NCBI RefSeq assembly: GCF_900182555.1
Contig: NZ_FXTH01000003.1
Coordinates: 124,001-188,000 of the forward strand
Length of the DNA stretch: 64,000 nucleotides
Source: Fodinibius sediminis
GTDB lineage: Bacteria; Bacteroidota; Rhodothermia; Balneolales; Balneolaceae
Reading direction: 5' to 3'
Part shown: piece by piece, positions 1-64,000 of the stretch
Numbering within the stretch: the first letter of the stretch is position 1
How the letters are laid out: the number at the start of each line of letters is the position of its first letter
Notes under the pieces: generated by a model
Seen by the model: only the letters and a program-made list of their open reading frames with translations
What the model was told of the DNA's origin: nothing
Databases searched by the model: none
Position numbers and translations under genes: made by a program

Positions 1-29
1 TTAAGACCTATTTTTTCTAAAAAACCCAT
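1..29 (-). CDS. possible 5' end of a gene leaving the window
   Basis: On the minus strand an ATG at 27-29 opens a frame reading M-G-F-L-E-K-I-G-L and continues past the left edge without a stop. It lies about 70 bases downstream of the phosphatidyltransferase gene on the same strand, so it could be the next gene of that operon. Only nine residues are visible, no strong ribosome-binding site precedes it, and no family can be assigned. Confidence 0.3.
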
Positions 30-98
30 GCTCTTGTTCGGTTATGAGACTGTGTAATATCCGGACCAATAGCGGAGATTACAGCAGTATGTAATGAT

Positions 99-689
99 TC
101 AGTTAAAGTAGACGCCTTTACGTATCTGGTTAAAACGATGAAGATAATCAAAGAAGGAGAAAAACATAAGCGCTAAAGAATTGCCCATCAGAACCAGGTG
201 AACGGCCTCGGCCCCGGGGTAAAAAAATACCGACAGCCAGTAGAGGCCCAGGGCATTTACGCTGACTTTGCCCGACATTCCAGCCATGGCCACTTTACCG
301 CGCATTTTTTGAATGTATAATGACCCCCCCATGATAACGATGTCACGGATAATTTCGATGAGAAAAAACCAGAGAGGTATAAGATCGATATATACGGCAT
401 ACAAAAAGAGAATGAACGCACAGAATTTGTCTGCTACCGGGTCGAGAATCTTGCCCCACTCCGAAACCTGGTTGGTCCACCGGGCCACAAATCCATCGAG
501 GTAGTCCGAGATAATGCCATAGAAAACCAGCGCAGCAATAACCCAGGTAATGCGCTGTCCATTGGTATAGTGCAGGTAAACGATGGGAACAGCTACCAGG
601 ATGCGTGTGAAGGAGATCAGGTTCGACCAGGTAAACAGTATCTGCCTGACCTCAACCTTTTGCCGTTCTATATTGTGCAATTCAGTCAA
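99..689 (-). CDS. pgsA: CDP-alcohol phosphatidyltransferase (PgsA-like)
   Basis: This is an integral inner-membrane enzyme that most likely makes phosphatidylglycerol phosphate from CDP-diacylglycerol and glycerol-3-phosphate. The full CDP-alcohol phosphatidyltransferase signature D-x2-DG-x2-AR-x8-G-x3-D-x3-D is present, using D62, D65, G66, A69, R70, G79, D83 and D87. Several hydrophobic segments surround it, and the 196-residue length fits the family. PgsA is favoured over phosphatidylserine or cardiolipin-type relatives by length and by the motif flanks, but the polar substrate cannot be proven from sequence. It diverges from the Nudix gene with about 60 bases between their starts. Confidence 0.85.
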   Translation of the reverse strand: MTELHNIERQKVEVRQILFTWSNLISFTRILVAVPIVYLHYTNGQRITWVIAALVFYGIISDYLDGFVARWTNQVSEWGKILDPVADKFCAFILFLYAVYIDLIPLWFFLIEIIRDIVIMGGSLYIQKMRGKVAMAGMSGKVSVNALGLYWLSVFFYPGAEAVHLVLMGNSLALMFFSFFDYLHRFNQIRKGVYFN

Positions 690-751
690 CGGGAACCTAA
701 TTGTTTCTTATACTTGATCTTTAATTACCAAAGATACATAAAATTCTTGCT

Positions 752-1318
752 ATGAACGATTCCCATGAACTTGTGGAGCGTACCATTTCTTCGAAGGAGG
801 TGTTCAGCGGACGCCTGCTCCACGTATTTTTTGATGAAGTAAGTCTTCCTGATGGATCGAGGTCAACGCGTGAATGGATTAAACATCCGGGGGCGGCGGC
901 TGTGCTGCCGGTATTTGAGAATGGGGATATCATGATGGTACGGCAGTTCCGATATCCCATGGGCCAAATTTTTTTGGAAGTGCCTGCTGGAAAAATCGAT
1001 CCATGCGAAGAGGCCGGGTCAACGGCCCGCCGGGAACTGAAGGAAGAGGCGGGGCTGACCTGCGAACACTACCAGTATCTCGGCCGGTTCTATCCCGGTA
1101 TTGGCTATTCCGATGAAATTATTCATCTTTATATTGCCTGGGACATCACATCTTATGAGCAGCAGGTTGATGAGGATGAGTTTCTGTTAAAAAAGCGCCT
1201 GTCCTTCCGCAAGGCCGTGGAGATGGTCCATTCCGGGGAGATCGCCGATGGCAAGAGCATGGTCACCCTCCTTCGCGGCTGGCACTGGTGGCAGGAACAT
1301 CAGCCGTTCAGTATATGA
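752..1318 (+). CDS. Nudix hydrolase, ADP-ribose pyrophosphatase-like
   Basis: This 188-residue cytoplasmic protein carries a complete Nudix box at residues 80-102: G80, E86, R94, E95, L96, E98, E99 and G101 are all in place. Nudix enzymes hydrolyse nucleoside diphosphates linked to another group. The length, the N-terminal beta-rich region (residues 10-60) and the Pro-Gly pair about 15 residues after the box resemble NudF/ADP-ribose pyrophosphatases, which hydrolyse ADP-ribose to AMP and ribose-5-phosphate. The substrate is inferred. The gene stands alone on its strand, divergent from the phosphatidyltransferase gene. Confidence 0.85.
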   Translation: MNDSHELVERTISSKEVFSGRLLHVFFDEVSLPDGSRSTREWIKHPGAAAVLPVFENGDIMMVRQFRYPMGQIFLEVPAGKIDPCEEAGSTARRELKEEAGLTCEHYQYLGRFYPGIGYSDEIIHLYIAWDITSYEQQVDEDEFLLKKRLSFRKAVEMVHSGEIADGKSMVTLLRGWHWWQEHQPFSI

Positions 1319-1359
1319 CAAACCGGGAGGGGCGTCACAAATGTGAGCCGGGTGCCTGT

Positions 1360-1647
1360 TTACTGAATGATATCCTGCTCCACCGCCAGCTCGTAAATGG
1401 AGGCATGGAGGTCGGCATCTGTGATCGCCCCGCGCTTGATCAATTCTTCGATCTCGTCTCCGCGAAGCAGCAGGATGCATCCCATCTCATTGAGCACTTC
1501 ATCAAACTTTCGGGGGTCCGCCGCCGAAAGTTTTTCCAGATCAATGCCATCGGGACTTTTCTTGATGTTGACCAGGCAATAGAAATTGTCGTCCGTATTA
1601 TCGCCAAACCCAAAAATCTCGAGCTTGGTGTCATCTTTTTTTAACAT
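1360..1647 (-). CDS. small conserved-type hypothetical protein
   Basis: This 95-residue acidic, soluble protein has no signal peptide and no membrane segment, and I do not recognise its family. Its composition is that of a real protein: charged helices at residues 35-60 and 65-90 and a beta-rich N-terminus (residues 8-28). It is convergent with the Nudix gene, with about 40 bases between stops, and lies about 100 bases downstream of the DNA-binding protein gene on the same strand. It may be cotranscribed with that gene. Confidence 0.55.
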   Translation of the reverse strand: MLKKDDTKLEIFGFGDNTDDNFYCLVNIKKSPDGIDLEKLSAADPRKFDEVLNEMGCILLLRGDEIEELIKRGAITDADLHASIYELAVEQDIIQ

Positions 1648-1750
1648 GCCCTAAATAATCTATTGTTATGGTTGGCCTGTAATGTAAAATTATAGAAGGA
1701 TCGCTTCGTAAAGAAGCACGGCATTGGGAAGACGGGGCTTCCCGGTCGGT

Positions 1751-2164
1751 TTAGGCCGGCTGGTGCCGTTCCAAAAAATCGCGGGCTTTAACAAGTTCTT
1801 CAATTTCATCGTTGCTGCGATCAATTACCGCGACCTGAAAAAGACTGATAATGGCCTGGTTGTTAATACAGGCAATAGCTTCTTCAATCGTATCGCATTC
1901 TTCCTGTTCGCTAACCAGATCGTTGATGCCTTTAACAACATAGCGATAATTTTTGGATTTTTTGGCCTCTGTCGGAACTCCTTCGGGAGGAATAGAAAAA
2001 TACTCGCGGAGCGCTTCCTCGGTTACGTACCATTTGACGCCCAGTTTTCGCCCCCTGATTTTACCCTCCCGCAGGTAGGCCCTGATGGTCATTTTACTCA
2101 GGCCCAGCTGCTCGTGCAAGTCATCAACAGAATAAAGGGTGAGATTCCCAATTTGTTTAGGCAT
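1751..2164 (-). CDS. helix-turn-helix DNA-binding protein (excisionase/MerR-like fold)
   Basis: Residues 9-55 form a winged helix-turn-helix of the excisionase/MerR type. It has a 'YSVDDLHEQLGLSKMTIRAY' helix-turn-helix core followed by a short wing (KIRGRKLGVKWYV). The C-terminal 80 residues are acidic and helical and probably make a partner or oligomer contact. The 137-residue length is larger than a bare Xis domain. Whether it is a transcriptional regulator or a nucleoid-type protein is unknown, and no phage or integrase genes lie nearby, so excisionase activity is unlikely. Confidence 0.7.
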   Translation of the reverse strand: MPKQIGNLTLYSVDDLHEQLGLSKMTIRAYLREGKIRGRKLGVKWYVTEEALREYFSIPPEGVPTEAKKSKNYRYVVKGINDLVSEQEECDTIEEAIACINNQAIISLFQVAVIDRSNDEIEELVKARDFLERHQPA

Positions 2165-2524
2165 AGAGCACAGGTAAGGTGTTTAACGGACTGTTAGTAA
2201 TTACAGTTTCTAAATCGGAAAGTACTAAAAGATACACAATAAATAAACAATAATTACTTTTAATTATATATTACTTATATATTAATCCCCTGATGGAATA
2301 AAAATTTGTTCTGTATTGGGTAATAGCTGTACATTATAAACAGTGATTTCAATTAAAGCTCTGCAGGCGCAGGGCTTTTCCTTGTTCAGGCCCTTCTCCT
2401 ACTAGTGCATTTCGCCCACTCCCCTGTTCTATGAATCGGTGACCTGTTATCTCAAGCCGGTAGTTTAGTTTTTTATCAGCTGCTGTTATCTTAGATAACG
2501 AAAACATATTCTGGAAAAAAGGTT
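2165..2524. other. 360-base intergenic region, AT-rich, with one hairpin
   Basis: This stretch lies between the divergent DNA-binding protein and DinB-like genes. Bases 2215-2285 are strongly AT-rich and are the likely promoter area for the minus-strand gene. The only structured element seen is the terminator-like hairpin at 2355-2380, described separately. No open reading frame of coding character was found. Confidence 0.5.
2355..2380 (+). terminator. orphan intrinsic-terminator-like hairpin
   Basis: The arms AAAGCTCTGC (2355-2364) and GCAGGGCTTT (2369-2378) pair with one G-T wobble around an AGGC loop. A pyrimidine-rich tract with four Ts follows directly on the plus strand. No plus-strand gene lies upstream within the window, so it would end a short untranslated RNA or act in the leader of the DinB-like gene. 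Confidence 0.45.
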
Positions 2525-2998
2525 ATGGATACTTACAAAGCTATTCGCACATTGCTTATCGAGCAAATAAACAGCCGGAACGCCCATATTGATTTCAATC
2601 AGGCGGTGCAGGGTTTAACGTACAAGCAGGCGGGCATAAAGGTAGAGGGAGTACCCCATACTATTTGGGAACTTATTGAGCATATCCGTATGGTCCAGGA
2701 CGACATTCTGGAGTTTTGTAAAAACCCGGATTACGAGAAACTTGACTGGCCACAGGATTACTGGCCCGAAACGGTTTCTCCGGATAGCGCCGAGATGCTG
2801 CAGGAGGCTATCCTGGCCGTCCGGGAAGGATTAGAGGAGATGAAAGCCATGGTCGCGAATCCAGGATATGATTTGCAGGCTCCCTTTGAACATGGCGACG
2901 GACAAACGCTTTTTCGAGAAGCCATGTTATTTGTGGATCATAATGCCTATCATATTGGGCAAATTGTACAAATTCGACGGCAGCTGGGCAGCTGGTAA
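2525..2998 (+). CDS. DinB-family protein
   Basis: This 157-residue helical protein fits the DinB/YfiT four-helix-bundle fold. The likely metal-binding histidines are H53 (in the 'ELIEHI' helix) and H139 and H143 (in 'DHNAYHIGQI'), the pattern of DinB-superfamily proteins that bind a divalent metal. Members act in thiol transfer, dehalogenation or unknown stress roles, and the exact reaction here cannot be told. It precedes the histidine kinase gene by 30 bases on the same strand and may be cotranscribed with it. Confidence 0.75.
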   Translation: MDTYKAIRTLLIEQINSRNAHIDFNQAVQGLTYKQAGIKVEGVPHTIWELIEHIRMVQDDILEFCKNPDYEKLDWPQDYWPETVSPDSAEMLQEAILAVREGLEEMKAMVANPGYDLQAPFEHGDGQTLFREAMLFVDHNAYHIGQIVQIRRQLGSW

Positions 2999-3028
2999 TC
3001 AGGGGCCTGCTTTACTTGATCAGTTATT

Positions 3029-4333
3029 ATGAAGGATATACTGCGATTTTTACGGGAAGCACGGATCGTTTATCTCCTATTCACTTCGTTAATAGTGCTG
3101 GGGGTCATTTTCGGCGCTTTTGAAATTATTGATCAAACCCTCCTGAAGGATACGCCTCAAAATACCATGCAGTGGCTTTATTTTAGCCGGGGTGTTCTGT
3201 CAGCACTCGTGCTGATGATTTGGGCGGCATGGACCGTATACAACTACCGCGAGTATTATGAAGATCAGCTTGAGGCCACCAAGCTGCGCTACAGCGATAT
3301 CATAGAGCACTCCGCGGATGCCATTATATCGCTGAATAACGACGGTACGGTTATCTCCTGGAATCACGGGGCCGAGGAGATGCTGGGGTGGCACCGGGAT
3401 GATATAATAGGCGAATCTATTGAAACCATTGTGCCCGATAAGCTTCTTGAGCTGAAAGAACTCGAGTATATTGATTCGGGCATGCGGTATCAGGGGTATA
3501 TACAAAATTTTGAAACCGAGCGCCTGACAAAAAGCGGAGAGAAAAAATTGGTGAATCTCACGGAATCTTTTGTCCGTAATGAGGAGGATGAAGTGGTGGG
3601 GCGCTCTTTGATATTGCGCGACCTGACCGATGTGAAAATGCGTGAAGAGCAGATACAGCAATCGGAGCGACTGGCTACCGTGGGACATATGGCAGCCGGT
3701 GTGGCACATGAGGTGGGAAATCCGCTTACCGCGATCTCATCGCTGGTACAGGTGTGTCAGCGCAAGACCGAGGATGAATTTATTCAGGACCAGCTCAAGA
3801 AGGTCCGCGAACACATTCAGCGAATCAATAAAATCGTGCGTGAGCTGGTAGACTTTTCCCGTCCCTCGAGCATGCAGACCGAGCATGTCCAGATCAATGA
3901 CATTATCAATTCCGCAGTAGGGCTGTTAAAACACGATGCCCGCTGCCGGGATGTGGCATTTGAGCTTCATCTTGCCGATAATCTTCCGATGATTCCTTGT
4001 GTGCCCGATCAGATCCATCAGGTTTTGGTCAACCTCCTGCTTAACGCAGTTGATGCGATGAAAGATGTCGCTGACCCCCGGATTGTTGTTTCCACCGAAA
4101 GATTAAAAAACACCGTCAAGTTAACAGTGTCCGATGTAGGCAAAGGAATTAAAGAAGAACATCAGTCCCGGATCTTTGAACCCTTTTTTACCACCAAGGA
4201 TGTGGGAAGAGGTACAGGACTTGGGCTGTCGGTGAGCCATGGCATAATAAACAAGATGGACGGTTCCATCCGCGCCGAATCTGAATATGGAGAAGGAACC
4301 ACCTTCATTATTAAACTGCCCATTAAAAAATAA
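3029..4333 (+). CDS. PAS-domain sensor histidine kinase, NtrB-like
   Basis: This is the membrane-anchored sensor partner of the downstream sigma-54 activator. Two hydrophobic segments (about residues 12-34 and 52-72) anchor it with a very short periplasmic loop. A PAS domain spans about 85-205. The dimerisation/phosphoacceptor helix carries H227 in the NtrB-type context H-E-V-G-N-P. The HATPase domain shows an N box (LLLNAVDAM), a G1 box (DVGKGI), an F box (FEPFFTTK) and a G2 box (GTGLGLS). The gene is followed after six bases by the response regulator gene, so the two are one operon. The small periplasmic part suggests that the signal is sensed in the membrane or by PAS. Confidence 0.9.
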   Translation: MKDILRFLREARIVYLLFTSLIVLGVIFGAFEIIDQTLLKDTPQNTMQWLYFSRGVLSALVLMIWAAWTVYNYREYYEDQLEATKLRYSDIIEHSADAIISLNNDGTVISWNHGAEEMLGWHRDDIIGESIETIVPDKLLELKELEYIDSGMRYQGYIQNFETERLTKSGEKKLVNLTESFVRNEEDEVVGRSLILRDLTDVKMREEQIQQSERLATVGHMAAGVAHEVGNPLTAISSLVQVCQRKTEDEFIQDQLKKVREHIQRINKIVRELVDFSRPSSMQTEHVQINDIINSAVGLLKHDARCRDVAFELHLADNLPMIPCVPDQIHQVLVNLLLNAVDAMKDVADPRIVVSTERLKNTVKLTVSDVGKGIKEEHQSRIFEPFFTTKDVGRGTGLGLSVSHGIINKMDGSIRAESEYGEGTTFIIKLPIKK

Positions 4334-4339
4334 GGAACT

Positions 4340-5698
4340 ATGAGAGGATCGATTTTAATTGCCGATGATGAATCGGGCATCCGTGAATCACTGACCATTG
4401 TGTTACAGGATGAGGGCTATCACTGTACGGCCGTTCAGAATGGTAAAGAGGCCATTGAGGCTATCAACAGTAAAAGTTTTGATATTATTATTTCGGATTT
4501 AAAGATGCCGAAAGTAGATGGTCTCGGGGTGCTGGAACATGCTCTTCAGCATTCTTCGGATACGCTGACCATCATCATTACGGCCCATGGTACGATAGAG
4601 ACGGCTATACAGGCGCTCCGTAAAGGGGCGGCTGACTATATTCTCAAGCCCCTGGATTTCGACGAGGTGTTGATTCGGGTTGAAAACCTCCTTGAGCAAA
4701 AGAAGGTGATACAGGAAAATAAATATCTCCGCGAGCAGATCGACCAGGAATACAATTTCAACCATATTATTGGTGAAAGCGATGCCATGAAGAGGGTCTA
4801 CAAGATGGTGGAAAGGGTCAGCGGGGCAACCAGTAACGTGCTTATTACCGGTGAAAGCGGGACGGGTAAAGAGCTGGTAGCACGGGCCATCCACTTTAAC
4901 GGCGACCGGGCCAAAAAACCATTTTTAGCCATCAACTGCGGGGCTATTCCGGAAGACCTGATTGAGTCTGAGCTCTTTGGTCATAAAAAGGGGGCCTTTA
5001 CAGGAGCGACATCTGATAAGGACGGCGTTTTTGTTGCCGCCCATGGGGGAACGGTTTTTCTGGATGAGGTAGCTGAAATTCCTTTGAATTTGCAGGTCAA
5101 CCTCTTGCGGGTGCTCCAGGAGCGGGAAGTTAAACCTGTCGGAGCTAATCAGAACATAAGTTTTGATACCCGTATTATCTCGGCCACGAACAAAGATCTG
5201 GCAAAAGAAATTGAAAACGGCACCTTCCGTGACGACCTCTATTACCGGCTTAATGTGGTGGAGCTTCAGTTGCCGTCACTGCAGCATCGGCGCGAGGATA
5301 TCCCGCTTCTGGCCCACCATTTTCTTCAGAAATACAATAAGGAGCTTAGCCAGAATATTAAAGGCGTATCCAGCGAAGCCATGAGTGCTATGATGGCCTA
5401 TGAATGGAAGGGGCAGGTCCGGGAGCTGGAAAATATCATTGAGCGTGCGGTATTACTTAGTGACAACGATTATCTCCTGCTGGAAGATCTCCCCAGTGCC
5501 ATTCGGGAAGTGGCTGATTCCGAAACCATGGAAATGGACACAGATACATTGGATCGGGCTGTACGGGTATTTGAGAAGCACCACATCCAAAGTATGCTCA
5601 GGCGTACGGAGGGGAATAAATCAGAAGCGGCGCGCCTGCTGGGTATTGACCCATCTACCCTTTATCGCAAGATGGAGCGGCTGGGCTTGTCGGAATAG
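4340..5698 (+). CDS. sigma-54-dependent response regulator, NtrC family
   Basis: This 452-residue activator has three domains. The receiver has D53 as phosphoacceptor, with D9, D10, T81 and K103. The AAA+ sigma-54 activation domain has Walker A GESGTGKE at 171-178, the GAFTGA sigma-54 contact loop at 218-223 and Walker B near 239-243. A C-terminal Fis-type helix-turn-helix occupies about 410-452. It should act as an ATP-driven remodeller of RNA polymerase-sigma-54, bound at distant upstream sites. It is paired with the preceding kinase. The best candidate target sites are the palindrome pairs at 7223-7268 and 11006-11051. Its stop lies 11 bases from the stop of the convergent YceI gene. Confidence 0.93.
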   Translation: MRGSILIADDESGIRESLTIVLQDEGYHCTAVQNGKEAIEAINSKSFDIIISDLKMPKVDGLGVLEHALQHSSDTLTIIITAHGTIETAIQALRKGAADYILKPLDFDEVLIRVENLLEQKKVIQENKYLREQIDQEYNFNHIIGESDAMKRVYKMVERVSGATSNVLITGESGTGKELVARAIHFNGDRAKKPFLAINCGAIPEDLIESELFGHKKGAFTGATSDKDGVFVAAHGGTVFLDEVAEIPLNLQVNLLRVLQEREVKPVGANQNISFDTRIISATNKDLAKEIENGTFRDDLYYRLNVVELQLPSLQHRREDIPLLAHHFLQKYNKELSQNIKGVSSEAMSAMMAYEWKGQVRELENIIERAVLLSDNDYLLLEDLPSAIREVADSETMEMDTDTLDRAVRVFEKHHIQSMLRRTEGNKSEAARLLGIDPSTLYRKMERLGLSE

Positions 5699-5709
5699 TT
5701 ACGTACGGT

Positions 5710-6435
5710 TTATGGACGGAAAGTCTTTCTGCCCAGTTTAACCTTCGTGGCTTGGGCCTCATGGGACTGGCTGAGGGTAACGGTAACGTCAAAAAGAACA
5801 TTCAGTGTTTTTTTTGCCCTGATAAGTCCAAACATGGTGCTCGGAGGCTCAATATCGTAGGTATCCATGTGAATCCGCTTTTGTCCCTTCACATGGAATT
5901 TATTCCCCTTGTGTATTCTGCCTTCTACTAGCACTGTGGTGGTGTCGCTAACTCCCGCAATTTCCATGACGCCGCGCGTACGGATCCTCATCCATTCGTC
6001 GTGGGAGGAAGATGCTTCTACCGAATCCTCCAGCGAAGCATCCAGCAGACGATAAGTGATGACGGGATGTTGGTCCTCTTTCAGGGCTCCATACATGTCC
6101 TGGTTCATCTTGCGTTTGCCGCAGTCCAGGGATTCAACAGGCAGAGAAATTGAAATGTGTACCTGCCCATCGCCGGTTACCGTTGAAGTTGGGTTCGCCG
6201 TGTTCTCAATATTTCCCTTGCCTGAAAGTTCCCGGGCTTGGCAGCTGAAGTCGACCGGTCCGGCTGAGCCTTTGATCCACAGTTTGCCTCCTTCATCAAT
6301 GGTTATATTGCCCGAGCCGGCGAGCGATTGTGCCTCGCCATGCAAGGGTAAAAGGAGCAGAAAAAGGAGCAGCAGGGCAATATGACTGCCTGCTGTCCAG
6401 ATGCTGTTTGTATAATATGTGGTGAGGCCCAACAT
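5710..6435 (-). CDS. YceI-family periplasmic protein (second of a tandem pair)
   Basis: YceI proteins are secreted lipocalin-like beta-barrels that bind polyisoprenoid or amphiphilic molecules. This 241-residue copy has a long hydrophobic leader (about residues 15-36), then the YceI beta-strand pattern. The typical 'HPVITYRL' strand (expected context D-H-P-x-I) is at about 125-132, and a closing 'PSTMFGLIRA..' strand pair lies near 195. It starts 19 bases after the stop of the upstream paralogue and so is the second gene of a two-gene operon. It is more divergent and has a longer N-terminus than its partner. The first ATG was kept, but a slightly later start is possible. Confidence 0.8.
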   Translation of the reverse strand: MLGLTTYYTNSIWTAGSHIALLLLFLLLLPLHGEAQSLAGSGNITIDEGGKLWIKGSAGPVDFSCQARELSGKGNIENTANPTSTVTGDGQVHISISLPVESLDCGKRKMNQDMYGALKEDQHPVITYRLLDASLEDSVEASSSHDEWMRIRTRGVMEIAGVSDTTTVLVEGRIHKGNKFHVKGQKRIHMDTYDIEPPSTMFGLIRAKKTLNVLFDVTVTLSQSHEAQATKVKLGRKTFRP

Positions 6436-6454
6436 GACCGCTCGTCCTTAATCG

Positions 6455-7054
6455 TTATTGTTGAGAGAAAAAGAGTTCAAATGAAATAGTAACCATTTCT
6501 CCACTTTTAATAGTTCCAAACATAGCAGAGGGAGGATCAACATCGTAATCTTCCATGTTAAGTTCATAGGAACCGGTGAATTTATACGTGCCATCTTCTA
6601 CAACACTTCCTTCGACCGGAAAGTTTATTTCTTTGCTGACCCCTGCGATCGTAAGCGTACCGGAGGTGTTGAGGGTGAAGGTGGAGCCCGAAGACGATCC
6701 GTTCAGTTCAGCACTGGAAAGCTCAAAGGTGATATTGGGGTGGTCATCTTTCTTGAGGGCGTCATACATCTTTCCGTTCATGCGACCTTTGCCACTTTCC
6801 AGTTTCTCTACGGGAACGCGAAGCGAAAGGGAGGTAACCGGGCTGTTTTCGGCATCTGATGAAAGGGCGGCCGCGTCAAAATTAAAATTGGTGATATCTA
6901 TTTCTTCGGCATCAGCGGTCCAGTCGTGTATGGTTGAGGTACCGTCAACCTGCATGGTGCTTTTTTCAAGCAGGCTGTAGCCGGTCGATTGGGCAAGGAC
7001 ATTGCCACTGAAGGTAAAAAGGAATAAGAATATTGAAGCAAGTAAGGATTTCAT
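6455..7054 (-). CDS. YceI-family periplasmic protein (first of a tandem pair)
   Basis: This 199-residue protein has a clear signal peptide (residues 1-21, ending A-Q) and a canonical YceI barrel. It has 'IHDWTADA' near residue 43, 'DDHPNITFEL' near 100 and a closing 'DPPSAMFGTIKSG' near 172. It probably binds a lipid-like ligand in the periplasm. A -24/-12 promoter candidate lies at 7098-7113, just upstream of the start codon, and paired activator palindromes lie at 7223-7268. Expression is therefore predicted to depend on sigma-54 and an NtrC-type activator. Confidence 0.88.
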   Translation of the reverse strand: MKSLLASIFLFLFTFSGNVLAQSTGYSLLEKSTMQVDGTSTIHDWTADAEEIDITNFNFDAAALSSDAENSPVTSLSLRVPVEKLESGKGRMNGKMYDALKKDDHPNITFELSSAELNGSSSGSTFTLNTSGTLTIAGVSKEINFPVEGSVVEDGTYKFTGSYELNMEDYDVDPPSAMFGTIKSGEMVTISFELFFSQQ

Positions 7055-7097
7055 AATAACCTCATTTTATGGTTTAAATGTTTTCTATAAGTAATAG

Positions 7098-7113
7098 TGC
7101 AATCCCCGTTCCA
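7098..7113 (-). promoter_or_regulatory. sigma-54 promoter candidate for the YceI operon
   Basis: Read on the minus strand this is TGGAAC-GGGGA-TTGCA. It has the invariant GG at -24 and GC at -12 with exact sigma-54 spacing (consensus TGGCAC-N5-TTGCA). The start of transcription would fall near 7087, giving a leader of about 30 bases before the YceI ATG at 7054. Confidence 0.75.
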
Positions 7114-7222
7114 AAAATGATGAAAGACGAATTTTTCTTTCTAGAAAAAACCCTGATGAACGCCTGTAAAGGGCGATGGGCAACGGGTCCCCGTGCCGTT
7201 TGGAGAGTGGATTATCAAAGAA

Positions 7223-7268
7223 TTGCAGCTTTGCAACCAGGAGGCTTGCATCCGTTGCAGCTATGCAA
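7223..7268. promoter_or_regulatory. paired activator palindromes (upstream activating sequence)
   Basis: Two perfect palindromes of the form TTGCA-N4-TGCAA lie at 7223-7236 (spacer GCTT) and 7255-7268 (spacer GCTA). Their centres are 32 bp apart, about three helical turns. They sit about 142 and 174 bp upstream of the predicted YceI transcription start, and about 138 and 170 bp upstream of the predicted start for the divergent receiver gene. This is the geometry of an NtrC-type enhancer shared by two divergent sigma-54 promoters. The binder is inferred to be the activator at 4340-5698. Confidence 0.75.
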
Positions 7269-7371
7269 TACCCGGTTATTAATTTTTGCATGTAAAGGGT
7301 AATGCATCAGTAAAATCCGGCATGAGGATGCACAGGCCGATAAAAAATAAAAGCGATAAACCAGAAAAGAA

Positions 7372-7387
7372 TGGTCTGCAAATTGCA
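7372..7387 (+). promoter_or_regulatory. sigma-54 promoter candidate for the lone receiver gene
   Basis: The plus strand reads TGGTCT-GCAAA-TTGCA. It has GG and GC at correct -24/-12 spacing, although the TCT following TGG departs from the CAC of the consensus. Transcription would start near 7399, about 38 bases before the receiver gene. Confidence 0.55.
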
Positions 7388-7436
7388 TTGATATAAGGTA
7401 GAGTACCTGAAAAACCTTCATAAAACCTTTGAGACA

Positions 7437-7805
7437 ATGCAACAGCGAGCTATTCTTATTGCAGATCAGGAGGAAGCTGTAAGCGACTCGCTTGAGCTGG
7501 TATTGAGTGATGAAGGATACAGATGTTTCACCAGCTCCAGTAAATCAGAAATATTGGATATACTGCAAGCAGAAGCTATTGCAATTGTGATTCTGGATAG
7601 CCAGCTGGCTATGAAAACAGGATTGCCTCAAATTATAAAGGCGCGGTATCCCTCGGTTAAGTCCATCATCATCAGCTCCTATGCCGCACTTGAAAGCATT
7701 CAGCTGGCTCTGATGGATAGTACCAGTGGCATTATACTGAAACCGCTGGATTTCGATGAACTGATCCGGCTGGTAAAACGGATGATTACTCCCGCTGGCA
7801 GGTAA
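7437..7805 (+). CDS. single-domain response regulator (receiver only)
   Basis: This 122-residue protein is a stand-alone receiver domain. D54 is the predicted phosphoacceptor and K102 the conserved lysine, in 'LKPLDFDE', a motif it shares with the NtrC-like protein encoded at 4340-5698. The threonine position is a serine (S80). The acidic pair is weakened: D10 is kept, the next residue is Gln, and an acidic residue follows at 12. There is no output domain. The strong resemblance to the activator's receiver suggests derivation from it and a role as phosphate sink or competitor in the same phosphorelay. That role is inference. It appears to share the 7223-7268 enhancer. Confidence 0.8.
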   Translation: MQQRAILIADQEEAVSDSLELVLSDEGYRCFTSSSKSEILDILQAEAIAIVILDSQLAMKTGLPQIIKARYPSVKSIIISSYAALESIQLALMDSTSGIILKPLDFDELIRLVKRMITPAGR

Positions 7806-9291
7806 AAAGAGCTCCTCCTGATCCCTCTTTGGTTAACACTTCTTTTCTTAAGACCCGCAGCCTACTGTTTTATTTCAGCTTTTTATACAAAATGGGGCGA
7901 TCCAGCGGATTGCTCATCAGTCCAGTTACAGCATCCTGTCTGTAATTCCATTCCTTGCCGGGATGAGAGGGTAGAATTCAATTCGGTTTTCATGGGGATT
8001 GTCCGGAGGAAACAGATTGCCAAACCCTTGATTAGGGGCCTGCAGGCGGAATCGCCCCTGATTGTAATCCTTTTTGACTGACTATAGTATGGCATCTAGT
8101 ATACAGTCGTGAACGGGAGGAGCTTCCTGCCCTGCTGTTCCAGGCATCGGATACCGTATGATGGTACTCTCCCATGAAAATGAGAACATGATCCCCCCGC
8201 CGGGCAGTCACAATTACCCCCATAAAACTGGGGCAAAGACAAGGGAGCGGTCACGACAGGCCGCGGGCTCGTGTCAACCGGAATGGTACAGGTAACCTCT
8301 TTTGGTCGGCCGGGTCAGCGGCTCCCGTGACTGCTGAGCGTTATACGCTTGAAGTTCAACCTCTACATCCGCATGGAGGTAAATCTCATAGCTGGCGATA
8401 GGTATGGGAAAATCCATTTTCGGAGTACCTTCAGATCCAATAATAGCTTCTTTGACCAAAACTTCTACAGCCAGTGCTTCAGAATTAATTGTGAGTTAAT
8501 TCATTCGTCTCTCCGGCAACCCAAAAATATCTCTGTGGGATATTTATCGGTAAGCACTTTATTCTAATAGTTGAATGACTTCTGAGAAGTTTTCTAAACT
8601 GTTCTGTCCTGCAGGCTGGCAAAGCAACAGCTTTTTAGATAGCTGCTGATGGTGTGGTCCCGAAAACTCCGGGTTGTAACAGTAATTGTTACATGGACCT
8701 GCGTTACCGGCTACGCCTCGCCCCCTGTCAGGAGGTCAAGCCCCTGCGGCTTTTAAGTGTGATATTCTTTTTAACGATGAAAAGTACCTGCAGTGATGGC
8801 GTCCTTGGGTTAGGCCCCCGGCCACAAATCGAAGGTCTGAGAGTCTCTGTACCTATTTGCGCCGTTAATTGCAGAGATCTGGCAGTGAGATCAAGCTCCA
8901 ACCTGACTTGGAGTGCTGCAAATATTGATACACTGCCGGCATTCCCTTCCGTATGACGTGAACACCTGGGATCTGCCCAATAACCCTTGACCGACTCATT
9001 GATAGAGACTGGATACTGCAGGATTTTTTGCCTGTGAATACTGCTAAATGGTTCCAGATGCAGACAGGAGACCGTATGCATCGGTGTACGTGGTGATCTG
9101 TTGGAGCGCGGTTGGCAGGAGTGTAACCAATAACGGGACACGGATACAGGAAAAGGGGCAGAGAGGAGTTGATTTTCAGCGGTTGCTTTCAGGAAGTGTT
9201 CAGGGAAGCAAAGGGTGATGTTTCATCAATCCAGCGGCATGAATAGACCGTTGGACCAGCGATCGAATGGGCGGATTAGCAGAAGTACCAT
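7806..9291. other. 1.5 kb with no intact gene; decayed coding remnants
   Basis: No frame in this stretch has a convincing start, length and composition together. Short frames exist on both strands but are rich in Cys, Ser, Arg and Trp, as expected of chance translation. The exception is the minus-strand fragment at 8274-8490, described separately. The region looks like gene decay between the receiver and porin genes. Confidence 0.5.
8274..8490 (-). pseudogene. fragment of a decayed gene, C-terminal part
   Basis: On the minus strand about 70 codons up to a TGA at 8274-8276 have protein-like composition, for example 'MDFPIPIASYEIYLHADVEV'. The frame has no ATG at a sensible place: it is open back to a TAA about 10 codons upstream of a TTG. 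A neighbouring frame continues the plausible sequence for a few codons, suggesting an old frameshift. I do not recognise the family. Confidence 0.3.
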
Positions 9292-9327
9292 AAAAAAAAC
9301 GATGCCACCATATCATGGTGACATCGT
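9292..9327 (-). terminator. intrinsic terminator of the porin gene
   Basis: On the minus strand a 13-bp stem (ACGATG-T-CACCAT paired with ATGGTG-G-CATCGT, GAT loop, one G-T pair) is followed by eight Ts. It lies about 80 bases after the porin stop codon. Confidence 0.9.
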
Positions 9328-9407
9328 TGTAGGGATTAGGGATTAGGAAATGTAATGTTCAGGGCTATAGATGAGTTCTCTTTATGAGTTAGTCAGGACC
9401 TTTTGGG

Positions 9408-10733
9408 TTAGAAACTGATGACGGCTTCAAGCATGACTCCGTCGAATTCTGCGTTGTCATAGGGGCCATCCACGTAAGCTTCGCCGTCGTAGGACTGTTT
9501 TACGTATTCAAGCTTGGCCAGGACGTTTTTGGTGAGGAACCATCCGCCGCCGATGTTGAAGCGGTCGACTTCAAGGTCGCCATTCAGGCTTTCACCATCG
9601 ACGTAGTTGTAGCGTCCGCCGAGGTAGACGTTTTCGTTGGCTCCAAAGCGATAGAGGAGTTCGGCGCCATATTGGTTGTAGGTACGTGAGTCATCGACAC
9701 CATTTTTGATTTTACCCGTTGCATTTTCGTACAGGCCGAAGAATTCAAGACCGCCAACCTTAACGAAGGGGTTAATCATGATGGCTGTCATCTCACCGGC
9801 AGCTGGCGTAGCACCTCGTCCTGGTGTGAAGCTGGGAGCAATGCGACCGCTGCGGAAGTTGCCCGCCTCGATGACGTCGTAGTACCGGGCTCCAGCACGG
9901 TCACCGGAGTACAGATAGATCGATGAAGAGTTGGATACATTGAGGATGGATCCCGTTAAGCGAAGGTGTAATGCATCACCCATTTTTTTCTCATATCCCA
10001 ACTTGCCATACACAGTTGCGTGTGTTTTGATATCTCCGGCTTCCACACTTTGGTTCAGCTTGCCATTGCTAACGCCGAACATGGCCAGCAGGCCTTCGTT
10101 GTAATAATAAAGTTCGCCGGCTACCTCCGTGGTGAAAGAATCCATCAGGTAGTTGCCAACAAAGGGATTGTGGATGGCAAAGGCGTTATCCGATCGACGG
10201 AAGTGGGCATCGCCGTAGTTGAGCTCCATGTGACCTACTTTAATACGGATTTTATCCATCAGTCCGGAAAGCAGTCCCTCCTGAATAAAGTCCAGGCGAT
10301 CTACCTGCATATACCCGCTCTTGACGTAGGCTTCCGTGTGGTGCTGGGAGGTCAGGTAAGTGCGCAGGTGCATACGCAGTCCATCCCCCAGTGCCACGTC
10401 AAGGTCCAGATTTGAAGTAGCGAGGTTGAAGTTGGATTCCAGATCAGGCAAGGTGCTCATTATAGGTTCGCCGTTTTCATCGACCCCTGTTTGCCACGGG
10501 CCGGCATTGTCCTGGCTCAGACCTTGAAACTGCAGCGTGTTGGCCCCGCCAATGCGGACATTTACGCCGTCAAATTCAACGTCGGTTTCGAAGGGAGCTT
10601 CAAACTGGTTGAGTCCCCGCTGATCCGGATACGTATAATATTGTAGATCCCGATCGAATTGTGCGAAAGCACTTCCCGCCATCATGAAGAAGCCGAGAAG
10701 GAATAAGGTGATATATTGTATGGAGGATTTCAT
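9408..10733 (-). CDS. outer-membrane porin-like beta-barrel
   Basis: This 441-residue secreted protein has a signal peptide (residues 1-24, ending A-F-A-Q). Amphipathic beta-strands run through the rest and end in a C-terminal Phe, as outer-membrane barrels do. The organisation resembles the phosphate-selective/DcaP-like porin superfamily seen in Bacteroidota, with an N-terminal globular or coiled part followed by about 16 strands. The substrate is unknown. A PhoX-like phosphatase gene lies upstream on the same strand, which would fit phosphorus acquisition, but this is only context. A -24/-12 promoter candidate at 10862-10877 and paired palindromes at 11006-11051 suggest sigma-54 control. 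It ends at a strong terminator. Confidence 0.75.
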   Translation of the reverse strand: MKSSIQYITLFLLGFFMMAGSAFAQFDRDLQYYTYPDQRGLNQFEAPFETDVEFDGVNVRIGGANTLQFQGLSQDNAGPWQTGVDENGEPIMSTLPDLESNFNLATSNLDLDVALGDGLRMHLRTYLTSQHHTEAYVKSGYMQVDRLDFIQEGLLSGLMDKIRIKVGHMELNYGDAHFRRSDNAFAIHNPFVGNYLMDSFTTEVAGELYYYNEGLLAMFGVSNGKLNQSVEAGDIKTHATVYGKLGYEKKMGDALHLRLTGSILNVSNSSSIYLYSGDRAGARYYDVIEAGNFRSGRIAPSFTPGRGATPAAGEMTAIMINPFVKVGGLEFFGLYENATGKIKNGVDDSRTYNQYGAELLYRFGANENVYLGGRYNYVDGESLNGDLEVDRFNIGGGWFLTKNVLAKLEYVKQSYDGEAYVDGPYDNAEFDGVMLEAVISF

Positions 10734-10861
10734 GATGATACCCTGTTTTGGTTATGTTTAGTTAGTACTTGTTTATTTTAAATTCTGGTCAGTAATTTTC
10801 TTGAATCTCTTTGGCTAGGTATTGGTTTTAACCATCACCATTGTGTTCTATGGGTAATGAT

Positions 10862-10877
10862 TACAACATCTGTTCCA
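10862..10877 (-). promoter_or_regulatory. sigma-54 promoter candidate for the porin
   Basis: The minus strand reads TGGAAC-AGATG-TTGTA. The -24 half is identical to that of the YceI promoter and the spacing is exact. The -12 GC is GT here, so this is weaker than the YceI site. Transcription would start near 10851, leaving a leader of about 118 bases. Confidence 0.5.
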
Positions 10878-11005
10878 AAAAGGTAAGAGCGGGCCAAAAA
10901 AATATGCAGAACCCTCAAAGGGAGGCTTTACGAGCTGTGAGAAAGGGTTTTACAGAATCTTTTTTTTAGAGCGGGAGGAGCCGGATAACCGCAGATATGA
11001 AGGTG

Positions 11006-11051
11006 TTGCAGTATTGCAAGGCTGCAGCAAGAGCCAGATGCAATACTGCAA
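11006..11051. promoter_or_regulatory. paired activator palindromes upstream of the porin
   Basis: TTGCA-GTAT-TGCAA at 11006-11019 and ATGCA-ATAC-TGCAA at 11038-11051 repeat the motif found at 7223-7268. The centres are again 32 bp apart. They lie about 161 and 193 bp upstream of the predicted porin transcription start. Together the two sites also form a 14-bp inverted repeat that could fold into a hairpin after the PhoX-like gene, whose stop is at 11068. Confidence 0.7.
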
Positions 11052-11067
11052 CAAAAGAGAAAAGGGA

Positions 11068-12462
11068 TCAGCCGCGGGCCTTTTCCCAGGGACCCGTGAT
11101 GGCGAGCGTGATGCCGGAGTGCTGGATGTTCATAAACAGCGTCGACCCGTCGGGAGAGAAGGTAGCGCCTGCCAGCTCGGAATTGGATTTGGCGTTGAGA
11201 CCGAGCTTATACACTTGTCCCTCGGGGGTAATGCCGTTAAGGTGTTGTTGTTCCCCGGTATCTTCACAGACAAGCAGGTCGCCCCAGGGAGCAACGGTGA
11301 GATTATCCGCATTTTCGATGATGGTACTGTCCAGTGATTCGACGAAGAGTTCGAGGGTGCCCGGGGCATCCGCTTCTCCGGAAGCAGCTTCGGATGAGCT
11401 GGGCGTATATTTCCAGATTTGTCCCAATTTTTCCGGCCCGCCGTTGGTACAGGCAAAGTAGACGGCATCATTTCCGTACCACATGCCTTCGCCTCGGGCA
11501 AACCGTGCGGCCCCGTCTTCAAAGCCGCGATATCTCAAGTCGTCATCAGGGTTGTCTACATCTTTGACGTCGATCCATTTGCTGTCAAACTTTTGACCTA
11601 CCTCAACGGTTCGTGAGCCCCAGTTCCGGGTGTCAAGGCTGGCATGTCCCCGGATGGCCAGGGCCTGCAATCGTCCACCGTCAAGCAGCTGGCCCGGCGT
11701 ATTGGGGATATACCGGTAGAGCAGTCCTTCTGAATCGTCTTCGGTGAGGTAGACAACCCCGCTGCCGGGATCAACAGCCACCGCTTCATGGTTAAAGCGG
11801 CCCATTGCTTTTATGGGGGTCGGGGTTGCCCGTCCAATTTCAGTACTGGCCGGGACTTCAAAGACGTAGCCGTGACTTTTGGCATAGACGTCATCCGGAT
11901 GGGTAACAATTTCTTCGCAGGTCAGCCAGCTGTTCCAGGGCGTAGCCCCGCCCGCACAGTTGCGCAGGGTGCCCGCCAGGCTTAGAAATTCTCGTACTAC
12001 GGTTTGTGTTTCAGTATCATATACGACCGTTGTAGTACCGCCCTGTCCGGGGTTGTTATCCTGTCCCGGATCATAAAATTCGTTCGCACCTAATTTGTCG
12101 GTGAGGGCAAAATCCTCGCCAAAGGCACTTTCGGCTCCTCCCTTGGCGGCATTAACCTCGTGATTGCGGATCAGGATAGTAAGCCCGTCCGGTCCGGGGA
12201 ATGTGGCCATACCATCCGGCCGGTGGGGTACATACAGTCCATCATCCATCTTGTCGCCAAAGGTGGAAATAATTTTATAGGAAAACCCCTCTGGAAGGTC
12301 AAAAAGTCCGTTGGGATCGGCTTTCAGCGAGCCAAAAGGTTCCGTGATAAGTCGTGTGGGGGCTCCTTCGGATGTGCTGCACCCGCTAAAAATGTACAGC
12401 CCTGAAAATCCGAGGGTAAGCGCTCCGGCCTGTTTTAAAAAGTGTTTGCGCGAAATCGACAT
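11068..12462 (-). CDS. PhoX-family (DUF839) alkaline phosphatase-like protein
   Basis: This 464-residue exported beta-propeller protein belongs to the PhoX/DUF839 family, known as Ca/Fe-dependent alkaline phosphatases. The N-terminus has a Tat-like motif S-R-K-H-F-L-K (residues 4-10, with RK instead of RR) and then a lipobox-like F-S-G-C at 25-28. It is probably a Tat-exported lipoprotein. Family landmarks are 'RNHEVN', 'GTLRNCAGG.TPWNSWLTCEE' (split here by one residue), 'GRFNHEAVAVDP', 'YLTEDD' and a C-terminal 'ITGPW'. The predicted role is release of phosphate from organic esters at the cell surface or periplasm. Some DUF839 proteins have no known activity. The downstream neighbour is a porin on the same strand with its own promoter. 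Confidence 0.85.
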   Translation of the reverse strand: MSISRKHFLKQAGALTLGFSGLYIFSGCSTSEGAPTRLITEPFGSLKADPNGLFDLPEGFSYKIISTFGDKMDDGLYVPHRPDGMATFPGPDGLTILIRNHEVNAAKGGAESAFGEDFALTDKLGANEFYDPGQDNNPGQGGTTTVVYDTETQTVVREFLSLAGTLRNCAGGATPWNSWLTCEEIVTHPDDVYAKSHGYVFEVPASTEIGRATPTPIKAMGRFNHEAVAVDPGSGVVYLTEDDSEGLLYRYIPNTPGQLLDGGRLQALAIRGHASLDTRNWGSRTVEVGQKFDSKWIDVKDVDNPDDDLRYRGFEDGAARFARGEGMWYGNDAVYFACTNGGPEKLGQIWKYTPSSSEAASGEADAPGTLELFVESLDSTIIENADNLTVAPWGDLLVCEDTGEQQHLNGITPEGQVYKLGLNAKSNSELAGATFSPDGSTLFMNIQHSGITLAITGPWEKARG

Positions 12463-12576
12463 GTTATCCTAATTCCTGGTTCAAATACTTGTTACTGGCT
12501 ATAGAATAATAAATGGAATGTTACCAAAAAGTAAAAGACAGATTATCTTTTGGATATCCTGACTGTATATTCCGCA

Positions 12577-12621
12577 CTGTCTCCGGCCGTTCAGCCGCTC
12601 ATGGGCCACGGCCGGAAACAG
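12577..12621 (-). terminator. hairpin after the RND pump gene
   Basis: CTGTCTCCGGCCGT (12577-12590) pairs with ACGGCCGGAAACAG (12608-12621), 13 of 14 positions, around a 17-base loop. It sits just past the RND stop codon on the minus strand. There is no T-run after it, so it may be a 3' stabiliser or a factor-assisted terminator. Confidence 0.5.
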
Positions 12622-12623
12622 CC

Positions 12624-15600
12624 TCAGGCCTTGGCCGGCTTGATCTTCTCACCGCCACTGAAAGGTATCCAGCTCTTGGCCTTGATCTTCGCCAGGGCAT
12701 GTTCGGCTGCTACGTATACCACCGGGATGAATATCAGGGTTACAAGCGTGGAGGCTGTGAGTCCGCCGATGACCACCCGAGCCAGGGAGGCCTGGAGCTC
12801 GGCCCCTGATCCGAGTCCGAATGAAAGGGGGAGCAGGCCCAGGACAGTGGTGAGCGTCGTCATCAGTATGGGGCGCAGGCGCAGCTTGCCCGAGTGGATG
12901 ACCGCCTGGCGAATGTTCATATTATGCTCGCGGCGCATTAGATTGATATAATCAACGAGCACAATGGCGTTGTTGACCACAATGCCAATCAGCATCACAA
13001 TGCCCATCATGCTTTGCATGTTGATAGTGGTACCGGTAATTAGCAGCGTAGGGATGACGCCAATAATGGCCAGTGGTACTGAAAACATCACTACCAGTGG
13101 GTCAAAGAAGCGTTCAAACTGGGCCGCCATGACCATGTAGATGAGAATCAGTGCCATGATGATGGAAAGACGGAAGTCGGCTGCCGCCTTCTGCTGCTCT
13201 TCATATTCTCCACCGTAGACAATCGAGAAACCGTCGGGAAGCTGCATGTCGGAAAGCCTGGCCTGAATTTTTTCTACGGCTTCGCCGAGGGGCACCCCGC
13301 TTTCAAGGTTGGCGGAAATATAGGAAACCCGCTGGCTGTTAATCCGGTTGATATCTGTAGGTCCACGGCCCTTGTTCTTGGTAACAACGGCTGATACCGG
13401 TAATACCTCGCCCCCGGGGGTACGGATGGAAATGTTTTCAAGGTCCGTGGTGCTCAGGCGGTCTTCCGGTCGCAGTCGGACCGTAATGGGAAATTCGTCG
13501 CCACCTACGCGGAATGTGCCGGCGCGACTCCCTCCTACATTGGTTTGGATGACCTGGGCGACTTCACGAACGGAAAGCCCCAGGTCGGCAATTTTTTCGC
13601 GGTTGAAAACGAAATTCTGTTCCGGGCGCCCCTCCCGGCGGTCAGTACGTACGCCTGTGACTTCCGGGATCTCTTCCATTCGTCGTTTAATCTCTTCGGA
13701 AATTGACTTCGCCTGTTCCAGGTTGTAGCCGCGAAGCTGAACTTCTACGGCTTCTCCGCCCCCTGATCCGAAAAGCCGACGCAGGATCCACAGCCCGGAT
13801 TGCGCACTGACCCGGATGTCGCCGCCTGGCACCAGGCCAGACACGTTTTCGCGGATCTGGTCGGCAATTTTGGAGGTGCTCATGGATCGCTCGGAAGCCT
13901 CAACCATCGCGATTTCAACCTCTGCCCGTCCATCGCGCACATCCGTAGTAATATGCTCTACATTTTCCATCGGGAGATTCGCACGAACCACTTTTTCCAG
14001 TTCCTGCAGGTATTCGTTCTGAACCGCAATATTGGTTCCTTCAGCCATCATGAAATCCACGTCAATTTCATCGGCATCGGATTGTGGAGCCAGCTCTACC
14101 GGTATGAGCGGAATGAGCAGCACACAGGTCAAAACCAACCCTCCGGTTACAGCAAAAACCAGTGGTTTGCGCTTGAGGGTTTGATCAATGAGCTTGGCAT
14201 ATTTATGTTCCATGATGGCAAAAATGCGCTGGAACCAGTTCTTTTTCTGCGCTCCCCTGGAATCGGCAGGCTGGATCGTCAGAAACTTGCTGCAGAGCAT
14301 GGGCACCAGGGTGAGGGCCACAAACAGCGAACAGACGAGGGCAAAGACCACCACCAGGGCCAGCTGCTGGAAGATGGATCCCGAGATCGTCTGCATGAAT
14401 ACAACCGGCAGAAAGATGACCGAGGTCGTAATAGTGGAGGCCACGATCGCGCCCCCGACTTCTCGTGTACCCACCAGGGCACTGGCCTTGAGTTCCTTGC
14501 CCCGTTCTTCCCGAAGGCGAATAATATTTTCAAGTACGACAATGGCATTGTCTACAATAAGTCCAACTCCGAGTGCAAGTCCCCCAAAACTCATTTGATT
14601 GAGAGTTAGTCCATTAAAATAGAGAAGTGCAAAAGTGGCAATAATGGAAATAGGAATCGAAACGGCAATAATAAAAGTTGATGAGCCATTCCTTAAAAAC
14701 AGGTATAACACGACAATAGCGAGCAAGGCTCCCCAGACGGCCGAATTCTGGACGTTGTCAATTGAATTCTGGATGAATTCACTTTGGTCCGTGGTCACGA
14801 AAAGGTTCATATCCCTGCGTTCCGAATTGACCTGCTCGATCTCATCCCGGATTTCTTCGGCAACGGCAACGGTATTGGCCCCGGTTTGCTTACGGATACC
14901 AAAACGAACCATTGGCTTTTTATCAATCGTTACCAGCCGGTTCAGGTCTTCGTAACCCCAGCGTACTTCGGCAACATCTTTGACGCGGATGGGTTTACCC
15001 TCTTGCATGACGATAATAGTATTGGCAATCTGGTCGATAGACTCGTATTCGCCAAGGGTACGCACATACAGCTGCTGTACGCCGGAATTAACGTTGCCTC
15101 CCGGAAGATTCACATTCTCACTGGCAATGGCCTGCTGTACCTGGGCGGATGATAGCCCACTGGCAATAAGGCGGTCGCGTTTGATTTCGATGTGGACTTC
15201 CTTGTAAACGCCGCCCCAGATATCAATAGAGCCAACCCCGGCAATCTGTTCAAAGCGCTTGGTTACTTCACGTTCGAGTACCTGTGTAAGTTCCTGCAGG
15301 TTCATCTCTGAATTTGCTCCAACAATAACGATCGGAAAGTTATTGGGATCAAACTTCCATATCCGCGGCGGTTCGGCTTCTGGAGGGAGTTCGTCGCGCA
15401 CCCGATCCAGGGCCGCACGGATGTCGTTGGCTGCAACGTCGATATCGGTGCCCTGTGCAAATTCGAGTGTTACGCGGCTTCGGCCTTCTGAGGAGCTCGA
15501 TCGCACCCGCTCTACGCCCGGCACTCCGGCAATGGTGTTTTCAATACGCTGGGTAATGATTTTTTCAATCTCCTCTGATCCCACATTGGGGTACTCTGTG

Positions 15601-15743
15601 GCAACCGTCAGCTGAGGATATTCCACGGGAGGCAGAAGATCCACCGGTAAGTAGCGAAAAGACATCACCCCGAGCACGATGATGATGAGAAATAACATTG
15701 TTGTGGCAATGGGCCGCTCGACAGCCGTTTCAGTCAGTTTCAT
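12624..15743 (-). CDS. RND efflux transporter, HAE-1/AcrB type
   Basis: This 1039-residue inner-membrane pump shows the full RND architecture: TM1 at residues 12-32, a large periplasmic porter domain, TM2-6 (about 335-470), a second porter domain and TM8-12 (about 850-1010). Motifs include 'GLALGVGLIVDNAIVVLEN' in TM4, where the aspartate belongs to the proton relay, and 'GIVMLIGIVVNNAIVLVDY' in TM10. The length and start 'ERPIATTMLFLIII' fit hydrophobe/amphiphile efflux (HAE-1) rather than heavy-metal RND. It lies 54 bases after the adaptor gene and should form a tripartite pump with it. No TolC-like gene is adjacent, so the outer-membrane channel must come from elsewhere. Substrates are unknown. 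Confidence 0.93.
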   Translation of the reverse strand: MKLTETAVERPIATTMLFLIIIVLGVMSFRYLPVDLLPPVEYPQLTVATEYPNVGSEEIEKIITQRIENTIAGVPGVERVRSSSSEGRSRVTLEFAQGTDIDVAANDIRAALDRVRDELPPEAEPPRIWKFDPNNFPIVIVGANSEMNLQELTQVLEREVTKRFEQIAGVGSIDIWGGVYKEVHIEIKRDRLIASGLSSAQVQQAIASENVNLPGGNVNSGVQQLYVRTLGEYESIDQIANTIIVMQEGKPIRVKDVAEVRWGYEDLNRLVTIDKKPMVRFGIRKQTGANTVAVAEEIRDEIEQVNSERRDMNLFVTTDQSEFIQNSIDNVQNSAVWGALLAIVVLYLFLRNGSSTFIIAVSIPISIIATFALLYFNGLTLNQMSFGGLALGVGLIVDNAIVVLENIIRLREERGKELKASALVGTREVGGAIVASTITTSVIFLPVVFMQTISGSIFQQLALVVVFALVCSLFVALTLVPMLCSKFLTIQPADSRGAQKKNWFQRIFAIMEHKYAKLIDQTLKRKPLVFAVTGGLVLTCVLLIPLIPVELAPQSDADEIDVDFMMAEGTNIAVQNEYLQELEKVVRANLPMENVEHITTDVRDGRAEVEIAMVEASERSMSTSKIADQIRENVSGLVPGGDIRVSAQSGLWILRRLFGSGGGEAVEVQLRGYNLEQAKSISEEIKRRMEEIPEVTGVRTDRREGRPEQNFVFNREKIADLGLSVREVAQVIQTNVGGSRAGTFRVGGDEFPITVRLRPEDRLSTTDLENISIRTPGGEVLPVSAVVTKNKGRGPTDINRINSQRVSYISANLESGVPLGEAVEKIQARLSDMQLPDGFSIVYGGEYEEQQKAAADFRLSIIMALILIYMVMAAQFERFFDPLVVMFSVPLAIIGVIPTLLITGTTINMQSMMGIVMLIGIVVNNAIVLVDYINLMRREHNMNIRQAVIHSGKLRLRPILMTTLTTVLGLLPLSFGLGSGAELQASLARVVIGGLTASTLVTLIFIPVVYVAAEHALAKIKAKSWIPFSGGEKIKPAKA

Positions 15744-15797
15744 AACAGTAGGGGTTTAACAGTCATAACACAGATGTAGATTAAGGATGCCTGCACG

Positions 15798-17093
15798 TTA
15801 TTGATTCTCCAGCACGCGCTGCAGCAAGTCCTGGCGCTGCAATCCCTGCAATGCCAAAATCCGCTCCCAGGAGCTGGCGCGCACCCGGGCCTCCCCGGAA
15901 CCTGTCGCAAGAAGGTCCTGTCCGACAGTGATAACCCAGCTGCCGGATTCAACTCCGGCGATGCCGATTTCAAACCGGCCTTCCGCAATGACATCCACTT
16001 CCTGAAATTGCACTTCCGTCGGCTCCGTGAGAGGCGGAAGGCTTGAAGAGTCGGTTTGCTGTGCCGGCTCTATTTCGCTGCTCAGCGAGGTGGCAACGTA
16101 AACACCTTCCTGTCCGGTATTGGGATCCGTGAAAAGGGCACTGGTGGGGATGATGGTTGCCTGCTGACTTTCTCCATACAGAATATCAACTGGGACAAAC
16201 ATGCCCGGTCTGAGGGTCTGACTCTCATTGGAGACATCGATCTCCCCTTCTGTGCTCCGGGTGATATTATTCAGGAATGGGGAAATACGCGAGAGTTCTG
16301 CTTCAATAACGTCGCGGTTCTCTCCGGATCCGGTATAGATCCGGGCTGTCTGTCCAATTTCCAGCTCGTCGAGCATTTCGTCGGTCAATACCACCTCGAC
16401 GCGCAGGTTGTTCAGGTCACCAATCGTAAAAAGAGGTGAGTTGGGCCCCACCTGCATGCCCACCTCCGCATTACGCTGGCCTACCGATCCATCAATGGGA
16501 GCCCGGATTACCGTCTTGGACAACAGCTCCTGTTGTTCCTGCAGGCTCGATTCGGATTGTTCAAGCTGGGCTTTCGCCAGCTCGATATCAGCTTCTGCAG
16601 AAGCCATCTGAGCCTCTATTGTTTCCATCTCCATGTCACTTGAAAGATTCCGTTCACTCAGCTGACGGGTCCGTTTGTATCGGGCATCCAGTTCGCGGTA
16701 CCGGGCCTCAGCCTGCTTAAGCCGTGCCTGGTTGATACGGTAGCTGGCCCGCGCCTGTTCGACCTGTTCGCGATACTGGCGATCTTCCAGCGAGATGATT
16801 GGATCGCCCTTGGCCACGGCATCTCCATTTTGGACGTGAATCTGTGCAACTTTACCAGATATTTCCGGGTAGAGGGCAACCTGGTTTTCGGCAACGACGG
16901 TACCGCTTAGCCGTTCAGATAACGGCAGAGACCCATATCGGGCTTGTACTGCTTCCACAGCGGGTATGGAAGCAGTACTGGGACCCCCTGCATTTTCGCT
17001 GTTTCCTGACTCGCCATAGCAGGATACCAGCATCAGAGCGGCCAAAACCAGAGCCATTTTTTGGGTTGAAAGACTAGCCTTGGGAAGGTTCAT
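15798..17093 (-). CDS. RND periplasmic adaptor lipoprotein (MFP/HlyD family)
   Basis: This 431-residue membrane-fusion protein links the RND pump to an outer-membrane channel. A signal peptide ends in the lipobox L-V-S-C (Cys at 25), predicting a lipid anchor. A barrel-sandwich half 'YPEISGKVAQIHVQNGDAV' is near residue 75 and the returning half 'VIRAPIDGSVGQ' near 196. They flank a long coiled-coil hairpin (about 110-190). A beta-barrel and membrane-proximal domain follow. It is the first gene of the pump operon. Upstream lie a palindrome (17135-17156) and a direct repeat like that of the two-component regulon (17225-17242). Confidence 0.92.
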   Translation of the reverse strand: MNLPKASLSTQKMALVLAALMLVSCYGESGNSENAGGPSTASIPAVEAVQARYGSLPLSERLSGTVVAENQVALYPEISGKVAQIHVQNGDAVAKGDPIISLEDRQYREQVEQARASYRINQARLKQAEARYRELDARYKRTRQLSERNLSSDMEMETIEAQMASAEADIELAKAQLEQSESSLQEQQELLSKTVIRAPIDGSVGQRNAEVGMQVGPNSPLFTIGDLNNLRVEVVLTDEMLDELEIGQTARIYTGSGENRDVIEAELSRISPFLNNITRSTEGEIDVSNESQTLRPGMFVPVDILYGESQQATIIPTSALFTDPNTGQEGVYVATSLSSEIEPAQQTDSSSLPPLTEPTEVQFQEVDVIAEGRFEIGIAGVESGSWVITVGQDLLATGSGEARVRASSWERILALQGLQRQDLLQRVLENQ

Positions 17094-17134
17094 TCGTTAT
17101 TGTAATAGAAATTCAGATTGTGTTATTTAACAGG

Positions 17135-17156
17135 CATGCTGTTTGAATACAGCATG
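17135..17156. promoter_or_regulatory. palindromic operator candidate upstream of the RND operon
   Basis: CATGCTGT (17135-17142) and ACAGCATG (17149-17156) form a perfect 8-bp inverted repeat with a 6-base centre, 42-63 bp upstream of the adaptor start codon. The position suits a repressor overlapping the promoter. No local repressor gene is adjacent. Confidence 0.4.
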
Positions 17157-17224
17157 TTGAATTTTACTTAAAAGAACGATCAAGAGATGTAATAACTTGT
17201 TAGATAGTAAAGAAACGAATTAAT

Positions 17225-17242
17225 TCTGAAGAAAAACTGAAC
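17225..17242. promoter_or_regulatory. OmpR-type direct repeat (CTGAAG box) upstream of the RND operon
   Basis: TCTGAAG-AAAA-ACTGAAC has an 11-bp period and is almost identical to the element at 38236-38253 in front of the response-regulator gene. It lies about 132-149 bp upstream of the adaptor start, in the same orientation relative to its gene as the other two copies. Confidence 0.55.
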
Positions 17243-17363
17243 TTTCGTGGAGAAATACCCATAGAGAGGCGGTTTTAAGTTATTTTACAATCGTTGAAGA
17301 CGCCAGCCACCTTTGGGGGGACTCCAACGTCTCTCCATAGTCAAAAGCCATAAAGACATTTAT

Positions 17364-18398
17364 ATGGATACTGTAACACAAATTACCCTCGGAGCCGCTG
17401 TTGGTGAATGGATACTGGGACGAAAGATTGGCAATAAGGCTCCCCTCTGGGGGGCGGTATTGGGGGTTGTACCCGACCTTGACGTTTTAGCTATTCCATT
17501 TGTATCCAATGTTCAGGCTCTGGCTCTTCACCGGGGGCTCTCTCATTCGGTATTATTCTGCATTTTGGGAGCCTTTGGGCTGGGCTGGGCGCTCAACAGG
17601 CTTCACCGCACGGAACGTCTTGGTTGGCAGTCATGGTCATGGCTTGTATTCTGGGTCCTGTCCACCCATGTTTTTATTGATGTATGCACCACCTATGGAA
17701 CACAGATCCTGCAGCCGTTCAGTGACCGGCTTTTCAGCCTGAACTCCATCTTTATTATCGACCCTTTCTATACCCTGCCCATGATGGCCGGGGTTGTCAC
17801 AGCTCTTTTTTTGCCCAGGGAATCATATCGACGCCGATGGCTCAATTATGCAGGCATAACGGTCAGCTCGCTATACCTGTTGATCGGTTTTGGAATCAAG
17901 GCCCATGTCAATACGGTTTTTGAACATAATTTTAGCGCACAGCATGTGAATCCGGAGCAATACATGAGTACGCCGACCCCCTTCAATGTGTTGCTGTGGA
18001 CGGGTTACGCCAACAAAGGAGACACCCTGCTGGTGGGCTTGTATTCGGTGCTGGATGACGACCGGGAAATCCATTTTCGACGTATAGCAAAAAATGAAGA
18101 GCTGATAAAGCCCTACCGGGAACAGTTGCCCCTGGAGCGACTTCTCTGGTTTTCGCAGGGATACTATGTAGCCGATCGGGATTCTTCCGGAGAACTCTTC
18201 ATGCATGACCTGCGATTCGGACGATCTGACTTCTGGCTTACCGGCCGACCGGCACCCTATGTCTGGAATTATCGCCTGCAATTTAACAGGGACTCATCCA
18301 GGGTTACGGGTTTTTTCCGGTTTGAACCTAGCTTTGAGCGTCGTACAGCCATGCTGTCCGGCCTGCTTGACCGCATTATGGGTGAAGAGGCCTTCTGA
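17364..18398 (+). CDS. membrane-bound metal-dependent hydrolase-like protein (YdjM/DUF457)
   Basis: This membrane protein of about 344 residues belongs to the YdjM/DUF457 group, annotated as membrane-bound metal-dependent hydrolases without firm biochemistry. The ATG at 17364 is chosen because it opens 'MDTVTQITLGAAVGE', the family's usual start, whereas the longer frame begins with TTG and an unlikely sequence. His/Asp landmarks are 'PDLDV' near residue 37 and 'HRGLSHS' near 54, with later 'THVFIDVCTTYGTQ' near 104. About five to six membrane spans fill residues 20-185. The C-terminal 150 residues are soluble and less conserved. Confidence 0.8.
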   Translation: MDTVTQITLGAAVGEWILGRKIGNKAPLWGAVLGVVPDLDVLAIPFVSNVQALALHRGLSHSVLFCILGAFGLGWALNRLHRTERLGWQSWSWLVFWVLSTHVFIDVCTTYGTQILQPFSDRLFSLNSIFIIDPFYTLPMMAGVVTALFLPRESYRRRWLNYAGITVSSLYLLIGFGIKAHVNTVFEHNFSAQHVNPEQYMSTPTPFNVLLWTGYANKGDTLLVGLYSVLDDDREIHFRRIAKNEELIKPYREQLPLERLLWFSQGYYVADRDSSGELFMHDLRFGRSDFWLTGRPAPYVWNYRLQFNRDSSRVTGFFRFEPSFERRTAMLSGLLDRIMGEEAF

Positions 18399-18402
18399 TA
18401 AG

Positions 18403-19401
18403 TCAGTCAATGTCAACCCAGCAGCCCTCGTTGTGGCTTTGCACTACGGCATCGATGGTCTTCATGTTTGCCAGGGCGTCATTCAGCGGGGTGGGCACGC
18501 TGTCGCCGTCAAGAACTGCTTTTGAAAAAAGATCACCCTGAGCCGTGTACTGGTTGCAGGGTTCAAAACGTATTTCCTGCTGCTGATCTCCACGGGTCAG
18601 GAGAATGGTCGTCGGGGTATCAACGGGAGCATTGAACGGCATGGCGATCTCCATTTTTCCCTCTGTACCCAGAATACGGACGCTTTGGTGCGGGGCGAGC
18701 TGCGTTGCACAGGTAAAGGTGGCAGTACCGCCGGGAAATGCCAGGATGCCGGAAGTTAGCCTATCGATGCCGAGCTCAGGGTCCATCTCCATCGTGCCAA
18801 AGACGCTGTCGGGTTCCTCATCAAACAGAAAACGGGGGACCGAAATGCAATAGCATCCAATATCCATCAGTCCACCCCCGCCTATGCCCGGTTTGTTGCG
18901 GATGTTATCGGGATCATCATTGTAATAGGAAAAAAAGGAGCGGATCGTCTGCACCTTGCCCACCGCGCCCTCCTTGACCAGCTCCCGGGCCCTCACCCAT
19001 CGCGGGTGATGCCGGTACATAAACGCTTCCATTACGTTGAGGTCTGGATGTTTGGAAGCCTCGGAGGCTAGTTTCCGGGCATCTTCCAGGTTGAGTCCGA
19101 GGGGTTTTTCACAAAGTACATGCTTGCCGGCCTGCAGTGCCTTAATCGACCAGCTGACATGCAGGTGATTGGGAAGCGGGTTGTAAATGGCATCCACTTC
19201 GGGAGAGGCCAGGAGTTCCTCGTAGGAACCGTAAGCCTCTTTGATGTTCAGCGATTGAGCCACTTCCCGGGCCCGCTCGGGGTCGCGCGAGGCAATAGCG
19301 GTAATTTTACTGTATTGCCCCTGCTGCATGGCGGGGATCACTTTTTCAACTCCAATTTTGGCCGTACTTAAAATGCCCCAGCGAAGATGGTTGTTGTCCA
19401 T
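18403..19401 (-). CDS. Gfo/Idh/MocA-family oxidoreductase
   Basis: This 332-residue NAD(P)-dependent dehydrogenase has an N-terminal Rossmann fold ('LRWGILSTAKIG' at 6-17, with 'AIASRDPERA' at about 36-45). The family signature 'VLCEKPLGLNLEDARKLASE' lies near 95-115, where the lysine of E-K-P is the catalytic-site residue. The C-terminal half is the beta-sheet substrate domain. Members oxidise or reduce sugars, inositols or xenobiotics, and the substrate cannot be assigned here. It follows the slipin gene on the same strand by about 60 bases. Confidence 0.88.
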   Translation of the reverse strand: MDNNHLRWGILSTAKIGVEKVIPAMQQGQYSKITAIASRDPERAREVAQSLNIKEAYGSYEELLASPEVDAIYNPLPNHLHVSWSIKALQAGKHVLCEKPLGLNLEDARKLASEASKHPDLNVMEAFMYRHHPRWVRARELVKEGAVGKVQTIRSFFSYYNDDPDNIRNKPGIGGGGLMDIGCYCISVPRFLFDEEPDSVFGTMEMDPELGIDRLTSGILAFPGGTATFTCATQLAPHQSVRILGTEGKMEIAMPFNAPVDTPTTILLTRGDQQQEIRFEPCNQYTAQGDLFSKAVLDGDSVPTPLNDALANMKTIDAVVQSHNEGCWVDID

Positions 19402-19460
19402 GTTGAAAATCTAATCTGTATTTAAGGTTATTTTACTTTTTCAGATGCTTCGGAAATCAG

Positions 19461-20291
19461 CTACTCGTTGGATGGGGGTTCACCTTCGCTTTTTTCCGGA
19501 CCCTGTGCCGGGAGATTAACATTCTTCATGCTTCGGAACGCTTCCATAAAATCCATGGGAAGCGGGAGCATGACGAATGAGGTGTTTTCCTCGGAAACTT
19601 CGGTCATGGTTTGAAGGAACCGGAGTTGGAGTGCCGCGGGCGCCTGCTCAATCATCTTGGCAGCGTCGACCAGCCGTTCGGCAGCCTGATATTCCCCTTC
19701 GGCGTTAATGACTTTGGCCCGCCGGTCGCGTTCGGTCTCGGCCTGACGTGCCATGGCCCGTTTCATGTTTTCGGGCAGGACCACATCGCGCACTTCTACC
19801 GACACTACCTTGATGCCCCAGGGATCCGTTTGCCGGTCGATGATTTCCTGAATTTTCTTGTTAATCTTGTCCCGGTTGGCCAGCAGTTCATCGAGTTCCA
19901 CCTGCCCTACAATGCTCCGGAGGGTTGTTTGGGCCAGCATGGAGGTTGCATGAATATAGCGCTCCACCTGTATGACGGCCTCCTCGGCGTCCAGTACGCG
20001 AAAAAAGGTGATGGCATCCACATTAACCGTCACGTTGTCTTTGGTGATAACCTCCTGTTTATCCACATTAATGGTCAGCACCCGCAGATCCACCCGTTCG
20101 ATTTTATCGATAAATGGGATCAGGAAGATGAGTCCCGGACCTTTCGTACTTTTGTATTTTCCAAGCCTGAAGACAACCGCCCGCTCATATTCACGCAGAA
20201 TTTTGAACATCTGGGGCAACAGGATGGCTGCCAGTACAGCAATAGTGATAATCCATGATAGCGAGTCAATAAATTCTGTGCCGTTTTCCAT
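19461..20291 (-). CDS. slipin (stomatin-like SPFH/band 7 protein)
   Basis: This 276-residue protein has one N-terminal membrane segment (residues 11-30), then an SPFH domain with 'REYERAVVFRLGKYKSTKGPG' split across 33-53. A central 'ISLRE..' type helix region is replaced by 'VRDVVLPENMKRAMARQ', typical of slipins. The C-terminal helix 170-235 is coiled-coil-forming. Slipins organise membrane microdomains and are the usual partner of NfeD proteases, which matches the gene immediately upstream. Confidence 0.92.
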   Translation of the reverse strand: MENGTEFIDSLSWIITIAVLAAILLPQMFKILREYERAVVFRLGKYKSTKGPGLIFLIPFIDKIERVDLRVLTINVDKQEVITKDNVTVNVDAITFFRVLDAEEAVIQVERYIHATSMLAQTTLRSIVGQVELDELLANRDKINKKIQEIIDRQTDPWGIKVVSVEVRDVVLPENMKRAMARQAETERDRRAKVINAEGEYQAAERLVDAAKMIEQAPAALQLRFLQTMTEVSEENTSFVMLPLPMDFMEAFRSMKNVNLPAQGPEKSEGEPPSNE

Positions 20292-20327
20292 GATGATGTG
20301 GAGTTGATTAGGGTTTGTATTATTGAA

Positions 20328-21629
20328 TTACGAGAAACGTCTCACTTTGGCTGTTAATCCTTGGATATCAACAATTTCACAGCTCTCTCCTTCTGTAATA
20401 GATTCCTCGCTCACTGCATTCCAGTATTCGCCGTTGATAAAGATACGCCCGTGGCTGTTGTCGATGGGTTCAACGACTTCCGCTTTCTTTCCGATCATCG
20501 ATTCCTTGCCCGTGATGTTATTTGAAAACTGGATTCGGATGCCTTCCGTCACAATCCAGACAAAAAAGAGGGTTGTCAGGATTGTAGCTGGAATAAGCCA
20601 TGCCCAGGACAGTTCCATGGATGCGGGAAGATCCTGGAAGAGCATCAGGGCACCCAGAAAAAAGGATATGGCACCGCCTGCTATCAGGATGCCAAAGGCG
20701 GGCGTAAATGCTTCGGCTATGAAGAGCACAATAGCCAGGCCAATCAGGGCAAAACCGGCAATGTTGATGGGCATGGAGGCCGAAGCGTAAAGTACAAGGA
20801 TGAGAGCAATGATACCGGCCACACCAGGGACAATGGCACCGGGATTGGTCACTTCGCCAATAATGCCATAAATGGCAATCATGGTCAAAATTAGCATGAC
20901 TTCGGGACGCATGATGAAGCCAAGCAGGTTTTCAGCGAGGTTGGTCGGGATCTCAGAGATGGTGGCATCCCGGGTGTGCAGGGTGTCACCGTCGACAACG
21001 CGCCCGTCAATCTTGTCGAGAAGCTCTTCGCGGCTGCTGGCGATGAAATCGATAACGTTGAGCTCAAGGGCCTCGGAATCGGTAATCGACTCACCATCCC
21101 GTACGGCCGATATTGCCCATTCGGCATTGCGATCGCGTCGGTTGGCAATACTTTCGATAAAACTTTCGGAATAATTGAAGATCTTTTTCTGCATCACCGA
21201 GTCTACTTGTCCGCCGCTCATTTGGACGGGCGAGGCGGCCCCGATGGTGGTAGTGGGAGCCATGACGGCAATATGAGCGGCCATGGTAATAAATGTACCG
21301 GCACTTGCGGCCCGGGCTCCCTCTGGGGCTACATAGACAACGATGGGCATTTCATCAGAATCGAGAAATGCCTGTACAATATCCTTGGTGGATTCCAGCA
21401 GGCCCCCGGGAGTGTCAAGCTGCACGATCAGGCATTCCGCTCCTTCTTCCTTGGCCAGCCGTATACCCCGGTTGATATAATTGGTGGCGGTAGGGGAAAT
21501 GGAACTCTCTACTGAAATCATGGCAACAGTGGAGCTCGATGCGCCCGCCGCTGCCGTGGTATCAGTCTGCGACCAGCTTGCACCCGCCATTGCCAACAAG
21601 CACGCTATGAGGAAGATGAAATTTCTCAT
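20328..21629 (-). CDS. NfeD-family membrane serine protease (long form)
   Basis: This 433-residue protein has a signal peptide (1-20) and a ClpP-like protease domain (about 35-220) that includes 'LIVQLDTPGGLLEST' and the nucleophile region 'ARAASAGTFITMAAH'. Four membrane spans (about 245-365) and a C-terminal OB-fold NfeD domain (about 375-433) follow. Long NfeD proteins act with stomatin/slipin partners in membrane quality control. Here the slipin gene follows after 37 bases in one operon. Confidence 0.92.
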   Translation of the reverse strand: MRNFIFLIACLLAMAGASWSQTDTTAAAGASSSTVAMISVESSISPTATNYINRGIRLAKEEGAECLIVQLDTPGGLLESTKDIVQAFLDSDEMPIVVYVAPEGARAASAGTFITMAAHIAVMAPTTTIGAASPVQMSGGQVDSVMQKKIFNYSESFIESIANRRDRNAEWAISAVRDGESITDSEALELNVIDFIASSREELLDKIDGRVVDGDTLHTRDATISEIPTNLAENLLGFIMRPEVMLILTMIAIYGIIGEVTNPGAIVPGVAGIIALILVLYASASMPINIAGFALIGLAIVLFIAEAFTPAFGILIAGGAISFFLGALMLFQDLPASMELSWAWLIPATILTTLFFVWIVTEGIRIQFSNNITGKESMIGKKAEVVEPIDNSHGRIFINGEYWNAVSEESITEGESCEIVDIQGLTAKVRRFS

Positions 21630-21757
21630 ATAGGTAAGATATTAAAAAGCATTCTGGAAACAATGAAAATCATGTGATTTCTGAGGAGCCCTGCTGCAAG
21701 CGGCAGAGATGCCCGGCAGTTGGAGACATAAGCCCGCCATACAGGTTAACTTTCTGA

Positions 21758-21813
21758 TTAGTTTCTGTTGAATGAGACTAATGCATACCTTATGTTTCAA
21801 TCACAGAAACTAA
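21758..21813. promoter_or_regulatory. long inverted repeat upstream of the TetR gene
   Basis: TTAGTTTCTGT (21758-21768) and ACAGAAACTAA (21803-21813) form a perfect 11-bp inverted repeat separated by 34 bases, with further partial pairing inside (TGAA/TTCA). It lies in the divergent gap between the NfeD and TetR genes and could hold two operator half-regions or a hairpin. Confidence 0.45.
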
Positions 21814-21818
21814 CTAAC

Positions 21819-21828
21819 CAATTGGTAT
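21819..21828. promoter_or_regulatory. TetR-type operator candidate
   Basis: ACCAATTGGT is a perfect 10-bp palindrome placed about 7 bases before the TetR start codon. Position and symmetry suit autorepression by the downstream regulator. Confidence 0.4.
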
Positions 21829-21835
21829 TACTGAA

Positions 21836-22447
21836 ATGACGGATAAAAAGAAGGATAGCAGGAGTGAGATCATTCAGGCGGCCCAAGACGAGTTTATCGC
21901 CCATGGATATGGCGGTGCCCGCCTGCAGAATATTGCAAATCAGATTGGCGTCACCAAGGCGATGATTCACTATTATTTTAACACGAAAGCTGAGCTGTTT
22001 GAATATATTTATCGCCGTTCTGTTCAGGCAATGTTCAGTGGTCTGTCGGAACTTTTGGAGGCTGATCTTCCACTTTTTAAAAAAATTGAACAGCTGGTCG
22101 CGGCCTGTTTGGAGAACGCCGAGCGTGATCCTGAAGTACTGAGCTTTGTGATTGCCGAAACCAGCAGGAATGAAGATTGGCTGCGACCTATCTTTGATGA
22201 GGAGGTTTCACTTGAGCAGGAGGTTTTCACGGGACAGATTGAGGAGGCTTCATCCAATTATGTTATTGCCTCGGTGCATCCCGGTCAGCTGTTGCTCAAT
22301 ATCTTTTCCCTTTGCTACTATCCGGCCGTTACCAGCTCTATTAATGCATCCTTGCTGAATAATGGGGATGGTGTGACCGCATCGTCACTGGCGGCGGACC
22401 GTCAAGGTATTGTACTGGATACCATACTGAATTGGTTGACGGCGTAA
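21836..22447 (+). CDS. TetR/AcrR-family transcriptional regulator
   Basis: This 203-residue dimeric regulator has an N-terminal TetR helix-turn-helix at about residues 9-55, with 'IIQAAQDEFIAHGYGGARLQ' and then 'IGVTKAMIHYYFNTKAELFE'. The C-terminal ligand-binding helices resemble the DUF of AcrR-like proteins. The ligand is unknown. The promoter region contains symmetrical elements suggesting autoregulation. It diverges from the NfeD operon and converges with the PLP decarboxylase gene. Confidence 0.9.
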   Translation: MTDKKKDSRSEIIQAAQDEFIAHGYGGARLQNIANQIGVTKAMIHYYFNTKAELFEYIYRRSVQAMFSGLSELLEADLPLFKKIEQLVAACLENAERDPEVLSFVIAETSRNEDWLRPIFDEEVSLEQEVFTGQIEEASSNYVIASVHPGQLLLNIFSLCYYPAVTSSINASLLNNGDGVTASSLAADRQGIVLDTILNWLTA

Positions 22448-22471
22448 ACTGGGGATGTGGTCTCAGCTGTT

Positions 22472-23920
22472 TTACAGCTGCTCAATTGCTTCTTCAATAA
22501 TATCGAGTATCAGCTCCGCTTCTTTGAGGTGCGTGCGGAAATTCAGCAGGGCCAACCGCAGGTAGATCGTCCCGCTGATATGGGTTGATGACAGAAAAAT
22601 GCGCCCATCACGATGGATGTAATCGACAATGGCTTTATTGAGGGCATTGGGGTCACCGTGCTCGGGTAGGTAACGGAAGAAAAGAATGGAAAGCTCCGGT
22701 TCTGGTCCCACCTCAATACCGGGCATATCACTGAGTCTCCGGTAGCAATAGCGGGTAAGCTGGAGTTTTTCCTCGAGGGCCGCGCGGAAAGGAGCAACGC
22801 CCAGCAGCTGAAGGGGAAGCCACATCCGGAGACCGCGAAAATGCTTGGAGAGCTCCGGGGAGAGATCCGCCGGGGAATATTCTTCGGTTGCTTTAAGGGT
22901 GTCCTGCAGGTAGTTGGCGGTCATGTGCTGTGAATCATAGAGCTTTCGACCGTTGCGAACCAGCACTGCCCCCAGTCCGTAGGGAAGAAACAGGCCCTTG
23001 TGCGGGTCGATAGTCAGGGAGTCGGAACGTTCCATTCCCTTCATTACCTTTTTACCGTGTTCGGTGAGCATAAAAAAGCCGCCATAAGCCGCATCAACAT
23101 GAAACCAAAGCTTGTGCTTTTCAGCCAGGTCGGCAATATCATCCAGGGGGTCCACCGCCCCCAGATCTGTAGTGCCGGCTGAGGCAAAAATCATCAGCGG
23201 GATCAGTCCTTCCCTTTTGTCGGACTCTATTTGCTTTTCCAGCGCTGCGGGTTTCATCCGGTAGCGGTCGTCCATGGCAACCTCCCGGACGGCTGCCTCT
23301 TGAAGCCCCGAGAACTTTATGGCCTTGATGACACAGTGATGAACCTGCCGCGTGGTGTATATAACGGACCGGTGAAAATCTTTAGCCCGGATCCCAGCCT
23401 CATCACGGGCGGTCACCATGCCGATAAGATTGGCAAGGGAACCGCCCGAGGTAAGGTTGCCCGCCGCTTTCCCGGGGTAGCCGATAAGGTCACACATCCA
23501 GCGGATGCAGATGTTCTCGATGCGAACCGCCCCGGGGGAGGAAAAGAAAACGCCGGCATAGCGGTTGGTTACGGCAGCCAGGAAATCGGCAACAGCGGAG
23601 GGATATACGCCTCCGCCGGGGATATAGCCGGCATGCGTGGGAGCGGTGGGATTTAGTCCCGGGGTGTCCACCTCGGACTCAAGCAGTTCAAGCAGGTCAG
23701 ACAATGGGTGGGGGGCTTCCTCAATGGGGAGCTTGTATACTTCCCGGCCTTTGTCCGGAGTGTCAACGTAGGCCGGCTTTTCCGACAGTGTGTTCAGAAA
23801 ATGCTCCGTGTAGTTTCGTGCTTTGTTCAGCAACTCAGACCGGTCAGCCCCATCCATTTCAAGTATGCGGGCCTGACGTTCGAGATTTTTAATACGTGAT
23901 TTCATATTATTTCTGCCCAT
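22472..23920 (-). CDS. PLP-dependent group II amino-acid decarboxylase
   Basis: This 482-residue enzyme belongs to the aromatic amino-acid/glutamate/tyrosine decarboxylase family. The PLP lysine is K308 in 'TIDPHKGL', D276 in 'FHVDAAYGG' contacts the pyridine nitrogen, and the stacking histidine is H194 or H195. The domain order is normal: N-terminal helix pair, large PLP domain and C-terminal small domain. The substrate is not certain. The HDC/AADC-type features suggest aromatic substrates, but diaminobutyrate- or aspartate-type activities cannot be excluded. A second ATG at 23905 (MKSRIK) is an equally reasonable start. Confidence 0.88.
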   Translation of the reverse strand: MGRNNMKSRIKNLERQARILEMDGADRSELLNKARNYTEHFLNTLSEKPAYVDTPDKGREVYKLPIEEAPHPLSDLLELLESEVDTPGLNPTAPTHAGYIPGGGVYPSAVADFLAAVTNRYAGVFFSSPGAVRIENICIRWMCDLIGYPGKAAGNLTSGGSLANLIGMVTARDEAGIRAKDFHRSVIYTTRQVHHCVIKAIKFSGLQEAAVREVAMDDRYRMKPAALEKQIESDKREGLIPLMIFASAGTTDLGAVDPLDDIADLAEKHKLWFHVDAAYGGFFMLTEHGKKVMKGMERSDSLTIDPHKGLFLPYGLGAVLVRNGRKLYDSQHMTANYLQDTLKATEEYSPADLSPELSKHFRGLRMWLPLQLLGVAPFRAALEEKLQLTRYCYRRLSDMPGIEVGPEPELSILFFRYLPEHGDPNALNKAIVDYIHRDGRIFLSSTHISGTIYLRLALLNFRTHLKEAELILDIIEEAIEQL

Positions 23921-24021
23921 ACTTAAACGAAATGAAAATCGTTTTATATAATGAATTGATTTCTGAAGAGACGGTCTTTAACGTCTGAATAATTTTAGAG
24001 AGAAGTAAATAGAATTTTATT

Positions 24022-24864
24022 ATGAATAATAATGGCTTGCGTACCGTATTTTTAATGACACTCGTTATGGTGCTGATCATTTTTGTCGGTCGCCTGGTGG
24101 CCGGAACAACAGGTATGGTCATCGCTTTTGTTGTAGCGACAGGGATGAATTTTTTCAGCTACTGGAAGTCTGACAAAATGGTGCTTCGAATGTACGATGC
24201 CCGGCCGGTGGATCAGCAGTCGCACCCAAAACTTTACCGTATGATGGAAGAGCTGGTGCAGAAAGCCGATTTGCCTATGCCTGCGCTTTATGTTATCCCT
24301 CAGCAGCAGCCGAATGCTTTTGCAACAGGACGAAATCCTGAACATTCAGCGGTGGCGTTTACCGAGGGTATCCTTCGAACCCTCAGAATAGAGGAGCTTC
24401 GGGGAGTGGCAGCTCACGAGCTGGCCCATATTAAAAACCGCGATATCCTGACCTCAACCGTTGTTGCCACGGTGGTCAGTGCGCTGAGCATGCTGGCGCA
24501 GTTTGCCTACTTTATCCCGATGGGCGACCGGGACCGCGGCGCAAACCCACTGGTGGCCTTAATTGTATTGATAACAGCTCCCATCGCTGCAATGTTGCTG
24601 AAGGCGGCGATCAGCCGAACTCGTGAATATGAAGCAGATCGGGAAGGGGCCGAAATTTCGGGCAGCCCCCGACAGCTGGCCTCGGCCCTGCAACGCATCG
24701 AAAAGGCGGCTGAGCAAATTCCCATGAATGTTTCGGAGTCTGCTATGCGATCCACTTCTCATATGTTCCCGGTGAACCCGTTTAGCGGAGAGCGGTTGAT
24801 GAGCCTCTTTTCAACGCACCCGGCAACGGAAGATCGCGTACAACGGCTGATGGAGATGGGGTGA
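24022..24864 (+). CDS. htpX: membrane zinc metalloprotease HtpX
   Basis: This 280-residue M48B protease has two N-terminal membrane spans (6-24 and 28-48), the zinc motif H-E-L-A-H at 132-136 with the third ligand in 'EYEADREGA' near 206, and two further spans around 150-195. HtpX degrades misfolded inner-membrane proteins with its active site facing the cytoplasm. It is a single gene, divergent from the decarboxylase gene with about 100 bases between starts. Confidence 0.95.
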   Translation: MNNNGLRTVFLMTLVMVLIIFVGRLVAGTTGMVIAFVVATGMNFFSYWKSDKMVLRMYDARPVDQQSHPKLYRMMEELVQKADLPMPALYVIPQQQPNAFATGRNPEHSAVAFTEGILRTLRIEELRGVAAHELAHIKNRDILTSTVVATVVSALSMLAQFAYFIPMGDRDRGANPLVALIVLITAPIAAMLLKAAISRTREYEADREGAEISGSPRQLASALQRIEKAAEQIPMNVSESAMRSTSHMFPVNPFSGERLMSLFSTHPATEDRVQRLMEMG

Positions 24865-24880
24865 TGGTCCTGGTCCCCAG

Positions 24881-25219
24881 TCACTGGGCAACCCTTTTCT
24901 GATCGATCTTACGTTGCGTCAGATAGGAAAAAAACCAGATGATGGCCCATCCGATAGCAAGATAGAACCAGCCGGCGATGAGGATGACTCCGGTGTTGAG
25001 GGCATACAGCAGATGACTAAACCACGGAGGTGCTGCGTTTTGGGCTTTGCTCATCAGGTCTAACACCCCGTCGCCGAAGTAACCCAGAAGTTTTACGATG
25101 AGCAGGAGCCCGGTGTATCCCCAAACAATGCCGGTAAGTATGGGAGATTGAAACAGAACCGCAAGAATGATGACTGCTGAAGCAATGAGATCGACAATAA
25201 CATCTTTAAGCCAGGCCAT
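24881..25219 (-). CDS. small integral membrane protein
   Basis: This 112-residue protein has three predicted membrane helices (about 8-25, 30-50 and 72-100) and a basic C-terminal tail (R-K-I-D-Q-K-R). No family is recognised. Its stop is 16 bases from the HtpX stop on the opposite strand. Confidence 0.6.
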   Translation of the reverse strand: MAWLKDVIVDLIASAVIILAVLFQSPILTGIVWGYTGLLLIVKLLGYFGDGVLDLMSKAQNAAPPWFSHLLYALNTGVILIAGWFYLAIGWAIIWFFSYLTQRKIDQKRVAQ

Positions 25220-25588
25220 AGTTAGATCATTAAATGAGTTGTGAACATACCGATAGCTTCAATTAAAGCATTGCACAGCTCATAGTCCACCTATGATCCG
25301 GTGATCTTTTGCTGCAGCCCGCCTTTCTTCTCAAAAGTGCCCGGTGTGGCAGTCGATGCCGGCCGTGTGATGGCCCGGCGACCTGCCGCTTTTGTTGGGG
25401 GACATCTGTTGGGAGGTGTGGGTGGCCGGGAAGGATGAAAAAGCTAAATAGATTTCACTAATCTACTTTATCCGTTTTTTTAGATTAAGAAATCTTTTAG
25501 TCTAACAGACTTGACTAAGCGACCAGCCCCTCATTCATATCTTCAATAATTTCAACCCTGTGGTGGCCAAAAAGCTTAAAACTGTGAT
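25220..25588. other. 369-base intergenic region with three palindromes
   Basis: No credible coding frame was found. Bases 25449-25511 hold three short palindromes (separate entry). The remaining sequence is GC-rich and featureless. Confidence 0.5.
25449..25511. promoter_or_regulatory. cluster of three short palindromes
   Basis: TAGATT-TCACT-AATCTA (25449-25465), TAGATT-AAGA-AATCT (25481-25495) and AGTCT-AAC-AGACT (25499-25511) follow one another. The first two share the same arms, 31 bp apart centre to centre. They lie about 230 bp upstream of the small membrane-protein gene on the minus strand and could be operators. Confidence 0.4.
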
Positions 25589-25795
25589 CTACTCTTCCTC
25601 ATACTGATCATTGTAGGCATTCTTGATGCGCTGGTTCATATGACGCTTGTAATTCTTGTATTCGTATTTGCGGACCGTAAATTCCGAGCGGTAAGTGCCG
25701 TCGTTGCATATCACCTTCAGCTTGTTCGGGTGATCGGTTTCGCTGATTTCAACACTGATGGAACCTAATTTGTAGGAGTCAATCACAGTACTCAT
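25589..25795 (-). CDS. small hypothetical protein
   Basis: This protein of about 68 residues has a beta-rich N-terminal half and a basic-aromatic, then acidic, C-terminus (ends D-Q-Y-E-E-E). The ATG at 25795 is preferred because an AAAGAAAAATT tract that could serve as a ribosome-binding site precedes it. The frame can be extended 11 codons upstream to 25828. The family is not recognised. It is located after the collagen-like lipoprotein and its terminator on the same strand. Confidence 0.5.
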   Translation of the reverse strand: MSTVIDSYKLGSISVEISETDHPNKLKVICNDGTYRSEFTVRKYEYKNYKRHMNQRIKNAYNDQYEEE

Positions 25796-25865
25796 AATTT
25801 TTCTTTGGTTTGCAACAAGATAAGACAATGCAGCTTCTTTGTGAATTTTTGTCGTGGTTTACAAA

Positions 25866-25906
25866 ATAAAACAGGCCCCGCTTTCTAAACGGGGCCTGCT
25901 TTTACC
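25866..25906 (-). terminator. intrinsic terminator of the collagen-like lipoprotein gene
   Basis: A perfect 9-bp stem CAGGCCCCG/CGGGGCCTG (25872-25880 and 25890-25898) is followed on the minus strand by TTTTATTTT. It may work in both directions because the plus strand also continues with Ts. Confidence 0.9.
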
Positions 25907-25937
25907 AAGGATAACTGAATCAACTCCAACTTTTAAT

Positions 25938-26855
25938 TTAGAACAGCTCCTGTATCTCTTGGTACGACATATTCTGCAGCTGATCTTTATTCAGCTTCTT
26001 TTTAGCTGCTACACCACCGGGAATGATGACATACCGGAATTCAAGCGAGCTGTTGAAACCGACACTGGCACTGTTGTCCAGCGTGAACCGTGTAATAAAC
26101 AGCCTGTTTAAGCGGGGGAGAAAGTCCATGACATTCGACGCACTGCCGGCATATCCTGTATAGGGCAGGGGATATATGTCGTCTGAGAATTTCATGTAGA
26201 CATTGACTACGCCTTGATCCAGGATCTCCTGCGAGAGCTGGGGTGCATCAATATCACCTACTTTCATGTCACTTCCGTCGATGGTTGTGTCACGGACGGC
26301 AGAATCCAGGGTGGTCCATGAAGAGTATATCACATTGGCCGTCCCTTTCAGGCTGATGGGCGTTCCCCAGCCGCTGTCGGTTTTGGGCCCGTACAGTTCA
26401 TAGCTGGATTTGTCGAGGTAGTAGTCGCCTGCCACGCCCAGAGAGGCCGCCGGGGCACCTGTGCCGGAATGAATCTGGCTTCCGTCTTCCCCATCTTGTC
26501 CATCGGCTCCATCCTGCCCGTCAGCTCCATCTTCACCCTTCAGGGTTATGGGGGTCCCCCAGCCGTTGTCATTCTTCGGGCCGTAGAGTTCACCGGTATC
26601 CTGATTCAGGTAATAATCGCCCGCCACGCCTGTTGCTGCGTCAGGGGTGCCGCTGCCGGCATGGATTACGCTGCCGTCCTCACCGGCCGGACCCACGGGT
26701 CCTTCAGGTCCCTGCGGACCCTCTGGTCCCTGTGCTCCTTCAGGTCCCTGGGGACCTTCGCAGCCGGCCATCGTTCCCAGGACCAGCGCCAGAGGGACTA
26801 CCAGCAGCATGAATTTATGAAATATATTCTGTCTGTCGGGTTTTATTGTCTTCAT
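25938..26855 (-). CDS. collagen-like lipoprotein with duplicated module
   Basis: This 305-residue surface lipoprotein has a signal peptide ending in the lipobox M-A-G-C (Cys about 32). It is followed at once by a run of Gly-X-Y triplets (about residues 33-62, rich in G-P-Q/G-P-E) that should form a short collagen-like triple helix. A second Gly-X-Y run (G-A-D-G-Q-D) is at about 108-128. Each run is followed by a repeated unit of about 48 residues with 'AGDYYL' and 'LYGPK..GWGTPI' and ending L-K-G. The C-terminal 130 residues are a separate beta-rich domain. Such proteins trimerise. The role is unknown and may be adhesion or surface structure. Confidence 0.8.
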   Translation of the reverse strand: MKTIKPDRQNIFHKFMLLVVPLALVLGTMAGCEGPQGPEGAQGPEGPQGPEGPVGPAGEDGSVIHAGSGTPDAATGVAGDYYLNQDTGELYGPKNDNGWGTPITLKGEDGADGQDGADGQDGEDGSQIHSGTGAPAASLGVAGDYYLDKSSYELYGPKTDSGWGTPISLKGTANVIYSSWTTLDSAVRDTTIDGSDMKVGDIDAPQLSQEILDQGVVNVYMKFSDDIYPLPYTGYAGSASNVMDFLPRLNRLFITRFTLDNSASVGFNSSLEFRYVIIPGGVAAKKKLNKDQLQNMSYQEIQELF

Positions 26856-27086
26856 AATAACGTGTTGAGAGCATTCTTTGATTATCGATTTATGATCAGT
26901 CCGGGGCTTTTGAATCCCCGCTTCACTTGTAGTATATACGAAGCATCATTCGGAATGGGCTCAAATTGGTATTGTGAAGCCCTGGTCAACAATCATTAGC
27001 CGATTGATGGATGTTGGGGTTGAGATTCTCGGTATTCCTCCTAACTTAATGCATGGTCAACTGGAAGCAGCTAACGTCTTGCCATC

Positions 27087-27863
27087 ATGTATGAAAATAT
27101 TGAGCCATTGAAATGCAACCCGCCGGGCACTTTCCGCGAAGTTGTTGCTCATCCCGGTGGCGAGGATCGTGCCATTGAGAAAGCGATTATCATGGAACAC
27201 CGCTTTGCATTCGTCTTTTGGATGAAGTGGAAACGGGCTTTGGAAAAGCGGGGCTGGCTCGAACAGGCGGCCCCCACACTGGTTACCATCGACTGGCACC
27301 GCGACCTGGCCCCGCCGGACCGGGAACAGAAAGAAGGGCTGCTGGGGCTCGACCAGTCAAATCTTTCTGATGTCTCCAATTACGTCTGGGGACGGTTTGA
27401 CCAGACCAACGACGGCCACATTTTCTGCGCGGCCTGGCTCAACCTTGTGGGAGACATCATCCTTCTCAAGAACTCATCCGGTCCAATGGAAGATACGTTT
27501 GCCGATCGCCATGGTTGTGAGCACCGAATTTTCGAATTTAGGGATGTAGAACGCATGGAAGCCTTCCTGGTTCAGCGCGATGATCGGAATATATTCCTGG
27601 ATATCGACCTGGATTATTTTATCCATGGCAAGGGAAATGTGTTCTACCCCGGAACCTTTGAACCCTATACCGAAGAAGAGATTAGATCAGTCATTAATAT
27701 CGAAAGGGATGCGTTCCGCTACATACTGTCACGCATGGACGGGCTGACGATAGCACAGGAACCATCCTACTGCGGAGGGATCGCCAATTCCTGTTCCATT
27801 ATGAAGATTGTAAATAACCAGTTCTTTGACGCCCGGAATAATTGGAAACACCTTAATAAGTAA
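27087..27863 (+). CDS. UPF0489-family protein
   Basis: This 258-residue soluble protein resembles the UPF0489 (C5orf22-type) family. It has 'MEHRFAFVFWMKW' near residue 36, 'TLVTIDWHRDL' near 64 and 'IFLDIDLDYF' near 168. These are acidic/histidine pairs arranged like those of arginase/deacetylase-fold metal enzymes. No activity is established for the family. It precedes the gluconokinase gene by 18 bases on the same strand, suggesting cotranscription. Confidence 0.65.
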   Translation: MYENIEPLKCNPPGTFREVVAHPGGEDRAIEKAIIMEHRFAFVFWMKWKRALEKRGWLEQAAPTLVTIDWHRDLAPPDREQKEGLLGLDQSNLSDVSNYVWGRFDQTNDGHIFCAAWLNLVGDIILLKNSSGPMEDTFADRHGCEHRIFEFRDVERMEAFLVQRDDRNIFLDIDLDYFIHGKGNVFYPGTFEPYTEEEIRSVINIERDAFRYILSRMDGLTIAQEPSYCGGIANSCSIMKIVNNQFFDARNNWKHLNK

Positions 27864-27881
27864 GACTAAACTAATTCACTT

Positions 27882-28373
27882 ATGATTTATATCGTCATGG
27901 GCGTCTCAGGTGCCGGAAAGACGGTGGTGGGTCAGGAGCTGGCCCGCCGGCTCGGCCTTCCCTTTTACGACGGTGATGAATTTCATCCGCCCGCGAACAT
28001 TCAAAAGATGGAATCCGGCCGGCCGCTCAATGATGCGGATCGCCGGCCCTGGTTGCTAAAACTGGCTGCAAAGATGGTTGAATGGGAGGCTGAAGGCGGC
28101 GCTGTCTTGGCGTGCTCGGCCTTGAAGGAGCGCTATCGGCAACTGCTTATCTCCAAACACGAGGCACAGTTTATTTATCTAAGGGGAACAGTTTCCCTGA
28201 TAGCGGAGCGCCTTTCGGAGCGAACAGGTCATTTTATGCCCGAGTCTCTGCTGAAATCGCAGTTTGAAACCCTGGAAGAGCCGGACGAGGCTATTACCGT
28301 TTCGGTGGATCGTCCACCGGAAGCTGTTGTGTCCGCTATTTTGGAAAAGCTTGCCGCCCGGGATCTTCTCTGA
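27882..28373 (+). CDS. gntK: gluconokinase
   Basis: This 163-residue cytoplasmic kinase phosphorylates D-gluconate to 6-phosphogluconate. It has a P-loop G-V-S-G-A-G-K-T (7-14), the substrate-side 'FYDGDEFHPPANIQKM' (about 30-45), 'DRRPWL' and 'SALKERYR', all hallmarks of thermoresistant GntK-type gluconokinases. The product is the substrate of the dehydrogenase encoded next. Confidence 0.93.
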   Translation: MIYIVMGVSGAGKTVVGQELARRLGLPFYDGDEFHPPANIQKMESGRPLNDADRRPWLLKLAAKMVEWEAEGGAVLACSALKERYRQLLISKHEAQFIYLRGTVSLIAERLSERTGHFMPESLLKSQFETLEEPDEAITVSVDRPPEAVVSAILEKLAARDLL

Positions 28374-28393
28374 ATAAATCAAAAGAATAACTT

Positions 28394-28423
28394 GCAAGAT
28401 CATCTGTGGTCTTGCATCTTTTT
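28394..28423 (+). terminator. weak intrinsic terminator between gluconokinase and 6PG dehydrogenase genes
   Basis: GCAAGA (28394-28399) pairs with TCTTGC (28410-28415), followed by ATCTTTTT. It would end or attenuate transcription after the kinase gene, so the dehydrogenase gene may have its own promoter. Confidence 0.6.
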
Positions 28424-28481
28424 CAGAGATCGGCTCGGTAGAAAATTGATCAAAATTTGATCTTTATTTAAACAAGAAGCA

Positions 28482-29918
28482 ATGGAAAAATCTGATATCG
28501 GCGTTTATGGGCTGGGCGTGATGGGGCGCAATCTGGCATTGAATTTTAACGACAAGGGATTCCGGGTTTCTGTCCATAATCGCAAGCTGCCCGGCGAGGA
28601 AGACCTGCTGCAGAAGTTTGCGAATAATGAAGTGGCCGGCACCAATATCGAGGCCTTTGAAGGTGCCGAAGCGTTTGTAGCTTCCCTGGAGAAACCCAGA
28701 AAGATTTTAATGATGGTCAAAGCCGGTGCGCCGGTGGACTCGGTCATTGCGCAGCTTGTTCCCCTTTTGGAAGAGGGGGATATTCTCATTGATGGTGGCA
28801 ATACGCACTACACGGATACCAACAGGCGCCTCGAGGAACTTGCCAATGAGGGCATCCGCTACGTTGGCATGGGTATTTCGGGTGGAGAAGAAGGGGCACG
28901 GCACGGTCCATCCCTGATGCCGGGCGGCGATCATGAGGCGTGGCCGCACCTGCAGCCCGTTGTAGAAGCTGTGGCTGCCAGCTCACCAGGGGGTGATGCC
29001 TGCTGCGCATGGATGGGGCCCCAGGGGGCCGGCCATTTTGTGAAGATGGTCCACAATGGCATTGAATATGCGGTGATGCAGCTGATTGCCGAATGCTACC
29101 AGCTGATGAGCGAAGGAATAAAAATGAACAGTCAACGTATTGCCGAAACTTTTGGTCAATGGAACAGCGGTCGGCTGGAAAGTTATCTGCTTGAAATAAC
29201 TGCGGATATCTTTAGGGTGCGGGCAGAAGACGGAACTCTCGTTCTGGATCATATCCTCGACAAGGCCGGCCAAAAAGGCACCGGCCGGTGGACGGCTCTT
29301 ACGGCCCTGGAGCTGGGGGTTCCGCTGCCACTGATTACGGAAGCGGTTTTTGCACGAACGATGTCGAGTTTTCAACAGCTGCGCCAAGAGGCCTCCAAAG
29401 CAATGCATGTCGACAGAAAGCAGCTGCAGGATGAGGGCCTGCTGAAGCAGCTGCAGGATGTTTTGCTGGCAGGACAGCTTGTTGCTTTTGCGGAAGGCTT
29501 CTGGCTGCTCCGGGCCGCTCAAAAAGAATATTGCTGGGAAATCCCGTTTGCCCGTGTTGCCGAAAGCTGGCGCGGCGGGTGCATTATCCGGTCGGCGCTG
29601 CTGGACCCTATTGCAGAGGCGTTCCGGGAGGATCCGGACCTGGAACACTTGCTCCTGGCGCCGGCCCCGGCAGGAATGATAGCCACAATGGATGAAAGCA
29701 GCCATTCGGCTGTAGCCGGGGCTCTGGAGGCGGGTTTTCCGGTTCCCGCGATGGCTGCGGCGCTCTCCCATTGTGATGCGCTTCGGAGCAGCCGGCTGCC
29801 GGCCAACCTCATTCAGGCCCAACGCGACTATTTTGGGGCGCACCGGTATGAGCGGCTCGACCAGCCGCAGGGCACGTTCTTTCATACCGACTGGCAGAAA
29901 CAGGCTGGTTCGTCATAA
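28482..29918 (+). CDS. gnd: 6-phosphogluconate dehydrogenase, decarboxylating
   Basis: This 478-residue enzyme oxidises and decarboxylates 6-phosphogluconate to ribulose-5-phosphate. It has an N-terminal dinucleotide fold with G-x-G-V-M-G-R-N (about residues 10-17) and the family block 'GGNTHYTDT' near 104. The catalytic lysine and histidine lie in 'FVKMVHNGIEYA' near 187-198. The all-helical C-terminal domain ends 'RTG..'-free, with '..YERLDQPQGTFFHTDW', as in the long (about 470) GND class. A stretch at 160-182 is slightly longer than usual (contains S-P-G-G-D-A-C-C-A-W). Together with the kinase it forms a gluconate shunt. Confidence 0.95.
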   Translation: MEKSDIGVYGLGVMGRNLALNFNDKGFRVSVHNRKLPGEEDLLQKFANNEVAGTNIEAFEGAEAFVASLEKPRKILMMVKAGAPVDSVIAQLVPLLEEGDILIDGGNTHYTDTNRRLEELANEGIRYVGMGISGGEEGARHGPSLMPGGDHEAWPHLQPVVEAVAASSPGGDACCAWMGPQGAGHFVKMVHNGIEYAVMQLIAECYQLMSEGIKMNSQRIAETFGQWNSGRLESYLLEITADIFRVRAEDGTLVLDHILDKAGQKGTGRWTALTALELGVPLPLITEAVFARTMSSFQQLRQEASKAMHVDRKQLQDEGLLKQLQDVLLAGQLVAFAEGFWLLRAAQKEYCWEIPFARVAESWRGGCIIRSALLDPIAEAFREDPDLEHLLLAPAPAGMIATMDESSHSAVAGALEAGFPVPAMAAALSHCDALRSSRLPANLIQAQRDYFGAHRYERLDQPQGTFFHTDWQKQAGSS

Positions 29919-29976
29919 CGTCATCATGCGGTATGGAGCATGAAACCATTGGAACACAGATAAAGCGATCAGGATT

Positions 29977-30747
29977 ATGTCATTTGAAGACAAAACAATC
30001 ATTATTACCGGGGGGGCAAAAGGCATTGGTGCCGGCTGTGCGGAGATTTTTTACCGGCAGAACGGCAACGTTGTGGTTTTGGACCTGGATGAGGAAACGG
30101 GTCAGGCGTTCTGCAACGATCTGGGAGACCGTGCCCGTTTCATCAAATGCGATGTTTCCCGCAAGCAGCAGGTAAAGCAGGCCATTGGCCAGGTTGTCTC
30201 AGCCTTTGGAGGGGTGGACGTGCTGGTCAACAATGCCGGTATCCTGCAATATTCGAAAGTGACCGATACCTCCGAAGAGGACTGGGACCGCATATTGGAT
30301 GTTAATGTGAAAGGGGCCTTCTTGTGTGCCAAGTATGCCATCCCCCATATGGTAGCAGGCGGGTCCGGGATTGTGGTAAATATGTCCAGCGTCCAGGCAT
30401 TTGTAACGCAGACGAATGTAGCCCCCTATGTTACTTCCAAGTCGGCACTGATCGGACTCACAAGGAGTATTGCCGTTGACTATGCCCCTGAAGTACGAAG
30501 CGTTGCTATCTGCCCCGGCGGGGTGGATACGCCGCTGAACCGGGCGGCGTTTCAGCAGTCGCCGAACCCCAGTAAGGTTCGTCAGGAAACCATCGATCTG
30601 CACCTTGTGGAACGGATGGCCCAGCCGGGCGATATCGGCGAGCTGGTAGCTTTTGTGGCCAGCGACAAGGGATCGTTTATCAACGGACAGCCCATTCGCA
30701 TAGACGGCGGGATGGGGATCAAAATAGCAGGAAGCAAAACAGACTGA
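29977..30747 (+). CDS. short-chain dehydrogenase/reductase, sugar-dehydrogenase-like
   Basis: This 256-residue classical SDR has the cofactor motif T-G-G-A-K-G-I-G (11-18), N-N-A-G at 85-88 and the catalytic S138, Y151 and K155. D36 at the end of strand beta-2 indicates NAD preference. By context (a lactonase and a sugar-acid dehydratase follow) it probably oxidises an aldose to the aldonolactone. Other polyol or keto-acid substrates are possible. Confidence 0.88.
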   Translation: MSFEDKTIIITGGAKGIGAGCAEIFYRQNGNVVVLDLDEETGQAFCNDLGDRARFIKCDVSRKQQVKQAIGQVVSAFGGVDVLVNNAGILQYSKVTDTSEEDWDRILDVNVKGAFLCAKYAIPHMVAGGSGIVVNMSSVQAFVTQTNVAPYVTSKSALIGLTRSIAVDYAPEVRSVAICPGGVDTPLNRAAFQQSPNPSKVRQETIDLHLVERMAQPGDIGELVAFVASDKGSFINGQPIRIDGGMGIKIAGSKTD

Positions 30748-30753
30748 GTTGTT

Positions 30754-31632
30754 ATGCAGAAATCAATACAGGCGTCGCTTGAACTGCAATGGGAGGCGGT
30801 CCTTGGCGAGGGACCGGTCTGGAACGAGCAGGCGGCCAGGTTGTACTGGGTCGATATACTTTCGGGCACGTTGTTTTGCTATGATCCCTCGACGTCAGAA
30901 AACAGGACATACGATATCGGGCAGCATATCGGCTGTGTAGCCCTTCGAGAGCGGGGCGGGCTGGTAATGGCGATCCGGTCGGGCTTTGCTTTTTTTGATC
31001 CGGCAAAAGAGGAGCTTATTCCGGTCACTGATCCCGAAGAGGGACTCTCCGGCAATCGTTTTAATGATGGCAAGTGCGATCCGTCCGGGCGATTCTGGGC
31101 CGGAACGATGTCGTATGAGCTGGAGGAGGGAGCGGGCAGCCTGTATTGCCTGGATACCAGCCTGAAGGCAAAAGCAAAGCTGCGGGGAATCACGATCTCC
31201 AACGGACTGGCCTGGACCGATCATCAGTTTTTCTTTATAGATACGCCGACCAGAAAGGTGCGGGTTTTCGATTATGATGCCCAATCTGGTGAGATTGCCA
31301 ATCCATCCGTGATCCGGTCATTTGGGGAGGATGAGGGGTTTCCCGACGGCATGACCATCGACCGGGAGGGGAAACTGTGGATTGCCCTTTATGGGGGTAG
31401 CAGGGTTATTCGAGTCGATCCGCAGACCGGGGATACCCTTTTTGAAGTTCAGCTGCCGGTGCCCAAGCCGACCTGCTGTACCTTTGGAGGCGCGGAACTC
31501 AATGAGCTTTATATTACAACCGCCCGGGAACATATGAGGGAAGAGGAAATTGAGGAATGGCCGCTTTCCGGTTCCCTGTTTAAAGCCAGTGTTCCGGTCA
31601 GGGGATTTGCTGCATCGCGTTTTAAAGGATAG
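30754..31632 (+). CDS. SMP-30/gluconolactonase-family lactonase
   Basis: This 292-residue six-bladed beta-propeller of the SMP-30/regucalcin family hydrolyses sugar lactones with one divalent metal. The metal-site motifs are present: 'LGEGPVWNEQ' with the metal-binding glutamate near residue 17, 'GNRFNDGKCDPSGRFWAGTMS' spread over about 98-118, 'ISNGLAWT' near 147 and 'DEGFPDGMTID' near 195. The gene starts six bases after the SDR stop, so its substrate is probably the SDR product. Confidence 0.9.
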   Translation: MQKSIQASLELQWEAVLGEGPVWNEQAARLYWVDILSGTLFCYDPSTSENRTYDIGQHIGCVALRERGGLVMAIRSGFAFFDPAKEELIPVTDPEEGLSGNRFNDGKCDPSGRFWAGTMSYELEEGAGSLYCLDTSLKAKAKLRGITISNGLAWTDHQFFFIDTPTRKVRVFDYDAQSGEIANPSVIRSFGEDEGFPDGMTIDREGKLWIALYGGSRVIRVDPQTGDTLFEVQLPVPKPTCCTFGGAELNELYITTAREHMREEEIEEWPLSGSLFKASVPVRGFAASRFKG

Positions 31633-31699
31633 AATTACAGATTGTATAAAGGTAACAGGTGGCTTTCCAGCATTAAAACAAGAGTAAAAAGAAAATAAC

Positions 31700-33415
31700 A
31701 TGTCTGAGAAGAAGCACAGGAGCACCGACTGGTTTGGAAAAGAGGGGAAAGACGGGTTTATCTACCGGGCCTGGATGAAAAATCAGGGCTTTCCGCCTGA
31801 TGAATTTGACGGGAAGCCCGTCATCGGTATCTGCAATACGTGGTCGGAGCTCACGCCCTGCAATGCACACCTTCGTGACCTGGCAGAGGCGGTGAAAAGG
31901 GGCATCTGGGAGGCCGGCGGTCTGCCGCTGGAATTTCCGGTGATGTCGCTGGGAGAAACGTTGATTCGTCCCACGGCCATGCTGTATCGGAACCTGGTCA
32001 GCATGGATGTAGAGGAGTCAATTCGGGCCAATCCGCTGGACGGGGTGGTACTGATGTGTGGCTGTGACAAGACGACGCCTTCCCTGGTCATGGGAGCCTG
32101 CAGCGTGGATATTCCATCCATTGTGGTTTCCGGGGGCCCCATGCTCACGGGCAAATTCAAAGGGGAGGATATCGGGACCACGGATGTGTGGCGGTTCGCA
32201 GAGGAATACAAAGTTGGTGCGTTGAATCGCGAAGAGTTCAGAGCGGCAGAGGGTGCGCTTTGCCGGAGCGCGGGCCACTGCGCAGTGATGGGCACGGCCT
32301 CGACCATGGCATCCATGGTCGAATCCCTGGGGCTGAGTCTCCCGGGCAATGCGGCTATTCCTGCGGTTGATGCACGGCGCAAGGTGCTGGCTCACCGCTC
32401 GGGCCGAAGGATTGTGGAGATGGTGGATGAAGAGCTAACCCCTTCCGCTATACTGAGCCGCGATGCCTTTGTCAATGCTGTCAAGGTGAATGCAGCCATT
32501 GGGGGATCCACAAATTTTATTGTACATCTCATGGCTATTGCCCGGCGTATCGGGGCACCGCTGGAGCTCGATGATTTCGATCGGTACGGGAGTGAAGTCC
32601 CTTTGCTGGTCAACCTTAAACCTTCCGGTGAGTACCATATGGAGGAATTCTACTATGCGGGCGGACTTCCGGCCGTCATTGCCGAACTGGAGGAATATTT
32701 GAATTCCGATATCGTAACGGCAAACGGCAAAACTTTGGCGGATAATAACCGGGGGGCTCCCTGTTACAACCGCGACGTGATTGCGTCGGTGGACGACCCT
32801 TTTCAGGAGGAGGCGGGAATAACCGTGGTTCGCGGCAACCTGTGCCCGGAAGGAGCGGTCATTAAAACATCTGCTGCTTCGGAAGAGCTGCTGCAGCACC
32901 GGGGACCGGCGGTCGTATTTGAAAATATTGAAGATTATCACGCCCGTATCGATGATCCCGACCTGGAGGTGGATGAAGACTCGGTGTTGGTATTAAAGTA
33001 CGTGGGCCCGAAGGGATACCCGGGCATGGCCGAAGTCGGTAACATGGGGCTGCCCAGGAAAATCCTGGACAGGGGCGTCAAGGATATGGTTCGCATTTCC
33101 GACGGACGCATGAGTGGCACGGCCTATGGGACAGCTTTCCTGCATGTGGCTCCGGAATCTTATGCGGGCGGGAATCTCGCGCTTGTTCAGAACGGGGATA
33201 TGATTGAAGTGGATGTAAAGAACAAGCGTCTCCATCTGGATGTGCCCGAAAAGGTGCTTGAGCAACGAAGGGCTGACTGGAATCCACCGGTCCATGACTT
33301 TGACCGGGGTTATGTCAGGCTCTATATCGATCATGTAGAGCAGGCCCATTTGGGGGCAGACATGGATTTCCTGGTGGGAAGCTCAGGAGGCGAGGTGAAA
33401 CGCGAATCCCATTAA
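31700..33415 (+). CDS. IlvD/Edd-family sugar-acid dehydratase
   Basis: This 571-residue dehydratase converts aldonic acids to 2-keto-3-deoxy acids. Cysteines C54 (CNTWSELTPCN), C122 (CGCDKTTPS) and C194 (GHCAVMGTAS) match the three [2Fe-2S] ligands of L-arabinonate-type dehydratases. The 68-residue gap between the first two also matches. The 'PLEFPVMSLGE' block separates it from true IlvD. Arabinonate, xylonate, galactonate, fuconate or gluconate are all possible substrates. It completes a dehydrogenase, lactonase, dehydratase series, but the aldolase or dehydrogenase that should follow is not in the window. Confidence 0.9.
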   Translation: MSEKKHRSTDWFGKEGKDGFIYRAWMKNQGFPPDEFDGKPVIGICNTWSELTPCNAHLRDLAEAVKRGIWEAGGLPLEFPVMSLGETLIRPTAMLYRNLVSMDVEESIRANPLDGVVLMCGCDKTTPSLVMGACSVDIPSIVVSGGPMLTGKFKGEDIGTTDVWRFAEEYKVGALNREEFRAAEGALCRSAGHCAVMGTASTMASMVESLGLSLPGNAAIPAVDARRKVLAHRSGRRIVEMVDEELTPSAILSRDAFVNAVKVNAAIGGSTNFIVHLMAIARRIGAPLELDDFDRYGSEVPLLVNLKPSGEYHMEEFYYAGGLPAVIAELEEYLNSDIVTANGKTLADNNRGAPCYNRDVIASVDDPFQEEAGITVVRGNLCPEGAVIKTSAASEELLQHRGPAVVFENIEDYHARIDDPDLEVDEDSVLVLKYVGPKGYPGMAEVGNMGLPRKILDRGVKDMVRISDGRMSGTAYGTAFLHVAPESYAGGNLALVQNGDMIEVDVKNKRLHLDVPEKVLEQRRADWNPPVHDFDRGYVRLYIDHVEQAHLGADMDFLVGSSGGEVKRESH

Positions 33416-33450
33416 AAAATCCCCCCGCAAAATGTTTCAGCAGGGGGATC
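33414..33450 (-). terminator. intrinsic terminator of the TonB-dependent receptor gene
   Basis: On the minus strand ATCCCCC-TGC (loop) GC-GGGGGGAT forms a strong stem followed by six Ts. It overlaps the stop codon of the convergent dehydratase gene. Confidence 0.85.
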
Positions 33451-33487
33451 TCCAAGGGACAATTCATCAATAATGCTGGCAGGGGGG

Positions 33488-35944
33488 TTAGAAGTCTCCA
33501 CCCATGTCATCGCCACCGCCGCCGGGACCTCCGCCGCCCCCTCCTCTGCGGCGATCCTCCGTATTGCCAAAGAAATAGCGGAAGTTAATGGAGAATGAGC
33601 GGGTTGACCAGCTGAACTCACGGTGCGAGTAGAAATCAGTGTTGGGATTCCCGTCGTCGGTAACGGTATTGTTGAAATTTCGGGAATTGAAGATATCACG
33701 AACGGAGAGCGAAAGAAGGGCTTTTCCTTCCATCATTTCGTAGGAGAGCCCGGAATCCATCATGGTGCTGCCCTCGCGTCGGCCCTGGGTGGTATTGCGC
33801 GGGCCCCGGTAGCGCAGGGAAGCCTGGTAGTTCAGCTGCTCGCTGATTTCCCAGCGAAGCCGTGACCGGGCCGTAAGGGTCTCGCCCTCACTGTCAAAGA
33901 CCTGGTTCTGGTAGGTGCCTTCTGATTTGGAACGAAAAAGATTTGCATTGGCTGTCAGGGTCAGGCCATCCATAATATCCTGATCGGCCGAGAATTCAAC
34001 GCCCCAGGCCTTCTCGGTTGCAAGGTTAATGGGATAGATGCGAATCTGGTTTTCTTCCTGTTCCGTAATCCGTTCGATGACATCCGTACGATGGCGGTAA
34101 TAAAAGCTGGTGAGTAAGGAGCCGGTCTCCCAGTAATGCAGGTAGCCTGCCTCGTAGGAGTTGCTGAATTCCGGTTTCAGGTTTGGGTTGCCGGTAAACC
34201 GCGTGCGGCTGTCGGAAAAGTCGGAGAAGGGAAGCAGCATGCGCGACCAGGGACGACGCAGCCGCCGACTGTAGCTGAACTGCACCGATTGCTCCTCATT
34301 AAAGGAGTAGTTGAGAAAAGCGGTCGGGAAAAGGTTAACATAATTTTGGTCGTTGACTTCATCCGTACTCGACAGTTCAGTTCGGATGCGGGTATTTTCC
34401 AGTCGAACGCCGATCTGTCCGGAGAATTTTCCCCATTCGGTGCCAAGGTTGGTATAGGCAGCGTATACGCCCTCGCGGTAGAGAAAGTTGTCGTTAAATT
34501 CCCCTTCCACGGCCTGCCAGCTGCCGTCGGGCTGCTGTTCTTCGGCCAGAAAAGAGTTTTCCATCCACTCGGTGTCGCTTCGAAGTCCGGCCTCCAGCTT
34601 GCCGTTTTCACCCAGGGGACGCACATAGTCGGCATTGAAGCGCAGATCCTTTTCTTCTTCTTCATCTACGCTTCGCTGGATCAGCGGATCCCCGCTGCCC
34701 TGGCGAATGGATTCCTCAATATCGGCATTGGCTTTCTCCCGGCTGATATCAAAGCTGGCATCGGCCTCCAGCTTGTGTTCGTCACCATCGAACTCGTTCT
34801 GATAGTCCAGATTGAAGTCCAGATCCTTTTCATCATTTATTTCAACAGAATTGCGATCGGTGCGGGTAATGATGTTTCCGTCGCCTATATTTTGGCCATT
34901 GGGTACATAATTTAAATCGGTATATAAAATATCTTCACGGTTTTCTTCCTCTTCCAGGTTGGCAAAGACGCTGGCCGTGAGTACCGAATTTTCAGAGAAA
35001 TTGAAATTGGCCCCGAACCGGAGGTTTCCGTCGATTTCTGATTCATCGGCATCCGTTTGTTCCGCATACATGTAAGAGGTGTCGGCTCCGGCAAAGCGCT
35101 GGAATGAACTTCCCTCCTCCGGATCTTTCCGGTAGTCCAGGCTTCCGCCCAGGAACCAGTTGATCATGCCCCGGCGATAATTGACATTGGCCGACACTTC
35201 ATGATCCTGGGGCCATCCGGTGCCCAGGCTTACGCTGCCGTTAAGGCCAAGGCGTTTATCCTCTTTCAGGATGATATTGATGATACCGGCCGTCCCTTCG
35301 GCTGAATATTTGGAAGAGGGATTAGTGATAATTTCTACTTCGGCTATCATGTTGGCTGGAATGCTTCGAAGCGCATCCACGCCGTTGCTGACCATGGAGG
35401 AGGGTTTGCCGTTGATAAGCACCCGCACCGATTCATTGCCGCGCAGGCTGATATTGCCATCGATGTCAGTAGTGATCGATGGGACGTTGTCGAGCACATT
35501 AATGGCCGAACCGCCCAGGCTGGTAATGTCGCGTCCCACATCAAAAACGCGCCGGTCGAAACTCATGGTCATCTGGGACCGTTCCCCTTCAACGACGACC
35601 TCACCCAGGGATTCGGCTGTTGGATTCAGGGTGATATCACCGAGGTCTTCTGTCTCACCCGAAGCGACCCGGAAAGGCTCGGTGTAGGGCTTAAAAGAGA
35701 GAAAAGTTATTTTTAACACATAGCTGCCCGGATCAACATCAATACGAAAGGTGCCGCTGGAATCACTGGAAGTTCCGGTTACCACGTTGGTTTCGGTAGA
35801 ATCGTACACGGCCACCGAGGCGTAGGGTACGGGCTGATCGTTTTCGTCATAAATGGTTCCTGTCACAATGGCTTCGTCAGCCTGCCCATAGGCTGCAGAG
35901 GCCGCAAATAATGTCAGAAGAGCTATGGATAAAAACTTTTTCAT
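33488..35944 (-). CDS. TonB-dependent receptor-like outer-membrane protein (OMP beta-barrel family 3)
   Basis: This 818-residue outer-membrane protein has a signal peptide (1-20, ending A-Y-G-Q), a carboxypeptidase-regulatory-like beta-sandwich (about 25-115) and a plug domain (about 120-225). The large barrel ends in an unusual low-complexity tail of Gly, Arg and Asp (about 795-818), closing G-G-D-F. This architecture is common in Bacteroidota and Balneolota and often acts in peptide or metal responses, not only in siderophore uptake. The ligand is unknown. A two-component system lies directly upstream on the same strand, and an OmpR-type box (36021-36038) lies 77 bases before the start, suggesting control by that system. 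Confidence 0.87.
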   Translation of the reverse strand: MKKFLSIALLTLFAASAAYGQADEAIVTGTIYDENDQPVPYASVAVYDSTETNVVTGTSSDSSGTFRIDVDPGSYVLKITFLSFKPYTEPFRVASGETEDLGDITLNPTAESLGEVVVEGERSQMTMSFDRRVFDVGRDITSLGGSAINVLDNVPSITTDIDGNISLRGNESVRVLINGKPSSMVSNGVDALRSIPANMIAEVEIITNPSSKYSAEGTAGIINIILKEDKRLGLNGSVSLGTGWPQDHEVSANVNYRRGMINWFLGGSLDYRKDPEEGSSFQRFAGADTSYMYAEQTDADESEIDGNLRFGANFNFSENSVLTASVFANLEEEENREDILYTDLNYVPNGQNIGDGNIITRTDRNSVEINDEKDLDFNLDYQNEFDGDEHKLEADASFDISREKANADIEESIRQGSGDPLIQRSVDEEEEKDLRFNADYVRPLGENGKLEAGLRSDTEWMENSFLAEEQQPDGSWQAVEGEFNDNFLYREGVYAAYTNLGTEWGKFSGQIGVRLENTRIRTELSSTDEVNDQNYVNLFPTAFLNYSFNEEQSVQFSYSRRLRRPWSRMLLPFSDFSDSRTRFTGNPNLKPEFSNSYEAGYLHYWETGSLLTSFYYRHRTDVIERITEQEENQIRIYPINLATEKAWGVEFSADQDIMDGLTLTANANLFRSKSEGTYQNQVFDSEGETLTARSRLRWEISEQLNYQASLRYRGPRNTTQGRREGSTMMDSGLSYEMMEGKALLSLSVRDIFNSRNFNNTVTDDGNPNTDFYSHREFSWSTRSFSINFRYFFGNTEDRRRGGGGGGPGGGGDDMGGDF

Positions 35945-36252
35945 TGCTCGATGTCAATAGTTTTGGTTTCATGTTGTGAGGTTAACGTAACAGGAGAACT
36001 TGTGGTAACGTTGAACGAAATCTGAAGTAAATCTGAAGTCTTTATCCCGCAGCCAATTTGTAACATAAATTTACAAATGGACCTGTCTGACCGGCATAAA
36101 GAGGGGACGTACCACCCGAAATTTTAACGACTGTCCAGTGGCACAGGTAAGATGAGATGGCAGGTGGCGAATGAAAAAGGTTGTTTTAGCAGTTGGGATG
36201 AACCATTCCTTTTTCGGGGGGCAGAAAACAGGATCCAGCCTGTTGACGCTCA
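35945..36252. other. 308-base intergenic region holding the receptor promoter
   Basis: This region lies between the histidine kinase stop and the receptor start. It contains the OmpR-type direct repeat at 36021-36038. The sequence from 36070 to 36250 has no coding character and no obvious hairpin. Confidence 0.5.
36021..36038. promoter_or_regulatory. OmpR-type direct repeat (TCTGAAG box) upstream of the receptor
   Basis: TCTGAAG-TAAA-TCTGAAG is a perfect 7-bp direct repeat with an 11-bp period, the typical spacing for OmpR/PhoB-family dimers. It is 77-94 bp upstream of the receptor start codon. Confidence 0.65.
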
Positions 36253-37530
36253 TCAGCTTTGCTCAGAGGCAAAGGTAATCGTTATCGTGTGCCAGTTGTC
36301 TCTGTAATCGTAGGCTATGGTATAGCCGTTCTGATCAGCAATCTGTTTGATAATCGAGAGGCCCAGTCCGATGGAGTCCATCCCGTGGTCGGCTTTTTTA
36401 AAACGCTTGAACAGGGTATTGGGGTCAATGTTCAAAGGTTTTCCGGTGTTGCGGATTTCCAGCTCGGTTGGCGTAAGGGTTATGCGGATTTCTCCCTTCT
36501 CTACATTATGCTTGATGGCGTTTTGAAAAAGGTTGGTCCACATAATATCGGCAAGCACCGGATGAATATTGAGGATGACGTCTTCCTCCAGGTTAGTCTC
36601 CACGTGGAGGCCGTTCAGCTTGATGAACTCATCAAAAGACGTCGTACTCTGCCGGATGAGATCCGTGAGATTTACTTCATCCTTGCTGGTAAACTCGTGA
36701 TTCTCAATTTTGGTAAGCAGAGCGAGCGATTCACTGAGACGTGATAATTTTTTAATGGCCCGCTGACTTGCCTCCACATATTGATACTGCTCGGGAGTCA
36801 GGTCGGTTTCGGTAAGCAGTTCCATCTTTCCCTTGGTGATGGAAAGTGGAGTCTGCAGTTCGTGTGACGCATTTTCGGCAAATTCCTTCAGGTTTTTATA
36901 GTCCGCCACGGCTTTGCGGGTCATCTCTTCCACGAAGCGGTTGAGATCGTCAAACTCTTTGACATTGGTTTCGGTAGCCAGAATCGGTTCCTTGTTCTGA
37001 ATGTTGAACTGCCTGATCCGGTCGAGCGTTTCCCGAAAGGGCTTGAAGAGCCGGCCCGAAACAATCACGCCCACCCCTATAGCACCAATAACCTGAAGTC
37101 CCAGGATCCACAGCAGAATCTGAACAACAGCTTCGGTAATATCATCGGTTTCGACCAGTGCCCCGTATGTGGAAATGAAGTAGGTTGTATCCTCCACCGT
37201 CCGGTAGGCAGAAACTTTCAGGTTGGGCTCCATCTGCTGGAGTCGATCGTGCCATACAAGGGTATCCTCAATAATGGTTTCGGGCTCACGGTTTACAGGA
37301 AGGGGCTGTATGACAAGATTGCGATCATCATCCCCGCGGGTTTTGGGGTGGTGGAAGTGTTTGCCCTGCTGGAGAAGATGGGTGACTCGATCAATGCGAT
37401 CCATGAAACGCCACTTCAGCTCGTTGTCCAGTTCGCCCTTGATGACGAAGTAAGAAATATAGCCTCCAATACCCAGTACGATGACAGTCACGACCAGGTA
37501 AATTGATATAAATTTATTGATCAGCTTCAT
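36253..37530 (-). CDS. sensor histidine kinase
   Basis: This 425-residue inner-membrane kinase has TM1 at 8-30, a periplasmic sensor of about 105 residues and TM2 at 135-158. A HAMP-like linker then leads to a HisKA helix with phosphoacceptor H223 in S-H-E-L-Q-T-P-L. The HATPase domain has 'NLFQNAIKHN', 'GLGLSIIKQI' and a degenerate D-box. The Gln in HELQTP is a frequent variant in Bacteroidota. The start codon overlaps the regulator stop by four bases (ATGA), indicating translational coupling. The signal is unknown, and the His-rich patch H58/H60/H61 in the sensor could bind metal. Confidence 0.9.
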   Translation of the reverse strand: MKLINKFISIYLVVTVIVLGIGGYISYFVIKGELDNELKWRFMDRIDRVTHLLQQGKHFHHPKTRGDDDRNLVIQPLPVNREPETIIEDTLVWHDRLQQMEPNLKVSAYRTVEDTTYFISTYGALVETDDITEAVVQILLWILGLQVIGAIGVGVIVSGRLFKPFRETLDRIRQFNIQNKEPILATETNVKEFDDLNRFVEEMTRKAVADYKNLKEFAENASHELQTPLSITKGKMELLTETDLTPEQYQYVEASQRAIKKLSRLSESLALLTKIENHEFTSKDEVNLTDLIRQSTTSFDEFIKLNGLHVETNLEEDVILNIHPVLADIMWTNLFQNAIKHNVEKGEIRITLTPTELEIRNTGKPLNIDPNTLFKRFKKADHGMDSIGLGLSIIKQIADQNGYTIAYDYRDNWHTITITFASEQS

Positions 37531-38213
37531 GCGTGATTGGTCACTTTGAACTTGTACCCGATGCCATAGACGCTTTCAATATAATTCCGGGCGCCCGCCT
37601 GTTCCAGTTTTTTGCGCAGGTTTTTGATGTGTTGATAAACGAAGTCGAGGTTCGTGAGGTGATCCACGTAGTCGCCCCACAGGTGTTCGGCGATTGTCTG
37701 CTTGGAAAGCACATGGTTCTTGTTGGAGGCAAAGTACAGGATCAGGTCATATTCTTTAGGGGTGAGGTCCACGGGGGTATCATTGACGGTCACTTCCATG
37801 GTATCCGTATTGATCGCAATCTCATTGACGTTGATGATTTCCCGGCCATCGCGCTGATTCCGGCGGTTAACGGCCTTGATACGAGCGTGCAGTTCCGGCA
37901 GCTGGAAGGGTTTGGTGATATAGTCATCGGCTCCCAGTTCCAACCCCTTGACTTTTTCGTCCAGGGCATTCTTGGCAGAAATGATGATGGTACCAGTCTG
38001 GGGATTCACCGATTTGAGTTCCCGAAGAACCTGCAGTCCAGATCCGCCGGGGATCATGATGTCAATCAAAACCACATCGTAGGTATAGGACATCACTTTG
38101 TCGAATGCCTGCTTATAGTCTCTGGCATATTCGCAGATATATCCTTCCCGCTTTAGATAGGTGCGGATGTTCTGCAGCAGGTCTTCGTTATCTTCGATAA
38201 TAAGCAGTTTCAT
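37527..38213 (-). CDS. OmpR-family response regulator
   Basis: This 228-residue regulator has a receiver (D51 phosphoacceptor, acidic pair E7-D8, K near 101 in 'DYITKPF') and a winged-helix output domain (about 130-226). The output domain has the recognition region 'LTNLDFVYQHIKNLRKKL' and a C-terminal wing 'VYGIGYKF'. The ATG at 38213 is chosen because it opens the canonical M-K-L-L-I-I-E-D. The open frame upstream starts with TTG and adds 15 atypical residues. A probable binding box for the protein itself lies at 38236-38253. Confidence 0.92.
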   Translation of the reverse strand: MKLLIIEDNEDLLQNIRTYLKREGYICEYARDYKQAFDKVMSYTYDVVLIDIMIPGGSGLQVLRELKSVNPQTGTIIISAKNALDEKVKGLELGADDYITKPFQLPELHARIKAVNRRNQRDGREIINVNEIAINTDTMEVTVNDTPVDLTPKEYDLILYFASNKNHVLSKQTIAEHLWGDYVDHLTNLDFVYQHIKNLRKKLEQAGARNYIESVYGIGYKFKVTNHA

Positions 38214-38235
38214 ATGTAGGAGGATAAGCAATAAT

Positions 38236-38253
38236 TTTGAAGAAAAACTGAAG
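38236..38253. promoter_or_regulatory. OmpR-type direct repeat (TGAAG box) upstream of the response regulator
   Basis: TTTGAAG-AAAA-ACTGAAG has an 11-bp period and lies 23-40 bp before the regulator ATG. It matches the elements at 36021-36038 and 17225-17242 and would give autoregulation. Confidence 0.55.
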
Positions 38254-38320
38254 TTCAAGACATACCGGCAGTATCCGTTGCACAGGGAGACTGGACCGTA
38301 TTCCTTACCGCGGGATTACG

Positions 38321-38352
38321 GGAAAACTTTATTAGTTTTCCTTCTTCTTTTC
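38321..38352 (+). terminator. orphan terminator-like hairpin in the leader of the DUF3124 gene
   Basis: GGAAAACT (38321-38328) and AGTTTTCC (38334-38341) form a perfect 8-bp stem with a TTATT loop, followed by a pyrimidine-rich TTCTTCTTTTC. It is on the strand of the DUF3124/antiporter operon, about 100 bases before its start, with no plus-strand gene before it. It could attenuate that operon. Confidence 0.4.
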
Positions 38353-38444
38353 AATAAATCTATCAAGTGATTAGACCTTAGCAACTCATTAGTTATATTT
38401 CCTGCAGTTGTACAGGCTAATCATCAATATCAGGCCAACGTATT

Positions 38445-39044
38445 ATGAGATTTGTTGTGATCATCACCTTAGTGGGAGTTCTCTTGTCCGGTTGTGCAGG
38501 TCAGCAGGGCGGCAGTTCCAATGGTTCTGCCTCTTCTACTGCGCCGGAAGAGGGATCGCAGAAACAGCATGCTGGATCTGCTTTGCCCCAACCACTGGAT
38601 GCCTCCAGTTATGAGCGCGAAGACAGCAGTTTGGGACAGCTTATCTACGTACCGGTTTATTCCCATATTTACCAGCAGGATCGTCAGAAAACTTTTAATT
38701 TAACGACTACATTGAGTATCCGCAATGTTGATCCGCATCGATCGATGATCATCAGGGAGGTTATCTACTACGATTCGCATGGCGAGCTGGTGCAACAATA
38801 TCTGAAGGAGCCAACGACCCTGCAGCCGCTCTCATCCACCTCCTTTGTTATTGAAGAACGGGATCTGCGCGGAGGGGTGGGCGCTAACTTTTTGGTTAGT
38901 TGGTTGTCGGACCACCCGGTGAATCCGCCGGTGGTGGAAGCGGTGATGATCAGCACTTCACAGCAGCAGGGCATCTCCTTCCTGAGCAAGGGCCGGGTGC
39001 TGCAAGAGCTTCAAGGCCAACCCGCAGAAACAGGTACCGACTGA
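38445..39044 (+). CDS. DUF3124-family lipoprotein
   Basis: This 199-residue lipoprotein has a lipobox L-S-G-C (Cys near 18) and a low-complexity Ser/Gln/Gly linker (19-50). The DUF3124 domain (about 62-190) contains 'VYSHIY', 'TLSIRNVDP' and 'NFLVSW'. The function of DUF3124 is unknown, and members are periplasmic or surface proteins. Its TGA overlaps the ATG of the antiporter gene by one base (TGATG), so the two are translated together. An accessory role for the antiporter is a reasonable guess. Confidence 0.85.
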   Translation: MRFVVIITLVGVLLSGCAGQQGGSSNGSASSTAPEEGSQKQHAGSALPQPLDASSYEREDSSLGQLIYVPVYSHIYQQDRQKTFNLTTTLSIRNVDPHRSMIIREVIYYDSHGELVQQYLKEPTTLQPLSSTSFVIEERDLRGGVGANFLVSWLSDHPVNPPVVEAVMISTSQQQGISFLSKGRVLQELQGQPAETGTD

Positions 39045-41065
39045 TGGTGTTTGCGGTTTCACTTCCGTTCTTGTCTGAACTGGTAGCGCTTTTCGGGGTC
39101 AGTGTCGTCATTGCCTACATCTGCTATCGTTTCAGGATTGTACCCATTGTCGGCTTCCTGCTGGCCGGGGTCCTTATTGGTCCCAATGCACTGGCCCTGG
39201 TGCAGGATCAGGAACTGGTGAATATGCTGGCGGAAATCGGAATCATTTTGCTGTTGTTTACCATCGGCATCGAATTCAGCCTCGACAAACTGGCTCGCAT
39301 CAAAAAAGCGATTCTTGTGGGAGGAGGATTGCAGGTGAGCATTACAACCCTGCTGGTTGCGGTTCTTCTCTGGCTATTTGGCATTAGCTGGAACAGCGGC
39401 ATCTATACCGGTTGTCTGGTAGCGTTGAGCAGTACAGCAATCATCCTGGGGCTGCTGAATGAGCGCGGTGAAACCGATACGCCGACAGGACAGCTTACTC
39501 TCGCGGTACTGATCTTCCAGGATTTAGCCATTGTACTGATGGTGTTGCTGGTACCAATCCTGGCGGGAGAATCGCAGTCTTTGTCGGATATTGCGGTTAT
39601 CATCGGCAAGGCGGCGATGCTCATCGTGCTGGTCATTGTCTTAGCCCAGCGTATCGTGCCCTGGCTGCTTGAAAAGGTAGCGCAGACCCGGCGGCAGGAG
39701 CTATTTCTGCTGACGGTAGTGGCGATCTGCTTTGGGACCGCGGCTGTGACCAACCTCGTAGGGGTGAGCCTGGCGCTGGGAGCTTTTTTGGCAGGTCTAG
39801 TGGTAAGCGAAAGCCACTACAGCGAGCAGGCTATCAGTGAAATACTGCCCCTTCGAACCATATTCAACGCGGTGTTCTTTGTTTCTGTCGGCATGCTGCT
39901 GGATCTTCAGTATGTGATCGAACATCCCCTGATCATAGCGGGGATTGCCCTGTCGGTTATCCTGCTAAAATTCCTAGTCAGTACCGGCAGTCTGCTGGCC
40001 CTGAAATATCCAGTCCGCATCGCTGCCACGGCCGGCTTTGGATTGGCACAGATTGGGGAATTCAGTTTTGTCCTCGAGCGTTCCGGGCGCATGGCCGGCC
40101 TTACCCCGGCCGACATGGGGGATCTGGGATCGCAGATTTTTATAGCAGTTTCCGTTCTGTTGATGACGGTAACCCCGTGGCTGATGGATCGCGGCTCCAC
40201 GGTAGGCACCATGGTCAGCCGCTTTCGGATGTTTGGCAAAGATTCCGATAGCCAGCCAGTGCCTTCCGCTGATAAAAAGTCCCTGGAAGATCATGTAATC
40301 ATTATCGGCTATGGACCAGCGGGGCGTCACCTCGTGCAGGTCCTGGGGGATACGGGCATCCCCTACATCGTAATTGAGATGAATCCGGATTCGGTAAAAG
40401 AGATGCAGCAGCAGGATATTCCGGTCATTTTTGGAGACGCCTGCCAGCAGTACATCCTTTCTCAGGCAGTAGTTGAACAGGCCAAGCTCTGTGTCATTGC
40501 CACCAATGATCCCCTGGCCAGTCCACGTATTGTGCGGCAGGCGCGCTATCTGAATCCCACTCTGCAGATTATTGTGCGCTCGCGCTACCTTAGCGAGCTG
40601 GAGTATTTCGAAGAAATGGGCGCCGATATTGTGGTGCCGGAAGAGATGGAGACAACCGTTCGCCTCTTTACGCATGTACTTGGTGCCTACATGGTGCCCC
40701 AAGAGGAAATCCAGGAATATGTCCGTATCCTGAGGGCTGACGACTATGAAATTCTCAGGGGCAGCATACAGGAGGCCCACCTGATGGTACTGCAGGGACT
40801 GGATGAGGAGGGACTGCACACCCGGGCGGTGGCTGTTCGTGAAGGTTCACCCGTGTCTGGAAAGACGCTCGAGGAACTCGAGCTTCGGAAGAAATACGGG
40901 TTTACCGTACTGGCCGTCAAGCGGGGAGAAAATACGATGGGAAATCCTGCCGGCTCGTTCCGCCTTCAGCCTGATGACCGGCTGGTGCTGGTGGGCAGTG
41001 CTGATCAGTTCTCCACCTGTTCAGCACTTTTCCGAACCGACGGCCCCGGCCGTGATGGTCACTGA
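39044..41065 (+). CDS. CPA2-family cation:proton antiporter with RCK domains (KefB/YbaL-like)
   Basis: This membrane transporter of about 673 residues has twelve or so N-terminal spans (5-395) with the CPA2 motifs 'IGIILLLFTIGIEFS' and 'SSTAIILGLL'. A TrkA-N/RCK nucleotide-binding domain (about 415-540) carries 'VIIIGYGPAGRHL'. A TrkA-C/RCK-C domain lies at about 585-670. It should exchange K+ or Na+ for protons under control of a bound nucleotide. The ATG at 39044 is chosen because it overlaps the upstream stop and opens a hydrophobic helix. The frame extends further upstream but reads through the DUF3124 gene in another frame. Confidence 0.92.
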   Translation: MVFAVSLPFLSELVALFGVSVVIAYICYRFRIVPIVGFLLAGVLIGPNALALVQDQELVNMLAEIGIILLLFTIGIEFSLDKLARIKKAILVGGGLQVSITTLLVAVLLWLFGISWNSGIYTGCLVALSSTAIILGLLNERGETDTPTGQLTLAVLIFQDLAIVLMVLLVPILAGESQSLSDIAVIIGKAAMLIVLVIVLAQRIVPWLLEKVAQTRRQELFLLTVVAICFGTAAVTNLVGVSLALGAFLAGLVVSESHYSEQAISEILPLRTIFNAVFFVSVGMLLDLQYVIEHPLIIAGIALSVILLKFLVSTGSLLALKYPVRIAATAGFGLAQIGEFSFVLERSGRMAGLTPADMGDLGSQIFIAVSVLLMTVTPWLMDRGSTVGTMVSRFRMFGKDSDSQPVPSADKKSLEDHVIIIGYGPAGRHLVQVLGDTGIPYIVIEMNPDSVKEMQQQDIPVIFGDACQQYILSQAVVEQAKLCVIATNDPLASPRIVRQARYLNPTLQIIVRSRYLSELEYFEEMGADIVVPEEMETTVRLFTHVLGAYMVPQEEIQEYVRILRADDYEILRGSIQEAHLMVLQGLDEEGLHTRAVAVREGSPVSGKTLEELELRKKYGFTVLAVKRGENTMGNPAGSFRLQPDDRLVLVGSADQFSTCSALFRTDGPGRDGH

Positions 41066-41129
41066 TTGATACATCTGTGGTCCTCTGGTTAGTTTTGACT
41101 AAACAGTTAATAAGTCCTGGCGGCTCTTC

Positions 41130-41921
41130 CTACTTTTTCAGGATGCTTTCATCCAGCATGTCAGTGTCCTTAAATACAAAGAAGTTGGTCAGGTAGATGC
41201 CCAGGAAGACCGACAGTATGGTGCCCGAAAAGATGGCGATCATAATCATTATCTGGTATTTGATGGCGATGATGGGCGAACTGCCGCTGAGTATCTGGCC
41301 TGTCATCATGCCCGGCAGCGAAACAAGTCCGATTGTAGCCATGGAAGCGAGCGTGGGATTGGCAGATTTCTGCAGCGCTTCGCTGATGAACGATTGCAGC
41401 GCTTCGTTCCGGGTGGCGCCACAGGCAAGAAAGAACTGGTAGCGCTCCTTGTGCTCACTCAGGCTGTAGTAAAAGGCATTAATGCCGATTACATTGCTGC
41501 GCAGGCAGTTTCCCAGCACCATCCCGGTAATGGGTATGGTGTATTGGGCGGCCAAAAAGGTTGGAAGCTGGATCACTGCCTCCAGGAAAAAGAGGTCAAT
41601 AACTATAATGCCCAAAAAGGTTGCTGCAAAAATGGGGATGAGCAGGGAGCTCTTTCGCTTGAGGTCGCTGCGGTCAATGGTTGCAAAGTCGGCTACCAGC
41701 ACCATAATTAAAATCCAGCCGGCATTAACCCATGGATTGTCGTACTTGAAGAGATACTCCAGGTAATAGCCGACGAACAATAACTGAAGCACCATCCGAA
41801 GGGTGGCTGTGAGTAGTTTCTTGTTAAGCCCTGTTCTGTATTTCCAGAGGATATAGGCCGGCAGCAGCAGTATGACAAAGGCAACAGCCAGCTGCATCCA
41901 TGTCAGATCAATGATATCCAT
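41130..41921 (-). CDS. fetB: ABC transporter permease, FetB/UPF0014 family
   Basis: This 263-residue permease has about seven membrane spans and the UPF0014 signatures 'PITGMVLGNCLRSNVIGINA' (about 123-142) and 'SLPGMMTGQILSGSSP' (about 205-220). FetAB is an iron exporter in E. coli (family knowledge), although some homologues were once annotated as resistance proteins. The start codon directly abuts the stop of the ATPase gene (TAA-ATG). Confidence 0.9.
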   Translation of the reverse strand: MDIIDLTWMQLAVAFVILLLPAYILWKYRTGLNKKLLTATLRMVLQLLFVGYYLEYLFKYDNPWVNAGWILIMVLVADFATIDRSDLKRKSSLLIPIFAATFLGIIVIDLFFLEAVIQLPTFLAAQYTIPITGMVLGNCLRSNVIGINAFYYSLSEHKERYQFFLACGATRNEALQSFISEALQKSANPTLASMATIGLVSLPGMMTGQILSGSSPIIAIKYQIMIMIAIFSGTILSVFLGIYLTNFFVFKDTDMLDESILKK

Positions 41922-42536
41922 TTAGTCCAGGAGTATGATGTTATCGCCCTGCTTAACCCAGTAGGGATCATGGGACGTTGAGATAATTGTTTTATTTGTA
42001 TGTGCAAGCAATAGATCAATAGCCCGGTCTTTGGAGGCTTTGTCAAGGGCTGAGGTGGGTTCGTCCAACAGCAGCAGCGGTTTGTTCAGCAGGTGGCAGA
42101 TTGCCAGTCCAACACGCTGCCGCTGGCCGGTGGACAGATCGCGGAACTGCTTGCGGTAGGTGTCTTCCGACAAACCAAGTTTTTTTAATACGGATAAGCG
42201 GGTCTCTGCGCTTGGCGTTTTTAACTGATTTGCGGCAAATTCAAAAGGGCGATACATAAGCTCCTCCACGCTGCCGTCGCCCAGGTCCAGATCCTGGGGA
42301 AGCCAGGCGATATGGCTGCGCATTTGGCGGGCTGTTTGTCCGTCTGCATATTGGAGGCTTCCCTCCGTTGGGGTTACAAATCCCAGCAAAAGCTTCAGGA
42401 GGGTGCTTTTACCCGACCCTGACGCTCCTTTGAAGATGGTATGACTGCCCTCTGGAATGGTACAGCTGAAATGTTGTAAAACCGTTTCAGTGTCAAACCG
42501 GATGGTGATATCTGAGCAAGTGACAAGGGCGTTCAA
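41922..42536 (-). CDS. fetA: ABC transporter ATP-binding protein, FetA-like
   Basis: This 204-residue ATPase has Walker A G-A-S-G-S-G-K-S (37-44), the Q-loop in 'IAWLPQDLDL', a signature 'LSTGQRQR' and Walker B 'LLLLDEPTS'. It pairs with the permease encoded immediately downstream with no spacer and probably drives iron (or another divalent metal) export. Confidence 0.9.
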   Translation of the reverse strand: MNALVTCSDITIRFDTETVLQHFSCTIPEGSHTIFKGASGSGKSTLLKLLLGFVTPTEGSLQYADGQTARQMRSHIAWLPQDLDLGDGSVEELMYRPFEFAANQLKTPSAETRLSVLKKLGLSEDTYRKQFRDLSTGQRQRVGLAICHLLNKPLLLLDEPTSALDKASKDRAIDLLLAHTNKTIISTSHDPYWVKQGDNIILLD

Positions 42537-43020
42537 GATTATGTGCGGAAGTTATTTCGGTTCAAGATGGATGATGTTATCCCGCGGTTCCGCTTCTGTT
42601 GAACGGCGGGTAGATGCTGCTAAAGCGATCAGCAGGCCGCCTCGAACGGTGCAGGAATTCCTGTATCCCATCCGTTGCTGCAATCAGTATCGCAATCGCG
42701 GGAACAAGGAGGAGCCTGCCGGCTTCTGTTCTGAAAGGTGGATACCATGTGGAGGCCATTGGTATTTTAAATATTTGGACCGCAAGGTGCAGGCACTAAA
42801 GTGCATCAGTTTCGAACCTACACGCATTAATCGCTCATCCGAAGCCAGCTGCCGGTCACGGCAAGCAAGCAATGTTGATATGGTAGGTATATTTTTTGTA
42901 CTTAAAAAGGTATTTTAAAAACGTTTCTGCTGGCTATTAGTGGAAATGATACTAAAATGCTAAGTTTGGGCGTTGGTACAGATTAATAAAGGTGTTATCA
43001 AATTTTTAAAAAGCAAGCAT
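42537..43020. other. 484-base intergenic region, no gene recognised
   Basis: This region separates the divergent fetA and S9-peptidase genes. Frames of 60-150 codons are present but have chance-like composition (Cys-, Arg- and Trp-rich) and overlap one another. Bases 42880-43000 are AT-rich and probably hold the peptidase promoter. No hairpin or repeat stands out. Confidence 0.5.
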
Positions 43021-45069
43021 ATGGAACTTCAGAAATTGCAAAATCAGATATACTGGATATTCATTTTTTTGATGCTGCCCCTGATGGCGCAGGCGCAGGA
43101 TATGTCGACGATCCAGGGTATGACACCGCTCCAGGTTGCTCATTTGCAGCAGGTAAATGAAATTGCCATAGCTCCCTCGGGAGATAAGGCGGCATACACT
43201 GTTTCAGAACCGGCTGATCCCAGAAAGGAAAACCGGCCGGCTAAATATCGGCTGTTTGTGCGCGATCTGGATTCCAAGCAATCGGTCCCTTTTGTGACAA
43301 CCATGAGTGTGAGCAACATTGCATTTCGTCCCTCGAAAAAAAGCATCACCTTTCTGAGTAAGCGGGAGAGCGATAGTACCGCAGGCCTGTTTGAAATCTC
43401 GATGATCGGTGGAGAACCACAGCGCATCTTGACATTCCCCACGGACATCTCATCCTATTCCTGGGCTAAAAATGGGAACCATCTTGCATTTATCGCGGCC
43501 GATACTGCGGAGAAATCGGAGTCATCCCTGCCCTATGAGCCGGAAATTTATGAGGAAAACCTCAGTAACCAGCACGGATTTATTGTAAATATGGCAGATC
43601 AGGATCCGAAGCCGCGGAAGCTGCAGGTTGATGGTTCCATCTACCAGATCGATTGGAGCCCTGAAATGAGAAGACTCGTCGTTGCAGCAGCTCCCACCCC
43701 CCTGGTGGATGATTACTACATGAAGCAGCAGGTGATGATTACGGACTCGCTCGGGCAGGAAACGCTTGTTACGGTGGACCATGAAGGGAAGCTGGGCGAT
43801 GTGCAGTGGAGTCCGGACGGAACCCGTCTGGCGATGCTTGCAGCGGCTGATCTGCACGACCCGACAGCAGGCCGTTTGCATATTGTTTCAGCCAGTGACG
43901 GCACAACCCAGCAGCTTCAGCCCCAGTTTGGCGGAGCCTTTGAGCAGTTTAAATGGACGGGCGACAACGAACTGCATTACCTGGCAAGTAAGGGCGTGTG
44001 GTCTGTTTACGGCCGTATCAACGCAGACGGAACCAGCATGGAAAGCATCGTGGAGGAAGGTGGACCCTACCTGGAAACATTCGCCCGTGCCTCGGATGGA
44101 ACGGCGGTGTTCATGGCCGATCATATCACCCACCCCCGCGAACTATACCAGTACTATGCGGAAAAGGATACCGTGGTACGGCTGACCAACAATAATGAGT
44201 GGCTTGCAGATATCGCACTGGGCCGCCAGGAGGCCGTAAGCTGGACTGCCAGTGACGGAACCGAACTGCAGGGACTGTTGATTTACCCGGTGAATTATCA
44301 GAAGGGCGAAAAATATCCCCTGATAACCACCGTGCACGGAGGGCCGGAAAGCCACTATGACAACGGCTGGCTGACGAGCTATTCCACACCTGGACAGGTG
44401 GGGGCAGCCCAGGGGTACTTTGTTTTTTATCCCAACTACCGGGGTAGTACAGGCCGAGGTGAGAATTTTGCCAAAAGCAGTCAGGGCGACATGGCCGGGG
44501 CTGAATTTGATGATATTGTAGCCGGTGTTGAGGAGCTGATCAAAGGAGGGCTCGTGGATTCATCCAAGGTAGGGGTTACGGGGGGATCCTATGGAGGCTA
44601 TGCCACTGGCTGGATGGCTACACGCTATACCGATCACTTTGCCGCGGGGGTGATGTTTGTAGGTATCAGCAATAATATTTCAAAGTGGGGTACCAGCGAT
44701 ATTCCTGAAGAGCTTTATCAGGTGCACGCCCGGGAGCGTATCTGGGAGAACTACCAGTCCTTTCTGGAGCAAAGTCCCATCTACTACGCGGGCCAGGCCA
44801 AGACCCCCCTTCTTATCATGCATGGAAAAGAAGATACCCGCGTCGACCCCAGCCAGTCGTATGAGATGTATCGTCATATTAAAACCCGCACCGATACGCC
44901 GGTGCGACTGGTACTGTATCCTGGTGAGGGACACGGCAACATTAACTCCACGGCGCGATACGACTACAGCCTCCGGATGATGCGCTGGTTTAATCAGTAC
45001 CTGCAGGGGAATGTACAAAAAGAACCGGGTATCGAACTGGATGTGGAAAGCCGGTCGGTTCAAAGCTGA
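43021..45069 (+). CDS. secreted S9-family prolyl-oligopeptidase-like peptidase
   Basis: This exported serine peptidase of about 682 residues has a signal peptide ending M-A-Q-A-Q, a WD/TolB-like beta-propeller (about 30-390) and a C-terminal alpha/beta-hydrolase domain. The nucleophile is the Ser of G-G-S-Y-G-G (near 520), the acid is probably the Asp in 'EDTRVDPSQS' (near 610) and the histidine is in 'EGHGN' (near 642). The ATG at 43021 is preferred over an upstream TTG because it begins a normal signal peptide. Members cleave short peptides in the periplasm. It is a single gene. Confidence 0.92.
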   Translation: MELQKLQNQIYWIFIFLMLPLMAQAQDMSTIQGMTPLQVAHLQQVNEIAIAPSGDKAAYTVSEPADPRKENRPAKYRLFVRDLDSKQSVPFVTTMSVSNIAFRPSKKSITFLSKRESDSTAGLFEISMIGGEPQRILTFPTDISSYSWAKNGNHLAFIAADTAEKSESSLPYEPEIYEENLSNQHGFIVNMADQDPKPRKLQVDGSIYQIDWSPEMRRLVVAAAPTPLVDDYYMKQQVMITDSLGQETLVTVDHEGKLGDVQWSPDGTRLAMLAAADLHDPTAGRLHIVSASDGTTQQLQPQFGGAFEQFKWTGDNELHYLASKGVWSVYGRINADGTSMESIVEEGGPYLETFARASDGTAVFMADHITHPRELYQYYAEKDTVVRLTNNNEWLADIALGRQEAVSWTASDGTELQGLLIYPVNYQKGEKYPLITTVHGGPESHYDNGWLTSYSTPGQVGAAQGYFVFYPNYRGSTGRGENFAKSSQGDMAGAEFDDIVAGVEELIKGGLVDSSKVGVTGGSYGGYATGWMATRYTDHFAAGVMFVGISNNISKWGTSDIPEELYQVHARERIWENYQSFLEQSPIYYAGQAKTPLLIMHGKEDTRVDPSQSYEMYRHIKTRTDTPVRLVLYPGEGHGNINSTARYDYSLRMMRWFNQYLQGNVQKEPGIELDVESRSVQS

Positions 45070-45136
45070 ATCCGTAGCGTTTGACGGGGTTCTGAACCAC
45101 TACGGTACTCATGAGATCTAACAGCAATGCAGGCTG

Positions 45137-45691
45137 ATGGAAAATGAGGGTGTGAGGTCAGCAAGCAAATTTTTGAGTTATGTGCTTCGTCACCATCCGG
45201 AAGCCATTGATCTGGAAGTCGACAGCCATGGCTGGGCGTCGATAAGAGAACTGATTCAAAAAGCCAGTCAGCAGGGACGCCGGCTGGATCGCAGCCTGAT
45301 CAACAAAATTATTGATGAAAGCGCCAGGCAGCGTTTTAACCTCAGCGCAGACGGCAGGTTCATCCGTGCTGGTTATGGGCATTCCATTGATGTGGACCTG
45401 CAGCTGCGACCCCGAATACCGCCGGACCCACTTTTTCACGGCACGGCCAAACAGTTCCTCCCCTCTATTTTGAGTGAAGGCCTCCGGGCGGGCGGCCGCA
45501 ATTTTGTGCATCTTTCGGCTGAGAAAAAAAATGCCAGGATTATAGGGAAGCCTCATGGCAGGCCTGTGGTCCTTTGTATTAACACAGCCGGAATGAGCAG
45601 GAGTGAGTATCCCTTTTATCAATCGGGGAGTGACCCGGGTATCTGGCTTGTAAAAAGCGTACCGGTGCAGTTCCTGGAAAAAAAATGCTGA
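45137..45691 (+). CDS. kptA: RNA 2'-phosphotransferase (KptA/Tpt1)
   Basis: This 184-residue enzyme uses NAD+ to remove a 2'-phosphate from RNA, releasing ADP-ribose 1'',2''-cyclic phosphate. Catalytic residues of the Tpt1 family are visible: R18-H19 in 'YVLRHHPE', R77 in the 'IRAGYGHS' block and the ADP-ribose binding part 'LFHGTAKQFLPSIL..GL' with 'FVHLSAEK'. In fungi it finishes tRNA splicing. Bacterial substrates are not settled. It lies between the peptidase and propeller genes with no obvious partner such as an RNA ligase. Confidence 0.93.
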   Translation: MENEGVRSASKFLSYVLRHHPEAIDLEVDSHGWASIRELIQKASQQGRRLDRSLINKIIDESARQRFNLSADGRFIRAGYGHSIDVDLQLRPRIPPDPLFHGTAKQFLPSILSEGLRAGGRNFVHLSAEKKNARIIGKPHGRPVVLCINTAGMSRSEYPFYQSGSDPGIWLVKSVPVQFLEKKC

Positions 45692-45852
45692 ATAATTTCA
45701 GGGAGTGGACGGCTGTACCATGTTTCGGGAATGCCAACGAGGATGAACGGAGACTGTATTCAGGGAGGCAATTGTAAAATATTATGGTAACCTCTTGTTT
45801 TTAAACAGTTAACTATTACTTTTAAGTACTGTTTAACAAAAGTTTATTTGCC

Positions 45853-46860
45853 ATGACAAAAGTATTATCGACGCTTGTTGCTGTTTCCTTTGTTGTTTCC
45901 GCTTTTGTGTTTACAGAGAAATCTGAATCGAAGGTGGAGGTTGCCATAACCGAGTGGCAGGTCCCATGGGAGCAAAGCCGCCCCCGTGATCCGTATGTAG
46001 CCCCGGACGGCGATGTCTGGTTTGTGGGGCAACGGTCGCATTATGTGGCTGAGTTTGATCCCGATTCCGAAGAATTTCGCAAGTTCGATCTTGAGGACGG
46101 AGCCGGCCCGCATACAGTTATTGTGAGCCAGGATGGCACCCCGTGGTATGCCGGAAACCGGGCCAACCACATCGGCAGGATCAATCCCGAAAGCGGGGAG
46201 ATAACGAAATTTATGATGCCGGAGGATAACAGTGCTCGCGATCCGCATACGATGGCCTTTAATCAGGAGGGGGATATCTGGTTTACTTCTCAGGGAGCAA
46301 ATTCAGTAGGAAAGCTGGATGTAGAGACTGGTGAGCCACAGATCATCCCGGTGCCTACGCCCCGGGCCCGGCCCTATGGTCTTATCATGGATCATGACAG
46401 GCAGCGCCCCTGGATTTGTCTTTTTGGCACCAATAAGCTGGCTACGGTGGATCCGTCAACGATGGAACTCAGGGAAATTGCCCTGCCTGAGGAAAATGCC
46501 CGTCCTCGTCGGCTGGCACAAACATCCGATGGCATGATCTGGTATGGCGACTACGCCCGTGGGTATATCGGCCGGTATAACCCCGGAGACGGTTCATTCG
46601 AGGAGTGGAAGATGCCTTCAGGTGAGCAGTCGCGGCCCTATGCGGTGACCGTGGATGATCAGGATCGCATTTGGCTGGTGGAGACCGGAGTCTCTCCGAA
46701 CATATTTGTGGGCTTTGATACGAACAGTAAAACATTTGTAGGTTCAACGCCCATAGAAAGCGGCGGAGGGACGGTCCGGCACATGGTATTCCACAAGCCG
46801 ACCAACGCTGTCTGGTTTGGGACCGACACCAATTACCTGGGACGTGCCCAAATTCAGTAG
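45853..46860 (+). CDS. secreted beta-propeller of the virginiamycin B lyase (Vgb) family
   Basis: This 335-residue protein has an N-terminal hydrophobic leader (1-21) and about six to seven repeated strands of the form 'D-G-x-I/V-W-F/Y', the Vgb/NHL-type propeller blade. Late motifs 'GGGTVRHMVFHKP' (about 308-320) resemble the region around the Vgb active site. Exported Vgb-like proteins are mostly of unknown substrate, so antibiotic inactivation should not be assumed. It is followed by the CXXCH protein gene after about 106 bases on the same strand. Confidence 0.8.
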   Translation: MTKVLSTLVAVSFVVSAFVFTEKSESKVEVAITEWQVPWEQSRPRDPYVAPDGDVWFVGQRSHYVAEFDPDSEEFRKFDLEDGAGPHTVIVSQDGTPWYAGNRANHIGRINPESGEITKFMMPEDNSARDPHTMAFNQEGDIWFTSQGANSVGKLDVETGEPQIIPVPTPRARPYGLIMDHDRQRPWICLFGTNKLATVDPSTMELREIALPEENARPRRLAQTSDGMIWYGDYARGYIGRYNPGDGSFEEWKMPSGEQSRPYAVTVDDQDRIWLVETGVSPNIFVGFDTNSKTFVGSTPIESGGGTVRHMVFHKPTNAVWFGTDTNYLGRAQIQ

Positions 46861-46966
46861 CAGTGGTGGGAACAGGATCAACAGGTGGAATTGCATCAAC
46901 TCCGGTATGCTTTGGTTCTATGGTTCTTGTTCACTGTTTTCTGGTTCATAACGTCAGCATCCACTG

Positions 46967-47557
46967 ATGAAAATATTATATCTGCCACTTGTTACAATAG
47001 CTGCCGGCTTGTTGTTTAGTGCAGGTCAGTCAGCCACGAGGACGGCTTCTCCTGCTTATCCCGAGCATTTGACCGGGGCCTTTACGGGGGGATTCGGCGA
47101 ACAGACCTGTCGGAGCTGCCATTTTGATTATGAGCTGAATCCCGCAGGGGGTCAACTATCGGTCACAGGTATTCCTGAAACCATCGACCGGGGCGAGAGG
47201 ATCGAGATTCAGCTTCGCTTGACACGGGATCAGATGGGACGGGCAGGCTTCCAGCTGGCGGCGCGATATGAAGATGGTATCCAGGCAGGAAGTTTTGATA
47301 TAAGTGAAAGTAATAGGATTATCTTGACCCCGTCTGCCCCCGACTCCCTGGAATATGTTCAGCATTCGAGTGCGGGAAGCAAGCCGCTGGGTGACGGCCG
47401 AACGAGCTGGACTGTGAACTGGAAGGCTCCTGAACGTATTACCGGGAATGTTGTTTTTAATGTAGTAGCCAACGCGGCGAATGGTGACCAATCCGAATTT
47501 GGTGACTTTATTTATGCCCGGGAAATAAGAGTGCAACCTCAGAAAGGGGCACGATAA
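46967..47557 (+). CDS. exported CXXCH protein of choice-of-anchor V type
   Basis: This 196-residue protein has a signal peptide (1-20). One C-R-S-C-H motif near residue 44-48 suggests a covalently bound haem c. A beta-sandwich domain like the reelin-N/choice-of-anchor V domain (about 55-190) follows. The order 'TGAFTGGFGEQTCRSCH', then a Gly-rich loop, is typical of that family. It has no C-terminal sorting domain, unlike many relatives. The role is unknown, with electron transfer or structure possible. Confidence 0.7.
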   Translation: MKILYLPLVTIAAGLLFSAGQSATRTASPAYPEHLTGAFTGGFGEQTCRSCHFDYELNPAGGQLSVTGIPETIDRGERIEIQLRLTRDQMGRAGFQLAARYEDGIQAGSFDISESNRIILTPSAPDSLEYVQHSSAGSKPLGDGRTSWTVNWKAPERITGNVVFNVVANAANGDQSEFGDFIYAREIRVQPQKGAR

Positions 47558-47896
47558 TTGTCTGAGAATGAGTAGGGCAGCAGGTGGCCCCAGAGTTATC
47601 TTTAACGAATGCTGTATCAAACGGGGGCTATACGGAATACCGGAACCAACATCTGCGGCAGGACATACTGAAAAAAGTACAATATTCCCTTGGAGCGGGC
47701 GGGTGCGTGCATATCCAAGATGGTTCAACTGTAAGTATTTCAACACTTTATTGGCATTATTCCCCGAAATGTTGTTTTATTATAGTTCATCTGACAATCA
47801 ATGCGTTGCATAGGTCATCCTTCTTCCTAAAATGGGGATACAAAGAAGGGCCCTCAGCTTTTGAAGCACAACGTTTTAAAAAATGACACTTGCCTT
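47558..47896. other. 339-base intergenic region, no gene recognised
   Basis: Plus-strand frames here (47568-47886) have no acceptable start context and a chance-like composition. No strong hairpin or repeat was seen. Bases 47880-47895 are the likely leader of the DoxX gene. Confidence 0.45.
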
Positions 47897-48313
47897 ATGT
47901 TAAAACGATTAAAATCTTCTACACTAAGTGAATTTGTTGATGTTAAAACCTCAGCCATGATCTTTCGTGTTCTGGTGGCTTTTTTCATGATTTACGGGCA
48001 TGGTTTTGGGAAGGTGATGAATGTACTGGGAGGTAATTTTCAGTTCCTGGATCCCCTGGGTATCGGGCCGGCAGCTTCGCTTGTTCTCGCCGCTTTTGCC
48101 GAAGGAGTCTGTGCCTTTCTGGTACTTATCGGGTTCTGGACTCGTTTGGCGTCCCTTATCCTGGTGATTAACATGGCGGTAGCCATTTTCTTTCATCACA
48201 TACCGTCGGGTGATGCCTTCGGAGGCTTTGAAACGGCCGCCCTGTACCTGGTCTCCTTTATTGTGATCTTTTTGCTGGGACCCGGTAAGGCAGCAGTAGA
48301 CGGCGAAAGTTAA
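47897..48313 (+). CDS. DoxX-family membrane protein
   Basis: This four-helix integral membrane protein has about 138 residues. The family pattern is visible in 'RVLVAFFMIYGHGFGKV' (TM1), 'LVLAAFAEGVCAFLVLIG' (TM2), 'ASLILVINMAVAIFFHH' (TM3) and a last span near 110-128. The ATG at 47897 is chosen, since the longer frame begins with TTG. DoxX proteins take part in thiosulfate oxidation or oxidative-stress complexes in some bacteria. The role here is not determinable. Confidence 0.85.
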   Translation: MLKRLKSSTLSEFVDVKTSAMIFRVLVAFFMIYGHGFGKVMNVLGGNFQFLDPLGIGPAASLVLAAFAEGVCAFLVLIGFWTRLASLILVINMAVAIFFHHIPSGDAFGGFETAALYLVSFIVIFLLGPGKAAVDGES

Positions 48314-48354
48314 ACACTTTGCCGTTAATAAAGATATAGAAAGAGAACGTTACG

Positions 48355-48382
48355 CATCGGACGACCGGATGGTCGTCCGATG
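48355..48382. terminator. perfect 12-bp hairpin between convergent genes
   Basis: CATCGGACGACC (48355-48366) and GGTCGTCCGATG (48371-48382) pair completely around a GGAT loop. It lies between the stops of the DoxX gene (48313) and the minus-strand secreted-protein gene (48423). No T-run flanks it, so it is probably a bidirectional transcript-end structure. Confidence 0.6.
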
Positions 48383-48422
48383 AATAAATAACTGCGAGGG
48401 TCCTGCCTGAAAGCTTCAGTCC

Positions 48423-49211
48423 TTACTCGGTATGAGTGACTAATTTCCAGAGTTCTACCTTCACTTGGTCGCGGGTGGCATAGATCGTTTCAAAGAGTTC
48501 CGGAATATTTGCATTGGCCCCGATCGCCTGGTTTATGATTTCGTTGGTGAAGCCGTATTCAATATGCTCCAGCGCATCATAAAAATTGGCAGTAGCAAAA
48601 TTGTACCCATACCCGACCCCGCCTGGCGTGAGGAGTGAATACACTTCCCATCCGGCCATAATGTCTTTATCCATCCGTTCGCTGTGGATGGGTTTGGCCA
48701 CCTCGTCTTCCAGCATCAGGTAGTCCGGATTTTTATTGGGAGCCACATCCATGTAATCCATCGTCATGTAGGAACTGGGGTAATCATTGGTTGAGTCCAA
48801 CAGGGCGTTCTGAACCTTCCAAAGCTCCGTTTTTACGATTGCTTCATGATTGGCTTCTATGCTGGAAATCGATGCAGAAGGAACGTATGGAGCCACCGAT
48901 ACCGATGAAAAGATTGATTCAAAGGCATCCAGATCAGTTGCAGAGACGATGCTGACAAAGTTGTAACTGCTGGTTTCGCCTCCCGGGTAACGCACATAAT
49001 AGAGGCGCCAGTCGTTGAGCTCTTCTCCGTCGACCAGTTGCTGATAAACAGCTCTCAATTCATCATTGGCCTGATCCACAAAAGAAGCCAGCTGCTCAGG
49101 ACCAACACGGATATAGTCTATTTTTTTATATTCGCCGGGGACGGGCTGTGAAAAAATAGACCCGGTTAGGATTAGGATGAGCAGGACGGGAAAAAAGATA
49201 AACTTTTTCAT
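48423..49211 (-). CDS. secreted protein with an internally duplicated domain
   Basis: This 262-residue exported protein has a signal peptide (1-21). The ATG at 49211 follows a good ribosome-binding site (GGAGG, 8 bases upstream), while the open frame begins with GTG further out. Two copies of a domain of about 115 residues are recognisable. They carry 'IDYIRVGPE' versus 'MDYMDVAPNK', 'YYVRYPGG..YNFVSI' versus 'YSLLTPGGVGYGYNFATA' and 'VKTELWKV' versus 'VKVELWKL'. The layout suggests a dimeric alpha/beta-barrel fused in one chain. No family name or function is known to me. Confidence 0.7.
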   Translation of the reverse strand: MKKFIFFPVLLILILTGSIFSQPVPGEYKKIDYIRVGPEQLASFVDQANDELRAVYQQLVDGEELNDWRLYYVRYPGGETSSYNFVSIVSATDLDAFESIFSSVSVAPYVPSASISSIEANHEAIVKTELWKVQNALLDSTNDYPSSYMTMDYMDVAPNKNPDYLMLEDEVAKPIHSERMDKDIMAGWEVYSLLTPGGVGYGYNFATANFYDALEHIEYGFTNEIINQAIGANANIPELFETIYATRDQVKVELWKLVTHTE

Positions 49212-49391
49212 AAGCACCCTCCGGTATATATTGGAATGTATTATTAAATAACACATTTTTTCGGTAAAAAACACTCGAAAGTCCTATCTATGACAGGAAA
49301 GTGCTGGTTTTACCCATTTACACCGCAGGGTCGGGCTAATGCCTGTTCACGGATTCCCTATCGTCTATTGGTGTATGCGGCAGAATAATAA

Positions 49392-50075
49392 TTATCCAAT
49401 ACCTTTGCGCAACATGGTGCCCCATTCCTTATTGCCTTTTATAAAATCGACCAGTCCCTTGAGCCGCCACCATGCATGGAGCTGACGGTAGCCCACATTC
49501 TCTAAAAGAGCGTATCCGGCCAGGATAAAGGTATCGAGAGGACGCTCATACCTGCGCGAGGTGAGCTCTTCCAAGAAAACGGCGCTGACAGAAAGTATCA
49601 TGCCAAAGAGGACCGCAACGGTCATAAAAAGAAGGGCAAAGTGACCGTTTGTGATACCCATCCACCAGGACAGGGGGACAAGAATATATCCAGAGAATTC
49701 AATGACGGGAGAAAGCAGTTCAACAAAGACAAAAAACGGCATTGCAAAAAGTCCAATACGGCCGTATCGCGGATTGAACAGCATGTGCCTGTACCGAAAC
49801 AGGCTGTCAGCGAGGCCCCGGTGCCAGCGGTTGCGCTGTTGCGCAAGGGAAGCCTTGTCTTCGGGTACTTCGGTCCAGCATACCGGTTCTGAAATGAAAC
49901 GTATACGATAAGGGGTTTTTTGACTGCGGTAATATTCATGGAGGCGAACAACCAGGTTCCATGTCTTCGCCAACCGTATTGTGAAGGTATCCGCCCACCT
50001 TGATAACGGCCTTGCGATCAAAGAGGAGAGCTGTCAGGAGGTTTTGAAGGGACTCAACCGTGTTTTGATGATCAG
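49392..50075 (-). pseudogene. broken glycosyltransferase family 2 gene (5' truncated, frameshifted)
   Basis: The C-terminal part of a membrane GT2 (NodC/chitin-synthase-like) enzyme is visible: 'VGGYLHNTVGEDME' in one frame, then 'LVVRLHEYYRSQ' in another. The acceptor motif Q-x-x-R-W (QQRNRWHRG) and three to four membrane spans follow. The two frames join if one C is removed from ATGGAACCTGG (near 49955), so a single-base insertion separates them. The N-terminal catalytic half with the D-x-D motifs is missing. The remnant abuts the deacetylase gene, whose stop lies at its edge. It is probably non-functional unless the shift is a sequencing error, and the truncation would remain even then. 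Confidence 0.75.
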
Positions 50076-51421
50076 GAGGATGAAAGTTCGACAGGCCCGG
50101 CATTGGGAAGGGCGTTATAGAGGATATAAGTACCCTGTTCATCTTCCCTGACTTCCACCTGCTGCTGGTCCTCGCCCTGCTGTACTACGGCAGATTCCCA
50201 GCCGGAGGGTACATAGGTTTTCAGAGTCAGCGGGTATTGGTAGAGCCGCGGGTCCAGCGAGTGCGTCAGCTCAATCGAGATCTGATCGCCGTCGTAGCTG
50301 CTGTTGACCTCCGCGTTCATACGCTCCCGGATATATTTGGTGACATCCCTGAATGTGCCCACCCACAGGTCATCTTTCCGTTCTCCGATGTAACCGTAAT
50401 ACTCCCGGAGCTCCTCCTCCGTCAGTGGTTCCCAGCCGATGCCCTCCACGCCGTGGAATACCAGGACAAGCCAGATGTTGTCATCTTCGAGGGAGGTATC
50501 CACCCACTGTTTCATAGTGTCCATCGGGGTGTCGGAGAGGGCGCCTCGCTGCCACTGTACATATTCCTCCTGAGGGTCCTGCGGGTTCTCGTCGCTGGAC
50601 CGGTTCAGTTCGGCCAGCCAGGGGTGCGGCATGCGGTTGCGAAGGGCCGGGAACAGCTCATACGCATGGTCCATCACGCGTTCATCCTCGGTGCCATAGG
50701 GGCACTCGGCAGAAAAGGTATGTTCAACTCCCAGGTGGTTGCGAATGTCCTCACGGCTTTTTACCAGCTCATGGTGAATATTAGCGGAATCGAGCACCGC
50801 CAGGAACGGGTGCAGAATGGTGTGGCTGCCAATTTCGTGGCCCTGTTCGGTATAGGTCTGCAGCTTATCCCAAGTGATGCGCTCGGTGCCCGGTTCCCCG
50901 ATCGCCATTACATTATAGAGGTCATATCCTTTCCCTTCGGCTTCCTCGAACTCCCCGTTCCGGATCTTGCGGTATCCTTCGTCAATAACCGTGTAGGCCT
51001 CTTCAACATCGCCCGATTCAAACAGGCGTCCTGCCCGGGTATGATACTCATAGGTGCCTTTGTAGCCCGAAAAGCGGATGGCCGAGGCGCGCTCAAAGAG
51101 GTTTTCCTCATTGGTCGGGGTTTCAGCAGTCTCAGTGATAATTTCTTCCACCGGGCGTCCCACAAATTCAGCCTCGTATTTTGATCCGGGTATGGCCCCG
51201 GTGAGCACATAGAAAGTACCCGGCATGTTATGTCGATTCAATAGGGGCAGAGCCACCCTGAACTGGTTAATAGAACTGTCATCGAAAGTGAGAGAGACGG
51301 CAGATTGTTTGCCGTCTTTCCATTTGGTGATTTCGGTTTGTCCCGTTGTATCATTCTGACAGGACAGGAAAGTGAGCATCAGCGGCAGCAGAAAAATGGC
51401 AAACATTCGGTGGTTGAACAT
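50072..51421 (-). CDS. polysaccharide deacetylase (NodB-like) lipoprotein
   Basis: This 449-residue exported protein has a lipobox F-L-S-C (Cys near 21). A NodB-type domain has motif 1 'SLTFDD' (near 43-48) and motif 2 'SHTILHP' with the metal histidines (near 197-203), and a later 'LVLVFHGVEGIGW' corresponds to motif 5. A long insertion separates motifs 1 and 2, and a beta-domain follows the catalytic part. It probably removes acetyl groups from a cell-surface polysaccharide or peptidoglycan. The C-terminus ends in Ser-Ser-Ser at the junction with the truncated glycosyltransferase and may have been altered by that event. Confidence 0.83.
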   Translation of the reverse strand: MFNHRMFAIFLLPLMLTFLSCQNDTTGQTEITKWKDGKQSAVSLTFDDSSINQFRVALPLLNRHNMPGTFYVLTGAIPGSKYEAEFVGRPVEEIITETAETPTNEENLFERASAIRFSGYKGTYEYHTRAGRLFESGDVEEAYTVIDEGYRKIRNGEFEEAEGKGYDLYNVMAIGEPGTERITWDKLQTYTEQGHEIGSHTILHPFLAVLDSANIHHELVKSREDIRNHLGVEHTFSAECPYGTEDERVMDHAYELFPALRNRMPHPWLAELNRSSDENPQDPQEEYVQWQRGALSDTPMDTMKQWVDTSLEDDNIWLVLVFHGVEGIGWEPLTEEELREYYGYIGERKDDLWVGTFRDVTKYIRERMNAEVNSSYDGDQISIELTHSLDPRLYQYPLTLKTYVPSGWESAVVQQGEDQQQVEVREDEQGTYILYNALPNAGPVELSSS

Positions 51422-51549
51422 AACGTATCCCTGTTTTTTTCGGTATTTGGCGTCGTTACCGTATAGAAGCTATAATATTCTGTCGAATATCAAAACTTTA
51501 AATGGGGTTGGGTTCTTTCAGGCCGGTATCAAGTCGGAAAAAGGATTGC

Positions 51550-51957
51550 TCAGTAGCCGGCTTTGATCACCAGACGCCGGATATCTTCTGGTGTGGCATC
51601 CTTCCCTGACCAATAATAGAACAGGATATCGCTGCCCGGCTCATAGCCGCCAATCTCAGAAAAGGGGATGAATTTGTTCTGGCGGGGAAGAATTTCATTC
51701 TCCGGGCTGGATACGGGCGCCCAGCTGATCTGGGCGGCATAATAACGACCTACGGCAAAATAACAAATGGGGTAACGCCGCTCGTTTGTCACCCGGATGC
51801 CGTCTTCTTCAACCTGTACATCGGCGGTATTTATGCCCGGTTCAGACGGATTTTCCGAGCAGGCGGTTAATAAACAGGCTGTGATGATCAGGCTGGTCGA
51901 CAAGATCAACAGCCGTTGGATGGAACAGGATAATGTGGATGTTTGACTGGCACACAT
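51550..51957 (-). CDS. small lipoprotein, unknown
   Basis: This protein of about 135 residues has a signal sequence ending in L-L-T-A-C, a short linker (S-E-N-P-S-E-P-G) and a beta-rich domain of about 90 residues. The domain contains 'RRYPICYFAVGRYYAAQISW', patterned like exported proteins of Bacteroidota. The ATG at 51957 is chosen over an upstream TTG. The family is not recognised. Confidence 0.65.
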   Translation of the reverse strand: MCASQTSTLSCSIQRLLILSTSLIITACLLTACSENPSEPGINTADVQVEEDGIRVTNERRYPICYFAVGRYYAAQISWAPVSSPENEILPRQNKFIPFSEIGGYEPGSDILFYYWSGKDATPEDIRRLVIKAGY

Positions 51958-52394
51958 AGTGTTAAAATATAAGAGCAAAAGGGAGATTGGTACGGGGTGC
52001 TTGAATGATACACTGCCAAAAGGCCAGGCAACTATGATTTTTTATGTAAATATCTATGATCCGGGGACGCAGATATTCCGATGATACTTTCCGGTACATA
52101 TTTTTGCAGTCTCCCATGAGTCGAAGCGCACAAATGTAATGCATCAGGCTTCATGCTCCTCTTTGGTCAGCTGCCCGTACAGTAGAATGTTTTACTGATC
52201 GAGCAGTTTGGAGACGTAACGATACTGCAAGGCAAGAACAAGACCTGTCAAAGCTGTTAGTCCCTGGGTAAAAGCGTACTGGTTGGGGCGGTTGCATATT
52301 GAATCAAATGGATAACCACCTAACAGGAACAAATAATCAGTCCAAATGCGACAGACCAATATATCCTGTTGGCTTTGTTTGTCTGTTCCCGTTC
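51958..52394. other. 437-base region with remnants only
   Basis: No intact gene is seen. The minus-strand stretch 52192-52394 reads as the tail of a small membrane protein and is covered in the pseudogene entry. The remainder (51980-52190) shows nothing beyond AT-rich sequence. Confidence 0.4.
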
Positions 52395-52508
52395 CTATGT
52401 CTGAAATTTGCCCTGTTTAAGCAGCTGGTTGTCTTTATAGACAAAGAACGGGGAGGTATTGTGGAACTGCTCTTCGAGAAACTCCCCAATGGTTTCCTGA
52501 CTATCCAT
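52192..52508 (-). pseudogene. possible decayed small membrane-protein gene
   Basis: On the minus strand an ATG at 52508 opens 37 codons of protein-like sequence (M-D-S-Q-E-T-I-G-E-F..) ending in TAG at 52395-52397. A neighbouring frame then stays open to TAA at 52192-52194. Its last 30 codons look like a membrane helix with a basic end (TALTGLVLALQYRYVSKLLD). Two frames with plausible N- and C-terminal halves suggest one gene broken by a frameshift. Alternatively, the first 37 codons are a small gene on their own. The family is not recognised. Confidence 0.3.
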
Positions 52509-52607
52509 CGCATCTGACTGTTTGATTTACCCTGGAGAACCGGCTGCGAACCTGCGGTTGCCGGGGCTGAATGATAAACGCCCGGAAACAAGCATGCCGG
52601 AGCGCTG

Positions 52608-53036
52608 TTACTGCTCCCGGGTCTGCTTGGCTTCAGGGAGCGAGACATGGGTTTGCACCAGTACCCATTGCCCGTTTCTTTTTTCGAGCACCCCGGTAAA
52701 TCGCGCATCAAGCCAGCGGTGCTCTCGGCCATTGGATTTTATGCGGGCGTCGAGAAGATGCGCATACCAGGCAACCTGGCCGGTGTCCGAGAGGTTAATC
52801 TGGAGATTCTTGATATCAGCGTCGTAGTATTCAAGTTCTTTGAACTGTTCCACGGTAGCTGTGCGAAGTACTTGCCATCCTTTCCATATTTCATCCCTGT
52901 CGGTTCCGATATGTACCATCTCCGTATCATGCGCGATGATGTTGTTCATCAGTTTAAACTCCTGTTTGTCCAGGGCGGTGAAGAACTGTTCAATGGTGGC
53001 TCTGATTTCATTTTTCATTTTGGAGATAGCAGGCAT
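52608..53036 (-). CDS. NTF2/SnoaL-like (DUF4440-type) protein
   Basis: This 142-residue soluble protein has the cone-shaped NTF2-like fold pattern. An N-terminal helix pair 'IRATIEQFFTALDKQEFKLM' (11-30) precedes 'DTEMVHIGTD', a 'WKGW' loop near 51-54 and the closing strands 'DARFTGVLEKRNGQWVLVQTHVS'. This family includes steroid isomerase-like enzymes and binding proteins, and no substrate can be inferred. A second ATG at 53018 (MKNEIR) is also a possible start. It follows the metal ATPase gene on the same strand by about 130 bases. Confidence 0.85.
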   Translation of the reverse strand: MPAISKMKNEIRATIEQFFTALDKQEFKLMNNIIAHDTEMVHIGTDRDEIWKGWQVLRTATVEQFKELEYYDADIKNLQINLSDTGQVAWYAHLLDARIKSNGREHRWLDARFTGVLEKRNGQWVLVQTHVSLPEAKQTREQ

Positions 53037-53168
53037 GGTTAGGTAGTATCTTCAGGGGTATTAGCGTCTACATGGTAAAGGATGCTTCCGTTGAATTAAG
53101 GTAGCAATATCCAAATAGACAGGTCAAGAAGCAAAGCTTCACGGAAGACCGGCTGCTTTTTAAGAAGA

Positions 53169-55079
53169 TCAGCAGGTACAGCAGCAGTCCGCTTCGGTGG
53201 ATCCCCTGCCGGCGGACGACGGTGGTGCGCTGGGCAGGCTGAAGTCTTCGTCGGTGAAGTGGTACTGTATGCGAATGGCGTTGGCAATAGCAATTAAGGC
53301 TACACCTACGTCGGCAAAGATCGCTTCCCACATGGTGGCCATGCCCAGGGTGGCCAGCACCATTACCAGTGCCTTGATGCCAAGGGCAAAGGCGATATTC
53401 TGCCAGATTACCTTGTGGGTAAAGCGGGCGATATCAATAGCAACGGGTATTTTGGAGGGTTGGTCGGTTTGAATGACCACATCGGCCGTTTCCACGGTAG
53501 CGTCGGAGCCGATGCCGCCCATGGCAATACCCACATCTGCGAGGGTGATGACGGGTGCGTCGTTGACACCGTCACCGATGAAGCCCACGGGATGATCAGC
53601 AGCCAGTGCCTGCTCAACACGAGCATACTTCTGGTCTGGCAGCAGGTCGCCGTGCGCCTGATCGAGTCCGAGCATCCCGGCCACATGATCAACTACCTTC
53701 TGGCTGTCGCCCGAGAGCATGGTGAGGGTGCCGATGCCGCGGTCGCGGAGGCCGCGGACGGCGTGGCCGCTGTCTGCCTTGACCTGATCCGCAATGCTGA
53801 TGGTGCCGGCATGGAGACCATCGACCGCCACGTGAACCTGGGTATGCGGCGACTGAAGCTCGTTGGTATGGGCACGGATATTATGATCAGCCAGCAAGCT
53901 TCGGTTTCCCACCAGCACCTCCTTGTTGCCGATGGTGCCCCGCAGTCCTTTGCCGGAAATTTCCTGCTGTCGTGCTACGCTCTGCAGGGGCTGGCCGTTA
54001 GTATGCTGCAGGATTGCCCGGCCGATGGGGTGGCTCGAGTGCTGTTCCAGTGATGCCGCCAGCTGTACCAGTTCGTCCCGGTCGAAGCCGTTGATCGAAT
54101 GTACCCCCTGTACTTCAAAGTTTCCCATGGTGAGCGTGCCGGTCTTATCCATAAACAGGGTATCCATCCTGCGTAGTCGGTCCAGGAAGTCGGAACCCTT
54201 GAACAGGATGCCATTGCGCGAGGCAGCTCCGATACCCCCGAAATAGCCGAGCGGGATAGAGATAACGAGTCCGCACGGGCAGGAAACCACCAGGAAGATC
54301 AGGGCACGGTAGAACCACTCGCGGAAGAGGTAGGTTTCAACGAAGAAGTAAGGGAGAAAGGTCAGGGCAGCGGCCAGCCAGACAACCGTGGGCGTATATA
54401 CTTTGGCCAATTTTGTCATGAAGCGCTGGGTGGGGGCCTTGCGCTGGGTGGCCTCCTGTACCATGGTGAGAATTTTCGACAGCTTGGTATCCTCATAGCC
54501 ATTGGTCACCTTGATCCGGACCGGTGACTGCAGATTGATAGACCCGGCCCAGATTTCCTCCCCTCGGCGTCGGCTCATAGGCCGCGACTCGCCGGTCAGT
54601 GCAGCAGTATTAAAGCTCGCTCGATCGTCGAGCAGTTCTCCATCCAGGGGCACCTTGTCCCCCGGCTTCACCCGGATGACGGCTCCCTGTTCCACCTTGG
54701 CGGGATGCACCTGCCTGATACCGTCCTCCCGCTCCACCGTGGCCACCTCGGGCTGCTGGTCCAGCAGCTCGCGGATGGAATGACGGGCGCGGTGGACGGC
54801 CCCGTGCTGGGCATACTCCCCGATCATGTAGAAAAGCATGACCGCCACGCCCTCGGCATACTCGCCGATGGCAAAAGCCCCGACGGTGGCGATGCCCATC
54901 AGCAGGAATTCACTGAAGATGGTGCCATCCCGAATGGATTTGAAGGCCTTTATCCAGACCGGCCCGCCCACCACCAGGTAGGAACCGGTATAAAGCGGCA
55001 GGTAGAGGTACTGCCGGTGGGGAAAAGCAACTGCAAATTCAATGATCAGGGCCCCGGCAAGCAGCAGGGCGCTGATCAT
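53169..55079 (-). CDS. P1B-type heavy-metal ATPase (Zn/Cd/Pb-type)
   Basis: This 636-residue inner-membrane exporter has T-G-E-S at 162-165, the transport-site C-P-C at 267-269 and phosphorylated D311 in D-K-T-G-T. It also has the S-H-P motif of P1B pumps and the hinge 'GDGVNDAPV'. The C-P-C context 'SCPCGLVISIPLGYFGG' is of the ZntA/CadA (P1B-2) class. It has no N-terminal metal-binding domain. Instead the chain ends in a cysteine cluster C-C-C-T-C (632-636) that may serve as the metal entry or sensor site. It lies downstream of the AraC-HMA regulator and CDF exporter genes in a metal-resistance operon. Confidence 0.92.
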   Translation of the reverse strand: MISALLLAGALIIEFAVAFPHRQYLYLPLYTGSYLVVGGPVWIKAFKSIRDGTIFSEFLLMGIATVGAFAIGEYAEGVAVMLFYMIGEYAQHGAVHRARHSIRELLDQQPEVATVEREDGIRQVHPAKVEQGAVIRVKPGDKVPLDGELLDDRASFNTAALTGESRPMSRRRGEEIWAGSINLQSPVRIKVTNGYEDTKLSKILTMVQEATQRKAPTQRFMTKLAKVYTPTVVWLAAALTFLPYFFVETYLFREWFYRALIFLVVSCPCGLVISIPLGYFGGIGAASRNGILFKGSDFLDRLRRMDTLFMDKTGTLTMGNFEVQGVHSINGFDRDELVQLAASLEQHSSHPIGRAILQHTNGQPLQSVARQQEISGKGLRGTIGNKEVLVGNRSLLADHNIRAHTNELQSPHTQVHVAVDGLHAGTISIADQVKADSGHAVRGLRDRGIGTLTMLSGDSQKVVDHVAGMLGLDQAHGDLLPDQKYARVEQALAADHPVGFIGDGVNDAPVITLADVGIAMGGIGSDATVETADVVIQTDQPSKIPVAIDIARFTHKVIWQNIAFALGIKALVMVLATLGMATMWEAIFADVGVALIAIANAIRIQYHFTDEDFSLPSAPPSSAGRGSTEADCCCTC

Positions 55080-55200
55080 GGCTTCTTTATACTTCTTGAA
55101 AAATGCGATAAGAACTTTTGTTGGTTAATCTTTGGCATCAAGATAGGAAGCCGGGGGGACCGGCTCTTATATCTTTATGTATATCTTGTGCAGAATTGTG

Positions 55201-55770
55201 TCAGAGCTGATCGATGGCCGTGCGCCTGTTTTCCTTGATCTCCTTGAAGTGGGAGGGCGCCAGGCCGGTCTCCTTCTTGAACTGCCGTGAAAAATGCTGC
55301 TGGCTGCTGTAATCGAGGGCATAGGCGATTTCGCTGAGCGTCTGTTCGCCGTAGACAATCAGTTCCTTGGCCCGTTCAATCTTCTGCAGGATAAAGTAGC
55401 GCTCGATGGACTTGCCCTCCACCCCTGAAAACAGCCTGCTGAGCTGCTGGTAATCTTTGTGGATATTATCGGATAGATAGTCGGAAAGGTTGCCCTCCAG
55501 CGGCTGTTCGGATCGCACCAGCTTGATGATGAGGTGCTTGATACGTTCTACGGTCTTGCTGCCCTCGTCGTTGATAATATCAAAGCCATTGTTGCGTACC
55601 ACCGATAAGAGGCGCTGGTAGTCTTTTGGGCTGAGGTCCTCGGCCAGCTCAAGCTCGCCGAGATCAATGTTCTGTACCCGGAAGTCATTATCCTCGAGTT
55701 TCTGTTTCAGGACTTCCGCACAGTGGCTGCATACCATGTTTTTTATGAGGAAATGTTTGTTGGCGTCCAT
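55201..55770 (-). CDS. AraC-family regulator with N-terminal metal-binding (HMA-like) domain
   Basis: This 189-residue protein has residues 5-75 like a heavy-metal-associated ferredoxin fold, with C14 and C17 in M-V-C-S-H-C as a metal site. The C-terminal half (about 85-180) is an AraC helix-turn-helix pair ('LSEIAYALDYSSQQHFSRQF'). This fusion is known in Bacteroidota next to metal transporters. It probably senses Zn, Cd or Cu directly and switches this operon. The gene is three bases after the CDF gene and 121 bases before the ATPase gene. Confidence 0.9.
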   Translation of the reverse strand: MDANKHFLIKNMVCSHCAEVLKQKLEDNDFRVQNIDLGELELAEDLSPKDYQRLLSVVRNNGFDIINDEGSKTVERIKHLIIKLVRSEQPLEGNLSDYLSDNIHKDYQQLSRLFSGVEGKSIERYFILQKIERAKELIVYGEQTLSEIAYALDYSSQQHFSRQFKKETGLAPSHFKEIKENRRTAIDQL

Positions 55771-55773
55771 TGT

Positions 55774-56661
55774 TCATTCGTTGGATGAGAGAGAATCATC
55801 GAGCCTCGATTGTTCTAACTGAATTGTAGTGTGAGTAATTCCAAATTTATCATGCAGTTCGTGTTTTATGCGTTTGAGCAGGTCATCAGAAGCTTCCTCC
55901 GCCACTACCAAGTGTACCGAAAGTACATTTTCCGTGGTGCTCATGGCCCAGATATGCAGATCGTGTATGCTGCGTACATGCTGATGCGAGGAGAGGAACC
56001 GCTCCACTTCGAGGTAGTCGATGTTTTTGGGAACCGCATCCAGGGCCAGGTTGAGGGAATCAATAAAGAGCTGCCAGGTTCCGTAGAGAATAATAAGGAG
56101 TATGAGGAAGCTGGTCACCGGGTCGATCCAGTGGTAGCCGGTGGTATTAATAAGGAGTCCGGCTGCCACTACGCCCACGGAAACCCCCGCATCAGCTGCC
56201 ATATGTAAAAAAGCTCCCTTGATATTCAGGTCTTTCTTCTGGCCTTTGATAAAGAGCAGGGCCGTCAGGGTGTTGATAACAATGCCGATGCTGGCAACAA
56301 TAATCAGCTGGGTGCCGGGTACCTCCACCGGTTCGTACAGCTTGTTCCAGGCTTCCCAGCCGATGACCCCGGCGGCGCCAAACAGGAGCAGGGCATTAAG
56401 GATGGAGACCAGGATGGTACTGCGGCGCAGCCCATAGGTGTATTTTTGGGCCGGGCGTTTCTGGGCGATGCTCATGGCAAACCAGGCAAAGACCAGGCTC
56501 AGAACGTCACTGGCGTTGTGCCCGGCATCGGCGAGCAGCGCAGATGAATCGATTGCCAGGCCATAAAGAACTTCAATGATAACGTAGGCGATGTTCAGCC
56601 CGATGCCGATAGCAAACGCTTTTCCGTAGGTTTTTACATGCGAGGAGTGGTCGTGGCCCAT
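55774..56661 (-). CDS. cation diffusion facilitator metal exporter (CzcD/ZitB-like)
   Basis: This 295-residue inner-membrane Zn(Cd,Co)/proton antiporter has six membrane spans (about 14-205). The metal site is H48-x3-D52 in TM2 (ADAGHNASD) and H-x3-D in TM5 (HMAADAG), the typical zinc-selective arrangement. A C-terminal cytoplasmic ferredoxin-like domain (about 210-290) is present. His residues at the N-terminus (G-H-D-H-S-S-H) may collect metal. It is the first gene of the operon with the AraC-HMA regulator and P1B ATPase. Confidence 0.95.
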   Translation of the reverse strand: MGHDHSSHVKTYGKAFAIGIGLNIAYVIIEVLYGLAIDSSALLADAGHNASDVLSLVFAWFAMSIAQKRPAQKYTYGLRRSTILVSILNALLLFGAAGVIGWEAWNKLYEPVEVPGTQLIIVASIGIVINTLTALLFIKGQKKDLNIKGAFLHMAADAGVSVGVVAAGLLINTTGYHWIDPVTSFLILLIILYGTWQLFIDSLNLALDAVPKNIDYLEVERFLSSHQHVRSIHDLHIWAMSTTENVLSVHLVVAEEASDDLLKRIKHELHDKFGITHTTIQLEQSRLDDSLSSNE

Positions 56662-56939
56662 GGAATAGTCATCGTTTGGAAATAGAAGAACAGATTAGCA
56701 GCCCGGATGATAGCAGGTTCCCGGGGTTTGGTTTGTGAGTTCTTTGTTTGTTATTATAAATCATCAATTTTTATTATTTAAACAAACGGATCGCTATCGT
56801 TTTTTGTAATATAGAAAAATTGCATCAGTTGCACCGCTAAGCAGTCAAAGATCATGCACTGCCTTCAAAGCCGGCGGCTGTAACAAAGCGGAGCCTTGAT
56901 TCCCAAACTACAATCACTTAATTCTGAGTCCCCTGACTT

Positions 56940-57368
56940 ATGTACACCGGATTTCTACATCTCCATTCCGGCATAGCCTATATTGTGCTTGCCGTCCTGA
57001 TTTTCTCCTTTATTTATGTGTTGCTGAACTTCCTGAAAAAAAGGCCGTTTACGGATAAGTTGCGGAAGGCGTCGCTTGTGGGATTGATTGCCGCTCACCT
57101 GCAGCTGCTGATCGGGCTGGTGCTCTATTTTATTTCTCCAAAGGGGGTGTCTAATTTTTCCGGGGAGGCGATGGGCGATGCCATGTCACGGCTGTATATG
57201 CTGGAGCATCCGCTGACGATGATTATCGGCATCATCCTGATTACTATTGGCTATTCGAAGGCGAAATCGGGCACCAATGATGCCGCGCGCTATAAAAAGC
57301 TGCTAATCTATTATGGACTGGGAACCCTGTTTATCCTCATTCGTATTCCCTGGTCAGTCTGGCCATAG
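56940..57368 (+). CDS. four-helix membrane protein, cytochrome b-like
   Basis: This 142-residue integral membrane protein has four spans (about 8-30, 43-68, 88-105 and 118-140). Histidines occur inside or at the ends of spans (H8, H10 in TM1, H53 in TM2, H90 near TM3). The pattern recalls small b-type cytochrome subunits found in Bacteroidota, but haem binding is only suggested. It is a single gene, divergent from the CDF operon. Confidence 0.65.
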   Translation: MYTGFLHLHSGIAYIVLAVLIFSFIYVLLNFLKKRPFTDKLRKASLVGLIAAHLQLLIGLVLYFISPKGVSNFSGEAMGDAMSRLYMLEHPLTMIIGIILITIGYSKAKSGTNDAARYKKLLIYYGLGTLFILIRIPWSVWP

Positions 57369-57405
57369 CACGCTGCCACAAGCCGATCCGTTGATTGCTG
57401 TTAAT

Positions 57406-57437
57406 ACCTTGACGCGACCTTGTTGTCGCGCCAAGGT
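57406..57437. terminator. strong hairpin between convergent genes
   Basis: ACCTTG-A-CGCGAC (57406-57418) pairs with GTCGCG-C-CAAGGT (57425-57437), 12 of 13 positions, loop CTTGTT. It separates the cytochrome-b-like gene from the OprC-like receptor gene and probably serves both. Confidence 0.7.
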
Positions 57438-57461
57438 GAATATGTATGAGTTGCTTTCTAT

Positions 57462-59741
57462 CTAATTGAAGAGTCCGTTCCATTTTAACTCCACAAAGAT
57501 GCTGCGGCCGGGATCGTTGAGCGGAAGCGTGGACCCCTGCAGGCTTCGGTTCAGGTGTTCGTGGTAGGTTACATCAAACAGGTTGTTAACGCCTGCCGAT
57601 AAGCGTAACATGCTGAACAGCCGGGAGGTCAGCTTGAGGTTGGTCAGCAGATAGCCGTCGGTAGGCCGCTCGTCAAACGATTCGGCCACGCGCGTCTGCC
57701 CAGCCACGCCTCGCAGGTGGATCTGTGGAATGAGCCTGTCATCGAAGAGACGGTAATCCAGCTTGAGATTGGCCTCAAAAGCGGGAATCTGGGGCAAGTC
57801 CTCCTGCATGGAGAGGTTGCGGCCGATGGTGTAGGCTGATGAAAGTTCATAACCCAACCGGTTTTGCCCGTTGTTTTCAAGGGTCCATTCAAAACCGTAG
57901 AGGGCGGCCTCATCGATATTCTTAAACTGCTTGACGCCCGGGGCTCCCTCCTGCCTGGGCTGCAGATCGGTACGCAGTGCAGCGCTGATATAATCACGAA
58001 CATAACTGTAAAACACAGAGGTTTTCACAGAGAGGGTGCGGCTGCTGTAATGGAGCAAGGCATCTATTTGATGGTTGGTTTCGGAGTTGAGCCGGGGATT
58101 GCCCACATATTCGTAGGGATCCATGCCAATGGACAGGTAGTTGACAAACAGCTCATCCATACCGGGGTAGCGTTCGGCGCGCCCCACCCAGAAGCCGGCC
58201 GACCAGCGGGACGACAACTCCCTGGTGAAACCGGCACTGGCACTCCAGCCGAGATGCTCCTGCTTCAGGTCGCCTAGCTGTTGTTTAAAATAGGCATCGG
58301 GATCGCTGGCATTGGAATAATAGTAATCGAAGCGGGAGGAGATCACAAAAGCCCAGTCACGGATGCTGGGTTGGTATTCAACAACTGTGCCCCATCGGTT
58401 GCGTTTACCACCCTGCCACACATTGTCGCGGATGCTGCTGCCGGCCATTTCGCCCATCTGGAAGGTGCGGTTGCGGAAGCCTTCCAGGGCACGAAAGGTG
58501 GCGTCTGTGCCTACGAACCAGCTTCCCGAAGCCGCCGGCAGCGTATAGGACAGATCATAGCCGTAGGTTTCAGTGGTAACATCTGTGACGGCTTCCACCA
58601 TACGGGCCATTTTTCGTTCCAGGTTATCCATCTGGTGGTCAACATAGGAGCCGAAGAGGGAGGTCTCGAGACGCCCCTTTCGGAGGCTGGTGTTTAGGTA
58701 GGAAAGGGTGAGGTTGGTCGTATTGTCCTCCCGCATGTCCATCATCAGGGCCGGATACTCGGCATCGCGCACAAAACCCTGGCTGAAACGGGCCGAAAGG
58801 TTGCTGACATCGGTCAGGCGGGCGCTGGTCTCCACCGTATATTCCACATTGGACAGGCCGGCCCGTACATTATTTCCGGAACCGTCTTTATAGTCGTCGG
58901 TGGAAGTGAAGCTGCCGTGAATGTTGGTGGTCCAGTCCCCTCCCTCCTTTTCAATACCGCCGGCATAGCGTTGCCGGCCGATATTGCTCTCATAACCGAT
59001 TGTCATATAGCTGTTGAATGTGGGACGCTGATAATAGTTGGGACGTTGAGACTTGAAATTAATAACTCCGCCGAACGAGGGTCCATGTTTGAGGGCGTAG
59101 GGCCCTTTCAATATCTCGATTTCCTCCACCTGTTCCATTTGGATGTGTGAGGTTGGCGGATCCATCCGGTTGGGACAGGCTCCCTGGGACTGCAGTACGC
59201 CATCCTGCTGGACAATCAGCTGATTTTTTTTGAATCCCCGCACTACGGGATCGACTCCGAAGCCGCCCCCCTTCCGGATACCGGAGATGTTGGGAGAATC
59301 CTTGAGAAAGGTCCCGGCGTCATGAGATGGATTGACCGAGGTCATGACATCCATATGCTGATCTGGCTGACGCCCCTGTTTCCGGGCGAGCACCGTCACG
59401 GGGCTCATGGCATGGGTTTTCTTGTTCAGATAGATTCGATGGGGCGTCCCCGATGCGGGTTCAGCCATTATTTGCAGTTTCAGGTCTCGGTAGCCTACAT
59501 ATGAGATATGAAGGGTCAGCTCCGCTTTTCCTGTTTTGAATTCAAACATCCCGTTCTTATCTGTGACAGTGGTTTGGCCTTCTTCCTGCCAGTGAATATG
59601 GGCACCGATAACCGGTTGTTCGGTGGTGCGGTCCAGGATTTTTCCTTCAAAAGATCGTTGCTGCGCCCGGAGGGTACCGGCAAGCACAGCTAATAGTAGT
59701 GATATTCCGATAGTAGATACTAGTAATTTCAATATACGCAT
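57462..59741 (-). CDS. TonB-dependent receptor, OprC/NosA-like copper type
   Basis: This 759-residue outer-membrane receptor has a signal peptide (1-26), a carboxypeptidase-regulatory-like domain (30-105), a plug (about 115-235) and a barrel. It carries 'ACPNRMDPPTSHI' near 188-200. This matches the OprC/NosA family, whose plug uses a C-x-x-x-M site completed by H-x-M in the barrel. Here C189 and M193, and H369 and M371, are present, and the C-to-H distance is 180 residues as in OprC. It very likely imports ionic copper. It lies downstream of a Cys/His-rich exported protein and among metal exporters. No TonB box could be picked out with certainty. Confidence 0.88.
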   Translation of the reverse strand: MRILKLLVSTIGISLLLAVLAGTLRAQQRSFEGKILDRTTEQPVIGAHIHWQEEGQTTVTDKNGMFEFKTGKAELTLHISYVGYRDLKLQIMAEPASGTPHRIYLNKKTHAMSPVTVLARKQGRQPDQHMDVMTSVNPSHDAGTFLKDSPNISGIRKGGGFGVDPVVRGFKKNQLIVQQDGVLQSQGACPNRMDPPTSHIQMEQVEEIEILKGPYALKHGPSFGGVINFKSQRPNYYQRPTFNSYMTIGYESNIGRQRYAGGIEKEGGDWTTNIHGSFTSTDDYKDGSGNNVRAGLSNVEYTVETSARLTDVSNLSARFSQGFVRDAEYPALMMDMREDNTTNLTLSYLNTSLRKGRLETSLFGSYVDHQMDNLERKMARMVEAVTDVTTETYGYDLSYTLPAASGSWFVGTDATFRALEGFRNRTFQMGEMAGSSIRDNVWQGGKRNRWGTVVEYQPSIRDWAFVISSRFDYYYSNASDPDAYFKQQLGDLKQEHLGWSASAGFTRELSSRWSAGFWVGRAERYPGMDELFVNYLSIGMDPYEYVGNPRLNSETNHQIDALLHYSSRTLSVKTSVFYSYVRDYISAALRTDLQPRQEGAPGVKQFKNIDEAALYGFEWTLENNGQNRLGYELSSAYTIGRNLSMQEDLPQIPAFEANLKLDYRLFDDRLIPQIHLRGVAGQTRVAESFDERPTDGYLLTNLKLTSRLFSMLRLSAGVNNLFDVTYHEHLNRSLQGSTLPLNDPGRSIFVELKWNGLFN

Positions 59742-59852
59742 GATGCATGAGATTTAAGTTCCAGTCCCCAGGCTGGGCCAAAAGAGCAGCGATATAGCAT
59801 ATTTCTGCCGCTTGGGGTCGGGAGATGATGATGAATGTTTAGATCCGGGTGG

Positions 59853-60272
59853 TCACGCGATCAGGCGGGGAGGGTGAAAAATTTCGCGTGTAAAGAGTGG
59901 AATAATTGTTTTGACGGTTTGAAACTGTATGCTCGCGCAGATCTTCATGGAAAGCCCGGTTGTGGATAGGAGCACTCCTTTTATTTGAGAGGCGGGAGCC
60001 ATACCCATCGGTTGACCTCCGTGATGGGTACAATTGCATAGCGTAGTTGTGGCATTGTCGTCTGCTGAGGGGGCATGGTGGGTACACATGCAGTTTTTTT
60101 GGCCATCCACCGCACAAGATGAGGCCGGGTCCGAAAGATCGCAAAAGGCAGCGGTTTCCGTGTGAAGGTGCTTTTGCATGAGCGTTAATGCCGGTACGGC
60201 AACCTGGAATACCCATGCTGACAGGAGCAGGGTCAGAACAAAAGGCTGTATGTGTTTATACGGTTTAAGCAC
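59853..60272 (-). CDS. exported Cys/His/Met-rich small protein (metal-binding candidate)
   Basis: This 139-residue protein has an N-terminal hydrophobic segment (10-32). The middle (about 35-95) has two repeated units C-x-C-x-H-H: C-M-C-T-H-H and C-N-C-T-H-H. They are flanked by M-G-M and further Cys residues. The C-terminus ends H-P-P-R-L-I-A, a signature I associate with small proteins next to TonB receptors. It probably binds copper or zinc in the periplasm or at the membrane. It sits 110 bases before the OprC-like receptor gene on the same strand, so a copper-capture role is plausible. Confidence 0.65.
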   Translation of the reverse strand: MLKPYKHIQPFVLTLLLSAWVFQVAVPALTLMQKHLHTETAAFCDLSDPASSCAVDGQKNCMCTHHAPSADDNATTTLCNCTHHGGQPMGMAPASQIKGVLLSTTGLSMKICASIQFQTVKTIIPLFTREIFHPPRLIA

Positions 60273-60486
60273 TAAAGCAAGTAAAAAAAGAGTAACTTGT
60301 CCGTAAAATAAAAAAATACCTTTTCATATGAAAAAGAATATCGAAGGTATTGATTTTTTCTGGTTTTATAGATCTGTTAACGGTCCTGAAAAATAAATCG
60401 TGTGCTAAAGATCAACGAATCCGTTCCGGTGGAGTGACTACCCGGCACTCCGCCGCATGGGTGTTCTCTTTTTGGTAGATAATAAG

Positions 60487-60996
60487 TCAGGAATAATAGC
60501 TCAGTGCCAGCTCTGCGATATCTGCTTGGTTATTATTGAACTGCTCAACGGTGCCTTGGGCAGCAGCGTCGCCATGATAGATCTTTCCGCCCTGGTAGGC
60601 CGTAAAAAGCAGGGTACCAAGCGATAGGATGGCCGCTATGGCCAAAATAGAAAGCAGGGTGTTCTTCCACCGCAGGTTGTGTGAGAGGGCAAACAGGCCT
60701 GCGAGACTCAACAGTCCGGTGACAACAGAAAACCAGAAGGCAATTTCAGCTGCTTCTTCATGATCATGAATAACCTGTGAGGAAGCAACACCGAGTTCTT
60801 CAACGATATCTTCCGCTGCTTCGCCGGTCTCCAGGGCAATGTAACTGCTGACGGCCGCCAGCAGGAACAGTACAAGTGCCATTTGCTGGATAGGCAGATT
60901 ATGTTTGAATAGGCCCCACCCCAGGATCAGAAGGCCGAAAAGCATACTGAAAATGGGAATATGGTTAACAATGAGGTGTAGATAGTCGGCATCCAT
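60487..60996 (-). CDS. membrane protein encoded beside the heavy-metal RND pump
   Basis: This 169-residue protein has four to five membrane spans (about 10-28, 36-52, 85-102, 110-132 and a weaker one). The N-terminal 'HLIVNHIPIFSMLFG' resembles DUF2231-type proteins, which can bind haem through a conserved His pair. H7, H12, H77 and H101 are candidate ligands. It starts 17 bases after the RND gene stop on the same strand and is probably in one operon with it. Confidence 0.7.
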   Translation of the reverse strand: MDADYLHLIVNHIPIFSMLFGLLILGWGLFKHNLPIQQMALVLFLLAAVSSYIALETGEAAEDIVEELGVASSQVIHDHEEAAEIAFWFSVVTGLLSLAGLFALSHNLRWKNTLLSILAIAAILSLGTLLFTAYQGGKIYHGDAAAQGTVEQFNNNQADIAELALSYYS

Positions 60997-61012
60997 GATA
61001 TCTCCTTTTTAG

Positions 61013-64000
61013 TTAGAATGTTTCTTTTTTTGTTTCCAGTTTTTTGTCTTTTTCCATCCAGTGATAGACGGTTGGCAGCACCAGGAGGGTAAGCAGGGTA
61101 GCAGTTATGAGCCCTCCGACTACGACCGAAGCCAATGGGCGCTGTACTTCGGAACCCGGACCGGTATTAAAGGCCATGGGGATAAATCCGAGACTGGCGA
61201 CCAGGGCTGTCATAAGCACCGGCCGCAGTCGGTCACTGGCCCCTTGAATGACAGCTGTTTTAAGATCCCTGCCTTCCTTTCGCAAATCATTCAGGTGAGC
61301 CACCAAAACAATACCGTTCAGCACAGCTACCCCAAAAAGGGCAACGAAACCAATACTGGCTGATACGGAAAGGTACAGTCCGCGCAGCCAGAGGATAAAT
61401 ATTCCCCCGGACAGCGCCATTGGAAGGTTTAAAAATATGAGCAGGGTGAACCGGAGTTTTCCAAACATCAGGTAGAGCAGTCCGATGATTATCAAAAGTG
61501 AAATGGGAACCACCAGGTAGAGGTGATTCATGGCTCGCTGCTGATTTTCGAAAGTCCCGCCGTATTGGATAAAATATCCCGCAGGGATGCTGACCTGGTC
61601 GGCGATAGTGTTGCGCAGATTTGAAACATAGGTTCCCATGTCAATATCACGGATATTAATACCCAGCACGACCCGTCGCCAGCCGTTTTCACGGGCAATT
61701 TCGCGAGGCCCCTCTTCGGCGTGAATATCCGCTACTTCCTTAAGTGGTATATAGCCTCCATTGGGGAGTTGCAGAGGAACTTCCATGATGTCTTGAAAGC
61801 TGTTTCTGAGTTCCTCGGGTAATCGGACATTAATATTGAACCGCCGTTGACCCTCGAAAATTTGTCCAGCTTCACTGCCCCCGATGCCGGTTCCAATGAC
61901 GTGCTGTACATGGTTGACATTTAACCCGTAGGAAGCCACCGCCTCGCGGTTGATGGCAATGTTGTAGTACGGCTGCCCGCTGCTTTGTTCAAGATAGAAG
62001 TTGTCTGTTCCTTCAATATTGTTGAGCATATTGGAAATGCGTTGTCCAACGACATTGAGGGTATCCATGTTTTCACCGAATATTTTTATGGCAATATCCG
62101 ACTTAACCCCGCTGGTCAACTCATCCACCCGCATGGCAATGGGCTGGGTGATATTGTATGAGAGCCCCGGCTCAGTTTCCAGGTAGGGGCGAATATCATT
62201 GATGATATCTGCTTTGCTCATCCCGTCGCGCCACTTTTCAGGTGGATGCAATACGACCCAGACATCGGTCTGGTGCACACCCATCCAGTCGTTGGCCAGG
62301 TCAGACCGTCCAGTTTTGGGGACCACTGTTTTTATTTCAGGGATATTCCGGCTGAGCTTGCCGGCCAGCCAGTCTGCATTCTCAACGGATTCTTCCAGGG
62401 TCACCGAAGGCATCCGAACCTGCTCAATCAGGATGGATCCCTCATCCAGTTCCGGCAGGAATTCGGTGCCAAGCAAGGGAATGAGGGCTACCGAAAGGCC
62501 GAAAATCGTAACGGAAGTCGCAACGATGATCCCTTTTTTGTTCAGGCTTCTTTCTAGAAACCGTTCGTACCGTGGGCGCAGCCAGTTGATAACGTAGTTC
62601 TTGCGGATTTTAACGCCATTGCGAAATACGATGGCTGAGAGCGCGGGCACATAAACGAGCGCCAGAATCAGGGAACCCAGGACGGCCGTAGCCACCGTGA
62701 TGGCCATGGGACGATAGAGGATGCCCTCCATTCCCGAGAAGGTCATGACAGGCACATAGACCATCAGGATAATGAGAACCCCAAAGAAGATGGGGCGCGC
62801 AACTTCGTGGGCCGCTTCGCGAATAATGAGCAGGCGGGATTTTTGAGATCGGTCATTATGTAACTTTTCCACAATGTTCTCGACCATTACCACCGAGCCA
62901 TCCACGACCATACCAAAATCTATGGCCCCCAGGCTCATCAGGTTGGCCGCCAATCCCACTTGCTCCATGCCGATAAAGGCAAAAAGCATGGAAAGAGGGA
63001 TGACGGAAGCTACAATGAGAGCCCCGGAAATTTCTCCCAGGAGGAGAAGAAGGACGGCGATGACAAAGAAGCCGCCTTCCACCAGGTTGGTGATGATGGT
63101 ATCGGTGGTGCGATCCACAAGATCCGACTGATCATAAAATTTTTCAATATAGACGCCTTCGGGCAAGCTTTGGTTTACCTCGTCAATCTTGGCATCCATG
63201 TCATTGATGACCTCACGCCCGTTACCTCCTCTTAGCATCATGGCAATACCGGTTACCACTTCGCCCTTTCCATCCTGGGTAACGGCCCCCTGCCGCAGCT
63301 GTCGGCCGATGGAGACTGTGGCAATGTCTTTGACATAGACCGGCCTTCCTTCCAGCTCTTTGACAATGATATCCTCAATATCATTGATATTGCCAATTTG
63401 CCCGAACCCCCGTACAATATATTGTTCGCGATTGTGTTCAAGGTAATTGCCCCCCGAGACGCTATTGTTGTTTTCAATAGCATCGGTCAAATCCTTGAGT
63501 CCAATCCCGAAGTTCATGAGTTGATCCGGGTCAACGGTCACTTCATACTGTTTGACAAAGCCTCCAAAAGAGTTGATTTCAGTGACGCCCTTGACTGTTT
63601 TGAGCTGGGGGGCAATCAGCCAGTCCTGGATGGTCCGCAGTTCAGTAAGGGTATAAGTGTCGCCCCGCACCACATATTGCACAATTTCCCCCAGTGCTGT
63701 GGAGATAGGTCCCAGTTGTGGCGAGGAAACACCCTGGGGAAGCTGCCCGGTGATACCTTGAATACGTTGACTGACCAGCTGCCGGGCAAAATAGATATCT
63801 GTGCCTTCTTCAAATTCAACGGTTACAGCTGACAGGCCAAACTGGGAGATCGAGCGCACTTCTTTAACGTCTGGAAGACCATTCATGGAAGTTTCAATCG
63901 GATAGCTTACCAGCCGTTCAACGTCATATGGCGAATATTGACCGGCCTTGGTGATGACAAGCACTTGAACGGGTGTGACGTCCGGCTGGGAGTTGATGGG
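61013..64000 (-). CDS. heavy-metal RND efflux pump, CzcA type (5' end beyond the window)
   Basis: This is the inner-membrane component of a heavy-metal (HME) RND exporter. The frame is open to the right edge, so the N-terminal helix is missing and no start can be given (visible part about 995 codons). It shows the porter and transmembrane repeat pattern, 'GAIDFGMVVDGSVVMVEN' in TM4 with the HME-specific acidic residues, and the HME block 'PIAMRVDELTSGVKSDIAIK'. The latter resembles CzcA (Co/Zn/Cd) more than CusA (Cu/Ag). Adaptor and outer-membrane genes probably lie beyond the window. Confidence 0.92.
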   Translation of the reverse strand, partial: PINSQPDVTPVQVLVITKAGQYSPYDVERLVSYPIETSMNGLPDVKEVRSISQFGLSAVTVEFEEGTDIYFARQLVSQRIQGITGQLPQGVSSPQLGPISTALGEIVQYVVRGDTYTLTELRTIQDWLIAPQLKTVKGVTEINSFGGFVKQYEVTVDPDQLMNFGIGLKDLTDAIENNNSVSGGNYLEHNREQYIVRGFGQIGNINDIEDIIVKELEGRPVYVKDIATVSIGRQLRQGAVTQDGKGEVVTGIAMMLRGGNGREVINDMDAKIDEVNQSLPEGVYIEKFYDQSDLVDRTTDTIITNLVEGGFFVIAVLLLLLGEISGALIVASVIPLSMLFAFIGMEQVGLAANLMSLGAIDFGMVVDGSVVMVENIVEKLHNDRSQKSRLLIIREAAHEVARPIFFGVLIILMVYVPVMTFSGMEGILYRPMAITVATAVLGSLILALVYVPALSAIVFRNGVKIRKNYVINWLRPRYERFLERSLNKKGIIVATSVTIFGLSVALIPLLGTEFLPELDEGSILIEQVRMPSVTLEESVENADWLAGKLSRNIPEIKTVVPKTGRSDLANDWMGVHQTDVWVVLHPPEKWRDGMSKADIINDIRPYLETEPGLSYNITQPIAMRVDELTSGVKSDIAIKIFGENMDTLNVVGQRISNMLNNIEGTDNFYLEQSSGQPYYNIAINREAVASYGLNVNHVQHVIGTGIGGSEAGQIFEGQRRFNINVRLPEELRNSFQDIMEVPLQLPNGGYIPLKEVADIHAEEGPREIARENGWRRVVLGINIRDIDMGTYVSNLRNTIADQVSIPAGYFIQYGGTFENQQRAMNHLYLVVPISLLIIIGLLYLMFGKLRFTLLIFLNLPMALSGGIFILWLRGLYLSVSASIGFVALFGVAVLNGIVLVAHLNDLRKEGRDLKTAVIQGASDRLRPVLMTALVASLGFIPMAFNTGPGSEVQRPLASVVVGGLITATLLTLLVLPTVYHWMEKDKKLETKKETF

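Follow-up and report, generated by a model that had tools for sequence, protein, structure and literature searches.

At glnA, NtrC occupies two dimer sites that are spaced by about three helix turns and lie 100-150 bp upstream of a -24/-12 promoter, and NorR senses NO itself, without a receiver domain. For the E. coli AtoSC system (AtoS kinase, AtoC sigma-54 activator, atoDAEB promoter), two 20-bp inverted sites are described upstream of the sigma-54 promoter of atoDAEB (PMC3118216). NorR sites are given as GT-N7-AC in three tandem copies, and DNR and NnrR as FNR-family regulators of nir, nor and nos in proteobacteria (PMC1274295). In Paracoccus denitrificans, the two-component NtrC-family system NtrYX affects denitrification and NosZ activity (PMC9409073).

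The locus compared here lies in a 64-kb window, which is the whole stretch of DNA that was analysed. Its features are listed below, with sigma-54 scores on our own scale, which has a maximum of 17.5 and uses an assumed consensus.

3029..4333, + strand: sensor histidine kinase; PAS, HisKA and HATPase_c (Pfam), two hydrophobic segments by eye
4340..5698, + strand: NtrC-type sigma-54 activator; receiver, AAA+ and Fis-type HTH (Pfam)
5710..6435, - strand: second YceI-like gene, from synteny probably part of the yceI operon; Pfam YceI 24.9 bits, cut-off 23.7
6455..7054, - strand: YceI-like protein gene, predicted first target; Pfam YceI 54.7 bits, synteny 15/15 (window included)
7098..7113, - strand: predicted sigma-54 -24/-12 element of yceI, TGGAACGGGGATTGCA, score 17.1 of 17.5
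7223..7236, no strand: predicted activator site 1, exact palindrome TTGCA-N4-TGCAA
7255..7268, no strand: predicted activator site 2, also an exact palindrome, starting 32 bp after site 1
7372..7387, + strand: divergent sigma-54-like element of the lone receiver gene, TGGTCTGCAAATTGCA, score 15.7
7437..7805, + strand: stand-alone receiver-domain protein; Pfam Response_reg, acidic pair incomplete in an alignment of 15
9408..10733, - strand: porin-like protein, predicted target; name weakly supported (NCBIfam LbtU porin 19.7 bits, cut-off 90)
10862..10877, - strand: sigma-54-like element of the porin-like gene, TGGAACAGATGTTGTA, score 15.8
11006..11019, no strand: predicted activator site 3, exact palindrome TTGCAN4TGCAA
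11038..11051, no strand: predicted activator site 4, ATGCAATACTGCAA, with a single mismatch, starting 32 bp after site 3

The best NCBIfam matches of both regulatory proteins are those of AtoSC, which, like the present locus, combines a paired inverted site with a downstream sigma-54 promoter (PMC3118216). However, both scores are far under the equivalog cut-offs (314.8 bits against 646 for the kinase with AtoS; 471.5 against 714 for the activator with AtoC, NF008469), a consensus given in PMC3118216, GCkATrCrrnnATTTrCwCA, is not TTGCAN4TGCAA, and the target genes also differ. The system resembles NtrC at glnA in site spacing, promoter distance and receiver-AAA-Fis HTH architecture, but the half-site sequence is another one, the activator remains below the NtrC (NR-I) equivalog TIGR01818 (442.2 bits, cut-off 558.6) and, unlike at glnA, there are no nitrogen-assimilation genes among the targets looked at here. 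NorR, too, is a sigma-54 activator that acts on N-oxide genes through repeated palindromes (PMC1274295), whereas the present activator has a receiver domain and a kinase and scores 340.1 bits against the NorR equivalog NF003451 (cut-off 476), with a match that begins at profile position 166. With NtrYX it shares the two-component, NtrC-family nature and the link to denitrification and NosZ (PMC9409073), but the activator scores 401.5 bits against the NtrX equivalog NF051870 (cut-off 600), the NtrX box applied in that work has the form C(A/T)-N10-GC, and nosZ transcription is reported there as unaffected. DNR and NnrR control the same kinds of target genes (PMC1274295) but are FNR-family regulators rather than sigma-54 activators, and their box differs. 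By its domain architecture, the present activator belongs to the response-regulator (NtrC) type of sigma-54 enhancer-binding proteins. Among the titles and abstract openings searched, we found no description of the present regulon, of sigma-54 in Balneolaceae or of sigma-54 control of nosZ.

Palindrome pairs and sigma-54-like elements

The original prediction placed two pairs of TTGCA-N4-TGCAA palindromes, 32 bp apart, about 140-195 bp upstream of -24/-12 promoters and near an NtrC-like gene. Both pairs were recovered at 32 bp start to start, three of the four sites being exact, and the promoter distances came out close to those claimed, with 134 and 153 bp from the pair centre to the -24 GG. 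The NtrC-like gene is indeed there and its product has all three Pfam domains over cut-off (PF00072 97.2, PF00158 241 and PF02954 56.6 bits) as well as GESGTGKE (Walker A) and the GAFTGA loop; the kinase gene directly adjoins it. The yceI promoter, described as near-consensus, is the only element in the window to score 16 or more. On the opposite side of the first pair, 128 bp from its centre, lies TGGTCTGCAAATTGCA, upstream of the receiver-domain gene; this predicted promoter could drive the lone receiver gene by way of the enhancer that it would share with yceI.

The whole genome (4.43 Mb) was searched for 32-bp pairs with up to three mismatches. This returned just the two known pairs, both before sigma-54-like elements, and none for the reversed pattern; for exact pairs with one fixed spacing, the chance expectation is about 4e-6 to 1.5e-5 per genome. 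In the window, a search at spacings of 22-24 and 31-34 bp with up to four mismatches in total gave no pairs beyond the two known loci and their sub-registers. Single exact TTGCAN4TGCAA sites, on the other hand, occur six times in the genome against 4.1-8.1 expected, and single sites with one mismatch six times in the window against 2.94. A single palindrome was hence rejected as evidence, since its frequency is at chance, neither rarer nor commoner, and the signal resides in the pair. One of the exact single sites, C3:243845, is part of a 33-bp pair; another is C21:30291, and C19:46328, within a 403-aa frame and with no sigma-54-like element listed, is probably due to chance.

Pairs are present in 12/12 genomes of the genus (37 pairs, against one for the reversed control). 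When the spacing was left free between 17 and 47 bp, solely 31-33 bp (21/26) and 23-24 bp (5/26) were found, and none in the reversed control. The spacer and N4 bases vary from pair to pair. A sigma-54 score of at least 15 is reached 80-170 bp away, a range picked after a first look at the data, for 9/9, 15/15, 6/13 and 2/6 pairs with 0, 1, 2 and 3 mismatches respectively, compared to a background of 1.2% per side in 5208 random draws. Every one of the 24 pairs carrying no more than one mismatch thus has a sigma-54-like element at 80-170 bp, and the pairs are neither frequent nor unrelated to -24/-12 elements. The pair-to-promoter distance shows a best period of 10.75 bp, with P = 0.0001 when each class-and-distance combination is counted once (34 values) and P = 0.025 when each distance is counted once (24 values). 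Given that it is supported by the former count and weak by the latter, the 10-11 bp periodicity is offered as suggestive.

Distribution of pairs and activator across the family

Orthologs of the activator are found in 15 of 92 family genomes, 14 of them besides the present one, at 71-89% identity. Using a motif model built from the same genomes that were searched, matches at E<0.02, a line set after seeing the match list, are found in 14/15 activator genomes and 0/77 others (Fisher 1e-15); in the fifteenth, G037, the pairs at the two orthologous positions are degenerate. Since 12 of the 15 activator genomes belong to one genus, these counts are not independent, and when collapsed by genus they become 3/4 with the activator against 0/17 without (P = 0.003). 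Matches at E 0.02-0.3 occur in 14 of the 77 activator-less genomes, all of them partial; three that were inspected (L183, L184 and L186) contain no pair at up to four mismatches, and neither does the weak match L180 in an activator genome. Around a distant relative of the activator (L073, 53% identity), neither a pair nor yceI neighbours were seen within the 21 kb examined.

The order kinase-activator-yceI-yceI-[enhancer]-receiver is kept in 15/15 genomes (window included), with a pair located between yceI and the receiver gene, at a distance of about 1.5 to 3 kb from where the activator gene ends, and a kinase ortholog adjoins the activator in 14/14 other activator genomes. The divergent element at 7372-7387 has a counterpart scoring 15.2 or more in 14/15 genomes (window included), none being listed for G015. 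The recognition segment of the activator is identical in 14/15 orthologs. That this activator recognises the motif, as had been proposed, is supported by phyletic co-occurrence, conserved synteny and this nearly invariant segment. Furthermore, rpoN was found in 12/12 genomes of the genus, and the sigma-54 of the present genome (G000:C12) scores 437.2 bits against TIGR02395 (cut-off 277.35).

Taken together, we give a probability of about 0.87 to the reading in which the pairs serve the adjacent two-component NtrC-type activator as enhancers (upstream activating sequences), working as proposed below. The enhancers could instead be read by another activator, as the genome encodes seven PF00158 proteins. 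Three of the other six have orthologs at 58-72% identity in genomes without pairs. For the remaining candidates, L196, L199 and L200, the four pairless genomes examined contain no close ortholog (about 40-43% identity at best), and the distribution of these three could therefore match that of the motif in principle; but the constant place of the pair beside the neighbouring activator and the near-invariance of that activator's recognition segment make such a reader unlikely.

Alternatively, the palindromes could be operators of a repressor or an FNR/CRP-like regulator, lying near sigma-54-like promoters by coincidence. In other systems, nir, nor and nos genes are controlled through FNR/DNR-type boxes, CTTGATN4ATCAAG, which are palindromes of comparable size (PMC1274295). 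However, the strictness of the pair spacing (31-33 or 23-24 bp) suits enhancers more than promoter-proximal boxes, and the placement about 100-155 bp upstream of -24/-12, the suggestive periodicity and the co-occurrence with a sigma-54 activator also fit enhancers better, so that we regard operators as very improbable. An origin by chance or as a dispersed repeat is scarcely credible: it agrees with the chance frequency of single sites, but not with the rarity expected of fixed-spacing pairs (about 1e-5 per genome), with spacer and N4 bases that are not conserved between pairs, or with positions that different species share in front of the same genes and that recur throughout the genus.

Predicted regulon and proposed mechanism

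Besides yceI, the porin-like gene is a predicted target; its product has no match in the Pfam search, and an ortholog stands at the locus in 14/15 genomes and on another contig in G074. Elsewhere in the present genome, the 33-bp pair at C3:243845 precedes a cytochrome c-nosZ operon, whose nosZ encodes a Sec-dependent nitrous-oxide reductase (TIGR04246 934.6 bits, cut-off 625). A pair before nosZ is found at 12/14 activator-bearing loci against 0/16 activator-less loci examined, the nosZ upstream regions of activator-bearing G034 and G037 having none. No P value was taken from a null draw for these nosZ pairs (4% at up to two mismatches), whose windows probably contain real second pairs. Pairs in relatives stand before nosZ and some genes for NirK-type copper enzymes, as well as before alcohol dehydrogenase, tonB-like and porin-like genes. 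The NirK-type targets score 383.9 (378-aa type, G010) and 193.2 bits (377-aa type, G009) against the copper nitrite reductase model TIGR02376 (cut-off 296.3), and 9/17 NirK-type genes of the genus have no pair, including both of the present genome, for which 1.3-1.5 kb upstream was examined. The regulon, as predicted, is best read as respiratory in character, two-component and sigma-54-dependent.

From the sites, their spacing, the promoter-like elements, the phyletic link and the target genes, all taken from sequence, we infer binding, activation, looping, feedback and a signal as follows. The kinase (3029-4333) would phosphorylate the activator (4340-5698), dimers of which would occupy the two palindromes, spaced by about three helix turns on the same face of the DNA; spacing variants of about two helix turns (23 bp) also exist. 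The bound dimers would seed an AAA+ ring which, by looping over 100-155 bp, would reach sigma-54 RNA polymerase at -24/-12 and open the promoter. One enhancer would feed the two divergent promoters of yceI and the lone receiver gene, and hence provide a built-in feedback. The signal may relate to low oxygen or to nitrogen oxides.

A fuller reading would place N2O reduction under a dedicated two-component sigma-54 switch, both in Fodinibius and in at least the sister genus to which G074 belongs, with nitrite reduction included in some species; FNR-type or NorR-type regulators, as described in other organisms, would then not be the only controls. In this reading the kinase, which seems to have almost no periplasmic domain, would perceive the respiratory state either within the membrane or by means of its PAS domain, and the co-induced, fast-evolving stand-alone receiver would brake the kinase or the activator. 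We consider the odds for this reading as a whole to be about even.

NosZ is the sole well-established biological sink of N2O, and the control of Sec-dependent NosZ outside proteobacteria is little known. Here the candidate regulator, its DNA word, the spacing rule and the target list can all be read from sequence, and each is directly testable in species represented by strains (F. roseus DSM 21986 and F. halophilus 2W32). Moreover, the pairs would form a natural enhancer set with spacings differing by about one helix turn, useful for examining how dimer spacing and helical phase govern activator assembly.

The divergent receiver promoter, the nosZ operon and the other targets are additions to the original prediction.

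Palindrome pairs in the window and in the whole genome

The original finding of paired palindromes upstream of -24/-12 elements is right and understated, and the inference that the neighbouring NtrC-type activator recognises them is strongly supported. The features concerned are the following.

7098-7113, - strand: -24/-12 element TGGAACGGGGATTGCA, yceI side
7223-7236: palindrome site 1, exact TTGCAN4TGCAA
7255-7268: palindrome site 2, exact TTGCAN4TGCAA, 32 bp from site 1
7372-7387, + strand: sigma-54-like element TGGTCTGCAAATTGCA (score 15.7), across the first pair from the 7098-7113 element and upstream of the receiver gene
7437-7805: lone receiver gene, 122 aa
10862-10877, - strand: -24/-12 element TGGAACAGATGTTGTA, porin-like gene side
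11006-11019: palindrome site 3, exact TTGCAN4TGCAA
11038-11051: palindrome site 4, one mismatch, 32 bp from site 3

Both 32 bp spacings and three exact sites were confirmed, but the fourth site carries one mismatch. The sigma-54 consensus is TGGCACG-N4-TTGCW, and elements were scored on a simple scale (maximum 17.5) weighted on this consensus. In the 64-kb window the 7098-7113 element alone scores at least 16 of 17.5. Since the 7372-7387 element is on the far side of the first pair, one enhancer would lie between two divergent sigma-54-like promoters.

The motif search proposed earlier was run on the own genome (4,434,397 bases, 50 contigs), where exact single palindromes are at chance frequency: 6 were observed, and the expected number is 4.1 under a mononucleotide model and 8.1 under a Markov-1 model with the composition of the window. 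Only the two known 32-bp pairs were found with up to three mismatches, and none with the reversed pattern; the expectation for exact pairs at one spacing is ~1e-5 per genome. It is the pair that carries the signal.

Co-occurrence of pairs, promoters and activator

Activator orthologs (E<=1e-150; 71-89% identity to that of the window) are present in 15 of the 92 Balneolaceae genomes compared (G-numbers), the 12 of the genus plus G034, G037 and G074, and the closest ones fall in Fodinibius. In G034 the alignment crosses one stop and the reading frame is 448 aa. At up to three mismatches, 32-bp pairs were found in 12/12 genus genomes (37 pairs; reversed-pattern control 1) and in 10/80 others (11 pairs; control 5), among which only G034 and G074 have a pair of at most one mismatch.

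Sigma-54 scoring covered 43 of these 48 pairs (40 fetched regions and the window), the other five being three-mismatch pairs in G032, G047, G052, G069 and G076. With a range and score thresholds chosen after an initial look at the data, an element scoring at least 15 at 80-170 bp was found for 9/9, 15/15, 6/13 and 2/6 pairs with 0, 1, 2 and 3 mismatches respectively, one of the last two being the second register of a real pair, versus a background of 1.2% per side near random positions (5208 draws). At a score of 14.5, 10/13 two-mismatch pairs are positive; the three failing ones are located in G055, which is without activator, and before two nosZ operons, each with an element just beyond the limits (one scoring 14.1 at a distance of 110 bp, the other 16.6 at 76 bp).

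Among the activator genomes, the yceI-side element scores at least 15.6 in 15/15 and the receiver-side one at least 15.2 in 14/15, with none found in G015 at threshold 15.4. The porin-like gene has a pair in 15/15 and its element scores at least 15.4 in 12 and 14.6 in G074, while none was found in G012 and G016 at threshold 15.4. Furthermore, the order kinase-activator-yceI-yceI-receiver is conserved in 15/15 genomes (window included), followed by the porin-like gene in 14/15; in G074 the latter is on another contig, there too with an exact pair, at 31 bp.

A sequence-only pair model was built from 36 pairs (the 37 with up to two mismatches minus that of G055). It matches at E<0.02 in 14/15 activator genomes versus 0/77 others (Fisher 1e-15), being trained on the genomes it was tested on and with the E 0.02 line set afterwards; partial matches (E 0.02-0.3) occur in 14/77 activator-less genomes. 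Counted by genus, 12 of the 15 activator genomes being one genus, matches are 3/4 versus 0/17 (P = 0.003). In G037, missed by the model, each of the two orthologous positions carries a degenerate 33-bp pair, one with 2+1 and the other with 1+1 mismatches, and the accompanying sigma-54-like elements score 17.1 (yceI), 16 (receiver) and 15.7 (porin-like). The recognition segment of the activator, EAARLLGIDPSTLYRKMER, is identical in 14/15 genomes, with one change in G037.

The own genome encodes seven PF00158 proteins, and it is possible that one of the sigma-54 activators L196, L199 or L200 reads the motif in place of the neighbouring activator. Three others were rejected as readers: orthologs (58-72% identity) of L194 and L197 are found in 4/4 examined genomes without pairs and those of L198 in 3/4, thus their distribution does not follow the motif.

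A free-spacing search (17 to 47 bp) in the 12 genus genomes gave 26 matches, at 32 bp (15), 33 (3), 31 (3), 23 (3) and 24 (2), both 24-bp matches being sub-registers of 32-bp pairs, and no reversed-control match. Such spacings, close to two or three turns of the helix, are compatible with a pair of dimers on the same DNA face. From pair centre to -24 the distance is 101-153 bp over 41 promoters with a period of 10.75 bp, P = 0.0001 counting each class-and-distance once and weak, P = 0.025, counting each distance once.

Predicted targets

In the own genome, the exact site at C3:243845 has a one-mismatch partner at a spacing of 33 bp. The centre of this pair is 132 bp from TGGCACGTAAATTGTT, an element of score 16.3 located upstream of cytochrome c and NosZ genes; this NosZ passes TIGR04246 (934.6, cut-off 625). 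NosZ is present in 54/92 genomes. Over the nosZ loci of 30 of these, a pair with up to two mismatches is located upstream in 12/14 activator-bearing genomes (11/11 genus and G074; none in G034 and G037) versus 0/16 activator-less ones (P = 1e-6), where the best candidate has 5 mismatches.

Among 17 NirK-type loci of the genus, an upstream pair was found for 6/7 of the short type (below family cut-off), 2/5 of the 378-aa type and 0/5 of the long type, and for neither own-genome NirK gene. The nosZ and both NirK genes share the contig of the window (which is C3:124001-188000), ~9-55 kb past the window's end. An alcohol dehydrogenase ortholog, absent from the own genome, is present in 6/12 genus genomes, with a pair in 6/6 at 32, 33 or, in one case, 34 bp; the G014 pair, identified by inspecting the sequence directly, has two mismatches. 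TonB-like genes of G014, G017, G018 and G019, that of G017 having been tested with Pfam TonB_C, have a two-mismatch pair each. Single cases, named by eye, are a pyridine-nucleotide-disulfide-oxidoreductase-like frame (G015) and a short-chain-dehydrogenase-like frame (G017).

At C21:30291 (fetched locus L006, 1501-1514), an exact single palindrome lies upstream of a 294-aa membrane-protein-like frame, possibly a further target; its G009 homolog (locus L063) has a weak 3-mismatch pair and a sigma-54-like element.

Putative mechanism and neighbouring proteins

The kinase (PAS-HisKA-HATPase) would act on the activator (receiver-AAA-Fis) and this, on the pairs, would stimulate sigma-54 promoters, as in classical two-component enhancer activation; rpoN is present in 12/12 genus genomes. 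By eye, the kinase N-terminus has two hydrophobic segments and, given a linker of only some 25-30 residues, the signal is probably sensed within the membrane or via the PAS domain. The set of targets suggests respiration with nitrogen oxides, with copper supply as a possible alternative theme, since NosZ and NirK are copper enzymes.

AtoSC is the closest likeness of the kinase and activator, yet its equivalog cut-offs are missed. In PMC3118216, the AtoC site is described as two inverted 20-bp sites, with a consensus that differs from TTGCAN4TGCAA. The nearest functional parallels, NorR (PMC1274295) and NtrYX (PMC9409073), differ in architecture or box. For a flavobacterium, F. psychrophilum, a map of sigma-54 promoters has been published (PMC9723704). 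Titles and abstract openings, in a search outside most subscription journals, gave no published description of this regulon. The regulon is new but of a known kind, and in it a two-component sigma-54 activator is predicted to control nosZ directly.

The neighbours include two YceI-like proteins and a 441-aa protein without Pfam match, called porin-like on a very weak LbtU match. The lone receiver diverges fast: its identity is 33-71% at the 11 loci where it is its own best match, against 70-88% for the activator, while the best match in G016, G034 and G074 is the activator's receiver (25-30%). By eye, it has an incomplete acidic pair, and in the G012 and G017 orthologs another residue stands in place of the presumed phospho-acceptor aspartate; our guess is a feedback role, not always phosphorylation-dependent. 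Between receiver and porin-like gene, 7806-9407 (~1.6 kb) holds only short overlapping frames with no evident gene, and the corresponding gap is longer (~3 kb) in F. roseus. A PhoX-family gene (11068-12462, same strand as the porin-like gene) has its 3' end only 16 bp from the second pair; depending on the species, the upstream neighbour at this place is PhoX or an RND pump gene.
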